Shown piece after piece: positions 1-64,000 of a stretch of DNA of 64,000 nucleotides (position 1 is the first letter of the stretch; every line of letters begins with the position of its first letter). The position numbers and the translations under genes are program-made. The DNA is taken from assembly GCF_018143015.1 (NCBI RefSeq), contig NC_054757.1, positions 18,528,285 through 18,592,284 of the forward strand. Reading direction: 5' to 3'. The notes beneath the pieces are model-generated. The model searched no databases. It saw only the letters and a list, made by a program, of their open reading frames with translations, and was not told where the DNA came from. This DNA comes from Lytechinus variegatus (Eukaryota > Echinodermata > Echinoidea > Temnopleuroida > Toxopneustidae).

Positions 1-328
1 TGTTTATGGAACTTCTAGAAAGTCTAAACTGCTTTGTCTAGCAGGAGCCCCTCTATAAAGGCATAGTGCATGTGTTCAGAGCGTCTTGCCTGCATTCCCC
101 AAATGTTTTGTCTTGATCATGAAATGTGACAATTGGTAATTTCGAGCTGCTCGCGGGGCTCTCTGCGGGAATACCTGTCTCTGACTTTTGATGAGAGGCC
201 TTCGTGGTCCTGTGATCTTGTGTAACAATAATCAGTTATAAAATCATCTACTGGAAATGAAGAAAAATTTCCAAGCAAACACTTACAAGTGGTTACGCTT
301 GCTATGATCTTGTCTTTCTATCATTCAG

Positions 329-508
329 GCATTGTACGGGCACATGGGAGCCGTGACATGCCTGGCTGCGTCCACCTCGTACAACATCATCGTCAGTGGG
401 TCACGTGACCAATCGTGCCTCATGTGGGATCTCATTCGACTGACCTTCGTCCGACAGATGAGGGCGCTTGGCGCCCCGGTCACGGCAGTCTGTATCAATG
501 AGCTATCG
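329..508 (+). CDS. WDFY3: WDFY3 exon: WD40 blade
   Basis: 60 codons, phase 0 at both ends, after 'ttcag' and before 'gtgagt'. It encodes a WD blade with 'GHMGAVTCLAAS' and ends that blade with 'SGSRDQSCLMWDL', the usual GH...WD pattern. The next blade begins before the exon ends. Confidence 0.93.
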
Positions 509-3500
509 GTGAGTCAGAAGTCAATAGTGGTAATCTAGTGGGAAATTCCATTAGTTGATCCTCCCTTCTGTTTGTCTGACCATCCTTCTTACATTGAAAT
601 TCTTACTAAACTTTTTACTAATCTTTCAATTCATTATGATCTTAGAGCAATACAACTTTTTGCATTAACTAGAATAATTTATTTCAGGAAGAATAAATTC
701 AGGAAGTCCCTATATATCAAAGGTGGGATGTACTTATTTTTTAGAATTACCCCATTACATTGTATTGTTTTATTGGAAATAAGAAAGAACTCTTGATAAA
801 TACTGCATGCCTAATTGGGTGTTAATTCATCGCATTCGCAAGTCAATTTCAGGTCGCAAAGTCAATTAAAAATGTATGTTATTGCAAATTTCTAATTGAA
901 AGATGGCGTGCTTCTTGTATCAACGAGTGTAAATTGATCTGCTTTAGTAAAAAAAAAACCTTATTACTTGTAAATATGCTTATGAACTTTGCACTTAATT
1001 GCAAATATTTTCTTGAAACACCCTGTTAGTTACATTTTATGCATGATTTGTATAATGCATGATTGAAAAATCATATTTGCATCAACACAGATTCATAGTT
1101 ACAATGTTGTTTTAAATTTGAAAACAGATATTATGCTATTCGTGACTCATAATGTCAGCTACGTGTAGAATTCATTCCTGATTTTGTGTCATCATAGACA
1201 TTTAATTACTGACATCATTGGCAATTTATTTTTGATGAAATCCCCTCAAGGAATCTTTTCCTATTTCTTAAGTTTATTTAAGTTGGATATTTTTACATGA
1301 TGAAAATTTATTTTATTAATTAGATAGTCTGTGATGTATTTCATGGAATATGTGATGTTGAGATTTAGAATATGTTTAAATTCTTGGAACATACTTTCTG
1401 GCTATTTAAAGCACATGTAGGTTCTGTCATTGAAATTGTCTTTTCGCAATTTCCTGCATTTGAATTGTGAAATATATGTAAGTAATCATTATGTCTGTGG
1501 TCCCATTCATGCATATTCATGTAGGGTGACATAGCAATCTGTGCTGGAGTGTATCTCTACGTTTGGAGCATCAATGGAGACATGATTGCGAGTGTGAACA
1601 CATCGACAGGGAGAGAACAACAGATCCTATGCTGTGCTATGTCTGAAGTAAGATTTGTTCATGCTTAAGGTTTTCTATCCAGTTATGTTTTTATCATGTT
1701 TATCATGTTTGAAATAATTACAAAAACAAAAATAAAGAAGAAAGAAATGTTTTAAATAGACTCCAGTCCATAAGTGTATGGGCTCGGTATCCGATGGTTT
1801 AAAGGGATGGTCCGGGCTGAAAATATTTATATCTAAATAAATTTAGTAAACTTCACAGATCAAAATGCTGAAAATTTCACAAAATCAGGTAATAAATAAC
1901 AAAGTTATTGAATTTTAAAGTTTATAAATATTTTGTGAAAACAGTTTCATGCACATCGTCATGAATATTCACTAAGTGGGCTGATGATGTCACATCTCCA
2001 CTTTCCTTTTTCTAATGTTATTACATGAAATCATTCATGTAATAACATGATTCATTTCTTTCATTCATTTATAAATGATGTTTCTCCATTATGATGAAAT
2101 AAGTTGCGGCAATAAATAACTAATGCACTTAATCAGTTGTCAATCCAATTGTTTTAATTCTTGGTAGAAATGTTTTGAATAAACCTAAATTTCATATAAT
2201 GAAATGCAAAAGAACAAATCGGGATATGACATCAGCTCACCTTATGAATATTCATAAATACATGCCTAGAACCGTTTCACCAGAATAATGCAAATCTTTA
2301 AATTTCAATAACTTTGTTATCCGATTTTGATAAAATTGTCAGCATTTGCTTTGTGAATTTGTCTATATTCATTGAGATATAAATATCTCCAGACTGGACC
2401 ATCGCTGCAAAACATTTTATTGCGTGTTGGTCAGATGGCAAGAGCTATTGTTCCACTACAGGAATAATGGTAACCATGATTATGATACTAATTCAGATGA
2501 AATATACAGTTGAGCGTATGTTTGGTGACCTTTATCTTGACTGTTAAAATTCCTGTGGTTGTATTTGTTCCCTGTTTGTTTTCCTTCACAGCTGGTAGAA
2601 TGGGATACACTGAATGTGGTCATAACAGGTTCCAGCGATGGTGTGGTCCGGGTAAGCGATTGAATCTTTATTATGTGATTCATTTGAGTTCAGTTCAGCT
2701 CAATTCAATTCAACTCGACTCCATTCAATCTAATTTATTTCACTTTGACTTAACTTCATTAGAATCTATCCCATTTCATGCGATTCAAATCCATTCAACT
2801 CAACTCAATCCAACTCAATTCAACCAGACTCATTTTTACTCAATCCAGTTCAACTCATTTCAATTTAGTTCAATTCAGCTCAACTCAATTAAATTAATCT
2901 GAAATTCAAGTAAGTTAACTGAATTCAATTGAATTAAATTTGATTTGGTCAGGTACTTTTCTGTTCAAAGAAGTTCAGTTCATTGCAGTTCATGTCAATT
3001 CAATTCATTTTATTGCAATGCTATGCAAGGTGGTCCGGTTCAGTTCAGTCTAGTTTAGTTCATCTCTGTCCAGATAATTTTAAGTCACCTAAGTTTTCTT
3101 CAATCCAACTTCCATTCAAGTCGATTTCATTCATTTGATAATATGAAATACATGTAGTTGCATTTAGAATATACTGAGAAGTTTGGAAATGGTAAGTTCA
3201 GAAAGGGCAGAGTAGAAAGCGGGTATCAAATACAAATTGGTCAAAAGACATAGACCATGGCTTTATTTCTTATAATTTTTTTTCTTTGGCTTTCACAGAG
3301 TAATTTGTCCTCAGCCAATGAGACCAGGGCTGTCTTACAAAGAGTTGTGATCCAATCATCGCAACTATGGAAAGCCAGCAAAGTAAACATATGAAATGCA
3401 TGTTCAGGATTTTTTTTTAGATATGACAGTATATCCATAAAGTCATTGATTTTTTGACAATTTGGTGTGTTTTCCTTTGTTTACAAAGGATATTTTGCAA

Positions 3501-6500
3501 ATTTTTCTGTAGAAAAAACTTATGACAGTGATGGATTTCCATAGAGTTACAATTGATTGGATCAATCACAACTCTTTGTAAGACGGGCCCCTGATTACAT
3601 CATTAGCTTGTATCACTGTCTATTTATTTCATGAAATCCTCCACAGGTCATGATCTGCCTTCTAATCCTTGGAGCTCTAATTGGTGTTTCTTTGTGATTA
3701 TTGTTTAACCTAAAGGCCTGGTCACACCGCCCGAGCGTTGTTGGAGCGGCCGTGGAGCGGAGATAAAAAATCATCACCGCTTGCTACCGTTCACCATTTT
3801 CGATTTCGATTGTTTTTTTTAAATTTTTTTTTTCGATTTTTCCCCCCAATTTTGTGAGCGAAATTCGACTCTCTTTCCCTTCCGCTCCATGACCGCTCCA
3901 ACAACGCTCGGGCGGTGTGACCAGGCCCTTAACATACTGTTCCACCTAACATTGTCGATGATATCTTTTGATTGCAGATGTGGAGTGTTGAGTATGTCCA
4001 GGTACCTGATGGGAGCAACGGGAGAGGCGAGAACGGCGCCCTTCAAAGCACAATGGTAGACTCCAAAGTGGGTGTCGACCCATCGGAGGACAGTCCCTCG
4101 GAGGAGGACAGTCAAAGTTTTGAGAGTGTAGGATCCACACCCAGGAGGGACAACACGGACAAATCCTTGACGGACTCGCTGTCCGAAGACTTTCGGGATA
4201 CCCTGTCAGTCAACAGCAATGTTTCCAGTGGACGAAGTTCCCCCATCGTCAGGGACGATCGGGAGGAGAAGGATGGAGGCGCATCCCAGAGGTTGAAGCC
4301 ACCGGCGTCGCTTCCGGTTGCGCCACCCAGGAAACGGAAGCTGGAGAAGATGGGGTCGTCGGGTAGCCTCTTGAGCAACAAAGAAGGTGCTGAAGATGAC
4401 AGGACTCAAAATCAGGACATTAATGATCAAAAGAGCAGAGAAGAACTGAGTAAACAGTCCAGTAGTGATGCTACTAGTCTCAGCAGCAGCGTCGGTAGCA
4501 CGCCAACAGTACCTGATGGCACAGGAGTGATCCTGGGTGATGTTCCGATGAGCCCTTCCAAAGAATACATTATGGTGACTGAGAATGATCTGAAAGGATT
4601 CGATGAGGATGAACTGGATAAGGAGGAACGTTCAGCAGCTCATCGGAACAAGTTAAAACCGGGTAAGTAGCTTTGTATCGTGAAGTTAATGGCAGTTAAC
4701 ATGGAATGAAATATAGTTATGTCTGCCCAAAATACATGTATATAAAGATTTATGACAAAAATAAATCAGTACCAGTATTGAGTGATTAATTATAATTATA
4801 AGTTATATAAATACAAAAAAAATGTACATTTGATTACAGAGAAGTATGGATTTGGAATGTTGCCATGTGTAAAGTCAGATTGATTCTTCCCACTTTATTG
4901 ACAGGAACTATGATTTGTCTTTGAAATTCAAAGATTTGATTGTCAATTACAACATTTGTTGTACAGTATCTTGAAAGGTAAAGTGCCACAACTTCATGGA
5001 GTTAAATGAGTTTGAATCTTGTTTCTATCATCCTTCAGGTTTCAAGTGGCAACGTCAGCTAGTGTTCCGAAGTAAGCTCACAATGCACACAGCATTCGAA
5101 AGAAAAGACAACTCTCAACCTGCCGCTGTAACAGCTGTGGCTATTTCAAGGTAAGCGAGAGGAGACATTTCAGGTGACCAAAGTAGAAAGGTGGTTTTAA
5201 TCGAGAAATTTCATTAGGTTGATAACTTCCTGTCTACAACAAGAATTCACCTCTACCTTTTATTGTTCATTCTAAAAAAACTGTTACTGTTGTGCAAGTG
5301 ATAAAGAATTGTACCTTAGACATTAAATATTTCTTGATTTATTCATTGAAGGACCAAGTTGAAAAGTGACATATATAGACACTCTCCTTCAACTCCTTTC
5401 TGTCTTGAGGATCCTCCATGTTCAGGCCAAACTTAATGTTTTCATTCTGTAATCTTTGGTGTTCCGTTTCCTGTTTTGTCATCATGTCTAGGTCCCTTGA
5501 TAATTTAACAGGTTCATCATCTTTTCTCCTCAACAATGGCCCATCACTCTCAAGGCACATTTTTTTAGCACTAGTACAACAGTAAAAGTTTCTTCCAAGC
5601 CCGACCAAGTACACTTAATTTGAGCAATCAATTGCTGTAGTAATCTCAAATCGCATCTCTGCACTTACATCCTTTGCAAAAGCATTTATCTACAGTTGCC
5701 ACTCTCCACCCGGGTGTAGTAAATGGGTACCCTGTAGGAAGGAATTCTTTCATCGTTCAGTTAGGATAGGCGTGATAATATGCATCACCCAGAAACATTG
5801 TAATATCTGCTTATACATATTGCATTTTATTATTATTACTATTATTTTTTTTCTTCCATCATATCCAGGGACCACATGAAGGTGTTCGTCGGTGATGACC
5901 GTGGCAGAGTCTTCTCCTGGTCTGTCGTGGACCAGCCGGGCAAGGCCGCTGCTGACCATTGGGTGAAGGACGAGAGCGGGGATACTTGCCAGGCCTGTCC
6001 CACTCGCTTCACTCTGACGGAAAGGAGGCATCACTGCAGGAACTGCGGAAAACTCTTCTGCCAAAAGTAAGAACTATGATGCAATACCTTTATTCAAATA
6101 TCTTGATGCAAGAGACAAAAAGGGAAGGGGACGACTGAAGAAGACATGGAAGAAGCAAGTGGTGGAGGAGAGTAGGAGGGTTGGGTTGAGGGAGGAGGAT
6201 GCCCCACATAGAGTAAAGAGGGAGGGAGGGGTGGGGGTGATCTCTGTGAGTGTGAGGTGACTTCTGCCAACCCCATAGTTGGGACTTAACCAATTTTATA
6301 CTCTGGATGACTGACTGACACAGGGAGGGTGATATATATGGGTTTTTCCTGATTGTCTTTGTGTTATCTGGGCTTTTGCAACGAAACTTTGATCTGGTTG
6401 GTAAATACATGTAAGTAGTAGAGTAGTAATGTCATCATTTACATCTGAATGCATTCTTCTTTTGTTTTTGATATCTTTGTTCATTTGTGATTCATCGTTT

Positions 6501-6662
6501 AAATCATTTTCGTCCCCTTATTTGTCATATTTTAGGTGCAGTCGCTATGAATCTGACATCCCAAGACTTCGTATCAACCGCCCTGTTCGGGTCTGTGGAG
6601 TGTGCTATATACAGCTGAAAGCGCCCCCTCCAATCATGGATGGTAGCTCATCTAAAAGTTGA
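329..6662 (+). CDS. WDFY3: WDFY3/ALFY, C-terminal part (7 exons)
   Basis: This is the 3' end of a WDFY3 (ALFY) gene, a very large BEACH-WD40-FYVE scaffold that links ubiquitinated aggregates and phosphoinositide membranes to the autophagy machinery. Coding exons are 329-508, 1525-1647, 2592-2651, 3978-4662, 5039-5150, 5869-6066 and 6536-6662. All have AG/GT borders, the phases agree, and together they give 494 residues and a TGA stop. Counting from the first residue in the window: WD40 blades at about 1-121 and 351-408, a Ser/Asp-rich linker at 122-350, and a FYVE zinc finger at 418-480. The FYVE finger has all eight zinc cysteines (427, 430, 443, 446, 451, 454, 473, 476), the WxxD start (W418-D421), RRHHCR at 439-444 and RVC at 471-473. 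The order of domains and the phrases 'RSKLTMHTAFERKDN' and 'RGRVFSWSVVDQPG' match vertebrate WDFY3 from memory better than WDFY4 or WDFY1/2. The PH-BEACH region must lie upstream of the window. Confidence 0.94.
509..1524 (+). other. WDFY3 intron, no feature seen
   Basis: A/T-rich intron between two WD40 exons. I see no repeat with clear ends, RNA gene or coding stretch; the open frame at 572-796 is low-complexity and lacks any family signature. Confidence 0.6.
1525..1647 (+). CDS. WDFY3: WDFY3 exon: WD40 blade
   Basis: 41 codons, phase 0, after 'tgtag' and before 'gtaaga'. It encodes 'AGVYLYVWSINGDMIASVN', which closely resembles the corresponding blade of vertebrate WDFY3 (VWSINGxxIxSVN). 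It is too short to stand out as an open frame and was found by splice sites and homology. Confidence 0.93.
1801..2407. mobile_element. MITE, family A ('GGTCCGGGCTGAAAAT' ends)
   Basis: About 600 bp. The left end 'ggtccgggctgaaaatattt' is mirrored on the right by 'atctccagactggacc'. The inner arms also mirror each other: 'aaagttattgaatttt' against 'aaatttcaataactttgtta', and 'gatgatgtcacatctccact' against 'gggatatgacatcagctcac'. No coding capacity. Other copies lie near 17.6, 28.2 and 32.6 kb. Confidence 0.8.
2592..2651 (+). CDS. WDFY3: WDFY3 exon: WD40 blade, 60 nt
   Basis: 20 codons, phase 0, after 'ttcacag' and before 'gtaagc'. It encodes 'EWDTLNVVITGSSDGVVR', almost the vertebrate WDFY3 sequence at the start of the blade that leads into the acidic linker. 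Confidence 0.92.
2685..3130 (+). repeat. Degenerate TTCAA/CTCAA pentamer array
   Basis: About 440 bp of drifting pentamers of the type ttcaa, ctcaa, ttcag and ttcat, just inside the intron after the 60-nt WD40 exon. Copies are too diverged to count exactly. Open frames reading through it are compositional artefacts. Confidence 0.8.
3325..3592. mobile_element. Hairpin MITE, family C ('TCTTACAAAGAGTTG' ends)
   Basis: About 268 bp. The left end 'ggctgtcttacaaagagttg' is the inverse of the right end 'caactctttgtaagacgggc'. Inside each end, 'gattgatc'-type boxes and 'catag' boxes are also mirrored. Same family as elements near 43.8 and 50.0 kb, with a half copy near 9.15 kb. Confidence 0.85.
3711..3932. 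mobile_element. MITE with 40-bp inverted ends, possible TTAA target
   Basis: Left end 'ggcctggtcacaccgcccga' followed by 'gcgttgttggagcgg' is mirrored by 'ccgctccaacaacgctcggg' and 'cggtgtgaccaggcc' on the right. TTAA occurs just outside both ends (3705-3708 and 3929-3932), which suggests but does not prove a TTAA target. About 215 bp and no coding capacity. Confidence 0.8.
3978..4662 (+). CDS. WDFY3: WDFY3 exon: Ser/Asp-rich linker
   Basis: 228 codons plus one base, after 'ttgcag' and before 'gtaagt'. It starts 'MWSVEYVQVP', the end of the blade begun in the previous exon, and continues into a low-complexity linker rich in Ser, Asp, Glu and Lys. Many SP/TP sites occur, with the pattern 'SVGSTP' appearing twice (about 4129 and 4490). 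It ends 'NKLKPG', rejoining the conserved region. The linker is predicted disordered; vertebrate WDFY3 also has an acidic Ser-rich insert here, with little sequence identity expected. Confidence 0.9.
4663..5038 (+). other. WDFY3 intron, no feature seen
   Basis: Short A/T-rich intron between the linker exon and the conserved exon that follows. Nothing beyond splice sites is supported. Confidence 0.6.
5039..5150 (+). CDS. WDFY3: WDFY3 exon: conserved strand and WD blade
   Basis: Starts with two bases of a Gly codon after 'ccttcag' and ends with two bases of an Arg codon before 'gtaagc'. It encodes 'FKWQRQLVFRSKLTMHTAFE' and then 'AAVTAVAIS', the most conserved segment before the last WD blade of WDFY3. 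Confidence 0.94.
5690..5750 (+). repeat. SINE central-domain fragment
   Basis: The stretch from 'ttgccactctccacccgggt' to 'aaatgggtaccctgtagga' matches the central domain of the complete SINEs near 8.9 and 40.1 kb. Neither a tRNA head nor a tail is recognisable, so this is a decayed fragment in a WDFY3 intron. Confidence 0.6.
5869..6066 (+). CDS. WDFY3: WDFY3 exon: last WD blade and first part of FYVE
   Basis: 65 complete codons after 'atccag' and before 'gtaaga'. It finishes the last WD blade ('GDDRGRVFSWSV') and begins the FYVE finger with W-V-K-D, CQAC, RRHHCRNCG and the first Cys of the third pair. Confidence 0.95.
6067..6535 (+). other. WDFY3 last intron with purine-rich patch
   Basis: Contains a G/A-rich patch at about 6112-6245 and otherwise unremarkable A/T-rich sequence before the 'ttttag' acceptor. 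No repeat ends seen. Confidence 0.5.
6536..6662 (+). CDS. WDFY3: WDFY3 terminal exon: end of FYVE, stop
   Basis: After 'ttttag'; completes the third zinc pair and encodes the last pair in 'RVCGVCY'. It ends in a short Pro/Ser tail 'KAPPPIMDGSSSKS' and TGA at 6660-6662. The tail differs in length and sequence from the vertebrate C-terminus, as usual for this family. Confidence 0.94.
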
Positions 6663-8690
6663 CCAGTCATCTTTTCCCAAGCTTAAAGTAACGTTGTAAA
6701 GTGAATGTCTGAACACTACATGTGTGATCCTGTGTGTGTGTTCAAGCCCTTTATGTGTGTGGATATAGGTGTGTTTCACGTTACCTAGGTTCATACCAAT
6801 TTGGATGATGTTGGTGTTATGTAACTTTGTGTAATGGTCTTGGCAAATCTAGGGATCACTCTATGAATTCCAGCTTAAAAACGATCAGATGTGCTATATA
6901 GGAATATGAGTGAAGATTGCCTACAAAGCAATCAACATCAATTTAGAAGTTGCATGTAGACACCTGTCATTCAAAAGATAGAGAGAGGGCAACCAAGAGA
7001 AAGAAACACAAATAGGAACTATTATTGGAAAGTTGATTCAGACACCAGTCATACTGGAAGTCAGTTACACAAAAACGAGTGCAATCTGGTTTGTACCAGT
7101 GCCATCAAGTTTAAACTGACTATGACCAGACGATGTATCTATAGGTTTTCTGAGAGGTAAGATGCTTGGTTTCTTGAAGATTTTAGAAATGCAGTTGATT
7201 ATTGTTAAAAGTGGTCTCATATTCACTTAATACCATGAAAATGGCCATGCAAGACACTGTTAAAGGAGACACACGAAGAAAATTTCACGAAAGTGATGAT
7301 TATAGACAAATTATATATGGATGGAAAGGTATTGTCTTTTTATACACAAATATGTCACTAAAAAGTCTTATAGATGTCGTGGAAATGCAAGAAATGAAAT
7401 TATTAGACACCCTTCTCAGCCCCCCAGACCGACAATCACGCAGCCGAAAACGGTCGAGAATTATGACGTCACACAATCGACGTGCTCATCATCTCTCTGT
7501 GCATCATGCACTGAATCACCTTACTGACCTGTTCAATATCTTCCGAATTTACCGTTTTCTTCATGTAATGTGATATTCAATTTCTGTTTTCGACAACTTC
7601 AGACCAAACGTGATTCAGAACTGTGTTCCTTTGCCCGTTTTTATTGAATTGTGGACTGTAAAGACCAATTTTGTCCACTGCAGTCGTCATTGTGTTGCTC
7701 CACTCCAGTCAGTGAGTGAGTGAGTCGCTGCCCAAATAATATAAGTAGAGAATCTAATCAAGAACTTGAAAATCAAAAGCAGCAATTAAGAAGTAAGATT
7801 TAATAAATACAGGACTGAATAGAATCTCACATGAAAATAAAAAGAGAAAAAAGAGCTGATAGGAATGGGGAAGGAACATAATTAAAAAAAAAATCCAGAA
7901 CCAAAAAAAAAAAATCAGAGTTTCGAACCAGGATCCCCGCACTCATAAAAAAACTGCGTGCGTACAGATTTGTCCACAGACCATGTTGTTATATAGACCG
8001 TGTTCATAACGATATATGAACTAAGTGCGTTCGCTGTGCGTTCGCTGCAGTTGCCTCGCAATGCTTCGGCAATCCAAGTGCAATTCCAATCATTTCGCGA
8101 TCATATATTGCCGTGTTTTTTTGTGGTTCCTGAACTTGCTACGTAATTAAATTTCATAATTTTTATTCAGTTGTGAAGACGAATGTCTATGCTTTATATT
8201 GATAATAATATCAATGTGGTGCAAGCATGATTTCTAAGTGAAAATATGCTTTGTTTATTCACGTATATTTCTTGAAAACAAATAATTTTTTCTAAGCTAA
8301 ATATCGGTTACCAAAATATGTTAAATGTGCATTTCATTTTACTGTTCAGAAAATTCAAACTTTTATCTATGTAATAAGACCAATCTTGAGAGGAATAAAC
8401 TATTCTAAGAGCAAAAAACGCTGATTGGAAAGATCGTCTTCAATGGGCTGCTGTCAGCTCAGCTGCTCGCTGCTCGTGGTGTGACGTCACTCAGCTGGAG
8501 CTCGCCAGAGGACGGACGAAGGCAGAAATATGCCATGAAAATAAGTCATTTTTGAGAGCTGATTTCTGCAAACTCTAATCACTATTTTAAAAGGTGAAGT
8601 TATATATCTGATTAGTAATACTTCCCCTTTACAATGATGACCAAAAAAAGTCATTATAAAATACTTTTGATTCTTCGGTTGTCTACTTTA
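6663..8690 (+). other. Probable WDFY3 3' UTR and beyond; no gene seen
   Basis: Follows the WDFY3 stop. An AATAAA at 7802-7807 is one possible poly(A) signal, but several others occur further down and the transcript end cannot be fixed. Open frames at 7202-7573 show no family signature. Confidence 0.4.
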
Positions 8691-8998
8691 AACATAATGA
8701 TAATAATAACATGGTCCACTTATATAGCGCAGATACTATAATTGCATATTCTCCTCTGCGCTTGATACTTGGTATCATATTATTACCCTGGCTGTAACTG
8801 AGCCGCCATGTAAAGGTGCTAAACATTCAAGGAATAAATCCTACCGGGTACCCATTTACCTCACCTGGGTCAAGTGTGGCACAATGTGGGTAAATTTCTC
8901 GCTGAAAGAAAACATGCCATAGCTGGGATTCGAACCCACGTCCATCCGATTGAAAGGCGAGAGTCGTAACCACAAGACCACGACACCCCCACATTCCA
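8690..8998 (-). repeat. tRNA-derived SINE, nearly complete
   Basis: Read on the minus strand, it starts with a tRNA-like head with box A 'gtcgtggtcttgtggtta' and box B 'gggttcgaatccca'. The central domain 'acccaggtgaggtaaatggg' plus 'tacccggtagga' follows, then 'gcgctatataagtgg' and a TTATTATTATCATT tail near 8700. Length about 300 bp. The same plan is seen at 39.83-40.19 kb. Confidence 0.85.
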
Positions 8999-9003
8999 CT
9001 TGC

Positions 9004-9147
9004 GCGACCTGGTACAGTGGTGGACTGCGACCCAGAGGAGACAAAGCATAGGAGGGGGCACTGTTCTGTTTGTGAACAATGCTGTGCCCATCCAATGCTT
9101 TGTCTCCTCCAGGTCACGGTCCGCCACTGACCTGATACACGCCTGAC
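9004..9147. mobile_element. Hairpin MITE, about 140 bp
   Basis: Left arm 'cctggtacagtggtggactg' and 'gaggagacaaagcat' are mirrored by 'atgctttgtctcctcc' and 'ggtccgccactgacctgata'. The loop is about 30 bp. It lies immediately next to the head of the minus-strand SINE, so one may have inserted beside the other. Confidence 0.75.
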
Positions 9148-9240
9148 AAAGAGATGTGATTGATCCGCTCAACATCAACTGCATGGAAATCTGTCGATGT
9201 CATAATTTTCTTACAGGAAATTGTAGTTTCTGTTTCAAAC
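9146..9240. mobile_element. Half copy of family C MITE
   Basis: 'gacaaagagatgtgattgat', 'catggaaatctgtcgatgtc' and 'ataattttcttacaggaaat' match one arm of the family C hairpins at 3.3, 43.8 and 50.0 kb. The opposite arm is missing. Confidence 0.55.
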
Positions 9241-10283
9241 AAAAAAGGGAGCATACTGAGCTATCAGAAGAATGTATGATTATATGTCATATCTAGAAAA
9301 CATGCAACCGATCTCATTCTCTTAATGTCTGATAGAACATAGGTTTAACCCGTTTGGTGTACTGTTAAGGTGGGCCAATCGTAATTTGGTCTAAGCTGCT
9401 CTTTATATAATCCCCACTTGGTGTAATCTAGTGATCATTTCTTCCTATTGCGAAGTCATCTAGTGACCAGTGTGTCTACTTCGTTTTGTTTCCTATTTTC
9501 TGGTCTACTGACCATTGGTCACCCAAGTAATTTGTGGATTATTAGCAATTTGATTTTCCAGCATTGTTTTAATTCTCATGTCATCAGAGGTTCTTGGCAT
9601 TATTTTTTTGTTTCCAAGAATTTTGGTGTCAGTACTCTAAACTTGGGGAAAAGGTTATGCCATGAACAGATTAAGTGCAATCTAATTTCAGAATTGTTAT
9701 ATGGAAATTCCATGAAATACATGTACATCTGTCAACCTATATGTGGGACTTTCAGAAAATGATTCATCTATGCTTTGTGCTTTGTATGAAGAGATGCAAA
9801 TTATCATGGGTTGATTGAGCGAAGTAAAAGTTGAGAAAAAAATGGAGATTTGATGTATAAATAGGTCTATTATTTTATAGAATTGCCCTAGTATTATTTT
9901 TTTAGAAATGTTGGACCATACTCTGAAGTTTGATTTAACTTAGCTAGGTCATGGTCTAAATCTTTGCTAAAGTTATGGCAAGCCAAAGATCTCAAAAATT
10001 CTGTTTACATTGTATGTTTTGTTTACAATGCTCTTTTCTTAAATCTTTAATGGTGATGACAACTATCGTATGTATCATTCCCAGACAGTTAGGAATTATT
10101 TGAGTGTCAAATGAGCTGATAGATTGAACCTCTACTGTTAGATAATTATGTCACAATTGGCTATCCATAGTTAAACCACAGCTTTGGACCAGACTTTACA
10201 TTAAACCTTACTTCAGAATACAGATGTCTCATTGCAAAGTCAGAATGAGACAAGATTCATACTCAAGCTATAATTTTGTACAG

Positions 10284-10441
10284 GTGAGCGTTTCATCAAC
10301 AATTTTGTCCGACAAGTTGTCAGATCTGACACCTTTCCTTGATTTTGATTGGCTGAGAGGCACTGTTCCTATGGTAATTGTCGGATAAAATGGGACTTGT
10401 CAGATGAAACGTCCGACAAGTCCTTTCATGAAACGCTCCCC
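10284..10441. mobile_element. Hairpin MITE, family D ('GAGCGTTTCAT' ends)
   Basis: About 158 bp. The left end 'gtgagcgtttcat' is mirrored by 'atgaaacgctccc', and 'gtccgacaagttgtcag' by 'cgtccgacaagtcc'. The centre has 'attttgattggctgaga' and 'tatggtaattgtcgg'. Relatives at 24.8, 27.0, 29.4 and 49.9 kb. Confidence 0.8.
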
Positions 10442-10733
10442 AGAATTGTGCCAACAAGGATTATGTATACATATGGCTGCTTTGTTTTTATTTCTACATA
10501 GGGTTTGTATCTTCCCCATTTTTTTAAAATGAAAGTAATGTAGTACTAATACATGTACAGTGTAACCCCCCCCTCAAAAAAAAAAGATTGATCATATAGG
10601 GGTCGATTTGCGGTTATATAATTTTCATGTGAGCAAAAACTTGTTCAATTTTCATTTATAGTTAAAAATAAATGATTCCAGAGGGCATTGACTTTGTGAG
10701 AATGGCTTTACAAAAAAAAATCAAGATATATCT

Positions 10734-10938
10734 GGGGGGTGTTTCACAAAGATGACTTAGGTCGCACTTAAATGTCGACGCGTACATGATATGCAATGCG
10801 CAATCTTATTGATCAATGCGCAGTAGTGCGCGACCTCTTGGCATGATCTGACCAATGCTGTCATGCCTTTTATACTGCGCGCAACTAGAAATTTAAGTGC
10901 GACTCTAAGTCATACTTAATTCTTTGTGAAACACCCCC
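10734..10938. mobile_element. Hairpin MITE ('GGGGGTGTTTCACAAAGA' ends)
   Basis: About 205 bp with perfect outer ends: 'ggggtgtttcacaaagatga' on the left and 'tctttgtgaaacaccccc' on the right. Mirrored inner boxes 'gtcgcacttaaat' and 'atttaagtgcgac' extend the inverted repeat. No coding capacity. Confidence 0.85.
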
Positions 10939-11537
10939 ATGATATGGTAACAGAACCCCATGCTTTGAAATAATGATCTAGATCGAACCAAAATATGCTG
11001 ATAATAGCTATCATAATAATCAAAATAGTGATAATAATAGCGATACTAATGGTCATTATTATGATGGTGATAGAATCAAAATTATTATGATAGTAATAGA
11101 ATAGTGATGCATGCATGTGGAAAACATATCAAACTTCCCCGCACAATCATAATTAAAATTATAAAAATTGTAATATAGATAATAATGATAAAGATAGTAC
11201 TGCTACTCATACTAATTCTTCTCATGATAATATTCATAGAAAGTCTTTGATCTGACTGTCGCGTTGCATTTGGTTGCCAAACATGTAAAAAGTCTATGCA
11301 TCTGATTTTTGTTGTCAGCGGATTTTTCATCAATATGCTTGCCTACTCCCCATGCCAGGGTTCCTTTAATATGTATTCTTTGGTTTGGCAGGCATGTGGA
11401 AAACATATAAAACTTCCCTGTGCAAATCCGTGGATGCCATCCAAATATAGCAAACATGTAGATTGTAATTTTCCAGTTTTAGAGTTTTTTTTTTATAGGG
11501 CTTCATGCATGCATGTAGCTGGGAAAATAACTGCTGT

Positions 11538-11740
11538 ATTACAGAATTCTATATTTGTATTACATTTCATATTACTGCATTGTATTACAATGTATTACAT
11601 TGCATTACAGTGTATTGTTTTACATTCTTTATGATGTATTACATTACATTGTACTAAATTATTCCATAAAGTGTTACATTTTGGCATTGTATTATGTTGC
11701 ATTGTACAGTGTATTACATTGTATTGCACTGTTGTAAAAT
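11538..11740 (+). repeat. Degenerate ATTACATTGT-type array
   Basis: About 200 bp of imperfect decamers such as 'attacattgt', 'attacaatgt' and 'attgtattac', many self-complementary. Reading frames through it are compositional. Confidence 0.75.
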
Positions 11741-12239
11741 GTATCACACCAAGGTCGACCACTCTCTCAGGATAAACGCAGAGGAGTGATGTCACACGAG
11801 GGCGCAATTTGTATGCATGTATTAAGCAAGGACTGTCTGAAATATTATCAGAAACATGGTAATGTACATGATACGTGGGTGTTTCTCCTCGAGGAAGAAA
11901 TTGTCCTCGGATTTTCTTTTTTTATAATTATGACTGTTACAAAAATAACATGAACATGACTTATTCTGTGATGTGTTTAATGAATGATTGACACTTGGAA
12001 TCTTGGCTTCTTCCTTATTTATGTTTGCAATTATGTATTTTTTTTCAGTTAATGTTGAATTTTTTGTTTTGTAAAGCGTATATTATATATATATTATATC
12101 AAAGCAATACTACATTTAAGCTTGTGTGTATAATGGTTTGTGTATTCGTAAGGTGTACAGTGTATGTTGAAAGTTTCCCATGGCTGCATTTACACGTAAT
12201 TACCATGTGCTATTCACGGCCCTCTTCCCTGCCTGGTTT

Positions 12240-12320
12240 ATGTCATGATTGGAACACAGATGGTGTACCCCAAGGCACCATCCTGCCACCTATTTTGTTC
12301 TACATAGGCATTGGTGGGGC
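12240..12320 (+). repeat. Possible reverse-transcriptase fragment (non-LTR type)
   Basis: Translation near 12262-12300 gives 'GVPQGTILPPILF', close to the VPQGS-LGPLLF block found in reverse transcriptases of LINE-like elements. The flanks do not give other recognisable blocks, so only a short relic is claimed. A chance match to part of the block cannot be excluded. Confidence 0.35.
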
Positions 12321-12419
12321 TGAATGCCTCTCTCACTATATAAACAGAATATGGACTCGTGAATTTGGAAACCGGGAAAGGACACAATCTATCTGTTTTG
12401 TAATATAACCTGTAATATT

Positions 12420-15400
12420 TGTATCATAATCAGATGCATTTTTTAATTTATCCTCAAAGCCTTTCATTTTTTTATTCATTTTTTTTTTACTTTAACCCTA
12501 TATACCCTTCCCATTTTGATTTTGCATCACACATTTGTACATAATTCTGTGATAGTGAAATATTTGTTTATATCTATATATATTTGGAGAGAAAATATCC
12601 TATTAATTTTTTCCTATTATTTCTGAGCAAACATTGACCTTGGAACGAGTATTTTGTATGTCAGAATGTGAATCAATGAAAATATATTGTATTGTGCAAA
12701 AATTGACGAGTTTATAACTATTGTGACTTCAAGAGAGATTTATGATTATTATATTATATGATTCATATTTATTAGAAAAGTAGCTATTTTGTAGTTATTT
12801 TACTTGGTAAATGGCTTTGAAGTCATTGCCTATGTGAACTTGCCATGTGATTGTTGAGGATTTATGTCTAATTTCCATACTTACGATTGTGGATTGGTTT
12901 GAGAAGTACTACATGTATCTATAGGCAAGGTTCCTTTGGTCATTTTCTTTCCCAGATTTGATCTTCAAAGTTTGTATCTTTCAGATAATTATGTACCATT
13001 TTCTCTTGTTTTCACTTGTACCTATATCATGACTATTGTGGATTTCATTAGAAAACCTTTTTTTAATAATTCATTTCTAGGGTAATGTAATTATCAAATC
13101 CATGTTGGAAGTGAGATGTTGTAAAATGCCTTGTTGTAACATTTTGACATACATGAAGGATAGTTCTTTGTAGCAATTGCTTTTAAACCCTACCAAATTG
13201 AAAACACATCTTATTAGTACAAGTGGGACTATCCGTAGAGGTGTGTGCAATTATGTGTTTGGAGGAGGAGGGGCGGGTGTTACTATGAATTTACTTTCCA
13301 GCATTAGCTCTTCAGATGTTAATGGTCTACTTTCACTGATGGAACTTAGCAAAAATGAGGGTTTGATCCTACATGCTGAACATGTATTGAACAGAAGAAT
13401 TAAGAGTGATGGGCTTTGTTTTCAATGAAGTATTGAAGATCCAGCTCCATCCTAAACAGTATCATTGATATTCATCTATCAAATCACTGATAGCATTCAA
13501 CTGGGATTGTATCCTACTCCTCTTCTTTATAATTGATTTCTTAATTCTCAGTAGATAATGTACTGTTCCAAATAATCAGCTGTTTTATATTCAAGAGAAT
13601 TATACATTCCATGAAGATGAAATCCATATTTTAATGGTTAAAATAGACATGAAATGAAATACTCTGCTTTGCCCAATTGATCGTGAACCTGGCAGCCATT
13701 GTGGTGCACCAGATCGATAAGGCTCTGTTCCTATTAATTGTTAAATGCCAAACAAGGTATCAGCAACTCCCATCTTTTAACGTCTTTTGGCGTGATGCGG
13801 CCAACGCACTGAGCCAACGCACCAGGTGTTGAAGAAAAATAATTACAAATATGCCTTCTCTGCAAAGAGGATAGATGGAGGGCCCCTTAATTTACAAAGT
13901 AATACATTTGCTCTGCTCTCTCTCCCCTCTATGTATATATACATGTATATATGTAGCGAGCAGTAACTGGCAAACCCATATCAATTGTTTGTTTAGGCAC
14001 TATGTCTCTTTAGAATTTTTTTCAGCACAAATCATGCAATTCTAACACTCTTTCATTTTGCACTTGATAGAAATTTTTTATTTACATTTGAATTTTCACC
14101 ATTACAGTATAATTGTGCTCACCACAGTATGCTAAGTGTATGTACTTTTCTTAGACAATCTTTACATTGCAATTACGTTGACTTGTGACATGCGCACAAA
14201 AGTTTACACATACATATTGTCTGATACAAGTCTATCAAGAATGTTATTTCACATGAAAGCATGAACTCAAACATGCTAAAAAGATACTCAACTAAGCAGA
14301 CATACATTATATTTTTTATGTGAGGGTTGGTTAGAAAGCCCTCTCATTTTGTCTTGGGGAATATGCCCTTTAAAGATGATTATGCACGCCTTTCCCTTGT
14401 AGATGATATTTTCCCCATTCTGTACAGAGCATTTTCAAAAGAAATTGAAAAGTAATGTCGCTTGTAAATTTGATTATCACTATTTGTTCGGAAACACAGC
14501 CTGATCAGATATACATACAACACCACTTTGATTTACATCTGCTATAACAGGAAGGTGAAGTTCAATGCTACAAAAATGAATTTCTGCCTCTAAACATTAA
14601 TAAAGATAATTGTGTAGATGACATACACTGTGCAAATATGCATATGGCTCGGTAACAGTTCTCCTGTTTATAAAAAAAGTACAAATATAAACAAATCAAC
14701 AAATTAACCAGAAAACATAGAATCACACTATGCAAGAACTACAATTATTTGCTAGAATACACAATTTTGCATCACATATCATAATTTGTAGCTACATCCT
14801 AATAGAGCAAATACAAACAATAAGAAAACAGAAACATTGAAATCAAGTTATGTATGGGAATTCAACTTATAAGTGAAATTGAAATAAAACCTTAATTTGA
14901 ATATTCATTTTGTGAAAATCTCTTATGAAAATGTGAAAATATACATCAATATTTGTACATTGCATTGAAAAAGAAGACAATGAGATAAGTACAGTGTATA
15001 GAAAATATATTAAAAGAGTAAAACAAACATGTTAACTAATTCACATTAAAAAAAAATTAATCAGTTGTACATGGACATACATACTGTACATGAGGCTTCT
15101 CTACTTAAACACAGCATGTACACACTGAAAATTATTCTTTTTACAAAATTAATATGGATAAACTTGGTACTCTTATCAATGAGCATAACATTGATGATTA
15201 TATTGTACGGTGGTTCTAACTGGGAAAAAATATTTTCTCAGTGACCACATTGATTTTCTTTCAGTGCAAGCATGAATGAATAATAAATAAATGAATGAAA
15301 ACAACAATACTACTCACACACATACACACCGAAAACAGCAAACTTAAAATTGGTTAAGAAAGGGAACGAACTGAAATATAGGATTATTAATTTGTGAGGT

Positions 15401-15600
15401 GTTCTTATTCTCTCATTTCCAGTTCTCACTATTCTATACATTTCTATTCTTTTCCGTTCTGTTCGATTATTGCCTGTATTTTAAATCCAAAATTCACTTG
15501 TGCCATGCAATTGCCGTTTTTGCTTTTAGCCCTTACGAAAGCATTAAATACATTGAATTTAACTGGTTTAATGGACTTCTTTTTTTAGAAGAAATGCCGT
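12420..15600. other. A/T-rich intergenic DNA, no gene seen
   Basis: About 3.2 kb of A/T-rich sequence. The open frame at 13177-13428 (+) shows no domain I recognise and no flanking splice sites that extend it. Scattered AATAAA hexamers occur on the + strand, so part of this could belong to a very long WDFY3 3' UTR; this cannot be decided here. Confidence 0.4.
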
Positions 15601-15625
15601 TTGTGTTGTTTTTCTATTCTTAAAC

Positions 15626-15940
15626 CTCTGTCCTGTCCTCCCTTCCCTTCACCCTCCTCCGTTCCTTCCCCCTCTCTCCCCTCCTGCTATAATCTCCCCT
15701 TCCCCTCTTCCTCTTTTCCCCTCCCTCTCCTCCCCTCCCTCCTCTTCCCCTCTCCTTTTCTCCTTCCCTCTCATTGTGATCTTTATCCCCCTCTTCTCCC
15801 TTTCCCTTCCTCTTCTCCCCTCTTCCCCTTCTCCTTCCTTCCTCCCCTTGTGATATTCCCCTCTTCTCCCATCCACTTACCCTCCTTTCCCACCTCCCCC
15901 TGTCCCCTCCTCTTTGTCCTTCTTCCATTCTTTTTCCACT
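15626..15940 (+). repeat. Polypyrimidine tract (C/T-rich)
   Basis: About 310 bp almost wholly C and T on the + strand, with repeats such as 'cccctcttcc' and 'ctcccctccctcc'. Open frames on either strand here are compositional (Pro/Ser/Leu on +, Gly/Arg/Glu on -). Such tracts can adopt triplex structures. Confidence 0.85.
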
Positions 15941-15959
15941 TTGACACTTAATTGCAAAT

Positions 15960-17080
15960 TAAAAAAAAAACTTATTTGAAATCTTAGCTTGTGCCATTTA
16001 AGCAATCCATTAGGGAGTATTCATCAGATGAGTTATAAGATTAGAAGTATTTTCATTTACACTGTCAAGATCATTAGGTATGCAACTTTTCCTTAATTAT
16101 GAGGGCAAAGAAGCAAATGAGTGGATAAGGAAGACTTGCCCCCCCCCCATTTCAGACATCCAAGTTCTTAAATTGCTGATTATTTTGATAAAATCGTTTA
16201 ATGTGTTCATGAATATTTCATATATACTTGTAAAAACATCTTTTTGCCATTTGAAATATGTCACAAACTATACGTATCATTCCCTGCAGTGGAGTAGTGT
16301 CAAATACTGCCTAGCATGTACTTCAGAGAAGAGAAATATTAATTGTGTCACTTGTTGAAAATTTTTGTACTTGGGTCCTCATTTGTAAGGTAACATCTCA
16401 TACACAAAAATTGCACATGTATGTATCCCCACAGTCCTGACGTATTTGGGGTTGTGCACCACACAAACCAATGTAATTGTGCGTACATGTAAGTTACAAT
16501 TTTGGGGCAGTGTGGATCATGGTGTAAAAAGAGCTGTGATGTATGTATAGAACATAATATTGCTACCTGTAAATAGACATGCTTGTACATAAAACATAAA
16601 TGATATATTGTTTGGTGGTAAGTTATGATTGTTGTAATATGAAAGATATATACTCTACTTGAAATTATGTTCTCATGTTGTCCAAAGAACTTGTTTGATG
16701 ATGAAGAAAACAAAAAATGAAATGATATGGAATTTGTTTGTGATGATGATGATACTTTTTGTGATAATGGCATACGTTTAATTGGCTTTAATATAAGTAT
16801 GGCTTATGAATGTGTGTTAAGATGTCATGAATGTAATATTGTATAGAATGGATTCAAAGTTTATGTGCAGCCGTTGCTATAATAAAAAAAGGATTAAATG
16901 ACCAAAATGGTTCTAAAAACTATAAAAATGTCAGTTGATTTTTGTTTTGTCATTTATATTTTGTGAGATTTTAATAGGTATTGTAATCTTTTGTATTAGT
17001 CATAAGTAGGAATGTGGAAAAAACAGTGTGATATTAATGTTCGAGGTTTCAGATTATTTTCCACATCAGTGTAATATAAA
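15960..17080. other. Intergenic DNA, no gene seen
   Basis: Mixed A/T-rich sequence with a C run at 16139-16149 and an AATAAA at 16881-16886 (+). No repeat ends or coding signature seen. Confidence 0.4.
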
Positions 17081-17084
17081 AAAA

Positions 17085-17165
17085 ATGGAATGGTGATGAC
17101 GATGATGATGGTGATGATGATGAAGTTGATGGTGACGATAATGATGTGATGAAGATGATGTCAAA
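17085..17165 (+). repeat. GATGAT-type microsatellite
   Basis: About 80 bp of imperfect 'gatgatgatg' trinucleotides on the + strand. Confidence 0.7.
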
Positions 17166-17579
17166 GTATACTGCTTCTTGTTGATATTGTTAAGGGCATT
17201 TGTGGTGACGACGCTGATACGTGAATTATATACACACACACAAATAACCTGCTACAGTAATTGTGAATATAATACATTAAAATCGCTTTTGAGACTACAA
17301 AAGTAATTAAACATAAAATATTGATAAACAACTGTCTATTACACATACTCTGATTTCTCGCGTGCATATCTAGAATATAGATAGAATCTTTAGAAGGTAT
17401 ATAGTATAAAAATTCAGCAAATTTACATCACAACAGTTGGGATATTTCTAATATAAATATATAACAAAATCTTCATACTTCCTCTATGATTCGTTTTTCT
17501 GTTATCCCAAAACCAAACTAGTGTTGTTTAAAACTTCTCTGGTGTGGACATACTAGTATATAGATTCCGTGCTGGTGTT

Positions 17580-18110
17580 AAATCCAGGCTGAAAATGATA
17601 CGATTTGAACAGATAAAGTCAAATCAGAAAAACAAAATACTTAAAATTTTATCAAAATCGGACAAGGAATAACAACCTTATGAACATTTGATGGTTTTTT
17701 TTTGCTGAAACAGCTCTATGCACGTCTCCATGAATTTGCGATGAGTGAGCTGATCATGTCATATCTCCACTTATTCTTTTGTATTATATGAAAGTAAAGT
17801 TTCTGACCACAAAAATAATGGATTGACAAGTGATTTAATGTGTCAGATAATCATTGCTGTAACTTATTTTGTAACACGGGAGACATGTATGATGTTATGA
17901 AAATAATTATAATTTCATAACAAAGAAAATAAAGTGGGACTTTAGCCAACCTATTGAATATTCATGAGGGCGTTCATATGTTTTTTTTAAAGAATATATT
18001 ATAAATTGCTAAATCTTAAGGTTCAATAACTTCGTTATCTGTCATCAGATTGTGATGACATTTTCAACATTTTGCTCTGAATTTTACTCTTTAAAGTTAG
18101 ATGTCATGGT
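17580..18110. mobile_element. MITE, family A, diverged copy
   Basis: Shares with the 1.8-kb element the order 'ccaggctgaaaat', 'atcaaaatcgga', 'gagctgatcatgtcat', 'attgaatattcatgag' and 'gttcaataacttcgttat'. The ends are less well kept than at 32.6 kb, so the borders are approximate. Confidence 0.65.
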
Positions 18111-18674
18111 AAGACAGATAAAGAAAGAGTTTCATGCCCATTTTGATTAACAAAACATTTGATAACAATCTCACAAAGAATGTCAATACCAGAGTGGAGA
18201 ATGTTAGGGGCTCTATTCAATAAATTACAGCATATTAATGATTTTCTGTACAAATTAGCATAATTGATTCATAATCAATTTAAAATGATATTTTAAAAAG
18301 AAAATTGACCCAAATATTTTGCAGATACATTGTACAAGAGGGTGATGCTCGGTCCCCCTCCCCGGTTGTGAGAGGGGCTGAAATATCTTTACCTAATAGG
18401 GTGTAAAAAAAAATCACAGAAAGTACATGTATAACATAAACATAATACGTTGTGGAGGAAGCAATGTAGAATCAATTTGACATATAAATGTTAAAGAAAA
18501 GCGAATTTTTAGAATGCAATTTAAAAATGCAGCAATTTTACATTACAAATCTCAGGAAATTATTTCCAGTAGAAATTAACAGATATCTTCATATTTTCTT
18601 TATGGTCCTTTTTTTATGAAATCATCATGCTTCGTTTCGTTTGAAGCTCACATCATTTTGTTTCTTGTTATTTG

Positions 18675-18680
18675 TTTATT
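18675..18680 (-). terminator. Candidate poly(A) signal of the opsin gene
   Basis: AATAAA on the minus strand (TTTATT on the + strand), about 280 bp downstream of the opsin stop at 18958. It is the nearest plausible signal I noticed; no transcript evidence is available. Confidence 0.4.
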
Positions 18681-18957
18681 TTCATTTCCCTTCAACATGT
18701 ACAGAAGCAAATTATTCATTAACTATTGTGAATGAAACGTGGGGGCGATCAGAACGTAAAAGTGACATGATATTGATGATATTAATGATTTAAGAAGGGA
18801 AGTTTCATTATCTGGAGAATAAGGAATTCTCGTTCTACGCATGCGGGAACGCTCACCTCGTGTTTTTGGTTTTCATAAGGAAAAATAGCGTTGGTACAAT
18901 GCACAATAGGTGCATGAACTACATTTACCTCGACAACGCAATCGGGTCGCCGCCGAG

Positions 18958-19263
18958 CTAGACGAAATGATCGGCGAACCGTCGCGTTTCCGACGTACGA
19001 TGGCTGTTGTCGGCCTGCGGGTTTATTTCGATCTCTTCGACTTCGGTACGGCAGCAGATCATCATGGCGGCGTACGAGCGGAACTTTTTGATGAAGACCA
19101 GGAATAGGATGGGATGGATCCAGAGGGTGATCTCGGCGAACAACGGAGCGATGATGGGAAGGTTTGGAGGCATGTCGCCGATGTTTTCCGCGATGGCATG
19201 GAGAAAGACAACACTGTACGGAAGCCAGGAGAGCACGAAGACGACTACGGTGGCGATACCGAC
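18958..19263 (-). CDS. Opsin exon 5: helices 6-7 and tail, Glu280
   Basis: 101 codons and TAG, after 'ataccag', phase 0. It encodes helix 6 with 'FVLSWLPYSVVFLH' and helix 7 with Glu280 in place of the retinal-binding Lys. The helix 8 start 'KKFRSYAAMMICC' holds possible palmitoylation cysteines (306, 307). A hydrophilic Ser/Thr-containing tail ends FADHFV. Confidence 0.94.
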   Translation of the reverse strand, partial: VGIATVVVFVLSWLPYSVVFLHAIAENIGDMPPNLPIIAPLFAEITLWIHPILFLVFIKKFRSYAAMMICCRTEVEEIEINPQADNSHRTSETRRFADHFV

Positions 19264-22200
19264 CTGGTATGAAAAAACGAAAGAGAAGTCAGATGACAAA
19301 CGGTTACGTACCGACCTATAGAATGAAAAAACGACCGATAAATCACAAGCTTTGAAATATCACTATGCAAGGGCCCTGCTGGACAGAACCATAATGGATC
19401 CAGGGGAGGGTCTGTGGCCCGCTATTGGCGGCCCAAGGGGGGGAGGGAAATGAGATGAGGAAAAAGAGGAGGAAGACGAGTGAATAAAATAAGGTGAGTT
19501 GGAGACTTGGGGGGGGGGACCCATTCATGTCACAATAAAAAAATCGTTCGCGCTCGCATTGCCTGTTCCAAGAGATACATATCTTGCTCAATAAGATGAA
19601 ATATATAATAAAATATGCTACATAAAACATTTTTAAGTTCGGACGTCGAGCTTTGATAGTTTTTGTCTGATTTACAAAAATGATTTTGAAAGGGTGCTCG
19701 GAAAAATGATTCGTTTTATGGTCTAAATACCAATGTTATTAAGCTCGCGCTACGCGCGTTCACATTATTTGATTGTGAAGTGGGTATCAACTTCGTATGC
19801 AATATGAAGTTCTAAATAATATCCCTTTTCATATCCGATTGTTAAAGCTTATCAGCTAGCGCTGCTTGCTCGCGTTTTGATTCGTGAGATCAATACCGGG
19901 GATATGTATTGTATTTTATTCATTTAATCACGGTAAAACTGACATTCAGTCATAACAGACTGATTTTCAGCAAGACCGTGAACTTTAAAAAAACATGTAA
20001 AGGTGAGACATTACGAAAATATTTAAAAGTATTACAGTAACACATAAAAAACATGCATATGCATTATTAAAATGAAAAAAATGATAAGCAAAATTACATA
20101 AAACCGCAGAGCAAAGAGAAATTACATAAATTTTTTATGTACACTTCTAGATTAATTGTAACAAACTACTTAAAATCTTCTTTTCATGACAGTTATTTTA
20201 AAAATGTTGGTTCGCGCTTTGTGCTTGCATTTAATACCCATGCATCCTATTCATTAAACGGCTTAAAATGTCCATTAAAAAGAAGTCTTTCTCTCGCTTT
20301 TTAAAGGGACGGGTGGGGGTACACGACCCCTGTCACGCCATCCCTCGATATATTTCAGATTGCTATCTTACCCAGTGAGCCTCGGGCTGGCTCGCCCAGT
20401 CCACATTCGAAGGCAAGGGCTCATTGTTGCGTATGGGATCAGCGAACTGCCCCTCCTGTCTCATGAGAAAGGCGCTGACGTAGGCGAACACCATCAGCGA
20501 CAGAGGCAAGACGAAGTTGACAACGAACCACGAGATGATGTAGGACACGTAGGAGAGGTCGGTGCGCTGCCAGTCGACGAAGCACGTGGTCTGGAGAGGC
20601 GCTTCGATGTCGTAACGGCTCCAGCCAAATATGGGCATGACGGCCCAGAAGAGCCCATTCACCCAGGCCGACATCGCGAAGTAACGGTAATGCGAAAAGG
20701 TCAACTGTTGAGCTGCGTTTCAAAAAAAGGGAGACAAAGAAAAAATAACAAAAAGAGACCATATTTTTAGAATAAAAATGAGAAATCATATCGATATTTC
20801 TATTTATAATTTAAAAACGTTTTTCTACAATAGGCCTGTAGAGGGAAGTAAGATATTAGTTCAGTTCTCACATGGCTTTTGTACCCCCCCCAAAAAAAAA
20901 AAAAAAAATGTTGGTATTCTCTTTCTATTTTTGAAATACAAGTAAAAGAGGTGATGTCTCAGCCCTTAAGGCCTTGATATTGTCATCAGGGGCGGATCCA
21001 TGATTTTCCAAAAGGGAGGAGGGGGGGGGGGCACATATTCCTGAGGAAAAACATTTGACACGCAAAAAATAAAGAAAAGGTTTCAACCAAAAATCAAGGA
21101 CATTTCGTTCATGAAAAAGTGTGACAAGCAGAAAAGTCTTCACTTCTATTCAAACGTTATTTTTTACATTAAAAATTTAAATTGTGTCTCTCAGGGGCAC
21201 GGGTCGGCCTTGCCCCCCCCCCCTCCCCCTGGATCTTGCAGTGATTGTCCTCACGAAAACCTTCACAAGAAGCCTTTTCAACAACAACAAAAAAGGGGTA
21301 CCACTCCCCATATAGTCACATTTTCCTCCCAAACAGGTATGATAAAAGAAAATGCCGGGTCTATACGCCAAAGGAAACGATGAAATTTAACGCTCACTTA
21401 AATAGGGGGGCGTTGTCTTCGCAGGGAGGCCAGAACCGTTAATGGAGGAAATGGGAGTGGGGCATATCTCCCCGACGCCTGTTGGATCTGTGCCTTTAAA
21501 AAAAAAAATTTATTACTTTCTCTCATTTAGTCTGGTACAAAATCATACATATCGTTCAACGAAATTGAATAAATTCTTTGACATATTTGGTTATACTGCT
21601 TAAAGGAGTAGGACAAAATCAGTTATTAAACATTAATTAGTCTACATTATCATCAATTATCTGTTAAACGTTGTGGTTCCATACGAACAAACTTAATTTT
21701 TTTATAAATAAATAAACGGTGTTAAAAACTAATACGATAGAAGGAGAAGCTCTGAAATTATCTTACCAAGTTCTCCTCGACAGACGATAAGATATCGGCT
21801 AACTGCTAGTATGACGGTATTACCGATAACACTTAAACCAAAGAACATGAAGAAAAAGCCATAGAATTTGCAGCCTTCCCACCGAAAGATCCATATCTGG
21901 ATGAAATTTGATGTGGTTGAGAGAGGAATACAGCATGCAGTCATTCCTACAGAAGAAGAATAACAAAATGAAACATTTCATAATTAAAAAAAAAAGTTAT
22001 ATCAAGGGGCGTATCAGGGGTCGATGGCCGGGGGGGGGGTGGAACTAGAGCTAAAAATTTTCCGGTCATATCGTGGTATGAACAGGCAGTGGCGTAATGA
22101 GGCAAACATTTTGAGAGGACCAGATATAGCGTATCTGACAAAATTTATTTAGAAAAATAACAGTTGCGAGCAAGCAATAATTTCGGCATCTTATAACAAA

Positions 22201-25200
22201 AATCATATCTTATGATAGATTTTGACATAATAGGCCTATTCAGAAATTACTATATTTCACCCTTCTCTCTTTCCTTGTCTTTTCTCTTTTTTCTTGGTCT
22301 TTACGCCACTGTGATTAGGATTTTTTTCATTATTGTGCGCAAGCATTATTAGGCCAAAACTCTGTGCTTCAGTATAGCGTAATGAGTCATACAAGAGGGG
22401 GCACAGTAAGGCACGTGTGCGTGTGCGAGCGAAGCGAAGCGAGCGAGAAAAAACAAATCAAATTTTCGTGATAATCTAAGTTTGAGAAAGATTTCGACAT
22501 GATATTCAGAAAATAACATCATATCTTACACTTTCCCTTGGCTCTTCTCTTCTCTCCTTTTCTTTTTTTTTTGTTCTTGGAAATAGAACTTTTGTAGGCC
22601 ATGTCCCAATGCTTTGCTGGTGTGATCCGGGGGGGGGAGCCCCCGGTACCTCTCGATGTTAAAGCCATTTAAAACTAGATGGTTGCGTTTTGTAATTGAA
22701 TTGCGGGTATAGTTTCTACACAACACATTAATTCTACGCAGTTGCATAGTAAACCAAATATTTTGAGGGGGCACAACATAGCAAATATGGGAAAATTAGT
22801 AAAAAGTCACCATCGAGCGAAGCAAGCAAGAACAAAGGGCCTTTTTACATGAAATTCTAATTTGGTGATAAATTAATTTTAACATTACATTCAGCAAATA
22901 GTTTTCCATTCATTTAATTTCGTTGTCTCATTTATTTTTGTTTATTTCCCCTTGGCTGTGTAACCATGCGTGACCCTCCGCCCTCCCCCTGTGCAGTACT
23001 TCAACGTATAAAAGCTTGATGCAGGTAGGGTCCAGAGTACGCAGAGTGCCCGTTATTTAGAGCCCATTGAAGAAGAGCCCGTACGGCATGGGGTCTGGGG
23101 CAGCTACCGTATTATAACGTATAATAGGGAAATATGTCTAGCCTTTGGCGAAGGACCCTTTTTGTCCTGATTGCGATAATTCTGGCATAAAATTTAGCAA
23201 GCTTATCAATGGACTTCATGCACAATGTTATATGTCGATCTTTCTTTCCATTCTGTATTTCCAATCCTCGGCAGCCGGGTCGTGTCTTCAACAAGTTCTT
23301 TTCTTTTTGTCATGTCACTCTTCTTCATTTTTAAATTGAGCTTTTGTCTCATTCAATTCAACCTTCATTTACTGCTTTTGTTTGCCATTTTGTAATCTTA
23401 ATACATTTTTCTTTCTTACTAATCATGATAATGTATTAGTATTTCGGAATGATTATAGTTCTTTCTCCCATATTCTTCTTTCCTTCCTTTTCAGCTGCTT
23501 TTCTTCAGTTTTCTCCTGTTTGGGAATGTTTTTCATAGTTGTCTTTTCCCTATTCCCTTTCCTCCTTATCCCCACTTTCTTTCCTCTTTCGTTTCTTTAT
23601 TTCTTTCTTTCCTTCCTTCTTTAGTTCCTTCCTTCCCTTCCTCCCTTACTTCCTTCCTCCTTTTCTTAGTTCCTTCCTTCCCTTCCTTCCTTCCTCCCTC
23701 CCTCCCTTCCTTCCTTCCTTCCTTCCTTCCTTCCCTCCCTACCTCCCTCCCTTCCTTCCTTCCTTCCTTCTTTCTTTCTTTCTTTCTCTCTTTATCTTTT
23801 TTCCCGTTTATTTTATATTCCTGGTGAAATCCCCCCGGGGGGGGGGGGAGCAGCCTGCCCCAGTCTGTTACGCCACTGGTTTTATCCTAAAATTTTCTAA
23901 AATCATTACAACGGACTGTATAGAGATCTAATGTATACCGTTTAAAAACAATAATAGGCCCTTCCAAAGGAAACACAAATATAAAATAAAACATAAGTAA
24001 AAACTAAAAAATAAAGAATAATAATGAATGAATACAAAATGTTGAAAACGAACAAATAACATACATAAATTAATGAATAAATAAATAAAAATGATTAAAA
24101 CAAAAATACATAAATGACTGAATAGAAGAAAGTAATTATCAATTAGTGAAAGCAAAAAAAGGGAAGAAAGAAAAAAAGAGAGTAACAAAAGGAAAAACCT
24201 GCATGCGCCGTGTAGCTATTTCCAATTCATGATTGAGAAAAAATTAATAGAATAAAAATAAGAAATAAATAAAGAACAAAAGAATAAAAAAATAATCAAT
24301 TATGAAATAAAGACGTAACGATACATATGATTGCAAATATGCCTAAAACATAACCAGGGATGGGCTTTAAAAAATGCCCCCAATTCCCCCCAATACGAAA
24401 ATACAAAAATATGCTTTCTTAGTTTCTTCTTTTCAACAAATCCCCATCCGTGACCTTTTGTTTTCCCTTTTCCATCATTTTCCCAGCCTTTTCCTTTTTG
24501 CCCCGTTCTCCCTTTTCAATCAATCGACATCCGGTCATCTGCCCCCCCCCCTCCCCTTATTTCTCGTTATATATAATACTTACCAAGGTTCGCTAGCCCC
24601 AGACTTAAAAGAAGCACATTGACAGGACTACACAGCTGCCGGTATCTGGCGAAGACAGCGAAAAGGGTCGCATTCCCAAATACACCACCAGCCCCTTAAT
24701 AAACATTAAAGAAAATAAATTAAAAGACGGAAACTATCAACACTTTATGAACGAGAACAAATACATCTATTCCTTTACTCGAATGAATTAAAAAGTGAAG
24801 TCCGCCCTCGGAAGCATTTCATGAACATTATTTTTTCATGCTTGTTGTCCGACAAAATGTTAGATCTGTCAACTTTCTTTACTTTGGATTTGGTTGGATG
24901 AAAGAAGCTCACGCGTCTGACTGTAACTATGGCAACTGTTGAAAAAAACGTTAACTTGCCATTGCAGACAACGTTCATGAAACGTTCCTTGGTGTCAGGT
25001 TGATTGTTTGATTATAAAGAATGAAATAAAAAAATGACAGTAAAAAATCCATATCATGAAAAAGTTATGATTATTAAAAAGGAACGTCACTGTGACGTGA
25101 CTCATCATTTTTGAGCATCTCCTTTTCTTGCAATGAACTTTTTGTATAAGGGGATCGTTAGTAGTTCCAACTTCCCAAAGACGTTCACTGTAGTAGCATC

Positions 25201-25989
25201 TGATGAACACCAGCAATATAACCACTAACAATTAGGATGATGACGATACTAATGATAATAATGATAATAATAATCATTATAATGATAACAATAATGGTAA
25301 TAAAACAATAATACTACTTTTACTACTAAAAATAGTAATGGTAATGATGATGATGATAATAATATTGCTATTATTGGTGTTATTATTATTGTATAACTAC
25401 AGCAAGGAAAGTATAAAAGGATATTGACATCCATATTTCTTGTTTATAATGATTACAGGGAAAATGAGAATCCTCTTCCAACATGCCATGACTTCATATT
25501 TTTGTTCGTGTGTTTCCAATATTCTTTTTTCCCTTTTCCATACTTGTTCTCATATAGTCCCACTGGCCGACGGACACAAAACGTATTCATAACGGATACA
25601 GCGGACAAGAAAATTTTTTGATTGATCATCCGTGCAGAAATACCAGAGTTTTTGTAGTGTACTACTGTTTGGATGTTAGAAAAGGTTCATATAAAATATA
25701 CGATAACAACTCCCCCTGTATTTTTACAAGATCAATATTTGAACCAATCAGAGAATATGATATCAGAATTTCTGAATGGTTGATTGAACATATTATCAAA
25801 TCAAATATGTCCGTAAGGTATACTTATGCCTTTTTATGATTCAATTTGGTTACTACATGTATTCTCTTGTTGCGTAATTTTTCAAAGAAAGGCATATAAA
25901 GAATGATACTTACACCAGACTATGAGAATAGTTCCGACGGCATAATGAAGTTGTTCCGCTTCTGGACCGATTTCAAGGATGCTATCCAT
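18958..25989 (-). CDS. Opsin without the retinal-binding lysine (gluopsin-like), 5 exons, complete
   Basis: A complete 337-residue class A GPCR of the opsin family. Coding exons on the minus strand are 25989-25914, 24694-24584, 21946-21767, 20712-20372 and 19263-18958. All introns are GT-AG and the total of 1014 nt is in frame from ATG to TAG. Opsin features: GN in helix 1 (G32-N33), the disulfide pair C88 and C166, Tyr91 at the position equivalent to bovine Glu113, 'CFVDW' in extracellular loop 2, FxLPL at the end of helix 5 and SWLPY in helix 6 (248-252). At the helix 7 site that normally holds the Schiff-base lysine (bovine K296) the codon is GAG, Glu280 (19134-19132), in 'LFAEITLWIHP'. 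Two other motifs are altered: SRY at 112-114 instead of D/ERY, and HPILF at 286-290 instead of NPxxY. Opsins with Glu here have been described as gluopsins, related to RGR, peropsin and retinochrome. A function without covalent retinal is unknown; whether retinal is still bound is open. Confidence 0.92.
19264..20371 (-). other. Opsin intron 4
   Basis: About 1.1 kb. It holds a G run at 19511-19520 and, at about 19918-20110, an A/T-rich stretch beginning 'gtattttattcatttaatca' on the + strand that resembles the 3' end of a minus-strand LINE. The rest shows nothing I can name. Confidence 0.4.
20372..20712 (-). CDS. Opsin exon 4: helices 4-5
   Basis: 113 full codons after 'aacgcag' and before 'gtaaga'. 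It encodes helix 4 ('AMSAWVNGLFWAVMPIFGWS'), the loop with 'TTCFVDWQRTDLSYVSY', and helix 5 ('WFVVNFVLPLSLMVFAYV'), all typical for opsins. The third intracellular loop 'RQEGQFADPIRNNEPLPS' is short, as in RGR-type opsins. Confidence 0.94.
20713..21766 (-). other. Opsin intron 3
   Basis: About 1.05 kb with A and G runs (20882-20908, 21018-21030) and C runs near 21213. The piece around 21040-21110 shares short phrases with the repeats at 51.3 and 63.7 kb. No clear element ends. Confidence 0.4.
21767..21946 (-). CDS. Opsin exon 3: helices 2-3
   Basis: 59 full codons after 'ctgtag' and before 'gtaaga'. It carries the conserved 'GCKFYGF' with disulfide Cys88 and the helix 3 end 'AVSRYLIVCRG', where Ser replaces the acidic residue of the D/ERY motif. 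Confidence 0.92.
22070..22990. repeat. Three diverged head-to-tail repeats in opsin intron 2
   Basis: Units begin near 22075, 22380 and 22740. Each has, in order, a 'ggggc' or 'gagg' box, 'gcgagc(g)aagc'-type text, 'tttgacataata' or 'tcgacatgatattcag' text, and a T/C-rich end (ctttccttg...ttttctttt). A fourth relative lies inside the Tc1-like element near 58.86-59.00 kb. Confidence 0.55.
23530..23800 (+). repeat. CCTT/CTTC polypyrimidine microsatellite
   Basis: About 270 bp of 'ccttccttcc' tetramers with C-rich interruptions ('ccctccctacctccctccc'), in opsin intron 2. Open frames through it are compositional. Confidence 0.9.
24584..24694 (-). CDS. Opsin exon 2: helix 1 and start of helix 2
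   Basis: After 'tattaag', before 'gtaagt'; 36 full codons. It encodes 'AGGVFGNATLFAVFARYRQL' then 'CSPVNVLLLSLGLANLG'. The helix 1 Asn is kept. At the helix 2 Asp site (D2.50, LAxxD) the sequence reads LANLG, so the Asp is not evident. Confidence 0.88.
24810..24991. mobile_element. Hairpin MITE, family D copy
   Basis: Ends 'ggaagcatttcatgaac' and 'gttcatgaaacgttcc', with 'gttgtccgacaaaatgttag' and 'ctatggcaactgttg' inside. Lies in opsin intron 1 and forms the left part of a larger duplication shared with 26.99-27.38 kb. Confidence 0.7.
24866..25240 (+). repeat. Segment duplicated at 26990-27378 (copy 1)
   Basis: Shares long runs with the second copy, for example 'gatctgtcaactttcttt', 'tttttgtataaggggatc' and 'ttcactgtagtagcatct'. 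Both copies have the same orientation, and opsin exon 1 sits between them. Confidence 0.75.
25240..25400 (+). repeat. ATAATG/TAA microsatellite
   Basis: About 160 bp of imperfect 'aatgataataat'-type trinucleotides in opsin intron 1. Confidence 0.6.
25914..25989 (-). CDS. Opsin exon 1: start and helix 1
   Basis: ATG at 25989-25987, then 25 codons and one base before 'gtaagt'. It encodes 'MDSILEIGPEAEQLHYAVGT' and the start of helix 1 (ILIVW). The short N-terminus has no N-glycosylation site, which is common for RGR-type opsins. The start is chosen because it is the only ATG in frame with the splice site and gives a normal tail length. Confidence 0.85.
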
Positions 25990-27720
25990 GGTGGTTTTTC
26001 AGGCGTTTCTTGTCCAGAACAGCGTAACAAGAACTCAACATAAGTTCTGCGGCAGGAGGCGACGAAAGCGAAACACAAAACAATGCAAAAAAAAACCCTG
26101 AACGAAATTAAGCCCGGTTGTTTTCTTTTGTTTTGATTTTAAGCAAAAAAATGTTCTGTTCTCCAGGTGCTTTTTATCCTGTACAATTCAACAATACCTT
26201 CACGATGGTTCTGTGTTGTAAGGCGACGAAAGCGAAAAAAATCCTCAACTAATAAATAAACAAAACCCCGTGTAAACTGATAAATTTCAAATCGCTTGTT
26301 ATGTGTTGTCTCAGTGATGAACAAAATGGCGCCAGTTTCCAGGGCACAAAGCGCACAGCTTTCACGACGTAGAAGAGAATCAGTACAAGATCTCATATTA
26401 AGATATCCTTTATCATGTTTATTGAAGCTCTGTTTGGGAAGATGTTGTGTTGCCATGGAGAAAGGGGAGGAACAAAGCCATAGGCGGATAATTCTAGAAT
26501 CATAATCGTGTCCGCCATTTTAAAATAGAAGTGAAATTTGAAGATTACCGTAAACATGGCGATAAACATGATAAACAGCGTGTCCCTAAACAGAAACCAT
26601 TTTTTCCAACATTTCCAGCGTCATTGACATATATGTTCTTTTACTTTATAGATGAGAGCAAGACGAGATTGAAATTCAAATGGACCCTATAGGGTCCAAG
26701 CCCGGGGTCCAAGGCTAAATCAAACCTATATGGTAAAACCAGACCCTACGATTGGTCCTTGGTCAAACCAAGTTGCGCAGAAAAAGTATGTTTCAATTTT
26801 AGACGAGACGGCCTTGCGTAAGAAAGGGAGGACTCATTATCAAAGTTTGTAGGCCTATTTGTCAAGTTTTTCTCAACTAATCTCTAAATTAAAGTGGATT
26901 CAGATTCATTCTTGAGTTTTGTGCGCAAATCGTTTATGTCATGATTTTTCAGTATTTTATTGTCTGTATTCCACAATGCCTGCCCCCTGTCAGATCTGTC
27001 AACTTTCTTTGGATTTGATTGGATGAAAGAAGCTCACGTGTCTAGCTGACCGTAACTATGGCAACTCTTGAAGAGCGATAACTTTCCATTACTGACAGCT
27101 TTCATGAAACGTTCTTTGACATGTTTGATGTCAAGTTAATTGTTTAATTATAAAGAATAGAATAAAGAATGACAGAAAAAAAATCAATATCATGAAAAAT
27201 TTATGATCATTACGAAGAAACGTCATTGTGACGTTCCTCGTCATTTCTGATTATCTCCTTTTCTTACAACTTTTTGTATAAGGGGATCCAACTTCCAAGT
27301 TCCAACTTCCCAAATGAGTTCACTGTAGTAGCATCTAATGCATACCAGCGATATAGCCACTAACAATTACGATGATGTAATCCACAATGACTGCCCCTCC
27401 CCCTCTGCTTCTGGCTATTCAATAAGTTATTGGTATCAAACGCTGATTGGTATATCAAATCAAATTATTACTCTTTACCAATACGCCTAGATATATACAT
27501 GATTGAATTATATTGATAATTCTTTGTGTGCAAAAGTAGAAATCAAACAAACAAATCAATGAAAGGCTGAGAAAAAAAGAAGAAAATTATAAGCACTTGA
27601 ATGTCGAAATCACTAACGTTACATGGGGATCCGCTAATTGGCAATGCGACCAAGATTTGTGATGTCACATACATGACAGAAGGACCACCTCTCGTTTGTA
27701 TACCCCAAACAGTCTATTTG
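25990..27720. other. Opsin upstream region
   Basis: The first part is the presumed opsin 5' UTR and promoter on the minus strand. I cannot place a TATA box or start site. It contains the second copy of the duplicated segment (26990-27378), and nothing coding is supported. Confidence 0.4.
26985..27378 (+). repeat. Segment duplicated at 24866-25240 (copy 2), with half a family D MITE
   Basis: Begins within a family D MITE ('gtcagatctgtcaactttct' to 'ttcatgaaacgttctttgac', 27117) whose left end is missing. It continues with sequence matching copy 1 up to 'ccactaacaatta'. Diverged by scattered changes, so not recent. Confidence 0.7.
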
Positions 27721-27875
27721 TTTCTGGAAAAAAGGTAACCAAAGTTCAAAGGTTAGAAATTTCACGAAAACATGATTTATATTCTTGTGACTTCTATTCT
27801 ACATAATTGAGCATCTCATCAACTTTAATTTGACACCTTGCTTGCATTACAATTGTCACTGGTCATGGAGTTATG

Positions 27876-28169
27876 GTCCTTCGAAGGCGAAGGGTACCTA
27901 ACCTACTTTTCCAAAGTTTTGGGGGTTTATTGTACATGACAAACATGTCAGCAAGTCACAAAGATGTGCTCAACCAAAATTCCGACTAGACACCAGTTAT
28001 GTGACATTCATTCGAAAAAAAAGTAAGCAGAAGGGATAAAATTTCATGAAATTTTAAGGGAAAACTTTGATGAAACCAAAACCTCACGAACAACAAAGTG
28101 GGTTTCGTGCATGTAAATTAAAACCCCAAAACTTGGAAATTGTAGGTTTTGTGATCTTCGCCTTTGAAG
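27876..28169. mobile_element. Hairpin MITE inside the outer element
   Basis: Left end 'ccttcgaaggcgaaggg' with 'ttttccaaagttttggggg' is mirrored by 'aaccccaaaacttggaaatt' and 'gatcttcgcctttgaaggg'. About 290 bp. Confidence 0.75.
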
Positions 28170-28755
28170 GGCTACTCCGGGCTGAAAATATTTATGTGTA
28201 AAGAAATTGAGTAAAACATACTTAGCAAAATGCTGAAAATTTCATCAAAATTGGATAAAAATAGCGGCGTTATTGAATTAAAAAAATTTAGTAATATTTT
28301 GTGAAAATATATGAACGTCATCATGAATATTCATTAAGTTGGCTGATGATGTCAGATACCCAATTTCCGTTTTCTTTGTTATTACATGAAATCACACTTG
28401 TTTCATTTTCATACATGTGGGAATACTGTGTCTCCTTTATAATGAAATACAGTGCAACATTGAATACCTAATGCACTAAATAAGTTGTCAATCCAAGTTT
28501 TTTCAGTTCTTGGGAGAAAATTTTTGAATAAACCTAATTACATACAGTAAGTGGAGATATAACATCAACAGTTTGCTCATTGAATATTCATGAAGACATG
28601 CCAAGAACGGTTTCACTGGAATAATGCAAGTCTTTTAAGTGCCATAACTTTGTTATTCTTCGTCTGATTTGTGATTAAATTTTCAATATTTTGTTTGCCT
28701 TTCTGATTAAAAAAAAAATGTTTAAATCATATTATGATTAGGAGCATCCTTGACT
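28165..28755. mobile_element. MITE, family A copy
   Basis: 'gctactccgggctgaaaata' at the left, then the family order 'atcaaaattggat', 'gctgatgatgtcaga', 'attgaatattcatgaag' and 'cataactttgttattc'. The right end is diverged, so that border is approximate. Confidence 0.75.
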
Positions 28756-29406
28756 ATAACTCTGTGACCCTTGACAATTGTGACACAAGAAAGGTGTCCA
28801 ATTAAAGTTGATGAGTTACTCAGTTATTTCATGGACCAGGTCCATGGTTATGTAGAGTAGAAATCATAAGGCTAACTCATTCATTCTTGAAAAAGCTGAA
28901 ATTTTAATTTGGGTTACCCCCTTTTTTATTTTTAGAAACACCCTCTATATATGCTCAGTCTAGGCCTATATTATTATGATAGCCTACAAAATCTTTTTTT
29001 TCCATGGTATATTTTAAACATTTGATGACGGGTTTCCTTTTAAGTTGGACGCACTGCTATGCACAGGCAAATCTGTAAAAATGTCTTCATACAGGAATTC
29101 TTACGACGGTTATTTTCAGCAGACAAATATAATTTTACAACCGATTCTATTTTTTGTGGGTGTCTGGTCCTCTTTCTTCTTCCATCCGGCTTCTTGAACC
29201 GAGAAAGTCGGGGTGGGTGGGGAGCTCTGACGTGGTGAACTCTGATTTACGTGGTAACCTCCGTAGTCTCCCAATCTTTAAAACGGGAAAATAAAATATT
29301 ACCAAAATAAATAAATATAGGATACATGCCAATCCCAATATAAACTACAATATTCAGTTTCCTTAAGCCATTTAAGTGCTTCGATTGTATAGACAAATTG
29401 AAACCT

Positions 29407-29563
29407 GCGGGGGACTGTTTCATGAAAGTTGTCAGCTCTGAAGTTGTCTTTCTCCGACAGTTACCATAGTAACAGTCAGAGGCTAGTTCCTCACAGCCAA
29501 TCAAAATCAAGGATTTCACAGAAATTGTCGGAGCTGACAACTTTCATGAAACAGTCCCCCGGT
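29407..29563. mobile_element. Hairpin MITE, family D, well preserved
   Basis: Ends are perfect inverses: 'gggggactgtttcatgaaag' and 'ctttcatgaaacagtccccc', followed inward by 'ttgtcagctctgaagttgtc' against 'attgtcggagctgacaa'. The centre 'agccaatcaaaatcaagg' matches other family D copies. About 155 bp and likely young. Confidence 0.9.
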
Positions 29564-29569
29564 TTTTTT

Positions 29570-30823
29570 TAATGATTTAATCCGTCATTCAGTGGATACC
29601 GATCTGTAATTATTTTAATTTACTTTAACTATCTACCATTGACGGTAGCAGCTCTTTGACAAGCCTATATCGCGTGGATGACTCCCGACATTTACAGGTT
29701 TTTTTTCCTAAGTATTCAAATTCAATACATTTACAGAGTATGACATAATTGAAAGCGTTTGAACAACCTGAAATTTAGAATGGCTGATGGTATACCCGCC
29801 AACAATAAATGTTGACAAATATAATGATGCCAGGCCTATGTGTATTTTTTTCTTTCACTTTTTTAGTACTCTTTTTCTTCTCATTTCTGCCCTTCCAATC
29901 CAAGTCGTTCCCTTTTTTTCATGCGCCGAGAAACATTGTTTGATATTTTTGAAACTCGACAGATGTAGTTCCATCCCAACTAAAATGATTGACCCCATGC
30001 AATGAACGTCCATACTGACTCAAAATCACCGGATCTTGACTTTTTGAATCGAGAATAATTCGGTAAACATTAATCCTTCCAAGTGCAGAATGTTCTTCAT
30101 TCGTTTCCAGCTTTTATTTTGTCCTATTTGATTAGAGCCATGTCCGGGAAATACTTAAAAGGGGTCGATCAATTCTCTGTGATTATCGAGGCCTATATCC
30201 CTCTCAATACAGAAAATAGTTTGTTTTTTCTATGTTTGTAAAGTCCTTAAAACTTTTTGTGTGGGGATTAGCACTTATTATATACCCCATTCGTTTCGCA
30301 TTAGTGGGTTTTTAATCCGCATATTGTTTGCTTTGACGTTGGACAATAATTAGAGTGGCCTGTTATTGGGAGCTGCTTGGAAAAGCATTGAAAGACAAAT
30401 TACTTTCGTCTGGCACATCCATTTGGTGCGTTGTATTGCATATACACACTGCACGCACAGCTGAGCGCGGTTCAAGGGGTCAGCATGCCAGAGCACTGAC
30501 TGAGTTTCCGAAACCAGTTTCCCAGCGCCTGACCGACAACAACAAAAATTGCTGAGCCCAGCCCTGTGTCGCGTCTATACCGTGCAGGGATACCCACCAC
30601 TGGAGTTCGCCAAGGACTGAGTCTGCCACGTCATTACTGTTACAGGGAGAAATTTGACGAGTAAATTTGCCCTGTAGTGGAACATTTCACACCAGTTTTG
30701 TCGGGGAAAGTCTCACGATCAGAGTAGCTTGGTTTCATCACTACTATCATCTGTGCAAGAACCAGCTAGCTGACGACATCTCAGTGTCCAAGAAAGTTGC
30801 GGAGCTAGAGCTTCTTGACATCC
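29570..30823 (+). promoter_or_regulatory. SPARC: SPARC upstream region and 5' UTR
   Basis: Holds the presumed SPARC promoter and 5' UTR. From about 30350 the sequence becomes less A/T-rich than its surroundings. I could not find a convincing TATA box at a fitting distance, so the start site is not placed. The open frame at 30667-30975 overlaps the 5' UTR and signal-peptide exon in another frame and is a shadow. Confidence 0.4.
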
Positions 30824-30877
30824 ATGATGAAGATTCTTATTGTTCTCTGTCTTGCATCACTGGCCTGTGCAAACGAG
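30824..30877 (+). CDS. SPARC: SPARC exon 1: signal peptide
   Basis: 18 codons, 'MMKILIVLCLASLACANE', ending at 'gtgcgt', phase 0. A hydrophobic core with likely cleavage after ACA. It connects in frame to the exon at 41251. Confidence 0.88.
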
Positions 30878-33800
30878 GTGCGTATATATACCTCATCATA
30901 CGTGTTGGTGCGTGCTTTAAAATGTGGTACTGCATATTAGTTTGTTTCTGTCGTAGTTATAGCATTTTCTTTTGAATAACTTGTAAATACCACATTGACA
31001 GTGATGAACATGACTTAAAAATGAGATGAGAATCGTCATTACCGACTGAGATATTGAGACAACGTGCGAGCTGGAAGCTTATTACTCGTGTATTCAAATT
31101 TATGTGCTCTTCTGATTTTTTAACCCCAAACTGCCAAATGAGTACATGTGCAAAACAGCAAACTGATGTCGCATATTTGTATCAAGAAGGTATAACATAA
31201 AAGAGATGATAAAACTATATAGGCCTACATCTCACTTCAATATAAAAAGGATATTAAAAGCTGCAGCTTTTCATGCACTTTATTATGTGCATGCGTCGAG
31301 GCTATGTTTTTTTTATTTTTATTTTATAACTTGAACTTGTTTTTGTACAGGTTTGAAGTGAGTACATGCATGCAAATTCGTTCTTGTCTTGTGTTTCCTT
31401 TGGTAAATGACGATTCCCACGATAATTAAAAAGTTGATGAAGTATAAATTAACGAAAAAGTGTCTCTAGTCGATCACTGTCTCTTCTTTGTGTATTGCTA
31501 GAGACTGCCAATTAAATGTCAAAGGCAAGGAAACTGCTAAAAAAAAGTAGCCTCGTCACATTTGCCTGATCAATTTCCTTTACAGATTCAGTATTACATA
31601 ATACTGATTATATTAATGTATGCCTGATGCAAGCAAGTTTCACCATGCATCCGTCAGTTATTATGTAACCATCGCTGACCTGGGCTTGAATGTATAGGCC
31701 TACGTTCATAGATCATATTTTGGTCTTGAATGTGCCTCGCAACATGAAAATAAAAATTAGATTAATGATCGATCTAATTGTGAAATAATTGAATGAAAGG
31801 ATTTAGGTATACATGTATAAGCAAATAAATGAACATGCGTAATATTAAGTCAGTTACTAAATAACTTTAAAAATATATTACCGACAAGAGAATGAATGAA
31901 TTCTGATATTGAAGATAATGCGTTTTATATATGGATGAGTGGAAATGAATGCAAACATAAAATAGTTCAGTTGATTATTCCTGCTATATCTGCACGTATG
32001 TCATCAAAATTACTTCATATCCGCATCGCCATAGCCGCATCACAGTCATCATCACCAACATCACCGTGCCCTAGTGCACTACCGTGCCCCGACACTTCCA
32101 ACATCACCAGTATCAACATCATCATCATCATGATGATAATAATGATCATCTTCCTCTTTCCTGTTTTCATCACCACCACCACCATCGCGCACGCTCCTCT
32201 TCATCACCACAAGCACCACCAACGCCGTCTGCTCCAACCCAATGATGAGCGTAATAACAAATGCCATGATCATCACTTCTACCATCACCACCACCATCAT
32301 CTTCGCCATCATTATCAATTATCATCCTCCTCCCCCTTATCATCATCATCCTCAAGTCATCTTCATCAGCATCATCATCATCATCATCACCACTATCATC
32401 ATCATCATCTTTATCATAACCACCATCATCATCATCAAGCCCAACATCATCACCATCATCATCATCATCAGCAGCAATATCACTATCATAAGTATGATCA
32501 TCGGCATCATCATTATTGTCCTCATCATCAACATCATCACGATCATTGCCATTATTCTTAAAGGGGTGGTCCGGGCCGAACATATTTATATCTTAATACA
32601 CAGAGTAGAATTCACTGAGCAAAATGCCGAAAATTTCATCAAAATCGGATAACAAATAATAAAGTTATTGAAGTTTTAATTTTAGCAATATTTTGTGAAA
32701 ACAGTCGCCATGAATATTCATTAGGTGGGCTGATGATGTCACATCTCCACTTTCCGTTTTCTTATGTTAATGCATAAAATGTTTTTTTTTCATTATTTCA
32801 TACTTGTGTGAATAATATGTCTCCCTTATAATAAAATAAGTTGCAGCAATAAATATCTAATGCACTAAATCAGTTGTCAATCAAATTTTTCTAGTTCTCG
32901 GAGGAGAAAATTTGAATAAACCTAATTTCGTATAATAAAATACAAAAGAACAAGTGGGGATGTGACATCATCAGCCCACCTAATGAATATTTATGTCATG
33001 ACCACTGTTTTCACAAAATATTGCTAAATTTTAAAATTCAATAACTTTGTTTTTTTGTTATCCGATTTTGATGAAATTTTCGGCAAGTGGGGATGTGACA
33101 TCATCAGCCCACCTAATGAATATTTATGTCATGACGACTGTTTTCACAAAATATTGCTAAATTTTAAAATTCAATAACTTTGTTTTTTTGTTATCCGATT
33201 TTGATGAAATTTTCGGCATTTTGTACAGTGAATTCCGGTCTATGCATTATGCTATAAATACTTTCATCCCGGACAGTACAATGTAAGTATAATAAACGAT
33301 ATTGCGGTAATAATTAAAAAAAAAAATAGTATTACCTCTAACAAATGAGGGCCATCATACAATAATCTTGATAATACCATTAAAAACAAAGTGCATATTC
33401 ACTGCCCCATTTCTCCTTTCCTGCTATTATATCTATCGGGGCTCTCATTCTTAATACCGTCTCATGATTAATGACCGTAATGATATTGTCAGACATATAA
33501 TATACTGCCATGCAAGATCTCTAATATGTATCATTTAGACTTCAGGACTAAGGCATTTTATGAATGGAAAGGTGGATTTTTTTAAAACTGAAAGCTAACT
33601 ATCAGCAGTTTAGTAGAGAAGGTCTTCACGCTTTTTATATAAACTTGACATTGAATAATTTTGTGCACGTTTTGTAAATTTCAGAAAAATATTACACTTG
33701 AAATTTCGATAGACCACCCCCGGCTTCATACAACCATTGGTATGTTCTACCCATATAAGCCAGTTCGTATTACTTTCTGCGCATGATCAGAGGGAGGTCA

Positions 33801-36800
33801 TTTGTACGAAAGTAACATGGTTTAAAATCTAATGAGATAAGCACAAACTTTGATGTCTTGATTATTCATATATTCTTTTGAATTGTGTTTTTCATTTACA
33901 TCCAAACAATCAACAATACGTCCACAAACGACTGGTATGTCACAGTTTGCCATGTACATTGTGCAACATGCTATGATATGCATTCAAAGTAGGAATGCAA
34001 CAAATACCTTCATAAACTTCATCGATGTGCTATTCTAGTCTGTTCTATTCAATCTCTTCATCCTGCTATGTAAGGCATGCTTACGTAATATCTTGCTTTG
34101 AAATCTGCCTATCATAATGAAAGAAATGAAAGGTCATTTGACCAAAATTGTCCATGAAGTAACTACGAACTGTTCTACTGCGACACACTCTCACCAACGA
34201 TATTCCTTCTAAACCGACCAATTGTATGCCATTGAAGTTAATGTAAAACTCTTGTCCGTCTGGAGTCGTTTTCGCAGGTGTGACTGTGATATTAGATGAA
34301 GTCCGGGGATGAAGTAAAGGTTCAAGGTGCTTGGGGAAGACTGCCATTAACCCAGTTGCAGAAGGGAGGATCGGTCTTTATTACTGATTTATTTGCCACC
34401 TTGCCTAGCGTCCAATTTAAGTAAGGTTCACACGGTAGTGTCATCTTCAGTAGATCCAGATCTTTGTAAAGTGGCATCGAAGTGACGAGACGGTGAGATA
34501 TTTCATCTCGTTATGAATGTCGAATCGATGTCACGAGTCACGACGAGATACGAAGGAGTTTTCGCAATCACAACGAGAACGGATTCAAGAAAACAGTTTA
34601 TGTATTGAAAGACGCTCATCAAAATGTCAACGTTCAGCTGGGAGGTCTTTGTCGAAAATTGGTGAACCGGAACATACAGCAGTTTCATCCAAATTTCGGA
34701 CAGGACGAAAAATTGCAAATATGTCATCTGTCCAGAGTCCAAGACGATACTGCTGTTTTGATTGGTTACATTTCGTAATTCAGAAGGTTCTTAATTCCGA
34801 AGGTTCGTAATTCCAAAACACGTAAATTGCCTATACCTCGATGTTCGTTAATCCGAAAACGTAAAAGGGTTCGTTAATCGGAACATTTGTGGCGTTATTC
34901 CGAAGGTTCGATAATCCGAAAACGAAATAAGGTTCGATGTTCCGAAGGTTCGTTAATCCAAAAACGAAATTAGGTTCGTTAATCATTTCGTTTTCGGACT
35001 AACGAACCTTCGGAATTACGAACCTCATTTCGTTTTCGGATTTACGAACCTCGGTTTGTTTTCGGACTAACGAACCTTCGGAATAACGAATCTTCGGATA
35101 TACGAACCTTCGGAATAACGAACCTTCGGAATATCCGAACCTTCGGAATAACGAAGCTTCGGAAATACGAATGTATGCGATTTTGATTTACCATTTGTTT
35201 GATTGATTGGTTGTGCTTTGTCATGAATGGCATTTGACAGTTAGGCTTTTTAGTTCTTGAATGCCTTGTATGATTCTCTACTTGATATTGACTGCAGAGA
35301 CTAGTGGATTTAAAATTGTCATGCGTAAACTAAATGAAAAAAAATAAACATTTTCGATTTCATTATGAGAAAGGAGAAGTGAGCTGATGTCATCATCAAT
35401 ACAGCTCGTGTTGATTGATGTCAATGCAAAATTACAAAATAATTCAATACTCCATTAATTTCAATCCATTCCTTTTTATTCTTTTATCCTTTTTGTTGGT
35501 TTATTGTCAGATCGTCCGGTGCACTTGTCAGTATCGCGTGTGAACACGACTTTTGAGAGTTCTGCTAATTCAAACTTGGAGGGTTGGGTTGTTATTCATT
35601 GACATTACCGATTCATCCCCACGGGATGTGTCCTTAGACTCGGTATAATGATATTTGCCACATTTGCAAAATTGAGTTAAAACGTAGTACGCTCTATACT
35701 ATTTACTCGAATGTTCCATTTCATGAAAGTGATTGTCTTGGTTTGTGATAAATGCAGCAACAGCATTTCAAAACGTTTATCTCTCCGTTGCGAAAGTCGG
35801 GTGTCACATAATGCTACAAAACAAGCGTGATGTTTGGTGTCACCTCAAACTATCAAAAAGTGTTTCGGGTTCGGGATACAATAGTTCATTTTGACTTCTG
35901 TTGACTTATAAAAAAATAATAACTGATGATTTTTTTTTCGTTTAAAAATCTACACTTAATGTATGAAAAGACTTTCAGGACAGTAACACAGTCTTCTAAA
36001 AAAGAAAATATAGGGTAGGGTTTTTACCACCATTAGGGTAATTAAGTGTCTAACCAATTTGGGGCAGTATTTTACCCAATTTGGGAGCATAATGTCCAGT
36101 ACGGTTAAAAAATAAGCAGCAATTTCTTTAGAGTGAGCAAAATTTTCACCACACTGGATAACTAAAAATGCCCCAAAGAAATGCCCAATGTTGGTTTGAC
36201 ACATATTCACCCTCATGGAGTACTTTTACCCAATATTTTTTTAAATGTATATAAGCATCCCGTATTGTCAGTTTTGAATCAACACCAGCATGGTGACAAA
36301 TGTAGGTGTTCGATTGTTACATCTTTAATGTACACACCGGTCCGTGTACTATTCTGTTCAAAGATCTGAAAACGGATCCTCTAAGATCACTGAAAGATGC
36401 TTTGTCTTTCATGGCGACATTTATATGGTTATTTTATGGTGAAAAAATATACAATTTTTTTGAAAATTTGTTCATCGTCTTAAAGCTTTCTAGAATTCAG
36501 ATCAAAATCAGCCACCCTTTGCAAGTTTGCCTTATCATACCCAAACGCTCTGGTGAAGAGCTTCGTCTGGTGTAGATGCAATTTTCCTGTAAAACCGTGC
36601 AAATTGAAAAAAATTAAACTTTTGTTAAGTGAAATTCCTGCATGCGGATATGCTTGTATGAATTTAAAGGGTTAGTTCACTCTGACGACAAGTTTTTTTT
36701 ATTATAGATTACAATAAAAGCAGAAAGAAGAAGAAAGTTATGGATTTCTAAAGTTTTATTAATTTGTGATGTCATTTTCAAGCGGCTCCCCCATATTTTA

Positions 36801-39025
36801 TGTAATATAAATTATGTAATAAATTCCAAAATTTTCATGGAATATTTGGAATATTTGTTTTCTACTACTTACTAGACGGGGATATATAGCTTAGGACTCC
36901 GTATCCAGATAATGATGATAATAATGTGATTATGATTTATGTAAACATGTAATTACTGGTTGCAATAACTGGGGGTGAGATTGACTTTGGCTGTTACCGT
37001 TATGGCCAACTCTATGCAAATCGGTGCAGGCTTGGTCGATGAATTGCTGTCATGCAAATTCCAACCATATGTCAATTTTAGCTCAGCTTGAGGTCACTAC
37101 AACCTAGCTCCATTAAATAGTGAGAATGGCATATATATATGCATATGTGCAGTGTTCTACGGGAATTTTAATAGGTATAGGCCTACAAGGCCTACGCTGT
37201 ATCTTGAATTGTGGATATCAAACATCGCAGGCGAAATTACATACATTGAAATATGTTTTTTTTCACAATCTGACAATGGTTACATATAAGACCAGAACAT
37301 TTTTTGTAATTGAAACAATTAGATCGATGGACAATAGATTTTTTTTAACCGAAAGTACCAACTACACAATGTGTCTGGAATCATAATTAAGTCATAACTG
37401 TTGCATTCCAAATACACGAAAGTATCAAAAATGTAGGAAAAATTATGTTCTTTTCGGTTCGCTCGCTTGGTTCGTTACTTCGTTCGCTCGAAAAAATGTT
37501 GGTGCAGTACAAAATACAAATTCAGTTTTAAAAATACCACATGTACCAAAATTGAACCCATTCAAATCTGAAGTTTCATTTATACGCCACTGCATGCACA
37601 GAGCCGTCTGTCTCAAGCCCTATTGTAGTAGTGTACATTCTCCACTCTGTGGAGGCATTAAGATCGACTTACAAAAATTAATCTTCGAGAAAAGTTGTCT
37701 TAGCACTAATATTGCATTTGTCATTGCGATGCCACATTCTATTAGAAAATATTTGAAATTTGACTTAAAAATGATCGACCATTATACCCCCACACTCACG
37801 CATACCGCACGACAAGTAGCGCGAGCAAGCAGCTTCGAAGCTCCTTGCTTCCCCCGCCACTGTATACCTCATAATTTATTTCCAGTCGGTCCAATGCCAA
37901 TTCGTCCAATGACCAACTCGTCTACTATCATTTGGTCTACCATCAGTTCGTCCACTATCCACACAGTCTAACTGTCATTTTGTCCACTTATCATTTCATC
38001 TAATAACCTGCTGGTCCAATAGCCATTTAATTTAGTCCATATACCATTTGGTCTAATTGAATTAAGTGTTACTTGGGCGAAATGAATGAAAAGAAAATGG
38101 ATATTATATCAACTGGTTATGAGGCGAAATGGTCATAGACGAAATGGTGATGTTAATGGATGAAGTGGCAGTAGTGAAAGTTGACCATGTGGTGAATTGA
38201 CGAGTTGGCAGTAGACGAATTGGCAATTTACCATTATAATACATGATTTACTAGTTAAGCGACCAATATATATACTACCGACCATTGAAAACACTGTTAG
38301 TGCATTTATCACTGCGATGCTACTCTTGCTCCATGCAGGTACAGGTATTACCTGTTCGATTCTATGCAACCTGATCCATGCTTCTATTAAGCAGATGGCA
38401 GGCCGTATCATAAGGGTCAAAGGATACGAGAGGCCAAGTTCGTTCTATGACTGTAACAGCGTGGGTTATGATTATGATACATGTTCAAAAAATGACCTCA
38501 TCCTCTGGATAGATAGATATAAAGATAGGTGGCACCAAATGAATGAATGGGACAAAGATGCCAAAACGTTTTTCCTTCATCCCCCACTTTACATAGTCAT
38601 GCTGCCGCTACTGCACCTCAGTGTGTAGCTTATCATTTGCCCTTAAAAATAGGATAGTCTAATCTAATGCAAGTCAAAGCTTATTTGCCCGAGCCTGGTT
38701 ATACAGAAACCCCGAAAAATGCGAAATACTGCATGACCATAAAAAACAGACCGGGTTTAAGTAGGGGCAGTTGCTTCCCTTTTTAGTAAATTTCCCCCTA
38801 AAAAAATCACCTATAATATATTTTCACAGATCTGTTCAATTTAAACCAAATTTGAAATCGTCCGTTGTTCACTGTTATCATCTCGTTCACTATCATACAT
38901 GTATTGTATAATAGTAATGATAATGAGAGGAATAGTAGTATAACAGTGGTAGTAGTAGTATTTAGTTGTAGTAGTAGTAGTAGAAGTAGTAGTAGTATTA
39001 ATACTACTAAGTATTACTACTACTT

Positions 39026-39062
<37 letters not shown>

Positions 39063-39135
39063 TACTATTACTATTACAACTATTACGTCTATACTACGAC
39101 GACTACTACTTCTACTACACTACTACTACTTCTAC

Positions 39136-39176
<41 letters not shown>

Positions 39177-42100
39177 TTTCTACAACTTGGGCTACTAATA
39201 TCAATAATGATGCTAATAATCTGCTTATATTCTTTGAATCGCTTAACGAGTGTAGATTTATGTGTTGGTGTGTTTGTTATTTCTCTGATATCGCAATCAA
39301 TGGGAATAGCCCGCTGGAGGAGAAAAAAATAAAGAGAAAAATAACATACACATCAACGGATAGAACCAGAACGATGTCTGTTTCCCCGTCATCGGATCTT
39401 AATCCTAGATTTTACATATCCACTAACTGTCATGACTGTGGAGCATTTCAACAAGAATTTCCAAACTCAGTTGATGTGCAACCTACTACATTATAGGCTG
39501 TAAGAAACCTCAGAGCTATATTTGGCTGCTACTCGCTTTGTGAAAGTGGGCATGCCGTTTCCTTCTGAGACTATAAACTATGTCAATTATTGACTTGACG
39601 AGACAAAACCACAGGAAGTTATACCAGACAATAAACAGTAGTACTACCAGTAAAGGTCATTGATATTGTTTCAAGTTCTTCATTGTCAGCCAATTTTCAT
39701 TTATCAGCATCCTTCCTACATTCACTCATAGCTGCAGTTATGTTTTAGTGGTGTACTAATAACTCAGCGCGAGGTATTATTGTGTTGTCATTAGTCTTAT
39801 GAAGTCCCAATGGCCATCAAAGTTTCCTAATTAATAATAATAATAATCCGCATTTATATAGCGCTTAACACATCGGAACGACGTCTCTAACCGCTTTACA
39901 GATATATTATTACCCCGGTCATCCGATCCTTGCATGTCCGCATACAATTCACATTGCACCTTCTCCACTCCCTGGGGAGCATTCCAACGAGAGTTCCAAG
40001 ACTCAATTATTGCTAGGCATACTACATAGGCTTTCGGATCCTACCGGGTACCCATTTAGCACCTGGGTCGAGAGTGGCAAAGTGTGGATTAATGCCTTGC
40101 CAAAGGACGCTAGGCCATGGTGGGATTCGAATACACGACCCTCTGATTACAAGGCGAGAGTCAGAACCGCTACACCACGACGCTTCCACAAATGAGCAGC
40201 GTTCTAGTTTTAGAAACTACTTTTTTAAGAGCTGGGTGGTTGGGTCTGAAATATTTTCAGTTCAAATTTTATTTCATTCATTTCATTCAGGTGTTGATAA
40301 AAAAAAACAAAGTGAAAATGAAACAATAATTCACTCTTCGCCCGAATAATAGGTTCATCACTTGAATTTGTGTTAGTAGATCGAATGAGGTTTAGGGGCT
40401 ACGATATTCTAAAGGTCATCTGAAATATAATAATACACCTTAACACTACAGTGATTTTTTTTTAGGTCGCACAATATCTGTTTCCTTGTAATTTACAGAA
40501 TGAGAACATCATTAATCCCAAAGGAGCAACCTTTCACCCCGCGTTGTTGAAGGCATTGGTGAACATTAATTTAGTTGAAAATCTTAGCTGTAAGGTCCGA
40601 TTGTTGCCAGTGCCTGCCATATATGATTTCAAATGAAGTGCTGAACCAATGCCACCTGATAATCATTATTTGTGCTTCAAATAGTGAATATATTAGTCCC
40701 TAAAATGACCGGCAAAAATCCTGAAATATTCTGCCCATTTTTTTAATTCCATATTTTCTACACAATTAGAGTCCCCTGGTCAGAAGTTTAATGACTGTTT
40801 TTTCTTTAGCTACATATATTTTGAAAGTGACTGCACATCGATTTTTTTTCGAGTCAACCTGCCCGAAATGTCGAGTAAGCTCTCTTCACTTCATCAATCC
40901 ATCGCTACTCAAGCCGTATTCAGCTCATCCCATCTGGTTACAGTCCTTTTCAGGACTCACTTTCAAGAAAAGAATACTTCTAATTTCCTTTTTTCATCCC
41001 TTCTCGTCTTTCAATATCAATCTTTCTGCCTGTACTTCCTTCCCTTCTTCATATTACACATGGTGAACCATAAACCTTCTCCACGTTATAAACTCCACCA
41101 TGCAAACCTTCAAAGATCATCTGAGTGCATTTGGTTTTAATCCATACTAAACGCAACGCTCACAATCAATGTTCAGGTTGTTTTTGATAACAACAATACT
41201 CCTGTGTAATTTTAACCATTTTTTTAAACCTTTACCGTTTGTTCTTGCAGCACGAGAGGCTTGCTGATCAAGAACTTGCCAACGCCAAGATAGCTCTTGA
41301 TGAACTCACCTATACAAAGCAGGAGCTGATCTACAACGTGATGGGACACGATGGAGAGAGGGAGACAGGGTATGAGAATGAGGTCGAAGGTAAGATGGGC
41401 CTATGTTTAATATCCAGGAACGTTTAAAGGACAAGTCCACCCCAACAAAAAGTTGAGATAAAAAAGCAATTGAACACACTTCGGGCGCTCGAGCATGTGA
41501 GGAATACCGGGTTACTATTTACCTCACGTGGGTTGAATGCAGGCACTGTGGATGAAAGATTTAGAAAACTGTTTAAGCTTTTAATAACTGACGTACCTTT
41601 AAGAAGCCACCTATTTCATCATGATTCTCTCCATTCTTTATATCTCTTTAGACCCATGTGCGAACTTTGAGTGCAGCATCGGCAGGGAGTGTACCATAGA
41701 CGAGTTCCGAGAGCCATTTTGTGTGTGTGCCGAGAGCTGTCCTCAAGAAGAGAATTCCAACGACGCAATCCACAGGACAAAGGTGTGCGCCACCAACAAT
41801 GTCACCTACACCAACCTGTGTGAGTTCCACCGCCGGAAGTGCGAGGACACCAACTCCGAACTCAAGAGGATCGATGTTGACTACTACGGAGAATGTGCAG
41901 GTATTGAAACGAGGAATTTTTACCCTGGTTTAATAATGGACCAATGTTCTCAGAAATCGGTTGATCTACACTCCACCATGGCATCACCAAGCTTAATTAA
42001 AGGCATCAATTTGTTAACATTGATATGACTTTAAGAAATCTGGGCAACACGGATATTTAATAAAAATGTAGCACAGAAAAAATTTTTTTAGTAAAGATTT

Positions 42101-45100
42101 AACTTTGATTTAACGCGGGGGGGGGGGTCAATTTGTCAAATTTCGTCAATACTCATTTTTGGACCGCGCCTCTCTTTGACTTTTTACATTTAAGTCTTTT
42201 GCATCTTTTGAGACCAAATTTGCGACGCCCGACTACATGGTTGCGAAACATTTGTAAGTGTATGTCCGACCCACGTGTATAAAGCCAATGCAACTTGTGA
42301 TTTTCAACCAAACAAATCATATATGTATGACTATTTTTACTTTTGTTAGTTTAAATGGATATACGTTATGCTATTTATGATCGCAAAAGATACCCAAAGT
42401 TCATCGGAAAAATCAAGTTAAAAAAACAAAGAAATAAATAAGAATAAAAACAATAAAATACATTAAAACACTTCTTAATAGTATGGCAATTTTTAAAAAT
42501 ATATTTGCTACAAATGGAAAAATTGATACTCACACCAAAAACTAGCATTCAACTAGCTATATAAAGTGAGTTACAGTTACAGGCAAAAACATAAAAAATA
42601 GGGCAAATTTCATACGCTTATTTGTATAATTAATTGATAAAGAAAAGTAAAAAAAAAATAAAATTATAGTCTTGTAGTGAACATCCGGCGCTACGCTCGA
42701 TCACATTTTCGCTGCGATTTAATCAACGGCCAAGATCTGAGGGGAGGGGCTCAAATTGACCCCCGTATATTCTGGGACCCGTAACACAAATCTTTTTTGG
42801 TGATGATCGTAGAACATATTTTTACGATTGATTCCATTGACTGCATTGTACAATCAATCGTAAAAAAAATCAAGAGGATGATTAATCGCTAACCTTTGTG
42901 TTACGGGACCCAGGTCTGAAATGGCCCAGTCGAAATAGGGTTAACAAAATTCGATGTGACCGGAAAGAGCATCTTAATTTCATCCCATATACTAACATGT
43001 GTTACATTAATCTCAGGTGGTTTAATAAATTATCAGTTTTAGCCACCAATATCTTGAAAGTGTCTGCAAGAATGTTTTTCGTGCAACAGGCGTTTTTTTT
43101 CATCCATATGAACAATATTAAAGGTCAAGTCCACCCCAGAAAACATCGATTTGCATAAATAGAGACAAATAAAACTTGTATATCGATGAACATTTCATTA
43201 AAATTGGATGTAAAATAAGAAAGCTATGACATTCTAAAGTTTCGCTTATTTTTCAGTCACAAAACAGTGCTATGCACAACTCAATGACATGCAAATAAAA
43301 CAGTCGATGATGTCTCTCACTCACTATTTTTTTTTAATTATACAATATTTCATTTTTTACACAATGCTAATTTCACATGTTCAGGGAGGAATTAATCCTT
43401 TTTTCACTTGAAAATGGAGATAAATTGAGAATATTTCATATTTCATGTAATGAAATACAAAAAAAAGAGTGAGTGGAGGACGTAATCAGTTTCCTCATTT
43501 GCATACCGACCAGGATGTGCATATAACTGTTTTTTTTTCGAAATTAAGCGAAACTTTAAAATGTCATAACTTTCTTATTTTACATCCGATTTCGATGGAA
43601 TTTTCAGTGTTATGCTTGTTGGATTTCTGTCTTTGTAATCAAATCCACATTTTGTTCGGGTGGACCTGTCCTTTAAAGATAACATGAAGCAAAGTTAAGC
43701 ATTTTTTTTTCAAATAAGACCTTTGTAAAGTTTTGTCTTTAAAGAATGGTTTGCTTGTTTTCCATCTCTATTGATTGAAAACCTTGTTTTAAAACCAGGG
43801 CCCTGCCTTACAAAGAGATACGATTGATCCAATCAAACATAACTCTATGGAAATCCATCAGTGTCATAATTTTTTCTACTTGCAAAATTTCCTATGTAAA
43901 CAAAGGAGAACACACCAAAGTGTCAAGAAATCAAAGAATTTATCGATTTACATTCATATCTAGAATTTTTTTGAAGAAACATATATTTTATATGTCTACT
44001 TTGCTGGCTTTCCATAGTTGCGATTGATCGGATCAAATGGAACTCTTTGTAAGACAGGCCCCTGGTCCTGAAACCACTTTCATGCAATTCAAGAACACAC
44101 GGAGCCAATGGCCACCTGGTTATCAAGTTCATTGGAATGCTCCAAACTTAGAAGAAAAATAACTTTTTATTTTTTGCTCCCTGCCAAGTTGAAGATGATA
44201 ATCAAAGTGTTGTTTATTTTCTTTCAAATTTATCGTCAAAACTTGCAGAAATGGGAGAGTGTTCCTCTGCTGATATGAAGGAATTCCCTGGCCGCATGAC
44301 CAGATGGTTCAACGACTCCATAGATCTGATCAGGAACCGAGCTGAGGAACACGGAGGACTCACCCAGAAAGAGATGGAGTTCTTTGAGGAGGGGTGGGGC
44401 GAAAAAACCAATGTCATCTATTGGAAGTTCGGCCGCCTTGACAAGAACCCTGCTGACCTGTAAGCCCTAGTTAAAGATGATTTACTTATTCAATTTTTGC
44501 AAAACAACTCGTTATGATGATGTGAGTTTGATTCATCTGAGAAAGGAAGGTCTATCAATTGATTTGAGCCATCAAAATACGAGTTTCAAGCCTGTTATAT
44601 TACTTGCAATTTAGTAGGAATCTACCCTTGAGTACATGGAACTCACCAATTCATCCAGAACTTCCAAATATCTATGAATTCGGTTTTTGGACTGCTCAAA
44701 CGCTTAATCTGGGTTTTTTTCGCCATGTAAATGTGTTGTACCATCGACAGGTTGTAAGGGAAGATGGTTATCTATTTTTTTTATAAATATATTAAAATGT
44801 CACTGTAAAATTGAATGCATTGTTATAAAAAGCCTCAAAAGATTTTGTTATCATTACACAAAACTACACTCGTAGACTATATGCCTGCTTTATCTCATTG
44901 GTTTAAAATTAACGGATTGTTTTCATGTTCGATTTTGAAGAAAATCTTTCTATGAAAGAAAATAAAATCTGATCATCAAACATTTCTATGCTCTTCTTCA
45001 AGATAAATGCCAGTTGTGGTAACAAATTTGTAATGAGCTCATACAGAATCTAATCAAATTAACACTCAGTGTTTGTGTATATGAATAAAACAAAATGATT

Positions 45101-48041
45101 CTTCAAGAAATTGTATTAATTGCTGAAATATTAGCAAAATAAGCATGACATTCCAGCTATTTGAATGGTTCTTACCTTATAATAAAAATACACTGTCCCA
45201 CATGTTATCAATCTATGTTGATGCTTTTCTGGGTGACTTTTTTTCTTCAGCTTAGATTTCATTATTTCACAGTGTTAGGTTTATGCATATGTACCAGATC
45301 TAGATCTACGATGATGATCTTAATGGCAAACTTGATTTTACCGACTTTCTCATGAAACCAGTGTTTACTGCAACGACTTTCATATATCTTTAACCGCAGC
45401 TACCTTACCTTTACTGAGTTGGAAGCTCTTCGTGCTCCAATTGTCCTCTTCGAACCTTGCACCAAACCATTCCTTCAGTCTTGTGATAAAGACGAGGACC
45501 GCCAAATCAGCGCCCTTGAGTTCGGAGCCTGCCTCGAGCTTAAACCAGGTAAGCAATGGCGTATCAAGTGAGGGGCGAAGGGGGGCACGTACGTGTCCAA
45601 TTGAAATATTCAGGGCGCAATCAAGGCAATACACATAAGAAAGAAACATCGGGTAGGGACGCGAGCCATGGTTACCATATTCAGGGTACGCAGGGTATGT
45701 ACCCCGGTTGCTACTTTGAGGGGGTGCAAAAAAACCCCCTCAATTCCGTTCACTGTGAGTTTGAAAGCTTGTTCTCAAATTGCCACCGCGTTTACGATTT
45801 TAGAGACTGCGAGCAAGCCGCCGAAACATCCACTACATTTGATTGATTGATTTTATTTGGCAAGTCACCATAACATATATACAGTAGCATTAAAACAACA
45901 GGATTGCACAGGATGACCCACAAAGCTCGAAAGCTTATTTCCAGTGGGGTCCTCGACATACAGAATTAAGATAATAAATGCTTAAATTATACTCTTTACA
46001 TATTTACATTAAAAAATGAAGGAAAAAAAATCAGAATTCACTATTACCAATAAATAAGATTTATAGATAATATATACAAAAATATAACGAAGGAGAAGAA
46101 GAAAAGAAGGAGGAATGGAAGAAGAAAGGGGAGGAGAGACGGAAGAAAAGGATGAGGAAGAAAAATAATAAGAAGAACAACGGCAAAAACAGTGACAACA
46201 ATAACAACACGAAGAGGAGAATAGAAGGAAGAGATAAAAGAAATAGAAAGAATAGAAGAAAGGACATATTGAACCTTCAATCAAACTATTTGCCAGTCTG
46301 CACCCAGATGTAGTTCATAAAATAGAACTATATCCGGGTGGTTAACCCGAAAGGACTTGTCTATTTAATATCTAAGATGTATTGAGGACGAGGGGGGGGG
46401 CATCATTGCCCCCTTCTAATCTCGGCCGCCGTTCGCGCCGAAATTTGGCACACACGTGTTTACACGGTGCATCGGCTCGCGGTATAGAACCGAGAGCCGA
46501 TGCAGAATCAGCTCTTTAGTTGCGTGTAAATGCGATTAACTTCAATCGGCTCTCGGTGGAGAATCGGCATTTTTTACCGCCAAATTAGAAGGATCAGAAC
46601 CGCGAACCGATGCATGCAGAATCGGTCTTTTTTCTACTTGTAAGCACAAAGCCGATTCTTCATCGGCAATTTGCGCGCGTTTTAATTACTTTACAATTAT
46701 GACAAACTTGTAATCGCCCGGATCCAGCGTTGTCTTTATTATGACATATCTTTTTGGTGCGCGGATAATTTCAGGTTTTTGCCCCGCGAGCTGTGACAGC
46801 GTGTAAACGCAATGCAAGATAAACCAAAAGCCGATTCTGCATCGCCTTTTCGTTCTGCACCGCGAGCAGATGCAGCGTGTAAACTACAACCCAGCATAAA
46901 AAAATCTGAAAATAATTATTTTTATTCATTATGAATAAAATATGTAAATTCATTAGTGAAAAACATTCTTTTCAACTCCGAATTTCACTTCAAAGTTTCT
47001 TTTTTTTTTCCAGATGACATCTTTGTAATCTAATTTAAAAGTTTCCACAAAGAAACGTTGCAAAAGCCAATTTTTCCTTATGATTTTTTGTTAGAATTTC
47101 TTATGTATTACTTTTTATTGTTTTTTTCAATAATTATTATTACAGACCATTTAACAACTAAATTAGACCCTAAATTAATTAAGCAGACCAATTCGAACGA
47201 AAGATAATCACCCTTTTCTTTTAATTCCATCTCCCATAGACTTTGTACACAAAGTATAAAAAGTGAGCTTTTTTTCGGCATGACATTGTCTCGTATGAAG
47301 AAATGTGGCGTCGTGATGCTATACCCGTATGTCGCGAATTTGGTCTCCAAATTTGTGCGAGACTTCAAAGAAAACAGTCATACAATTTTGTGGAGCTATC
47401 TATTTTGCTCTTGGAAATATCGCGGGAAGCCTTTAGGGGGGGGAGGGAGGGGGGCCACCATGCCCCCAGTCCTTTAGGGATAAGCCGGGATATTAGTATG
47501 CAACCTTAGAACGGGCATGGTGGCTCAGTATTAGAGCGTCCGCCTCATGAATGGGAGGTCGTGGGTTCGATCCTTGGCCGAGTCATACCACAGACTTATT
47601 TTAAAAGATTGGACCTTCGGCTTTCTTTCTTGGGGCTCAGCATTTAGACTGGAGAAGGGTAATAATAACATAATATGTTATGCAGGGCCCGCTGGAAGAG
47701 CAGTCATATGATTGAAGTGGCTACCCTGGGTAAATAAAACATTATTATTATTATAAGTATTGTATTTAGCGGTTTATAAATGTAACATATTATTATTATC
47801 ATAATTTTATTATAATTAGTAGTAGTATTATTACTATGATTTTTTTAAGACGATCACAACATTGAATATGTATGATACCTTGGTTGGTGCAGACTAGTTC
47901 ATACGTTATATTTTCTTTAAAAAACATGTAAACTGATGTAGCTAAAATGGAACATTAATAAATCAATTTCATTTACCAGAATGTAACATATGTTTCTCTC
48001 TTCTATTCTGTTTGTAATATGCAGAGCAAATCCCATACTAG
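30824..48041 (+). CDS. SPARC: SPARC (osteonectin), 6 exons, complete
   Basis: A secreted calcium-binding matricellular glycoprotein of basement membrane and mineralising tissue. Coding exons: 30824-30877, 41251-41389, 41652-41900, 44249-44459, 45400-45548 and 48025-48041. All borders are AG/GT and the 819 nt are in frame from ATG to TAG (272 residues). Order: signal peptide at 1-16 (hydrophobic 'ILIVLCLASLACA'), a mildly acidic N-terminal segment (19-64), a follistatin-like domain (65-147) with ten cysteines and a glycosylation site in 'NNVTYTN', and the EC domain (149-267). EF-hand 1 is the SPARC type with an inserted residue ('FGRLDKNPADLYLTFTELE'). EF-hand 2 is canonical, D247 to E258 (DKDEDRQISALE), bracketed by C246 and C262. 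The phrase 'ELEALRAPIVLFEPC' is diagnostic. Either of two adjacent ATGs (30824, 30827) could start it. In echinoderms SPARC is expected in skeletogenic or mesenchymal cells; that is family knowledge. Confidence 0.95.
32010..32550 (+). repeat. CAT/ATC trinucleotide microsatellite
   Basis: About 540 bp of imperfect 'atcatcatca' and 'caccaccatc' runs in SPARC intron 1. Long His-, Ile- or Asp-rich open frames on both strands here are repeat artefacts. A family A MITE starts at its right edge. Confidence 0.9.
32558..33278. mobile_element. MITE, family A, with internal tandem duplication
   Basis: Left end 'aaggggtggtccgggccgaa' is mirrored at the right by 'catcccggacagt' after 'gctataaatac'. Inside, a 133-bp segment (32951-33083) is repeated directly at 33084-33216 with a single difference noticed by eye. 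Confidence 0.85.
33280..34100. other. SPARC intron 1, no feature seen
   Basis: A/T-rich intron sequence without repeat ends, RNA gene or coding stretch that I can support. Confidence 0.5.
34186..34290. mobile_element. Small MITE related to the 60.4-kb hairpin
   Basis: 'aaaccgaccaattgtatgcc', 'ctggagtcgttttcgca' and 'ggtgtgactgtga' parallel the hairpin at 60402-60503 (there 'aaccgaccaatgatgcc', 'tttggagccggtttcgt' and 'ggtgtgactgt'). The left end is diverged. Confidence 0.5.
34765..35175. mobile_element. Modular fold-back element, copy 1
   Basis: About 400 bp. The left half repeats modules such as 'gaaggttcgttaatccgaaa' and 'acgaaataaggttcg'. At about 34988 the orientation flips, and the right half repeats the inverse: 'ttcggactaacgaaccttcg' and 'gaataacgaaccttcgg'. 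The left border region has 'acacgtaaattgcctatacc', which recurs inverted in the 51.9-kb copy. Confidence 0.85.
36668..36870. mobile_element. Probable MITE remnant ('AAAGGGTTAGTTCACTC')
   Basis: 'aaagggttagttcactctga' followed by 'gaaagttatggatttctaaa' and 'gtgatgtcattttcaagcgg' has the plan of the family B element at 43.1 kb (a short box, then 'gaaagctatgacattctaaa'). The right end is not clear. Confidence 0.4.
37885..38232. mobile_element. Second modular fold-back element (TTCGTC/TGGTCTA modules)
   Basis: The left half repeats modules such as 'ccaattcgtccaatgacca', 'actcgtctactatcatttgg' and 'tctaccatcagttcgtcc'. The right half carries the inverse modules, 'gacgaaatggtgatg' and 'gcagtagacgaattggca'. 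The design matches the 34.8-kb element but the module differs. Confidence 0.7.
38938..39185 (+). repeat. AGT array followed by inverse ACT/TAC array
   Basis: AGT/GTA trinucleotides (38938-39000) are followed by ACT/TAC trinucleotides (39001-39180), so the two arms are complementary around 'agtattaatactact' near 39000. The Tyr/Leu-rich open frame here is a repeat artefact. Confidence 0.85.
39834..40195 (-). repeat. tRNA-derived SINE, complete
   Basis: On the minus strand: tRNA-like head 'gcgtcgtggtgtagcggttc' with box B 'gtattcgaatccca', central domain 'cgacccaggtgctaaatggg' and 'tacccggtaggatcc', 'gcgctatataaatgcgg' near the 3' end, then a TTATTATTATTATTAATTA tail. About 360 bp. Confidence 0.88.
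40200..41250 (+). other. SPARC intron 1, last part
   Basis: No repeat with clear ends. Open frames at 40791-41140 are Ser/Phe-rich without family signature. The sequence ends in the pyrimidine tract and 'cttgcag' acceptor of SPARC exon 2. Confidence 0.5.
41251..41389 (+). CDS. SPARC: SPARC exon 2: acidic N-terminal segment
   Basis: 46 codons plus one base after 'cttgcag' and before 'gtaaga'. It has 12 acidic residues spread among 46, less clustered than the acidic domain I of vertebrate SPARC. Low-affinity calcium binding may therefore be weaker; this is inference. Confidence 0.88.
41424..41550. repeat. Family B MITE end and SINE core relic in a SPARC intron
   Basis: 'aaaggacaagtccacccc' at 41425 is the end box of the family B MITE. 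Next to it 'ataccgggttactatttacc' and 'tcacgtgggttgaatg' resemble the inverse of the SINE central domain. Both are fragments within the 262-bp intron between SPARC exons 2 and 3. Confidence 0.45.
41652..41900 (+). CDS. SPARC: SPARC exon 3: follistatin-like domain
   Basis: 82 full codons after 'ctctttag' and before 'gtattg'. It encodes the ten-cysteine module from 'DPCANFECSIGRECT' to 'DYYGECA' with the Kazal-like part 'KVCATNNVTYTNLC'. Confidence 0.95.
43119..43676. mobile_element. MITE, family B ('AAAGGTCAAGTCCACCCC' ends)
   Basis: About 560 bp with long inverted arms: 'aaaggtcaagtccacccc' against 'gggtggacctgtccttt', then 'aaattggatgtaaaataaga' against 'tcttattttacatccgattt', then 'gaaagctatgacattctaaa' against 'ttaaaatgtcataactttct'. 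No coding capacity. Confidence 0.88.
43797..44065. mobile_element. Hairpin MITE, family C
   Basis: Ends 'gggccctgccttacaaagag' and 'ctctttgtaagacaggcccc', with inner boxes 'ctatggaaatccatcagtgt' and 'ctttccatagttgcgattga'. Same family as at 3.3 and 50.0 kb. Confidence 0.88.
44249..44459 (+). CDS. SPARC: SPARC exon 4: start of EC domain
   Basis: 69 full codons after 'acttgcag'; the donor is 'gtaagc' at 44460. It encodes helix A ('FPGRMTRWFNDSIDLI') and the start of EF-hand 1 ('VIYWKFGRLDKNPAD'). Confidence 0.94.
44460..45399 (+). other. SPARC intron 4, no feature seen
   Basis: A/T-rich intron, about 940 bp. No repeat ends or other features supported. Confidence 0.5.
45400..45548 (+). CDS. 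SPARC: SPARC exon 5: EF-hands
   Basis: 49 full codons after 'accgcag' and before 'gtaagc'. It completes EF-hand 1 (LYLTFTELEALRAP) and holds all of EF-hand 2 with its flanking disulfide cysteines. Confidence 0.95.
45842..45970 (-). repeat. LINE 3' end
   Basis: On the minus strand it reads 'ggaccccactggaaataagc' onward and ends '(gcc)aaataaaatcaatcaatc', the usual look of a CR1/L2-like LINE 3' terminus with a short oligomer tail. Only the extreme 3' end is present, as is normal for 5'-truncated copies. Confidence 0.55.
46085..46270 (+). repeat. GA-rich tract
   Basis: About 185 bp rich in 'gaagaagaaa' and 'ggaagaa' in SPARC intron 5. Open frames on the minus strand (Phe/Leu/Ser) are compositional. 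Confidence 0.75.
46458..46888. mobile_element. MITE with CCGATTCTGCATCGG-type boxes
   Basis: About 430 bp. The left end 'gtttacacggtgcatcggct' is mirrored by 'gcagatgcagcgtgtaaac'. The next box 'gccgatgcagaatcagct' is mirrored by 'aaagccgattctgcatcgcc', and 'gcgtgtaaatgcgatt' by 'gcgtgtaaacgcaatg' in inverse context. The short box recurs about six times in alternating orientation. Confidence 0.75.
47509..47760 (+). repeat. tRNA-derived SINE, complete
   Basis: Head with box A 'tggctcagtattagagcg' and box B 'gtgggttcgatccttgg', then 'ccgagtcataccacagactt', a non-tRNA body ending 'ctaccctgggtaaataaaac', and an (ATT) tail. It differs in head and body from the SINE family at 8.9 and 40.1 kb, so the window has two SINE families. 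Lies in SPARC intron 5. Confidence 0.85.
48025..48041 (+). CDS. SPARC: SPARC exon 6: last five residues and stop
   Basis: After 'tatgcag', two bases complete a Glu codon, then Gln-Ile-Pro-Tyr and TAG. It has only 17 coding bases, so it is easily missed. Phase and splice site fit, and the tail is slightly shorter than in vertebrate SPARC. Confidence 0.8.
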
Positions 48042-48185
48042 TGGCCGATAGAAGAATCAAACAGCTTTGAACAACTTCAGCCCACATCCTCCATGGAGTG
48101 CCACAAGAAAGTCAACTATAACCCTATCTCTGTTCTGTCATCCTTAAGAGGAAGTACCAGATGACACCATTTTCGGAAAATAAGA

Positions 48186-48191
48186 AATAAA
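48186..48191 (+). terminator. SPARC: Candidate SPARC poly(A) signal
   Basis: AATAAA about 145 bp after the stop, followed by a T/G-containing stretch. Other hexamers lie further down, so a longer 3' UTR is possible. Confidence 0.35.
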
Positions 48192-48199
48192 AAAAAAAT

Positions 48200-49060
48200 G
48201 TCTCAGCAGTCTTGAATTTCCTTGTTGTTTGACTTGATCGTGTTATGAAAACTCGGTGGTCCGTTTTTGATAAAGAGGATACCATTATTCTTCAAGGGCA
48301 GGGGGTCTGTATAATGATGGTGATGCTGACCAAATTTCTAGACATAATTACTTTGCCACTTTCCCCAAATAATTTACTGATATTTTTCCTCCTGCTCAGA
48401 TGACAGCAGCACATATTTTACGGCGTGTGAGCATTCACACCAAAATGGAAATGTTTCAAAATTACCAGCTTCAATGAAAAAAATATTTATTAGATATCCT
48501 ACGTTTCCTGCATGACTTGATATTAGTATTATATTTTGAACAGATGAGTAGGACCACACTATAACATGCTAACCCATTCGGGTGTTTACTTATGATAAAT
48601 GTATCCCTATATCTAGTGAATTTAAGATTTTGTAGGTAACTTTTTGTGAGCTGATGCGAGGAAAAAAGGCTGATATTTTTAACAACTGGAGAATATTCAA
48701 CTTGGTGCTACGTAGTTAAGTTTCCACAATTGACTAATGTTTGTAATTGCTGCCTTGTAAAATGTGTGTGTGTGCTTTCAATGAAAAAGCAGTTGTAACT
48801 ACTCTCCCAGATGTAACCTCACATTTTGATAAACACTCGAGTGACCACATTTGCAAAACGTTAGGTGAGACACATTTCTTATTTATTAGCTTTCGAGTCC
48901 ACTATTGTCTTGCTAATTCCTGCTATTAAAACAGTTCATCTGACATTTCGACGATGTGGTCACTCATTTGCTCTCTTAAATGTTGAAGTAAAGTTACCCT
49001 TCCAGATGAACTTGGATTTTTTTTTTCATACTAAGAATGATTGAATCTGGAGATGATATC
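48200..49060 (+). other. Downstream of SPARC, no gene seen
   Basis: Could be extended SPARC 3' UTR. Open frames of about 60 codons carry no family signature. Confidence 0.4.
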
Positions 49061-49065
49061 GTATC

Positions 49066-49150
49066 ATGGTGCCCTGGCCGAGTGGTCTAAGGCGCTCTAC
49101 TACACCACGAAAGTCTGGGGTTCGATTTCCAACACGGCTCTTGACCAATG
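49066..49150 (+). other. tRNA-like sequence (Leu/Ser type box A), probably a pseudogene or SINE head
   Basis: 'tggccgagtggtctaaggcg' is a perfect tRNA box A region of the Leu/Ser kind and 'ggggttcgatttcc' an imperfect box B. The anticodon stem and acceptor stem do not pair well, so a working tRNA is unlikely. Confidence 0.5.
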
Positions 49151-49159
49151 CAATTTTCT

Positions 49160-49930
49160 ATACATTGCTCCTTTTATCTCGCATCAAATCAATAAAAATG
49201 CGTTATGCATTATTAAAACCAACGTATGCACGTGACGTATTTTGAAAAAAAAAAATCTGTCACTACTAATATTTTTTCCCTAGATCATTTGAAGATGATT
49301 TCATATTATCTTGGTCCAGAATCAATCAAATATATTCATAGTTTCATAATCAGTTGATCTCATTTCCTCTTGTGCCTTATTCATTTTGAGTCTTCCAAAT
49401 TCTTGCCAGCATCGCAATTGTTGTATCAATCAAAATTAATCATAGCAAATAGGTAATGAACAAAACGATACTAGGAAATTGGAGTTTGTCACAACGTACG
49501 CAGGGTGCATTTTTTATACAAAAATATTTTTCTAGAACTTTTCGTAATCGTACACATTATATCACTTTTTCATTTATTTTTAATAAAATTTCTAATTTTC
49601 CTTTTCATAGCCTCTTAGTAGCCTCCCTTTACAAACCTGTGTATATTAGCCATTTGTACTGCTTTTTTTTACCCTATATGATTTTAAAAACTGTATGTAA
49701 GAAGTCGCAAGATAAAAAGGTAATTTAAATAACTCAAAATGCAAACTTACCCCATGCTATTTCATTATTACATATCCGTTTCTGCTTTCGTGTGTTCTGT
49801 TATATTAGAATAAAATCCCTGTTTTTAATATCGAAGATATTTGTTTATATTTGTCTATTTTCATTCTGTAACTTACTTCGCGAAACATAAACCTGTTCCA
49901 ATGACAATATGAGGATGCCGGAAAACTTCG
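49160..49930. other. A/T-rich intergenic DNA, no feature seen
   Basis: No repeat ends, RNA gene or coding stretch that I can support. Confidence 0.5.
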
Positions 49931-49941
49931 CATGAACAGTC

Positions 49942-50370
49942 CAATGTTTCATCAACATTTTATTGTCGATAGTTTGTCAGATCTGGGCCCCATATTACAA
50001 AGAGTTACGATTGATCCAATCAATCACAACTATGGAAAGCCAGCAAAGTCAACATACAAAATTACAGGTTTATTCACAATAGTTTCTAGAAATTCTATAT
50101 TCATCCATTCATTGTTTTCTTGACAATTCAGTATGCTTCTCTTTGTTTTCAAAGGACATTGAGCAAATTTTCTAAAGAACAATTATGGCATTGATGGATC
50201 TCCTTATACTTGTGATTGATCGGATCAATTGCAACTCTTTGTAAGACGGGGCCCTAAAAACTTTCCTTGATGTTGATTGGATAAGAAGCGCTGTTGCTAT
50301 GATAATTTTCGGATGAAACAGACTCTGTCGGGTAAAATACCTGATGGGTCCTTTCAATAAACGCTCCCCT
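49942..50370. mobile_element. Family D MITE interrupted by a family C MITE
   Basis: 'caatgtttcatcaacatttt' and 'gatagtttgtcagatct' at the left, and 'actttccttgatgttgattg' to 'ctttcaataaacgctcccc' at the right, reproduce the family D element seen whole at 10.28 kb. Between them sits the family C element. Confidence 0.8.
49985..50255. mobile_element. Hairpin MITE, family C, inserted in family D
   Basis: Ends 'gggccccatattacaaagag' and 'ctctttgtaagacggggccc'. About 271 bp, with inner boxes as in the other family C copies. Its position inside family D sequence shows the order of insertion. Confidence 0.88.
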
Positions 50371-50464
50371 GATTCGATTGGTCGAGAGTGCGGATTTCTA
50401 GGATCTGTTAGGCTGTTTTCATATGGAACAGGTTTTATGAAACGGGGTCCCTCGAGTTATTTTC

Positions 50465-50930
50465 GACTGGTACACAGCAAAAACTGGTGTTAACCGGTAT
50501 ACATAGAGGACCACACCAGTTATTTTACACCGGTGTTAAATTCAATTCAATTCAATTTATTTATTAGGTAAAAAAAATCACCTGAGTAGATATGTACATT
50601 GTAAAATGTGAGGATCAAACACCCTAGAAAAGCAAAGCAGGGGGATCCATGACAAATAGATTGCAGTGATACAAATACAGCAAATAAATTAAAGTAGGAA
50701 TAAAATACATAGGAAATAGCAATTGGAATTGTTAAATTGGTGGTGTTAGTTTTACACCTATAGGTGTTATAGGTATAGGTATAGGTGTTATTACAAGACC
50801 TATGGTTGCTACATTTACACTTTTTGGTGTTATGTTCAATCTCTTGGGTGTTTTTTAACATCTGGGTGTGGTCCTCTATTAACACCAATTGGTGTCAGTT
50901 GTAACACCAAATTTTTTACAGTGTAGAATG
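50465..50930. mobile_element. Fold-back MITE with GGTGTTA boxes, split by a LINE 3' end
   Basis: The left end 'cacagcaaaaactggtgtta' is mirrored by 'taacaccaaattttttacag'. 'gaggaccacaccagtt' is mirrored by 'ctgggtgtggtcctc'. Repeated GGTGTTA/TAACACC boxes fill both arms. At about 50535-50720 a minus-strand LINE-like 3' end ('tttatttattgaattgaatt' type tail) interrupts it. Confidence 0.7.
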
Positions 50931-51269
50931 GGATATTACAATTACACCCTTAATCGCAAATCATTGTCAAAATCCAGTAAAGTTATGCCTCTTCTTTCAA
51001 GTATGATTAGGGGGGGGGGGGGTGGGTAGGGCCACTGGTGTCGGTTCTATTCATCAGAGGGGGGGTATTACGTAATAATACGAAGCGCCATCCCAACCCC
51101 TAATGAATAGAAAGCACAGGCGGATCTACGCCCATGGTCAGGGTAGAATAATAGAGAGAGTTGGGGGGGGGGGGCGTAATAGAGAGAGATAATTGATAAA
51201 CATTAGGAGGGGAGGGAGTTAGAGAACACTGCAGAGAGAGAAAAATTGTGACGAAATGAAAGGTTTTAT

Positions 51270-51535
51270 TTTTTTTAATGGGGGTGCTGATGTAAATTTG
51301 AAAAACAAAAAAATAAAAGGATTTTTTACTCTAAGTTGTTTTGGAACCGATAAATTAAAAAAAAGAAGGGGGTGGGGGTTCATTACAAAATAATAGATAT
51401 TTTGGTCCCGAGAAACTTGACAAGCAGAAAAATGGTTTCAGTACAAAATATTGGTCATTTCTCAATTTTTAACACCTATGTGAATTCCAGGGAGTGCTGC
51501 CAATGGAGAATACACCCTCAGCACCCCAACTTCCT
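51270..51535. repeat. Dispersed repeat also at 63.65 kb
   Basis: 'gggggtgctgatgtaaattt', 'gggggttcattacaaaat', 'cgagaaacttgacaagcaga' and 'tgccaatggagaatacaccc' match the segment at 63640-63868 in the same order. Pieces also appear near 21.05 and 62.15 kb. Class unknown. Confidence 0.65.
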
Positions 51536-51854
51536 AGGGCAATGAAAGGGTGAGAGTATAGTGAGAGAGTTTAACATTCGAGACATGGCCCTTTTCATGA
51601 ATAATAAAATAGAGAACGGAAATGAGGGTGAAAGATTGAAAAAGGCGCTATAGCGCAGAAAAGGAAATATTGAAAGGATAGGGATGAGAAAGCGAAATGC
51701 ATAAAATGGAGAATGAGAGAGAGAGAACACAATTGGATGCGGGGGGGGGGTGATAAGAAGGAAATTCACGAGGGGAGGAGGTGCGCCCCTATTATCACCA
51801 ACTCAAAGTCTCAATGATCGAGCGCACGCGGTGAACCCAATCCCACCCCACATA

Positions 51855-52352
51855 CATTCGTAATTCCGAAGCTTCGTTATTCCGCAGGTTCGTATTTCCG
51901 AAGATTCGTAATTCCGAAGGTTCAGAAGTCCGAAAACGAAATGAGGTTCGTAATTCCGAAGGTTCGTTAGTCCGAAAACAAAGTTAGGTTCGTAATTCCG
52001 AAGGTTCGTTAATCCGAAAACGAAATGAGGTTCGTAATTCCGAAGGTTCGTTAATCCGAAAACGAAATGATTAACGAACCTTATTTCTTTTTCGGACTAA
52101 CGAACCTTCGGAACAACGAACCTTATTTCGTTTCCGGATTAACGAACCTTCGGAACAACGAACCTTATTTCGCTTCCGGACTAACGAACCTTCGGAACAT
52201 CGAACCTTATTTTTTTCGGATTATCGAACCTTCGGGCGGCCACAAATGTTCGGATTAACGAACCCTTTTACGTTCTTGGATTAACGAACATCGAGGTATA
52301 GGCAATTTACGTGTTTCGGAATTACGAACCTTCGGAATTACGAAGTGTAATT
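51855..52352. mobile_element. Modular fold-back element, copy 2 (opposite orientation)
   Basis: About 500 bp. The left half repeats 'ggttcgtaattccgaagg' and 'ttcgttaatccgaaaacgaa'. The orientation flips near 52070, and the right half repeats 'acgaaccttcggaacaacga'. The end 'ggtataggcaatttacgtgt' is the inverse of the left border of the 34.8-kb copy, so the two copies are the same element in opposite orientation. Confidence 0.88.
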
Positions 52353-52359
52353 ATCTCAC

Positions 52360-54440
52360 CCATACCATCCTCTATCTGGGTAATATCATCCGGGAGGGTG
52401 GGGGAGGACAGGGAGGGGGTAGATAGGAAAACCCAGATGGCTGCACGGCTTGAGGCGTAACGGTATGCATAACTGTATTTCATTCACCTTTCATTCCTCT
52501 GGGCTGGGAATGGTATCTGCCCATTGATGCCTACTACATCATCCGAATAAGAGCCCGTTTGTTTTTATAGCATGTATTCGTCTTTATGATTACCTTAACA
52601 TGCTTAAGGGAAGCATTCAAAGTGTTTGATAATTATTAATGATATACCGACTGACAGGATTTGAGCAGTTTAACTACTGACCTGCGTAAAAGAAGAAAAA
52701 TAACCGCCTTTTATTCGGGCGATATTGAACAAAATCCCCTAAATGAAATAGTCCAGTTTCAAATAACATTAAAATTCATCAAACTATTAATGGTAAAACA
52801 ATAATAAACTATGGTAGTATACAAGTTTTTTGTTTTGTTTTGGAAATATCATTGAATTATCACGGAAGCAATGTGAGCCCATCAAAGTGCTTGCACTCGG
52901 CCAGTAAGGACAAAAAAGAAGACAAAAATAAGCCACAATGATCCCGATATATTTCCCACTTTAGGACATGGCATAATGCATTATTGACATAATTCCTTTT
53001 TTACATAATAAAACAATATTAAACTAATATCTGAAATGATAGAATCGACATAGAGCATGGAAATGCATACGCTATCGATGGGGGGGGGAGTAGGTCTCGC
53101 TTTCGTGCTTCTTAGGAATTCTGCTGCTTTATTAAGCCTAAAAGTAACTAAATTATTTACCCCAGATGTATTTGCAAAAAATAAACAAATAGGAAACAAG
53201 TCAGCCATTTTGATATGGAAGGTGTATAATTGTAATTTAGAGTCTCTATGAAATAAAATACATATTCTACATAGAGCACTTAAAAAAAAACTAGATAAAT
53301 ATATCTTCGAAAATCGCAAACAGCAAACAATTCGTGATTGATACTGACATTACTGCTAGGCATAAATAAAATATCCAACAAAATAAGTTCATGATTTATA
53401 GGCCTATGAGGTTAATTCAACAGATACCATGACGAAATAGAAATGTTTTCTGAAAGCTGACCTGATGATGGCCCAAATAGCGGGAAGTAATCATGGTCAT
53501 GCATGGAGAGTGGATTGCAGAAAAAAAAAGAAAACGGGAAAATAAAGCGAATATGCTACAAAAATCAGGCGAAATCATATTTATTATTATTTTGTAATTT
53601 GTTTGACTAACTTTATTTTATGTTTCTTTATTATATTTTTAAAAAATATATTTTGATGAATTATTCATTGTCTTGCGAAGTCCATGGAAATGAAATAAAC
53701 AGAGGAAACAAAGATGACTTTTTTCTTGAAAAACATTACGAAGAAAAATCGTTCAATATCTTCGTGAGATCATGAGCCGATAACCCATTATTTATGATCC
53801 AAGGGAGTGAGAGTAGGCAGTGAGAGGAGACGGGGGCGTTTTCAAATCAGCTTCATATATAACAACTTTTACAAAATTTCTCCGAAGTGTACCGTTCCTT
53901 CAATCTGAATTGTTAAGAGTCACCCTAGAAATATTGTTTTATAAAACGAGTTAGCGGGAAAAATGGCATTCACGTAAAAGGATAAGTAAAACAAAAACAC
54001 TAAAAGAAATTCTTAAAATGATATAATACGTTACTTTTATTTCAGATTACAACTAAATCAGATGTGAGAAAAGATTTGGCAGTGTGTGTTTGTTTTTATT
54101 TTTCACCACCAGGCGATGATAATTGATTGACAGATCGTAGGAGTCCATCCGACTTTAAGTGACAGCTTTCAGCTATTAGCACCCAAGAGAATACGGGACC
54201 TTAAGGGCAGTAGTCTTACAAATCAAACAATATATTTCCTTCCAAGTTTCATTTGTAGCACGTATGATAGAGAACCTCTTTGATTTTGTGTGGTGTGATC
54301 CACAATACTGAATATTGTGCTATTGCATGTAATGAAGGCTATGCTATTCCATTTTTATAACGCATAATGTCCAATTTTTACTAAATATACGAAAAGGCCT
54401 GATATGATAGACTGTACATCCAAGCAACTATCCATGTGCA
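52360..54440. other. Intergenic DNA, no gene seen
   Basis: A/T-rich with a G run near 53081. No open frame with family signature and no element ends found. Confidence 0.5.
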
Positions 54441-54468
54441 GTTTTCACCCACTCGTGCCCGATGTCCA

Positions 54469-54821
54469 TATAAGACCGGCGCAGTTTGCATACATTACCC
54501 TGCCTCGCTCGCCCCGTCGAAGATGCCTTGCATAGCTGGCTCCGATCGCGGGTCCTTTTTCCCGAGCTCTCTGTCGCTCTGCACTTCTTGCTTGTGACGT
54601 CAGCTCATTAGGGGTGGTCTCTTTCGCTGCTCCCTCCCGCAAAGCACCCGATTCGTATTCAATGCTGAGTGTTAGATGGTTCTTTTTGTAGGAATAAGCG
54701 AACCCACCAGGTCTCCTGTGTTTTATGGGAAGTGGATGTTGTCGGTTTGTTGGCACCTGTACCCGCAAGCGGGGGGACAACCTCACTTTTCACCGTCGTA
54801 GAGAAATCCATCTCATTTCCG
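54469..54821 (+). promoter_or_regulatory. Candidate promoter and non-coding first exon
   Basis: A GC-rich island in A/T-rich DNA. It has a TATA-like box (TATAAGA, 54469-54475), a perfect CRE palindrome TGACGTCA (54595-54602), and about 220 bp later a strong splice donor, 'ttccg|gtaagtacc' at 54822. No long reading frame runs to the donor, so the exon would be 5' UTR. A coding exon further down on the + strand was not found in the window. Confidence 0.35.
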
Positions 54822-54904
54822 GTAAGTACCGAATTCCAGAACTTTTTTTTACCATTTCTGATCTTTCTCGCATGACGTCATAAACCACGTAACCCACAAA
54901 CAAA

Positions 54905-55282
54905 ATGTTAAAAAGAGGAAAAAAAAACTATTATCAACAGATTGAGTTGACACGATATAATGAATGGAAATTCCAGAACGGTGATTTCTTTTCGAAAGTT
55001 ATGACTACGCTATCTAAAGTGGATATGAAAGTAGTGCAGTGGCTCCCGTGGTTTCCAGGGACCATGGTGAAACTTTGTTTACGTTTTTGCGTCGGCAACG
55101 CGGACATGAAAATAGGGACAAATTTATTACCTTTAGCGGTGATTTGTGAAATTGGGAAAGGCCAGCTCACTCCATGGTTACTCGTATATTTCTATTTATT
55201 GTTGTACATACATATATACGAAGGATCTACATTGCATTTTATCGTCGGGTATAGACTAATAATTTTATATAATTTGTTGTAA
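54905..55282 (+). CDS. Unrecognised 125-codon open frame, doubtful
   Basis: Starts MLKRGKKNYYQQIELTRYNE and continues with mixed composition, then a hydrophobic Leu/Tyr-rich end. It lies just after the candidate donor at 54822, so in that model it would be intronic. I recognise no family and it may be a chance frame. Confidence 0.15.
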   Translation: MLKRGKKNYYQQIELTRYNEWKFQNGDFFSKVMTTLSKVDMKVVQWLPWFPGTMVKLCLRFCVGNADMKIGTNLLPLAVICEIGKGQLTPWLLVYFYLLLYIHIYEGSTLHFIVGYRLIILYNLL

Positions 55283-55289
55283 TCACATC

Positions 55290-56130
55290 ACAGCTGTGCT
55301 TTCATGATTGATTTTCAAAATGCTTTCTGATCATCATTTCTATGGAGGCCTATATCCTGCTTTGTTTTGAAACAGTTATAATTTCATTTGTATATTGAAC
55401 TGGATCTACAGTATAGCTTTATATCCGTGTAGGCCTATACTGCATTTGTGGTCGAGGCTGCATTACCGTTGCGGATTATGTAATACGAGTGGTTGCAAGA
55501 TTGCTTTAAATCTATTTTTTTTTTTTCAAATGATATCGATTTTTTTCAGTTTTATAAAGGCCATGATGGATCTATCTTGTACTTATTGCGGGCACTCTAA
55601 ATGTTTGTGCAAATCGTGGATTTCCAGATTCATACCCAAATAACATAACGATTCAAATCATTAACCAATAATTTCTTTTGGTTGTTCTTTATGCACTTTG
55701 CATAGTGCACTAACCTCTTACGAATGGTTCCACTGTAATTATGACTTTAAAACTTATTTCATTTCGTAGCGATGTTATTTGTCATTATTGGTTTTTTTTC
55801 TCTTTTTTTTGGGGGGGGGGCTAAGGGGGAAGAGATTCAAACCCTCTTTTCAAATTTGGTCATTTTACTCAACTTTTCTAAGTTTATACCCCCGCTCTTA
55901 TTTTCACAAGTTGTTATGAAGACCGTCGGGACTCGATTCTTCGTGTCAATATAAATCGATGCCGGTGGATAAAACGTAGGCAAACAATATGTGGGGATGA
56001 TCTTTGTAATAGTAGAGGCCTGTCACTATCATTTCTGACCTTTGAAAATGTTCGACTGTTGTTGATCTATTGGATGCTTGCTTCACGCTCATACTCCAAC
56101 ATCACCATTTAATCATACGCTATCATGATG
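55290..56130. other. Intergenic DNA, no feature seen
   Basis: A/T-rich with a G run near 55809. Short frames (for example 55395-55643) have no family signature. Confidence 0.5.
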
Positions 56131-56134
56131 CTCT

Positions 56135-57060
56135 TCTGCGCCCCCGTTTCATGAACCTTCTTATCACTGGCAAGTTACTAGCTATTGTTATAAGCTATTG
56201 AAATGATTATGTGTGATTGGCTGAGAGCAACATTATGGGATTATTTATTATCAATAACAAGTTTTATGAAAATGAGGCCAGGGGTCTGGTTTCATAAACC
56301 TTCTTGCTTCAAAAGCTTTATATACAATGTTAAAAGCTATAATATTGATATCATTGTGTGTTATTTGCCGAGAGTGAAATATTATTATGCATTGAGCATG
56401 TTTTATTGATAAAGGTTAGATGAAATTGGGACCAAGTGCTTTTTTTCATTAAACTTCTCATCAATGGCAAGTTCCTAGCTACTGTTTTAAGCTTTTGATT
56501 GTGTGTGAGTGGCTGAGAGTTGATATAGAAATTTAGCATTTGTTACTTTGTATGAAAAAAAGGCTAATTTGCCACGACTGCTCTGTTTTATCATACATTT
56601 GTGTTCACTAGCAAGTTATAGCTCCTGTTATATCTAAATAAAATTTGTGATTAGCTGAGAGCAAATTTGTGTTAGAAATTATACACTTGTCCTTGATGCT
56701 ACTTTTCATGAATGGGGCCAAAGAAGGGCTCTTTTTTCACAGACCTTCCAATACTTGCAATTTAAATTCTAACTCTTATAAGCCATTGATTTGATGGTTT
56801 GTGATTGGCTTAGAGCAAAGCCAAAATTGTAAGAGAAATTGAACAATATTGATATTGATTTTATAAAATGGGGTAATAGGTTTGTTTCATAATACTTCTG
56901 TTAACTGGAAAATTATTTAAAATGACGGTATACGCTAATAATGATTTTTTGTGATTGTGAGATCAATTTGTCATTGAAATTGATTTCTTGCTGATTATAA
57001 GTTTGTGAACCTGAACCGTACCCCCTTTTTTAAATATATATGATAGGCCTAGTTACTACA
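56135..57060 (+). repeat. Diverged tandem array, about six units of about 145-150 bp
   Basis: Units start near 56145, 56285, 56440, 56585, 56735 and 56885. Each has, in order, 'tttcata(aac)cttct', 'ggcaagtt(a/c)ctagct', 'ttataagctattga', 'gtgtgattggctgagagcaa' and 'atgaaa(a)tggggcca'. Units differ greatly, so the array is old. Confidence 0.75.
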
Positions 57061-57132
57061 AATGGAAAGTTCTAAGGTATTATTTTATATGTCTTGGAAA
57101 ATGACTAAATGTTGTTGTTGTTCGATTGGCTG

Positions 57133-57415
57133 CACTGTTAAAAAAAAACGTGATTTTGCAGAAAAAAAAAATTTTGCAGAAAGCAATAACAGAATCACCC
57201 TGTACATTCATAAAACAGGATTTTTTTCTGCAATTTGACAGAACAGGTCTGTTAAAAAAGGAGAAAAGGGTGTTTTATTAAAGGAAATTTGTAAGATTCC
57301 ATACACCAAATAACAATTTCCTGTAGGATTACGCAATCTGGGAAGATTACAGGTATTCTCGAGACTGCTGCAGGTGCTTCTTTTATTTTAAGGATAAATT
57401 TTCTAAAAGTGTAGG
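57133..57415. mobile_element. Probable MITE with CTGCAGAAA boxes
   Basis: 'gcactgttaaaaaaaaacgt' at the left and 'aattttctaaaagtgta' at the right give CACT...AGTG ends. Boxes of 'ttttgcagaaa' and inverse 'tttctgcaattt' lie inside. Borders are approximate. Confidence 0.45.
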
Positions 57416-58074
57416 GTAGGCCCTATTTTTCATATTTTTTGTTTGTTTCATTGATATCAAAGAATGAATACATCGTTCGGATGTTGATTAAATAGAGGGA
57501 ATTTCCATTGATTTCGTAGAAGGTCTATTAAACAAGGGCCCTGCTCACAAAATGTCACGGCCCTTGGCCTGTTTAACAAAAGTTGTGATCCTTTTCAAGG
57601 TTAATGAAATTGATATGAAATGGCTCTGTTTGCTGACTGACTTTGAGTTTCCTTATATTTTATCATGTTCTTTCCTGTTGGGATGGCGCGATCTGATTAA
57701 TCTTAATTTTCTTTACGTTTCATTTTTTTCCGCAAATTTGAATAGTGACATTTAAATCAGAGCATATTCAGGATTTAATCCACTCTTTTTGACTGGTCAC
57801 TATCCAGAGTCGATATAGATTTGTTTTAAATCCAAGAGATATTGAGCGTGATGAGTGTCCGATGAACGTTGCTAAATCGTAATTCAACTCCGAAAGTAAT
57901 TTATGGCCACCAAACCACAATGTACCACGACCACAACTATGGCAACCACAACGATTACGATAGTCATCGCTCAATCTATCCCGTTGTCTGTCATTTATCA
58001 GTAGTGTCACTGTCAATGTCAATCCGTCTTCGGTATATTTGGTATCTACAACTGAATAATAGTATACCATTTTG

Positions 58075-59645
58075 CTGCACTCTACCCAGGTGAGGTGAAT
58101 GGGTACCCAGCAGAATTAATTTCTTGAATGCATGAGCGCTGAAAGACAGCTCGAGCTAAAGCAGGGGTAATAATAATAATAATAACAACGCGCCTCGGAA
58201 TAGAATATTTCTATACAGTGCGTATCAAAAAAAACGGGACAGTTTTGAAAAGTCTATAACAAATTTGTTTCAAAATATTATATCTATATTTTGATGTTAA
58301 TAGATGCTCTGAGATCTTATCTTTGAAATGTCATTTTAAAAATAATTTTTGTTCATGCTTGAGTGAACACGGGACGTTTTTGTCAGGGGTTCAAAAAGAG
58401 GCTTGCGCCAAAATGGCAGAAATGAGAAATTTGACGATAAGACTTTTGGCTCATCAGCAGACTTTCTCTTAATCTTTTCTTTATCTTTGCCATAATTTTC
58501 GAAGTATGCTGTCAAATTTCATTTACAAATTCAATTATTTACCTGACTTCTTTTGTTTTTCATTTAAACTTCTTTTACCTTTGAATTTTTCCTTCATGAG
58601 TAAGAAAATAAGACTTTTTGTCAACCCAAGTAGGAAGATTTGCATTATTCATTGGGAGAATTTGTAATTATTCAAATCCTTTTATTATGTGAAACAAATT
58701 CTGTTATGGTACCTTTAAAAGACATGAATCCTATGGGTTATTAAATCCTTCACCAAGTTTAATTATGTGCTTGACAGGACAAACAGGAAAAGATTCATGT
58801 CTTTCAATTGCAATGGTGTATTGAGTCAATTTTGAAGGAGTAAGACAGCGCAGATCGGGTAAAATGTATTAAAAAGTTATGAAGCGAGCAAGCAAACCTT
58901 TCCACTTTTTCATTAAAGTATCAAAATTTGTGATTTTGACATAATATTCAGAAAATGATATCATATTTCACTTTCTATGTTTTCTGTTATTTCTCTTTCC
59001 ACCTTTTTTCTCGGTCATGATTTTTTTTACATTTTTTTTTTTTTTGGGGGGGGGTGGGTGAGCACCCCAAGCCCCCACCCATCAGTATGCCATTGTTCAA
59101 AGGCATCATAACCTTTGTAGCACAATGAAAGGATTTGAAAAAAAAAGAAAACACGCTCTCCCTTCGGTTTAAAAAAAATTGTTCTTGCCTAAAGAAGGAA
59201 TATTCAAAGCTGAAAGAGAACATATTAAAAAGGAACAACAGAAATATTCAAGCAAATAAGTAGATCTGGAAATGAATTTAGACCGCATAATTCGAAAATT
59301 ATGGCAAAGTTAATGAAAAGATTAAGAGGAAGTCTGCTGATTAGCGAGAAGTCGATCATCATATTTATCATTTAATGCCATTTTGGCGCAAGCCTCCTTT
59401 TTAACCCCAGACAAAAACATTCCGTGTTCACTCAAGCATAAACAAAACTACATCTTTTAAACTACATTTGAAGGATAAGACCCAAGAGCACCTTTTGACA
59501 CCAAAATATAGAGATCATGATTTGAAACAAAAATTTTATAGACTTTTCAAATCTGTCCCGTTTTTTTTGATACGCACTGTATAGATGGCACTATATAAAT
59601 GCCTATTATTATTATCATCATCATCATCATCATCATTATTTTAGT
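58075..59645 (+). repeat. 5'-truncated SINE, split by a DNA transposon
   Basis: Starts at the central domain 'actctacccaggtgaggtga' with 'atgggtaccca', continues 'gcaggggtaataataataat', and is broken at 58214. It resumes at 59582 with 'tagatggcactatataaatg' and 'cctattattattatc', the family's 3' end. The tRNA head is missing. Confidence 0.8.
58216..59579. mobile_element. Tc1/mariner-like non-autonomous element, about 1.36 kb
   Basis: Perfect outer ends 'cagtgcgtatcaaaaaaaac' and inverse, flanked by TA on each side (58214-58215, 59580-59581), the Tc1/mariner target. The arms stay inverted for roughly 300 bp: 'gcgccaaaatggca' against 'tgccattttggcgc', and 'ttgccataattttcga' against 'tcgaaaattatggcaa'. 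The centre has a G run and no transposase frame. Confidence 0.88.
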
Positions 59646-60400
59646 ATAGGTAAAATATTCTGATAAAGTAGATGTTGGATTACGTGGAAACATAGGGAAA
59701 CTAAAAAAATATCGTTGTTTTTATTAATACGAGTGATTAACCCTAAATCAACTGTTTTCCATAATAACAAGCGTTGTTTTTATTTTGTCTTTACTTTAGG
59801 GTATACATAACAATCATGACCTACTTTATATAAGTGTTATGTGCTCTCTGGAAAATTAAATTACTACTTATCCTCGAAGTTTTAGTTTACAGGGTATTTC
59901 AAAATATTTTGATTTCCTTTGTCCGTTTATTCTCCTCTTCTGTATACTCACTATCATCACTATGATCATCGCGTTGTCATAACTGTTATTTATATTGTCA
60001 TCATCATCGCCACCTCTACCAACATCACGTCATCCAAGTCATGCTCATCATTTAGGCAACTACCATGAAGATGATAAATGAGTCTTTATCTTTGGGACAG
60101 TTTACATTACATTCATAAAGATTAGTTCGAAATCCTGTATGCGGAGTCCACCACAAATCCAACCCCCCCCCCCTCCCCGACTCTTCTCCTCACCCCTCCC
60201 CTTATCTTTCACGTCATTGAGATGTCATTTCATATCTCAATCCTATACCTGTCTTTAACGTATGACCTTTGATAGGAATATTACTCCAAAGCTTCACGAG
60301 AGACGTGTAAATTGTATATATACCACGGGGGAATAGCCTGGTTGCAACGTGATAGTATTATATGGCACTCGGGGATTCGTTACATGGCCAACTTCAATAT
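59640..60400. other. Intergenic DNA, no gene seen
   Basis: Mixed sequence with a C run near 60163-60178 and a short TCATCATC patch near 60000. Nothing else supported. Confidence 0.5.
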
Positions 60401-60401
60401 G

Positions 60402-60503
60402 ACAGTCACACCAACGAAACAGACTCCAACCGACCAATGATGCCATTCGAAATAATGTAATAGCTTTGATCGGTTTTGGAGCCGGTTTCGTGGGTGTGAC
60501 TGT
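60402..60503. mobile_element. Hairpin MITE, about 100 bp
   Basis: 'acagtcacaccaacgaaac' and 'gactccaa' are mirrored by 'ttggagccggtttcg' and 'gggtgtgactgt'. Related copies at 61056-61148 and 34186-34290, with a fragment near 63.9 kb. Confidence 0.8.
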
Positions 60504-60904
60504 ACCATTGTATATGTATATACATAAAAACATATATATATATATATACGTAAAAAAGTCCAGGCATGGAAGCTTTCTGCCAGTAGGCCTTCATCAGGCC
60601 TATATGTATTGACACAAACAAAACAAAACAGAACAAAACCATACAAATAAAATCGTAATAACAACAAAGTAAATAAAGGATAACAAAAAGTACAGAACAG
60701 AAGGGTAACAGTAAAATAACACAAAAAATAACAAAAGAGGGGGTAATGAATTAAACGAGGTGGTTGAGTACAATAGAAGAGGATTTGGTAACTTAAACTG
60801 TGAAGAAAGACAAGGTATTACCGGCAAAGGAGATTAACTGGGTTTTCTGGGCATTGTCATGCGCAGGGAAATAAATTCGGATAATTGATATTAGTATTTG
60901 AGCG

Positions 60905-61020
60905 GTAAAAAACATAATGAATATATTTATTTATTTATTATTTATTTATTTATTGAATATAAAAAATACAACCATATAATATAGCAAGGAAATCACAAAC
61001 AATCAAATAATCAAGTAATC
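60905..61020 (-). repeat. TTTA-rich tail, possibly a LINE 3' end
   Basis: 'tttatttatttattattta' followed by 'tattgaatataaaaaataca' on the + strand resembles the 3' tail of a minus-strand LINE, like those at 45.9 and 50.6 kb. The body is not recognisable. Confidence 0.4.
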
Positions 61021-61055
61021 AAGATACTACTGCAGTATATATATATTGCTCAGTC

Positions 61056-61148
61056 CCACCAATGAAACCGACTCCAAACCGACCAATGATATGCCATTCA
61101 AAATAATAGATTTGATCAATCTTGGGGATCGTTTCGTTTATGTGACTG
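61056..61148. mobile_element. Hairpin MITE, relative of 60.4-kb element
   Basis: 'ccaccaatgaaaccgactcc' and 'aaaccgaccaatgatatgcc' at the left, 'tcttggggatcgtttcgt' and 'tatgtgactg' at the right. More diverged than the 60.4-kb copy. Confidence 0.65.
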
Positions 61149-61159
61149 CGGGAATGGGA

Positions 61160-62740
61160 AAAGACGCATTCATGATAGATATGACCGCGGCTCGGGGGCT
61201 CGTTCTCTCCTTATCTCTGAAAAAATGTTATTTGAACGTTTTATCTTATCTCGTGAGGGTGACAGCCTATTGGATATAGTGCGACATTATTACATGTCCG
61301 TCCACCTTTTCACTGAAACCGTTGACACGATCCAATTACATGAGGAAATTCAGTGGTATGGTATCATGTATGATGTGAGTGTGTGCGTGCGCGCGTGGGG
61401 TGTTAACAAGAAAGGCACCGAGCAAAATGAAATAAAATGTTAAAGAATAAATAGGGCAAAACTTTCTTAAGAAAAAGGAAACTTATTCAACATTTTGGTA
61501 AAATATTTAGTTCCAAAATCAAATACATTGCACCTTTCCACCTATTAACAATTCTGCAAAATACCCTGATAAATTGTTTTACAAGAATATTCATGCATTT
61601 GATTAACAAATGTGTCAAACGTGTAACTCTAGTTATTGACAGCATATAAGTGGACGTGGACTGGCTTAACAAACTTTATCAAATAGGTAACAACACTTTT
61701 TAAAAGCAGTTGTAACAAATACTGCGCATTTTTCGTTATGAAATACAGTGCATTGATAAAACAGATTTCGATCCACATTGAAATTCACCCCTCATGATTT
61801 CAACACGTTTGAAGTTAGGTCTGAAAACTATAAGAAGAAAGAGTTGGTTAATTAAAACAAAGTTTTGACAAATTATATAGGTCGTGTATTTCCACTCATT
61901 TTAAACAACTTCTTTGTTAACATGACACTGATCCGTACGTTATGTCTGGGTGAGAACACATTCAAGGCCAATTATTCTCAAAGGTTATATGAGACATTTA
62001 TGGCATATCATTAATATTGGATTTCAACATTTTTCGCGTTTATCTCAGTGATTAATCAACTAAGTGGCATACGTGTGGAAGCGAATTATATTTCTGATTT
62101 GTTTAAGATTGCAGGGCCCTGACAATTTCTTTTACAGTTTGCTCCCGAGAAATTTGACAAGCAAAAAAAAGTTTCACTGCAAAATAAAGGTCTGAAGGTC
62201 GTCTAGTTTTATTTAGCAATCATAGTTAGGAATGCTTAACCAAATTGTTTTTTTCTCCTGAAATTGTCATGATTGTGTTTATTGACTCTGGCCCCGTAAA
62301 ACACAGTAATTATTTAACTCGACCGAGTGTAACTAACAATGAATATTAAAAATTACCACTTGAACATTTATGAGGAAGTGTTAATCAAATGACGTTTGAA
62401 AATGACTTGTGAATTTTGAAAAGTGGCAAGCTTGCCATTAATGTCTGCTTATTCATGCACACGCCCAATGGAATGATTTCACGTGCACACATATTTTAGC
62501 CTAAAGTATTCAGCTTAAAAGTTGCTTTATTTAAGAGCGAATGTGTATTTCAATGTTATGTTTATTCAATTGTAAAGTATGTTTATTCAATTGTAAAGGA
62601 TATAGAGCACTTGCCTGTGTCTATTTTCACAATGTATACGCATGTTGGGATTTCGTTGGAGAATATTTTCAAACTATCATATAACTACTGCTTGTCAATA
62701 GAGTTTCTAGTTAGAGAATGAATGAAGACCATGAACATCA
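61160..62740. other. Intergenic DNA, no gene seen
   Basis: A/T-rich. A short piece near 62140-62200 ('cgagaaatttgacaagca') belongs to the dispersed repeat at 51.3 and 63.7 kb. A direct repeat 'tatgtttattcaattgtaaa' occurs at 62558 and 62578. Confidence 0.5.
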
Positions 62741-62748
62741 TGATTAGA

Positions 62749-62911
62749 TTACTTCGTTGTATTGGGTACTTCAGCATAAACTTGAGCCAGTGTTTCAGCA
62801 ATGTCGCTATGTACAGATATCATGTCGCGCACCAAATCAAAGATCAAACAGTAGATTCCAAAGGCCAGAACAACATCAATGCGATCGGATGGGACTAACA
62901 GCCGTGGGAGA
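62749..62911 (-). CDS. Candidate terminal exon of an unknown membrane protein
   Basis: On the minus strand, after a pyrimidine-rich stretch and 'gtgagcag', one base and 53 codons lead to TAA at 62751-62749. The peptide begins 'LPRLLVPSDRIDVVLAFGIY', has one hydrophobic span (VVLAFGIYCLIFDLV) and an amphipathic end 'HSDIAETLAQVYAEVPNTTK'. The composition looks more protein-like than neighbouring frames. Upstream exons would lie outside the window. I recognise no family, and a chance frame is possible. Confidence 0.3.
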
Positions 62912-62999
62912 CTGCTCACAAAAACGGTCAGGAATGCGAGGGACATGGGGAGGGGTTGGGGAAGGCATGATGGGGGGGGGGGCAACAACGTAACATACG

Positions 63000-63640
63000 G
63001 TCTTACTGTATGTTACAGGCCTACATGACATATACTGCCCGTGGGAGTTGGCAAGCTGGTATTGGCTGACTATTCAAGGAAGACATTCGAACATACTTTC
63101 AAGTGAAGACATCATGCGGTCCAAATTGCGATGTCATGTTGAGAGTTTCATTATTATATCTATGTGTAGTGATAAAGTCTACCATTTAAACACACTTTGA
63201 ACCGGGCACAACACATAACACATCACTTTTCATTTTCGAGAAAGAAATGTACTCAAAAGTTCTTATCTATATTGAGGCATTCTAGAGGCATATGATTACA
63301 TTTCCTAATCAGCCAAGTAGCTTTTCTTCAGGGGCCTAGTATTGTTATTTAGAAATAATTTCGATTACACATGAATTGTAAGCATATGTGTGCGCGGAGG
63401 AAAAGGGAGATGGTCATAAACTCGTCGCAAACTTTCCGAAGTATTCTTGGATATATGTCAACGGGAGATGGCATGTATTGGCATTTATTATGTACTCCTA
63501 ATTCAAATGTGACGATGTTTATAAACAGTCTAAGTCCAGTTTGATTTGAATTATTCATAAACCAGTCATAATTTCTTGCAACGCCATGAAAGCTCAAATT
63601 TTTGCACTTGATATACATCTGAAGCGCTAACAGAAAACGA
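63000..63640. other. Intergenic DNA, no feature seen
   Basis: No repeat ends or coding stretch supported. Confidence 0.5.
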
Positions 63641-63868
63641 TTTTTAAAGTGGGGGTGCCGATGTAAATTTGAAAATAAAAAAAGAGGGAGGGGGGTTCAC
63701 TACAAACTGGAAGTCCAATTGGTCCGAGGAAATTTGAAAAGCAAAAGAAAAAAGGGTTTCTGTACGAGATGAAGGTAATTTGTAAATTTATTTTCCACGT
63801 TTACACATCTTCCAGAATACCTGGGGGTGTTGCCTATGGAGAATGCATCCCCAGCACCCCCGCTTCCA
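63640..63868. repeat. Dispersed repeat also at 51.3 kb
   Basis: 'gtgggggtgccgatgtaaat', 'ggggggttcactacaaa', 'cgaggaaatttgaaaagca' and 'tgcctatggagaatgcatcc' keep the order seen at 51270-51535. A fragment of the 60.4-kb MITE family follows at about 63895-63960. Confidence 0.65.
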
Positions 63869-64000
63869 CGGAATAGACGTCTACCCGACGATTGTGTGGC
63901 ATTGGAGATAACGTAATAGCTTTGATCAGTGGTGAATTGGTTTGGTTAGTGTGAACACGGCATGATGACCAAACCTTTGTTCATCTAATGAAGATGTGAA

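Follow-up and report, generated by a model that had tools for sequence, protein, structure and literature searches.

A peropsin-related opsin gene with glutamate at the retinal-lysine site in the sea urchin Lytechinus variegatus

Introduction

Opsins without the retinal-binding lysine test whether an opsin can exist without light. The replacement of this lysine by glutamate in sea urchins is already published. Sp-opsin 6, a peropsin, was described in 2014 as being without the Schiff-base residue and was termed a "pseudo-opsin" (PMC4289182). A study of 2022 (PMC9368030) describes the astropsins, an echinoderm chromopsin clade represented by three sequences in its final tree, and gives their residue 296 as Glu in sea urchins, against Lys in the sea-star and sea-cucumber members; two Glu296 sequences are stated to come from the genome projects of S. 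purpuratus and L. variegatus. The same study describes the gluopsins as an arthropod clade, mainly from dragonfly and butterfly, with Glu296 and mostly a PVxxY or PLxxY motif. According to its text, gluopsins and sea-urchin astropsins apparently acquired Glu independently, the same residue thus having been reached in both sea urchins and insects.

Two further cases widen the comparison. Nemopsins (nematode sro-1) have been described as chromopsins that likewise have no Lys296, but with Arg instead of Glu, an intact NPxxY motif and a reported chemosensory expression. For the sea cucumber H. leucospilota, lysine is counted in only 4 of 15 opsins (PMC13403383), so that Lys-less opsin-like receptors would be common there under the wide definition used in that paper.

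Here, we compare with these systems an opsin gene located in a 64,000-nucleotide stretch of L. variegatus DNA, which as a whole is referred to as the window. The intron and pocket results reported below are modest additions to a known gene, whose intact state and bulky pocket offer a definite and testable instance of an opsin put to other use.

Results and Discussion

Gene structure and the glutamate codon

The opsin gene lies on the minus strand of the window, from 25989 to 18958, and its five exons encode a protein of 337 residues (coding length 1014 nt, stop counted; Table 1). All four introns are GT-AG and preserve the frame, with donors reading GTAAGT or GTAAGA. The start codon stands in a favourable Kozak context (ACCATGG), and an in-frame stop lies four codons upstream of it. 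Five open exons with good splice sites, as proposed in the original prediction, were thus recovered, but the acceptor of exon 4, like that of exon 2, is weak in pyrimidines.

Table 1. Features of the opsin gene in window coordinates
Feature	Position	Strand	Description
Exon 1	25989-25914	-	76 nt; ATG 25989-25987; TM1 start; donor GTAAGT
Exon 2	24694-24584	-	111 nt; TM1 end to TM2; GT-AG, in frame; acceptor pyrimidine tract weak
Exon 3	21946-21767	-	180 nt; TM2-TM3, C110, Y113, SRY; phase-1 donor in loop 2
Exon 4	20712-20372	-	341 nt; TM4, E181, C187, TM5, loop 3
Exon 5	19263-18958	-	306 nt; TM6, TM7, helix 8, tail; stop 18960-18958; phase-0 acceptor
GAG codon (Glu280)	19134-19132	-	aligned to bovine K296 (7.43)
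AATAAA, possible polyadenylation signal	18675..18680	-	277 nt 3' of stop

In a 12-row alignment, the window protein alone has Glu in the K296 column and the other 11 rows have Lys; the bovine rhodopsin reference is identical in sequence to PDB 1f88. At 7.43, where opsins that serve as photopigments carry lysine, the window protein has Glu280. The central claim of the original prediction, a glutamate at the lysine site of a fully spliced 337-residue opsin, therefore stands. An assembly error as the source of the Glu is unlikely, since PMC9368030 traces the Glu296 of sea urchins to two genome projects.

The protein contains just three lysines, of which K89 adjoins the disulfide cysteine and K295 and K296 align to helix 8; none was found at the retinal-pocket positions examined. 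Judged from these residues, the usual retinal Schiff base almost certainly cannot form, in agreement with the earlier exclusion of the standard retinal chemistry, and the lack of lysine at the examined pocket positions makes a relocated Schiff base unlikely. Light detection by another route, through a relocated lysine or non-covalently bound retinal, could draw on cattle rhodopsin, in which relocated lysines can function as reported in PMC9368030. Given the few lysines, their positions and the bulky pocket side chains described below, however, we regard this route as very unlikely for the window protein.

Lysine is also rare across the protein as a whole, with 3 of 337 residues compared to 9 to 21 lysines in six complete comparison opsins.

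Other opsins in the same genome

The genome that contains the window comprises 869.6 Mb in 33 contigs. No second copy of the window gene was seen among the 50 matches listed, for which the best 119 of 209 candidates were scored. Five of the 50 are the exons of the window gene itself, two of them with internal stops because the match extends beyond the exon, and 45 are others. Among the matches listed, the best non-self one by E-value is a single-exon opsin (32% identical), and the highest non-self identity, 38% across some 70 residues, is to a neuropsin-like gene, neuropsin A. No relatives were confirmed in viral contigs or in bacterial and archaeal genomes.

Two neuropsin-like genes lie about 40 kb apart on the minus strand of C2:3500001-3570000 (L039-L045). 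Neuropsin A has the helix-7 lysine (FAKSSCMINPIIF) and Ser at 113; for copy B, this interval yielded no TM6-7 exon. The single-exon opsin (C18:10239685-10240641, L012) is an intronless frame of 394 residues with the lysine (AKSSVMYNPLIY) and Ala at 181; its ERY acid is replaced by Phe. On the minus strand of C18:9853001-9859000 (L060), exons of an RGR-like opsin were read by eye from open frames; they show the lysine, NAVLF, and HHY for (E/D)RY.

Placement among chromopsins

The window protein matches Pfam 7tm_1 (E 1.5e-32), and in the PDB it is most similar to the rhodopsins of squid, jumping spider and cattle (E 1.5e-31 to 1.7e-27). As a class A seven-transmembrane receptor that is nearest to opsins, it belongs to the animal opsin gene family. 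In pairwise comparisons with four references, human peropsin was nearest (32.9% over 310 residues, E 5.5e-64), and identities to squid rhodopsin, RGR and kumopsin were 28, 26 and 25%, respectively; the human peropsin sequence and several other tree references were provisional copies. Over the transmembrane core, identity is 32.8% to peropsin, 30.2% to neuropsin A and 28.0% to the single-exon opsin.

When placed in a tree of 12 rows that included RGR, peropsin and retinochrome, as the original prediction had proposed, the window protein grouped with peropsin (support 89/88). The pair fell within a set of peropsin, RGR and retinochrome, which is the chromopsin position, with 81/87; this value falls below the starred level, which was reached by one of nine inner branches, and no branch set the chosen outgroup apart as a group of its own. 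The placement with peropsin in this tree is suggestive only.

P292 and R314, the chromopsin criterion taken from PMC9368030, are both present in the window protein. P292 occurs in 4 of the 12 rows (window protein, peropsin, retinochrome and RGR-like opsin), with Ala in the human RGR sequence used. R314 is also found in rows outside the chromopsins and is therefore not discriminating.

Intron positions provide evidence of kinship that is independent of the tree. A phase-1 intron in loop 2, 10 residues past R3.50, is common to the window gene and both neuropsin-like genes, and thus lies at the same residue in three of the four genes read; the RGR-like gene has a phase-1 intron 11 residues past R3.50. 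Several GT dinucleotides occur near this site, and the best donor was taken, a choice that for neuropsin A fits the acceptor frame. A phase-0 intron in TM6, 12 residues before W6.48, was found in the window gene, neuropsin A and the RGR-like gene (3 of 3 read, neuropsin B being left out of this count because its exon for the site was not found). Neither intron is present in two control opsins of this genome, an r-opsin and the single-exon opsin, which are open across both places. The introns common to neuropsin and RGR place the window gene in the group-4 opsins, or tetraopsins, and by its sequence features it is assigned as a peropsin-related chromopsin.

Probable identity with sea-urchin opsin 6

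By the features described above, the window gene is very probably the echinoid opsin-6, also called 'sea-urchin peropsin' or 'astropsin'. When compared with the Glu296 astropsins, the window protein has the glutamate (Glu280) and HPILF. It resembles the published sea-urchin opsin 6, known from three reported sea-urchin sequences, in Glu296, a changed NPxxY, kinship to peropsin and RGR and, as far as the published accounts go, restriction to sea urchins. The window gene and sea-urchin opsin 6 are very probably the same orthologue, which we infer from such features and not from an alignment. With L. variegatus as the source, the window gene could even be one of the genes already published.

Other relatives share less. 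Sea-star and sea-cucumber astropsins are likewise echinoderm chromopsins, but are described as retaining Lys296. The peropsin of A. planci, as described in PMC6233551, agrees with the window protein in Y113, E181 and Phe at 7.53 (NPLMF) and differs in retaining Lys296 and D2.50 (ASAGD). Vertebrate peropsin (RRH; human sequence) shows the top identity (33%) and shares P292, R314, Y113, W191 and N211, whereas it keeps Lys296, D2.50, DRY and NPxxY and has smaller residues at 117, 188 and 207.

The original prediction had linked the glutamate to the gluopsins, a label that does not fit. The window protein and the insect gluopsins do share Glu296 together with an altered NPxxY. The helix-7 motif, however, is HPILF and not the PVxxY or PLxxY of most gluopsins, clade and taxon differ, and peropsin was closest in a set and tree of non-gluopsin opsins. 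In addition, PMC9368030 presents the gains of Glu as apparently independent. Membership in the gluopsins was rejected on the helix-7 motif and the kinship, and we consider it extremely improbable that the window gene is a true gluopsin of the insect clade.

Retinal pocket and activation switches

Averaged over 20 retinal-facing positions, side-chain volume is 154.8 in the window protein versus 132.5-147.4 in nine other opsins, and F117, F188 and W207 are each bulkier than their counterparts in all nine. The other transmembrane positions are ordinary in volume (141.5 versus 135.5-144.0). In 5000 random sets of 20 other transmembrane positions, the observed margin was reached in 63, and the window protein was the bulkiest in 589. 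Four of the nine comparison opsins were unverified copies, two of the 12 rows (the RGR-like exons and the partial r-opsin) were dropped for gaps, and the contact list, residue volumes and transmembrane limits were provisional. An earlier measure of seven pocket positions had been picked after viewing the alignment, and the 20-position measure was relied on instead.

Four changes affect the activation switches of the window protein: D2.50N, E3.49S (ERY to SRY), N7.49H and Y7.53F (NPxxY to HPILF). Retained are C110, C187, W6.48, P5.50, Y5.58, R3.50 and P7.50 as well as Y113, E181, W265 and Y268 of the retinal site. The Lys-bearing neuropsin A (Tyr), single-exon opsin (Phe) and RGR-like gene (His) likewise lack the ERY acid, and residue 7.53 is Phe in squid retinochrome as well as in neuropsin A and the RGR-like gene. 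Since the same changes occur in Lys-bearing opsins, those at ERY and Y7.53 carry little weight. The r-opsin row has Ser at the ERY acid, which was not counted as the site is near a possible exon start. The changes to Asn (2.50) and His (7.49) were not seen in any other alignment row read.

Our best explanation, to which we give about an even chance, is that the window opsin is a signalling but light-independent receptor. Retinal would no longer be used as chromophore, and the receptor would either take a new small ligand in a remodelled pocket or have a high basal activity. For basal activity, the salt bridge of Lys296 would be gone, R3.50 would be unrestrained without the ERY acid, and bulky side chains would occupy the would-be retinal site. 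Rhodopsin with K296E has been described as constitutively active, an analogy limited by the E113 of that rhodopsin, in place of which the window protein has Tyr. Drosophila Rh1 with Arg replacing Lys is reported in PMC9368030 to still answer aristolochic acid. A point against signalling is that HPILF could equally signify its loss, as has been argued for RGR opsins and retinochromes. In its fullest form, with retinal abandoned through loss of the lysine, Phe117, Phe188 and Trp207 filling the cavity, and the switches at D2.50, ERY and NPxxY rebuilt into a constitutive or new-ligand GPCR with a non-light role, the explanation is put forward only tentatively, its odds being lowered by the ERY and Y7.53 changes seen in Lys-bearing opsins.

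The main alternative is a non-signalling binder of retinoids or lipids, which like RGR would hold a retinoid non-covalently or serve retinoid traffic and would not activate a G protein. Its nearest kin, peropsin and RGR, are linked to retinoid handling, the G-protein motifs ERY, NPxxY and D2.50 are all altered, and the four residues of the retinal site named above are retained. The pocket side chains, on the other hand, exceed those of all nine comparators in volume, which speaks against a fit of retinal, and R3.50, Y5.58 and P7.50 are kept. We view the retinoid binder as possible, though clearly less probable than the light-independent signalling receptor.

Retention of the gene

The window gene is without visible decay, as no stop, frameshift or non-GT-AG intron was found in its 337 codons. 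In a simulation of neutral change (1000 copies per level, substitutions alone), 45.8, 14.8, 2.4, 0.1 and 0% of the copies were stop-free at 0.02, 0.05, 0.1, 0.2 and 0.3 substitutions per site, respectively. The intact frame is thus informative if the loss of the lysine is old. The original prediction had taken the open exons as an argument for selection, which is too strong, since an open frame by itself does not show selection. The reports of Glu296 from more than one sea-urchin genome make long retention likely, but not proven.

The gene could instead be heading for loss and be readable but functionless, in keeping with the 'pseudo-opsin' of the 2014 paper. Several conserved motifs are altered, and the introduction of a 2023 paper (PMC10486798) names opsin 6 and 7 as the listed opsins that juveniles of P. 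lividus do not express. The primary paper (PMC9454927), as far as its text on opsin 6 goes, states that reasons of annotation kept this gene from being investigated in those juveniles; the expression evidence from P. lividus is weak. The 337 intact codons, a state kept by 0.1% of the simulated copies at 0.2 substitutions per site, and the Glu296 sequences from the two genome projects (PMC9368030) speak against decay, which we consider improbable.

Additional observations

Elsewhere in the window, a tRNA match from Rfam at 47514-47585 (+) scored 29.4 against a threshold of 29, and ARAGORN gave no tRNA. At 32951-33218, a unit of 133 bases is present in two tandem copies that are 99% alike. At 41603-42028 (+), the Kazal domain of an exon-like frame matches Pfam Kazal_2 (E 1.1e-7); as a guess, this frame might belong to a follistatin- or SPARC-like gene.

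Among the GPCR matches in the genome, pairs with equal or near-equal scores occur on the same contig in opposite orientation on C1, C4, C9, C16 and C17. Some are nested around common midpoints, at 23.64/27.03 and 24.44/26.22 Mb on C1 and at 31.06/40.07 and 31.18/39.95 Mb on C4, as if large inverted duplications or haplotypes had been retained in the assembly.
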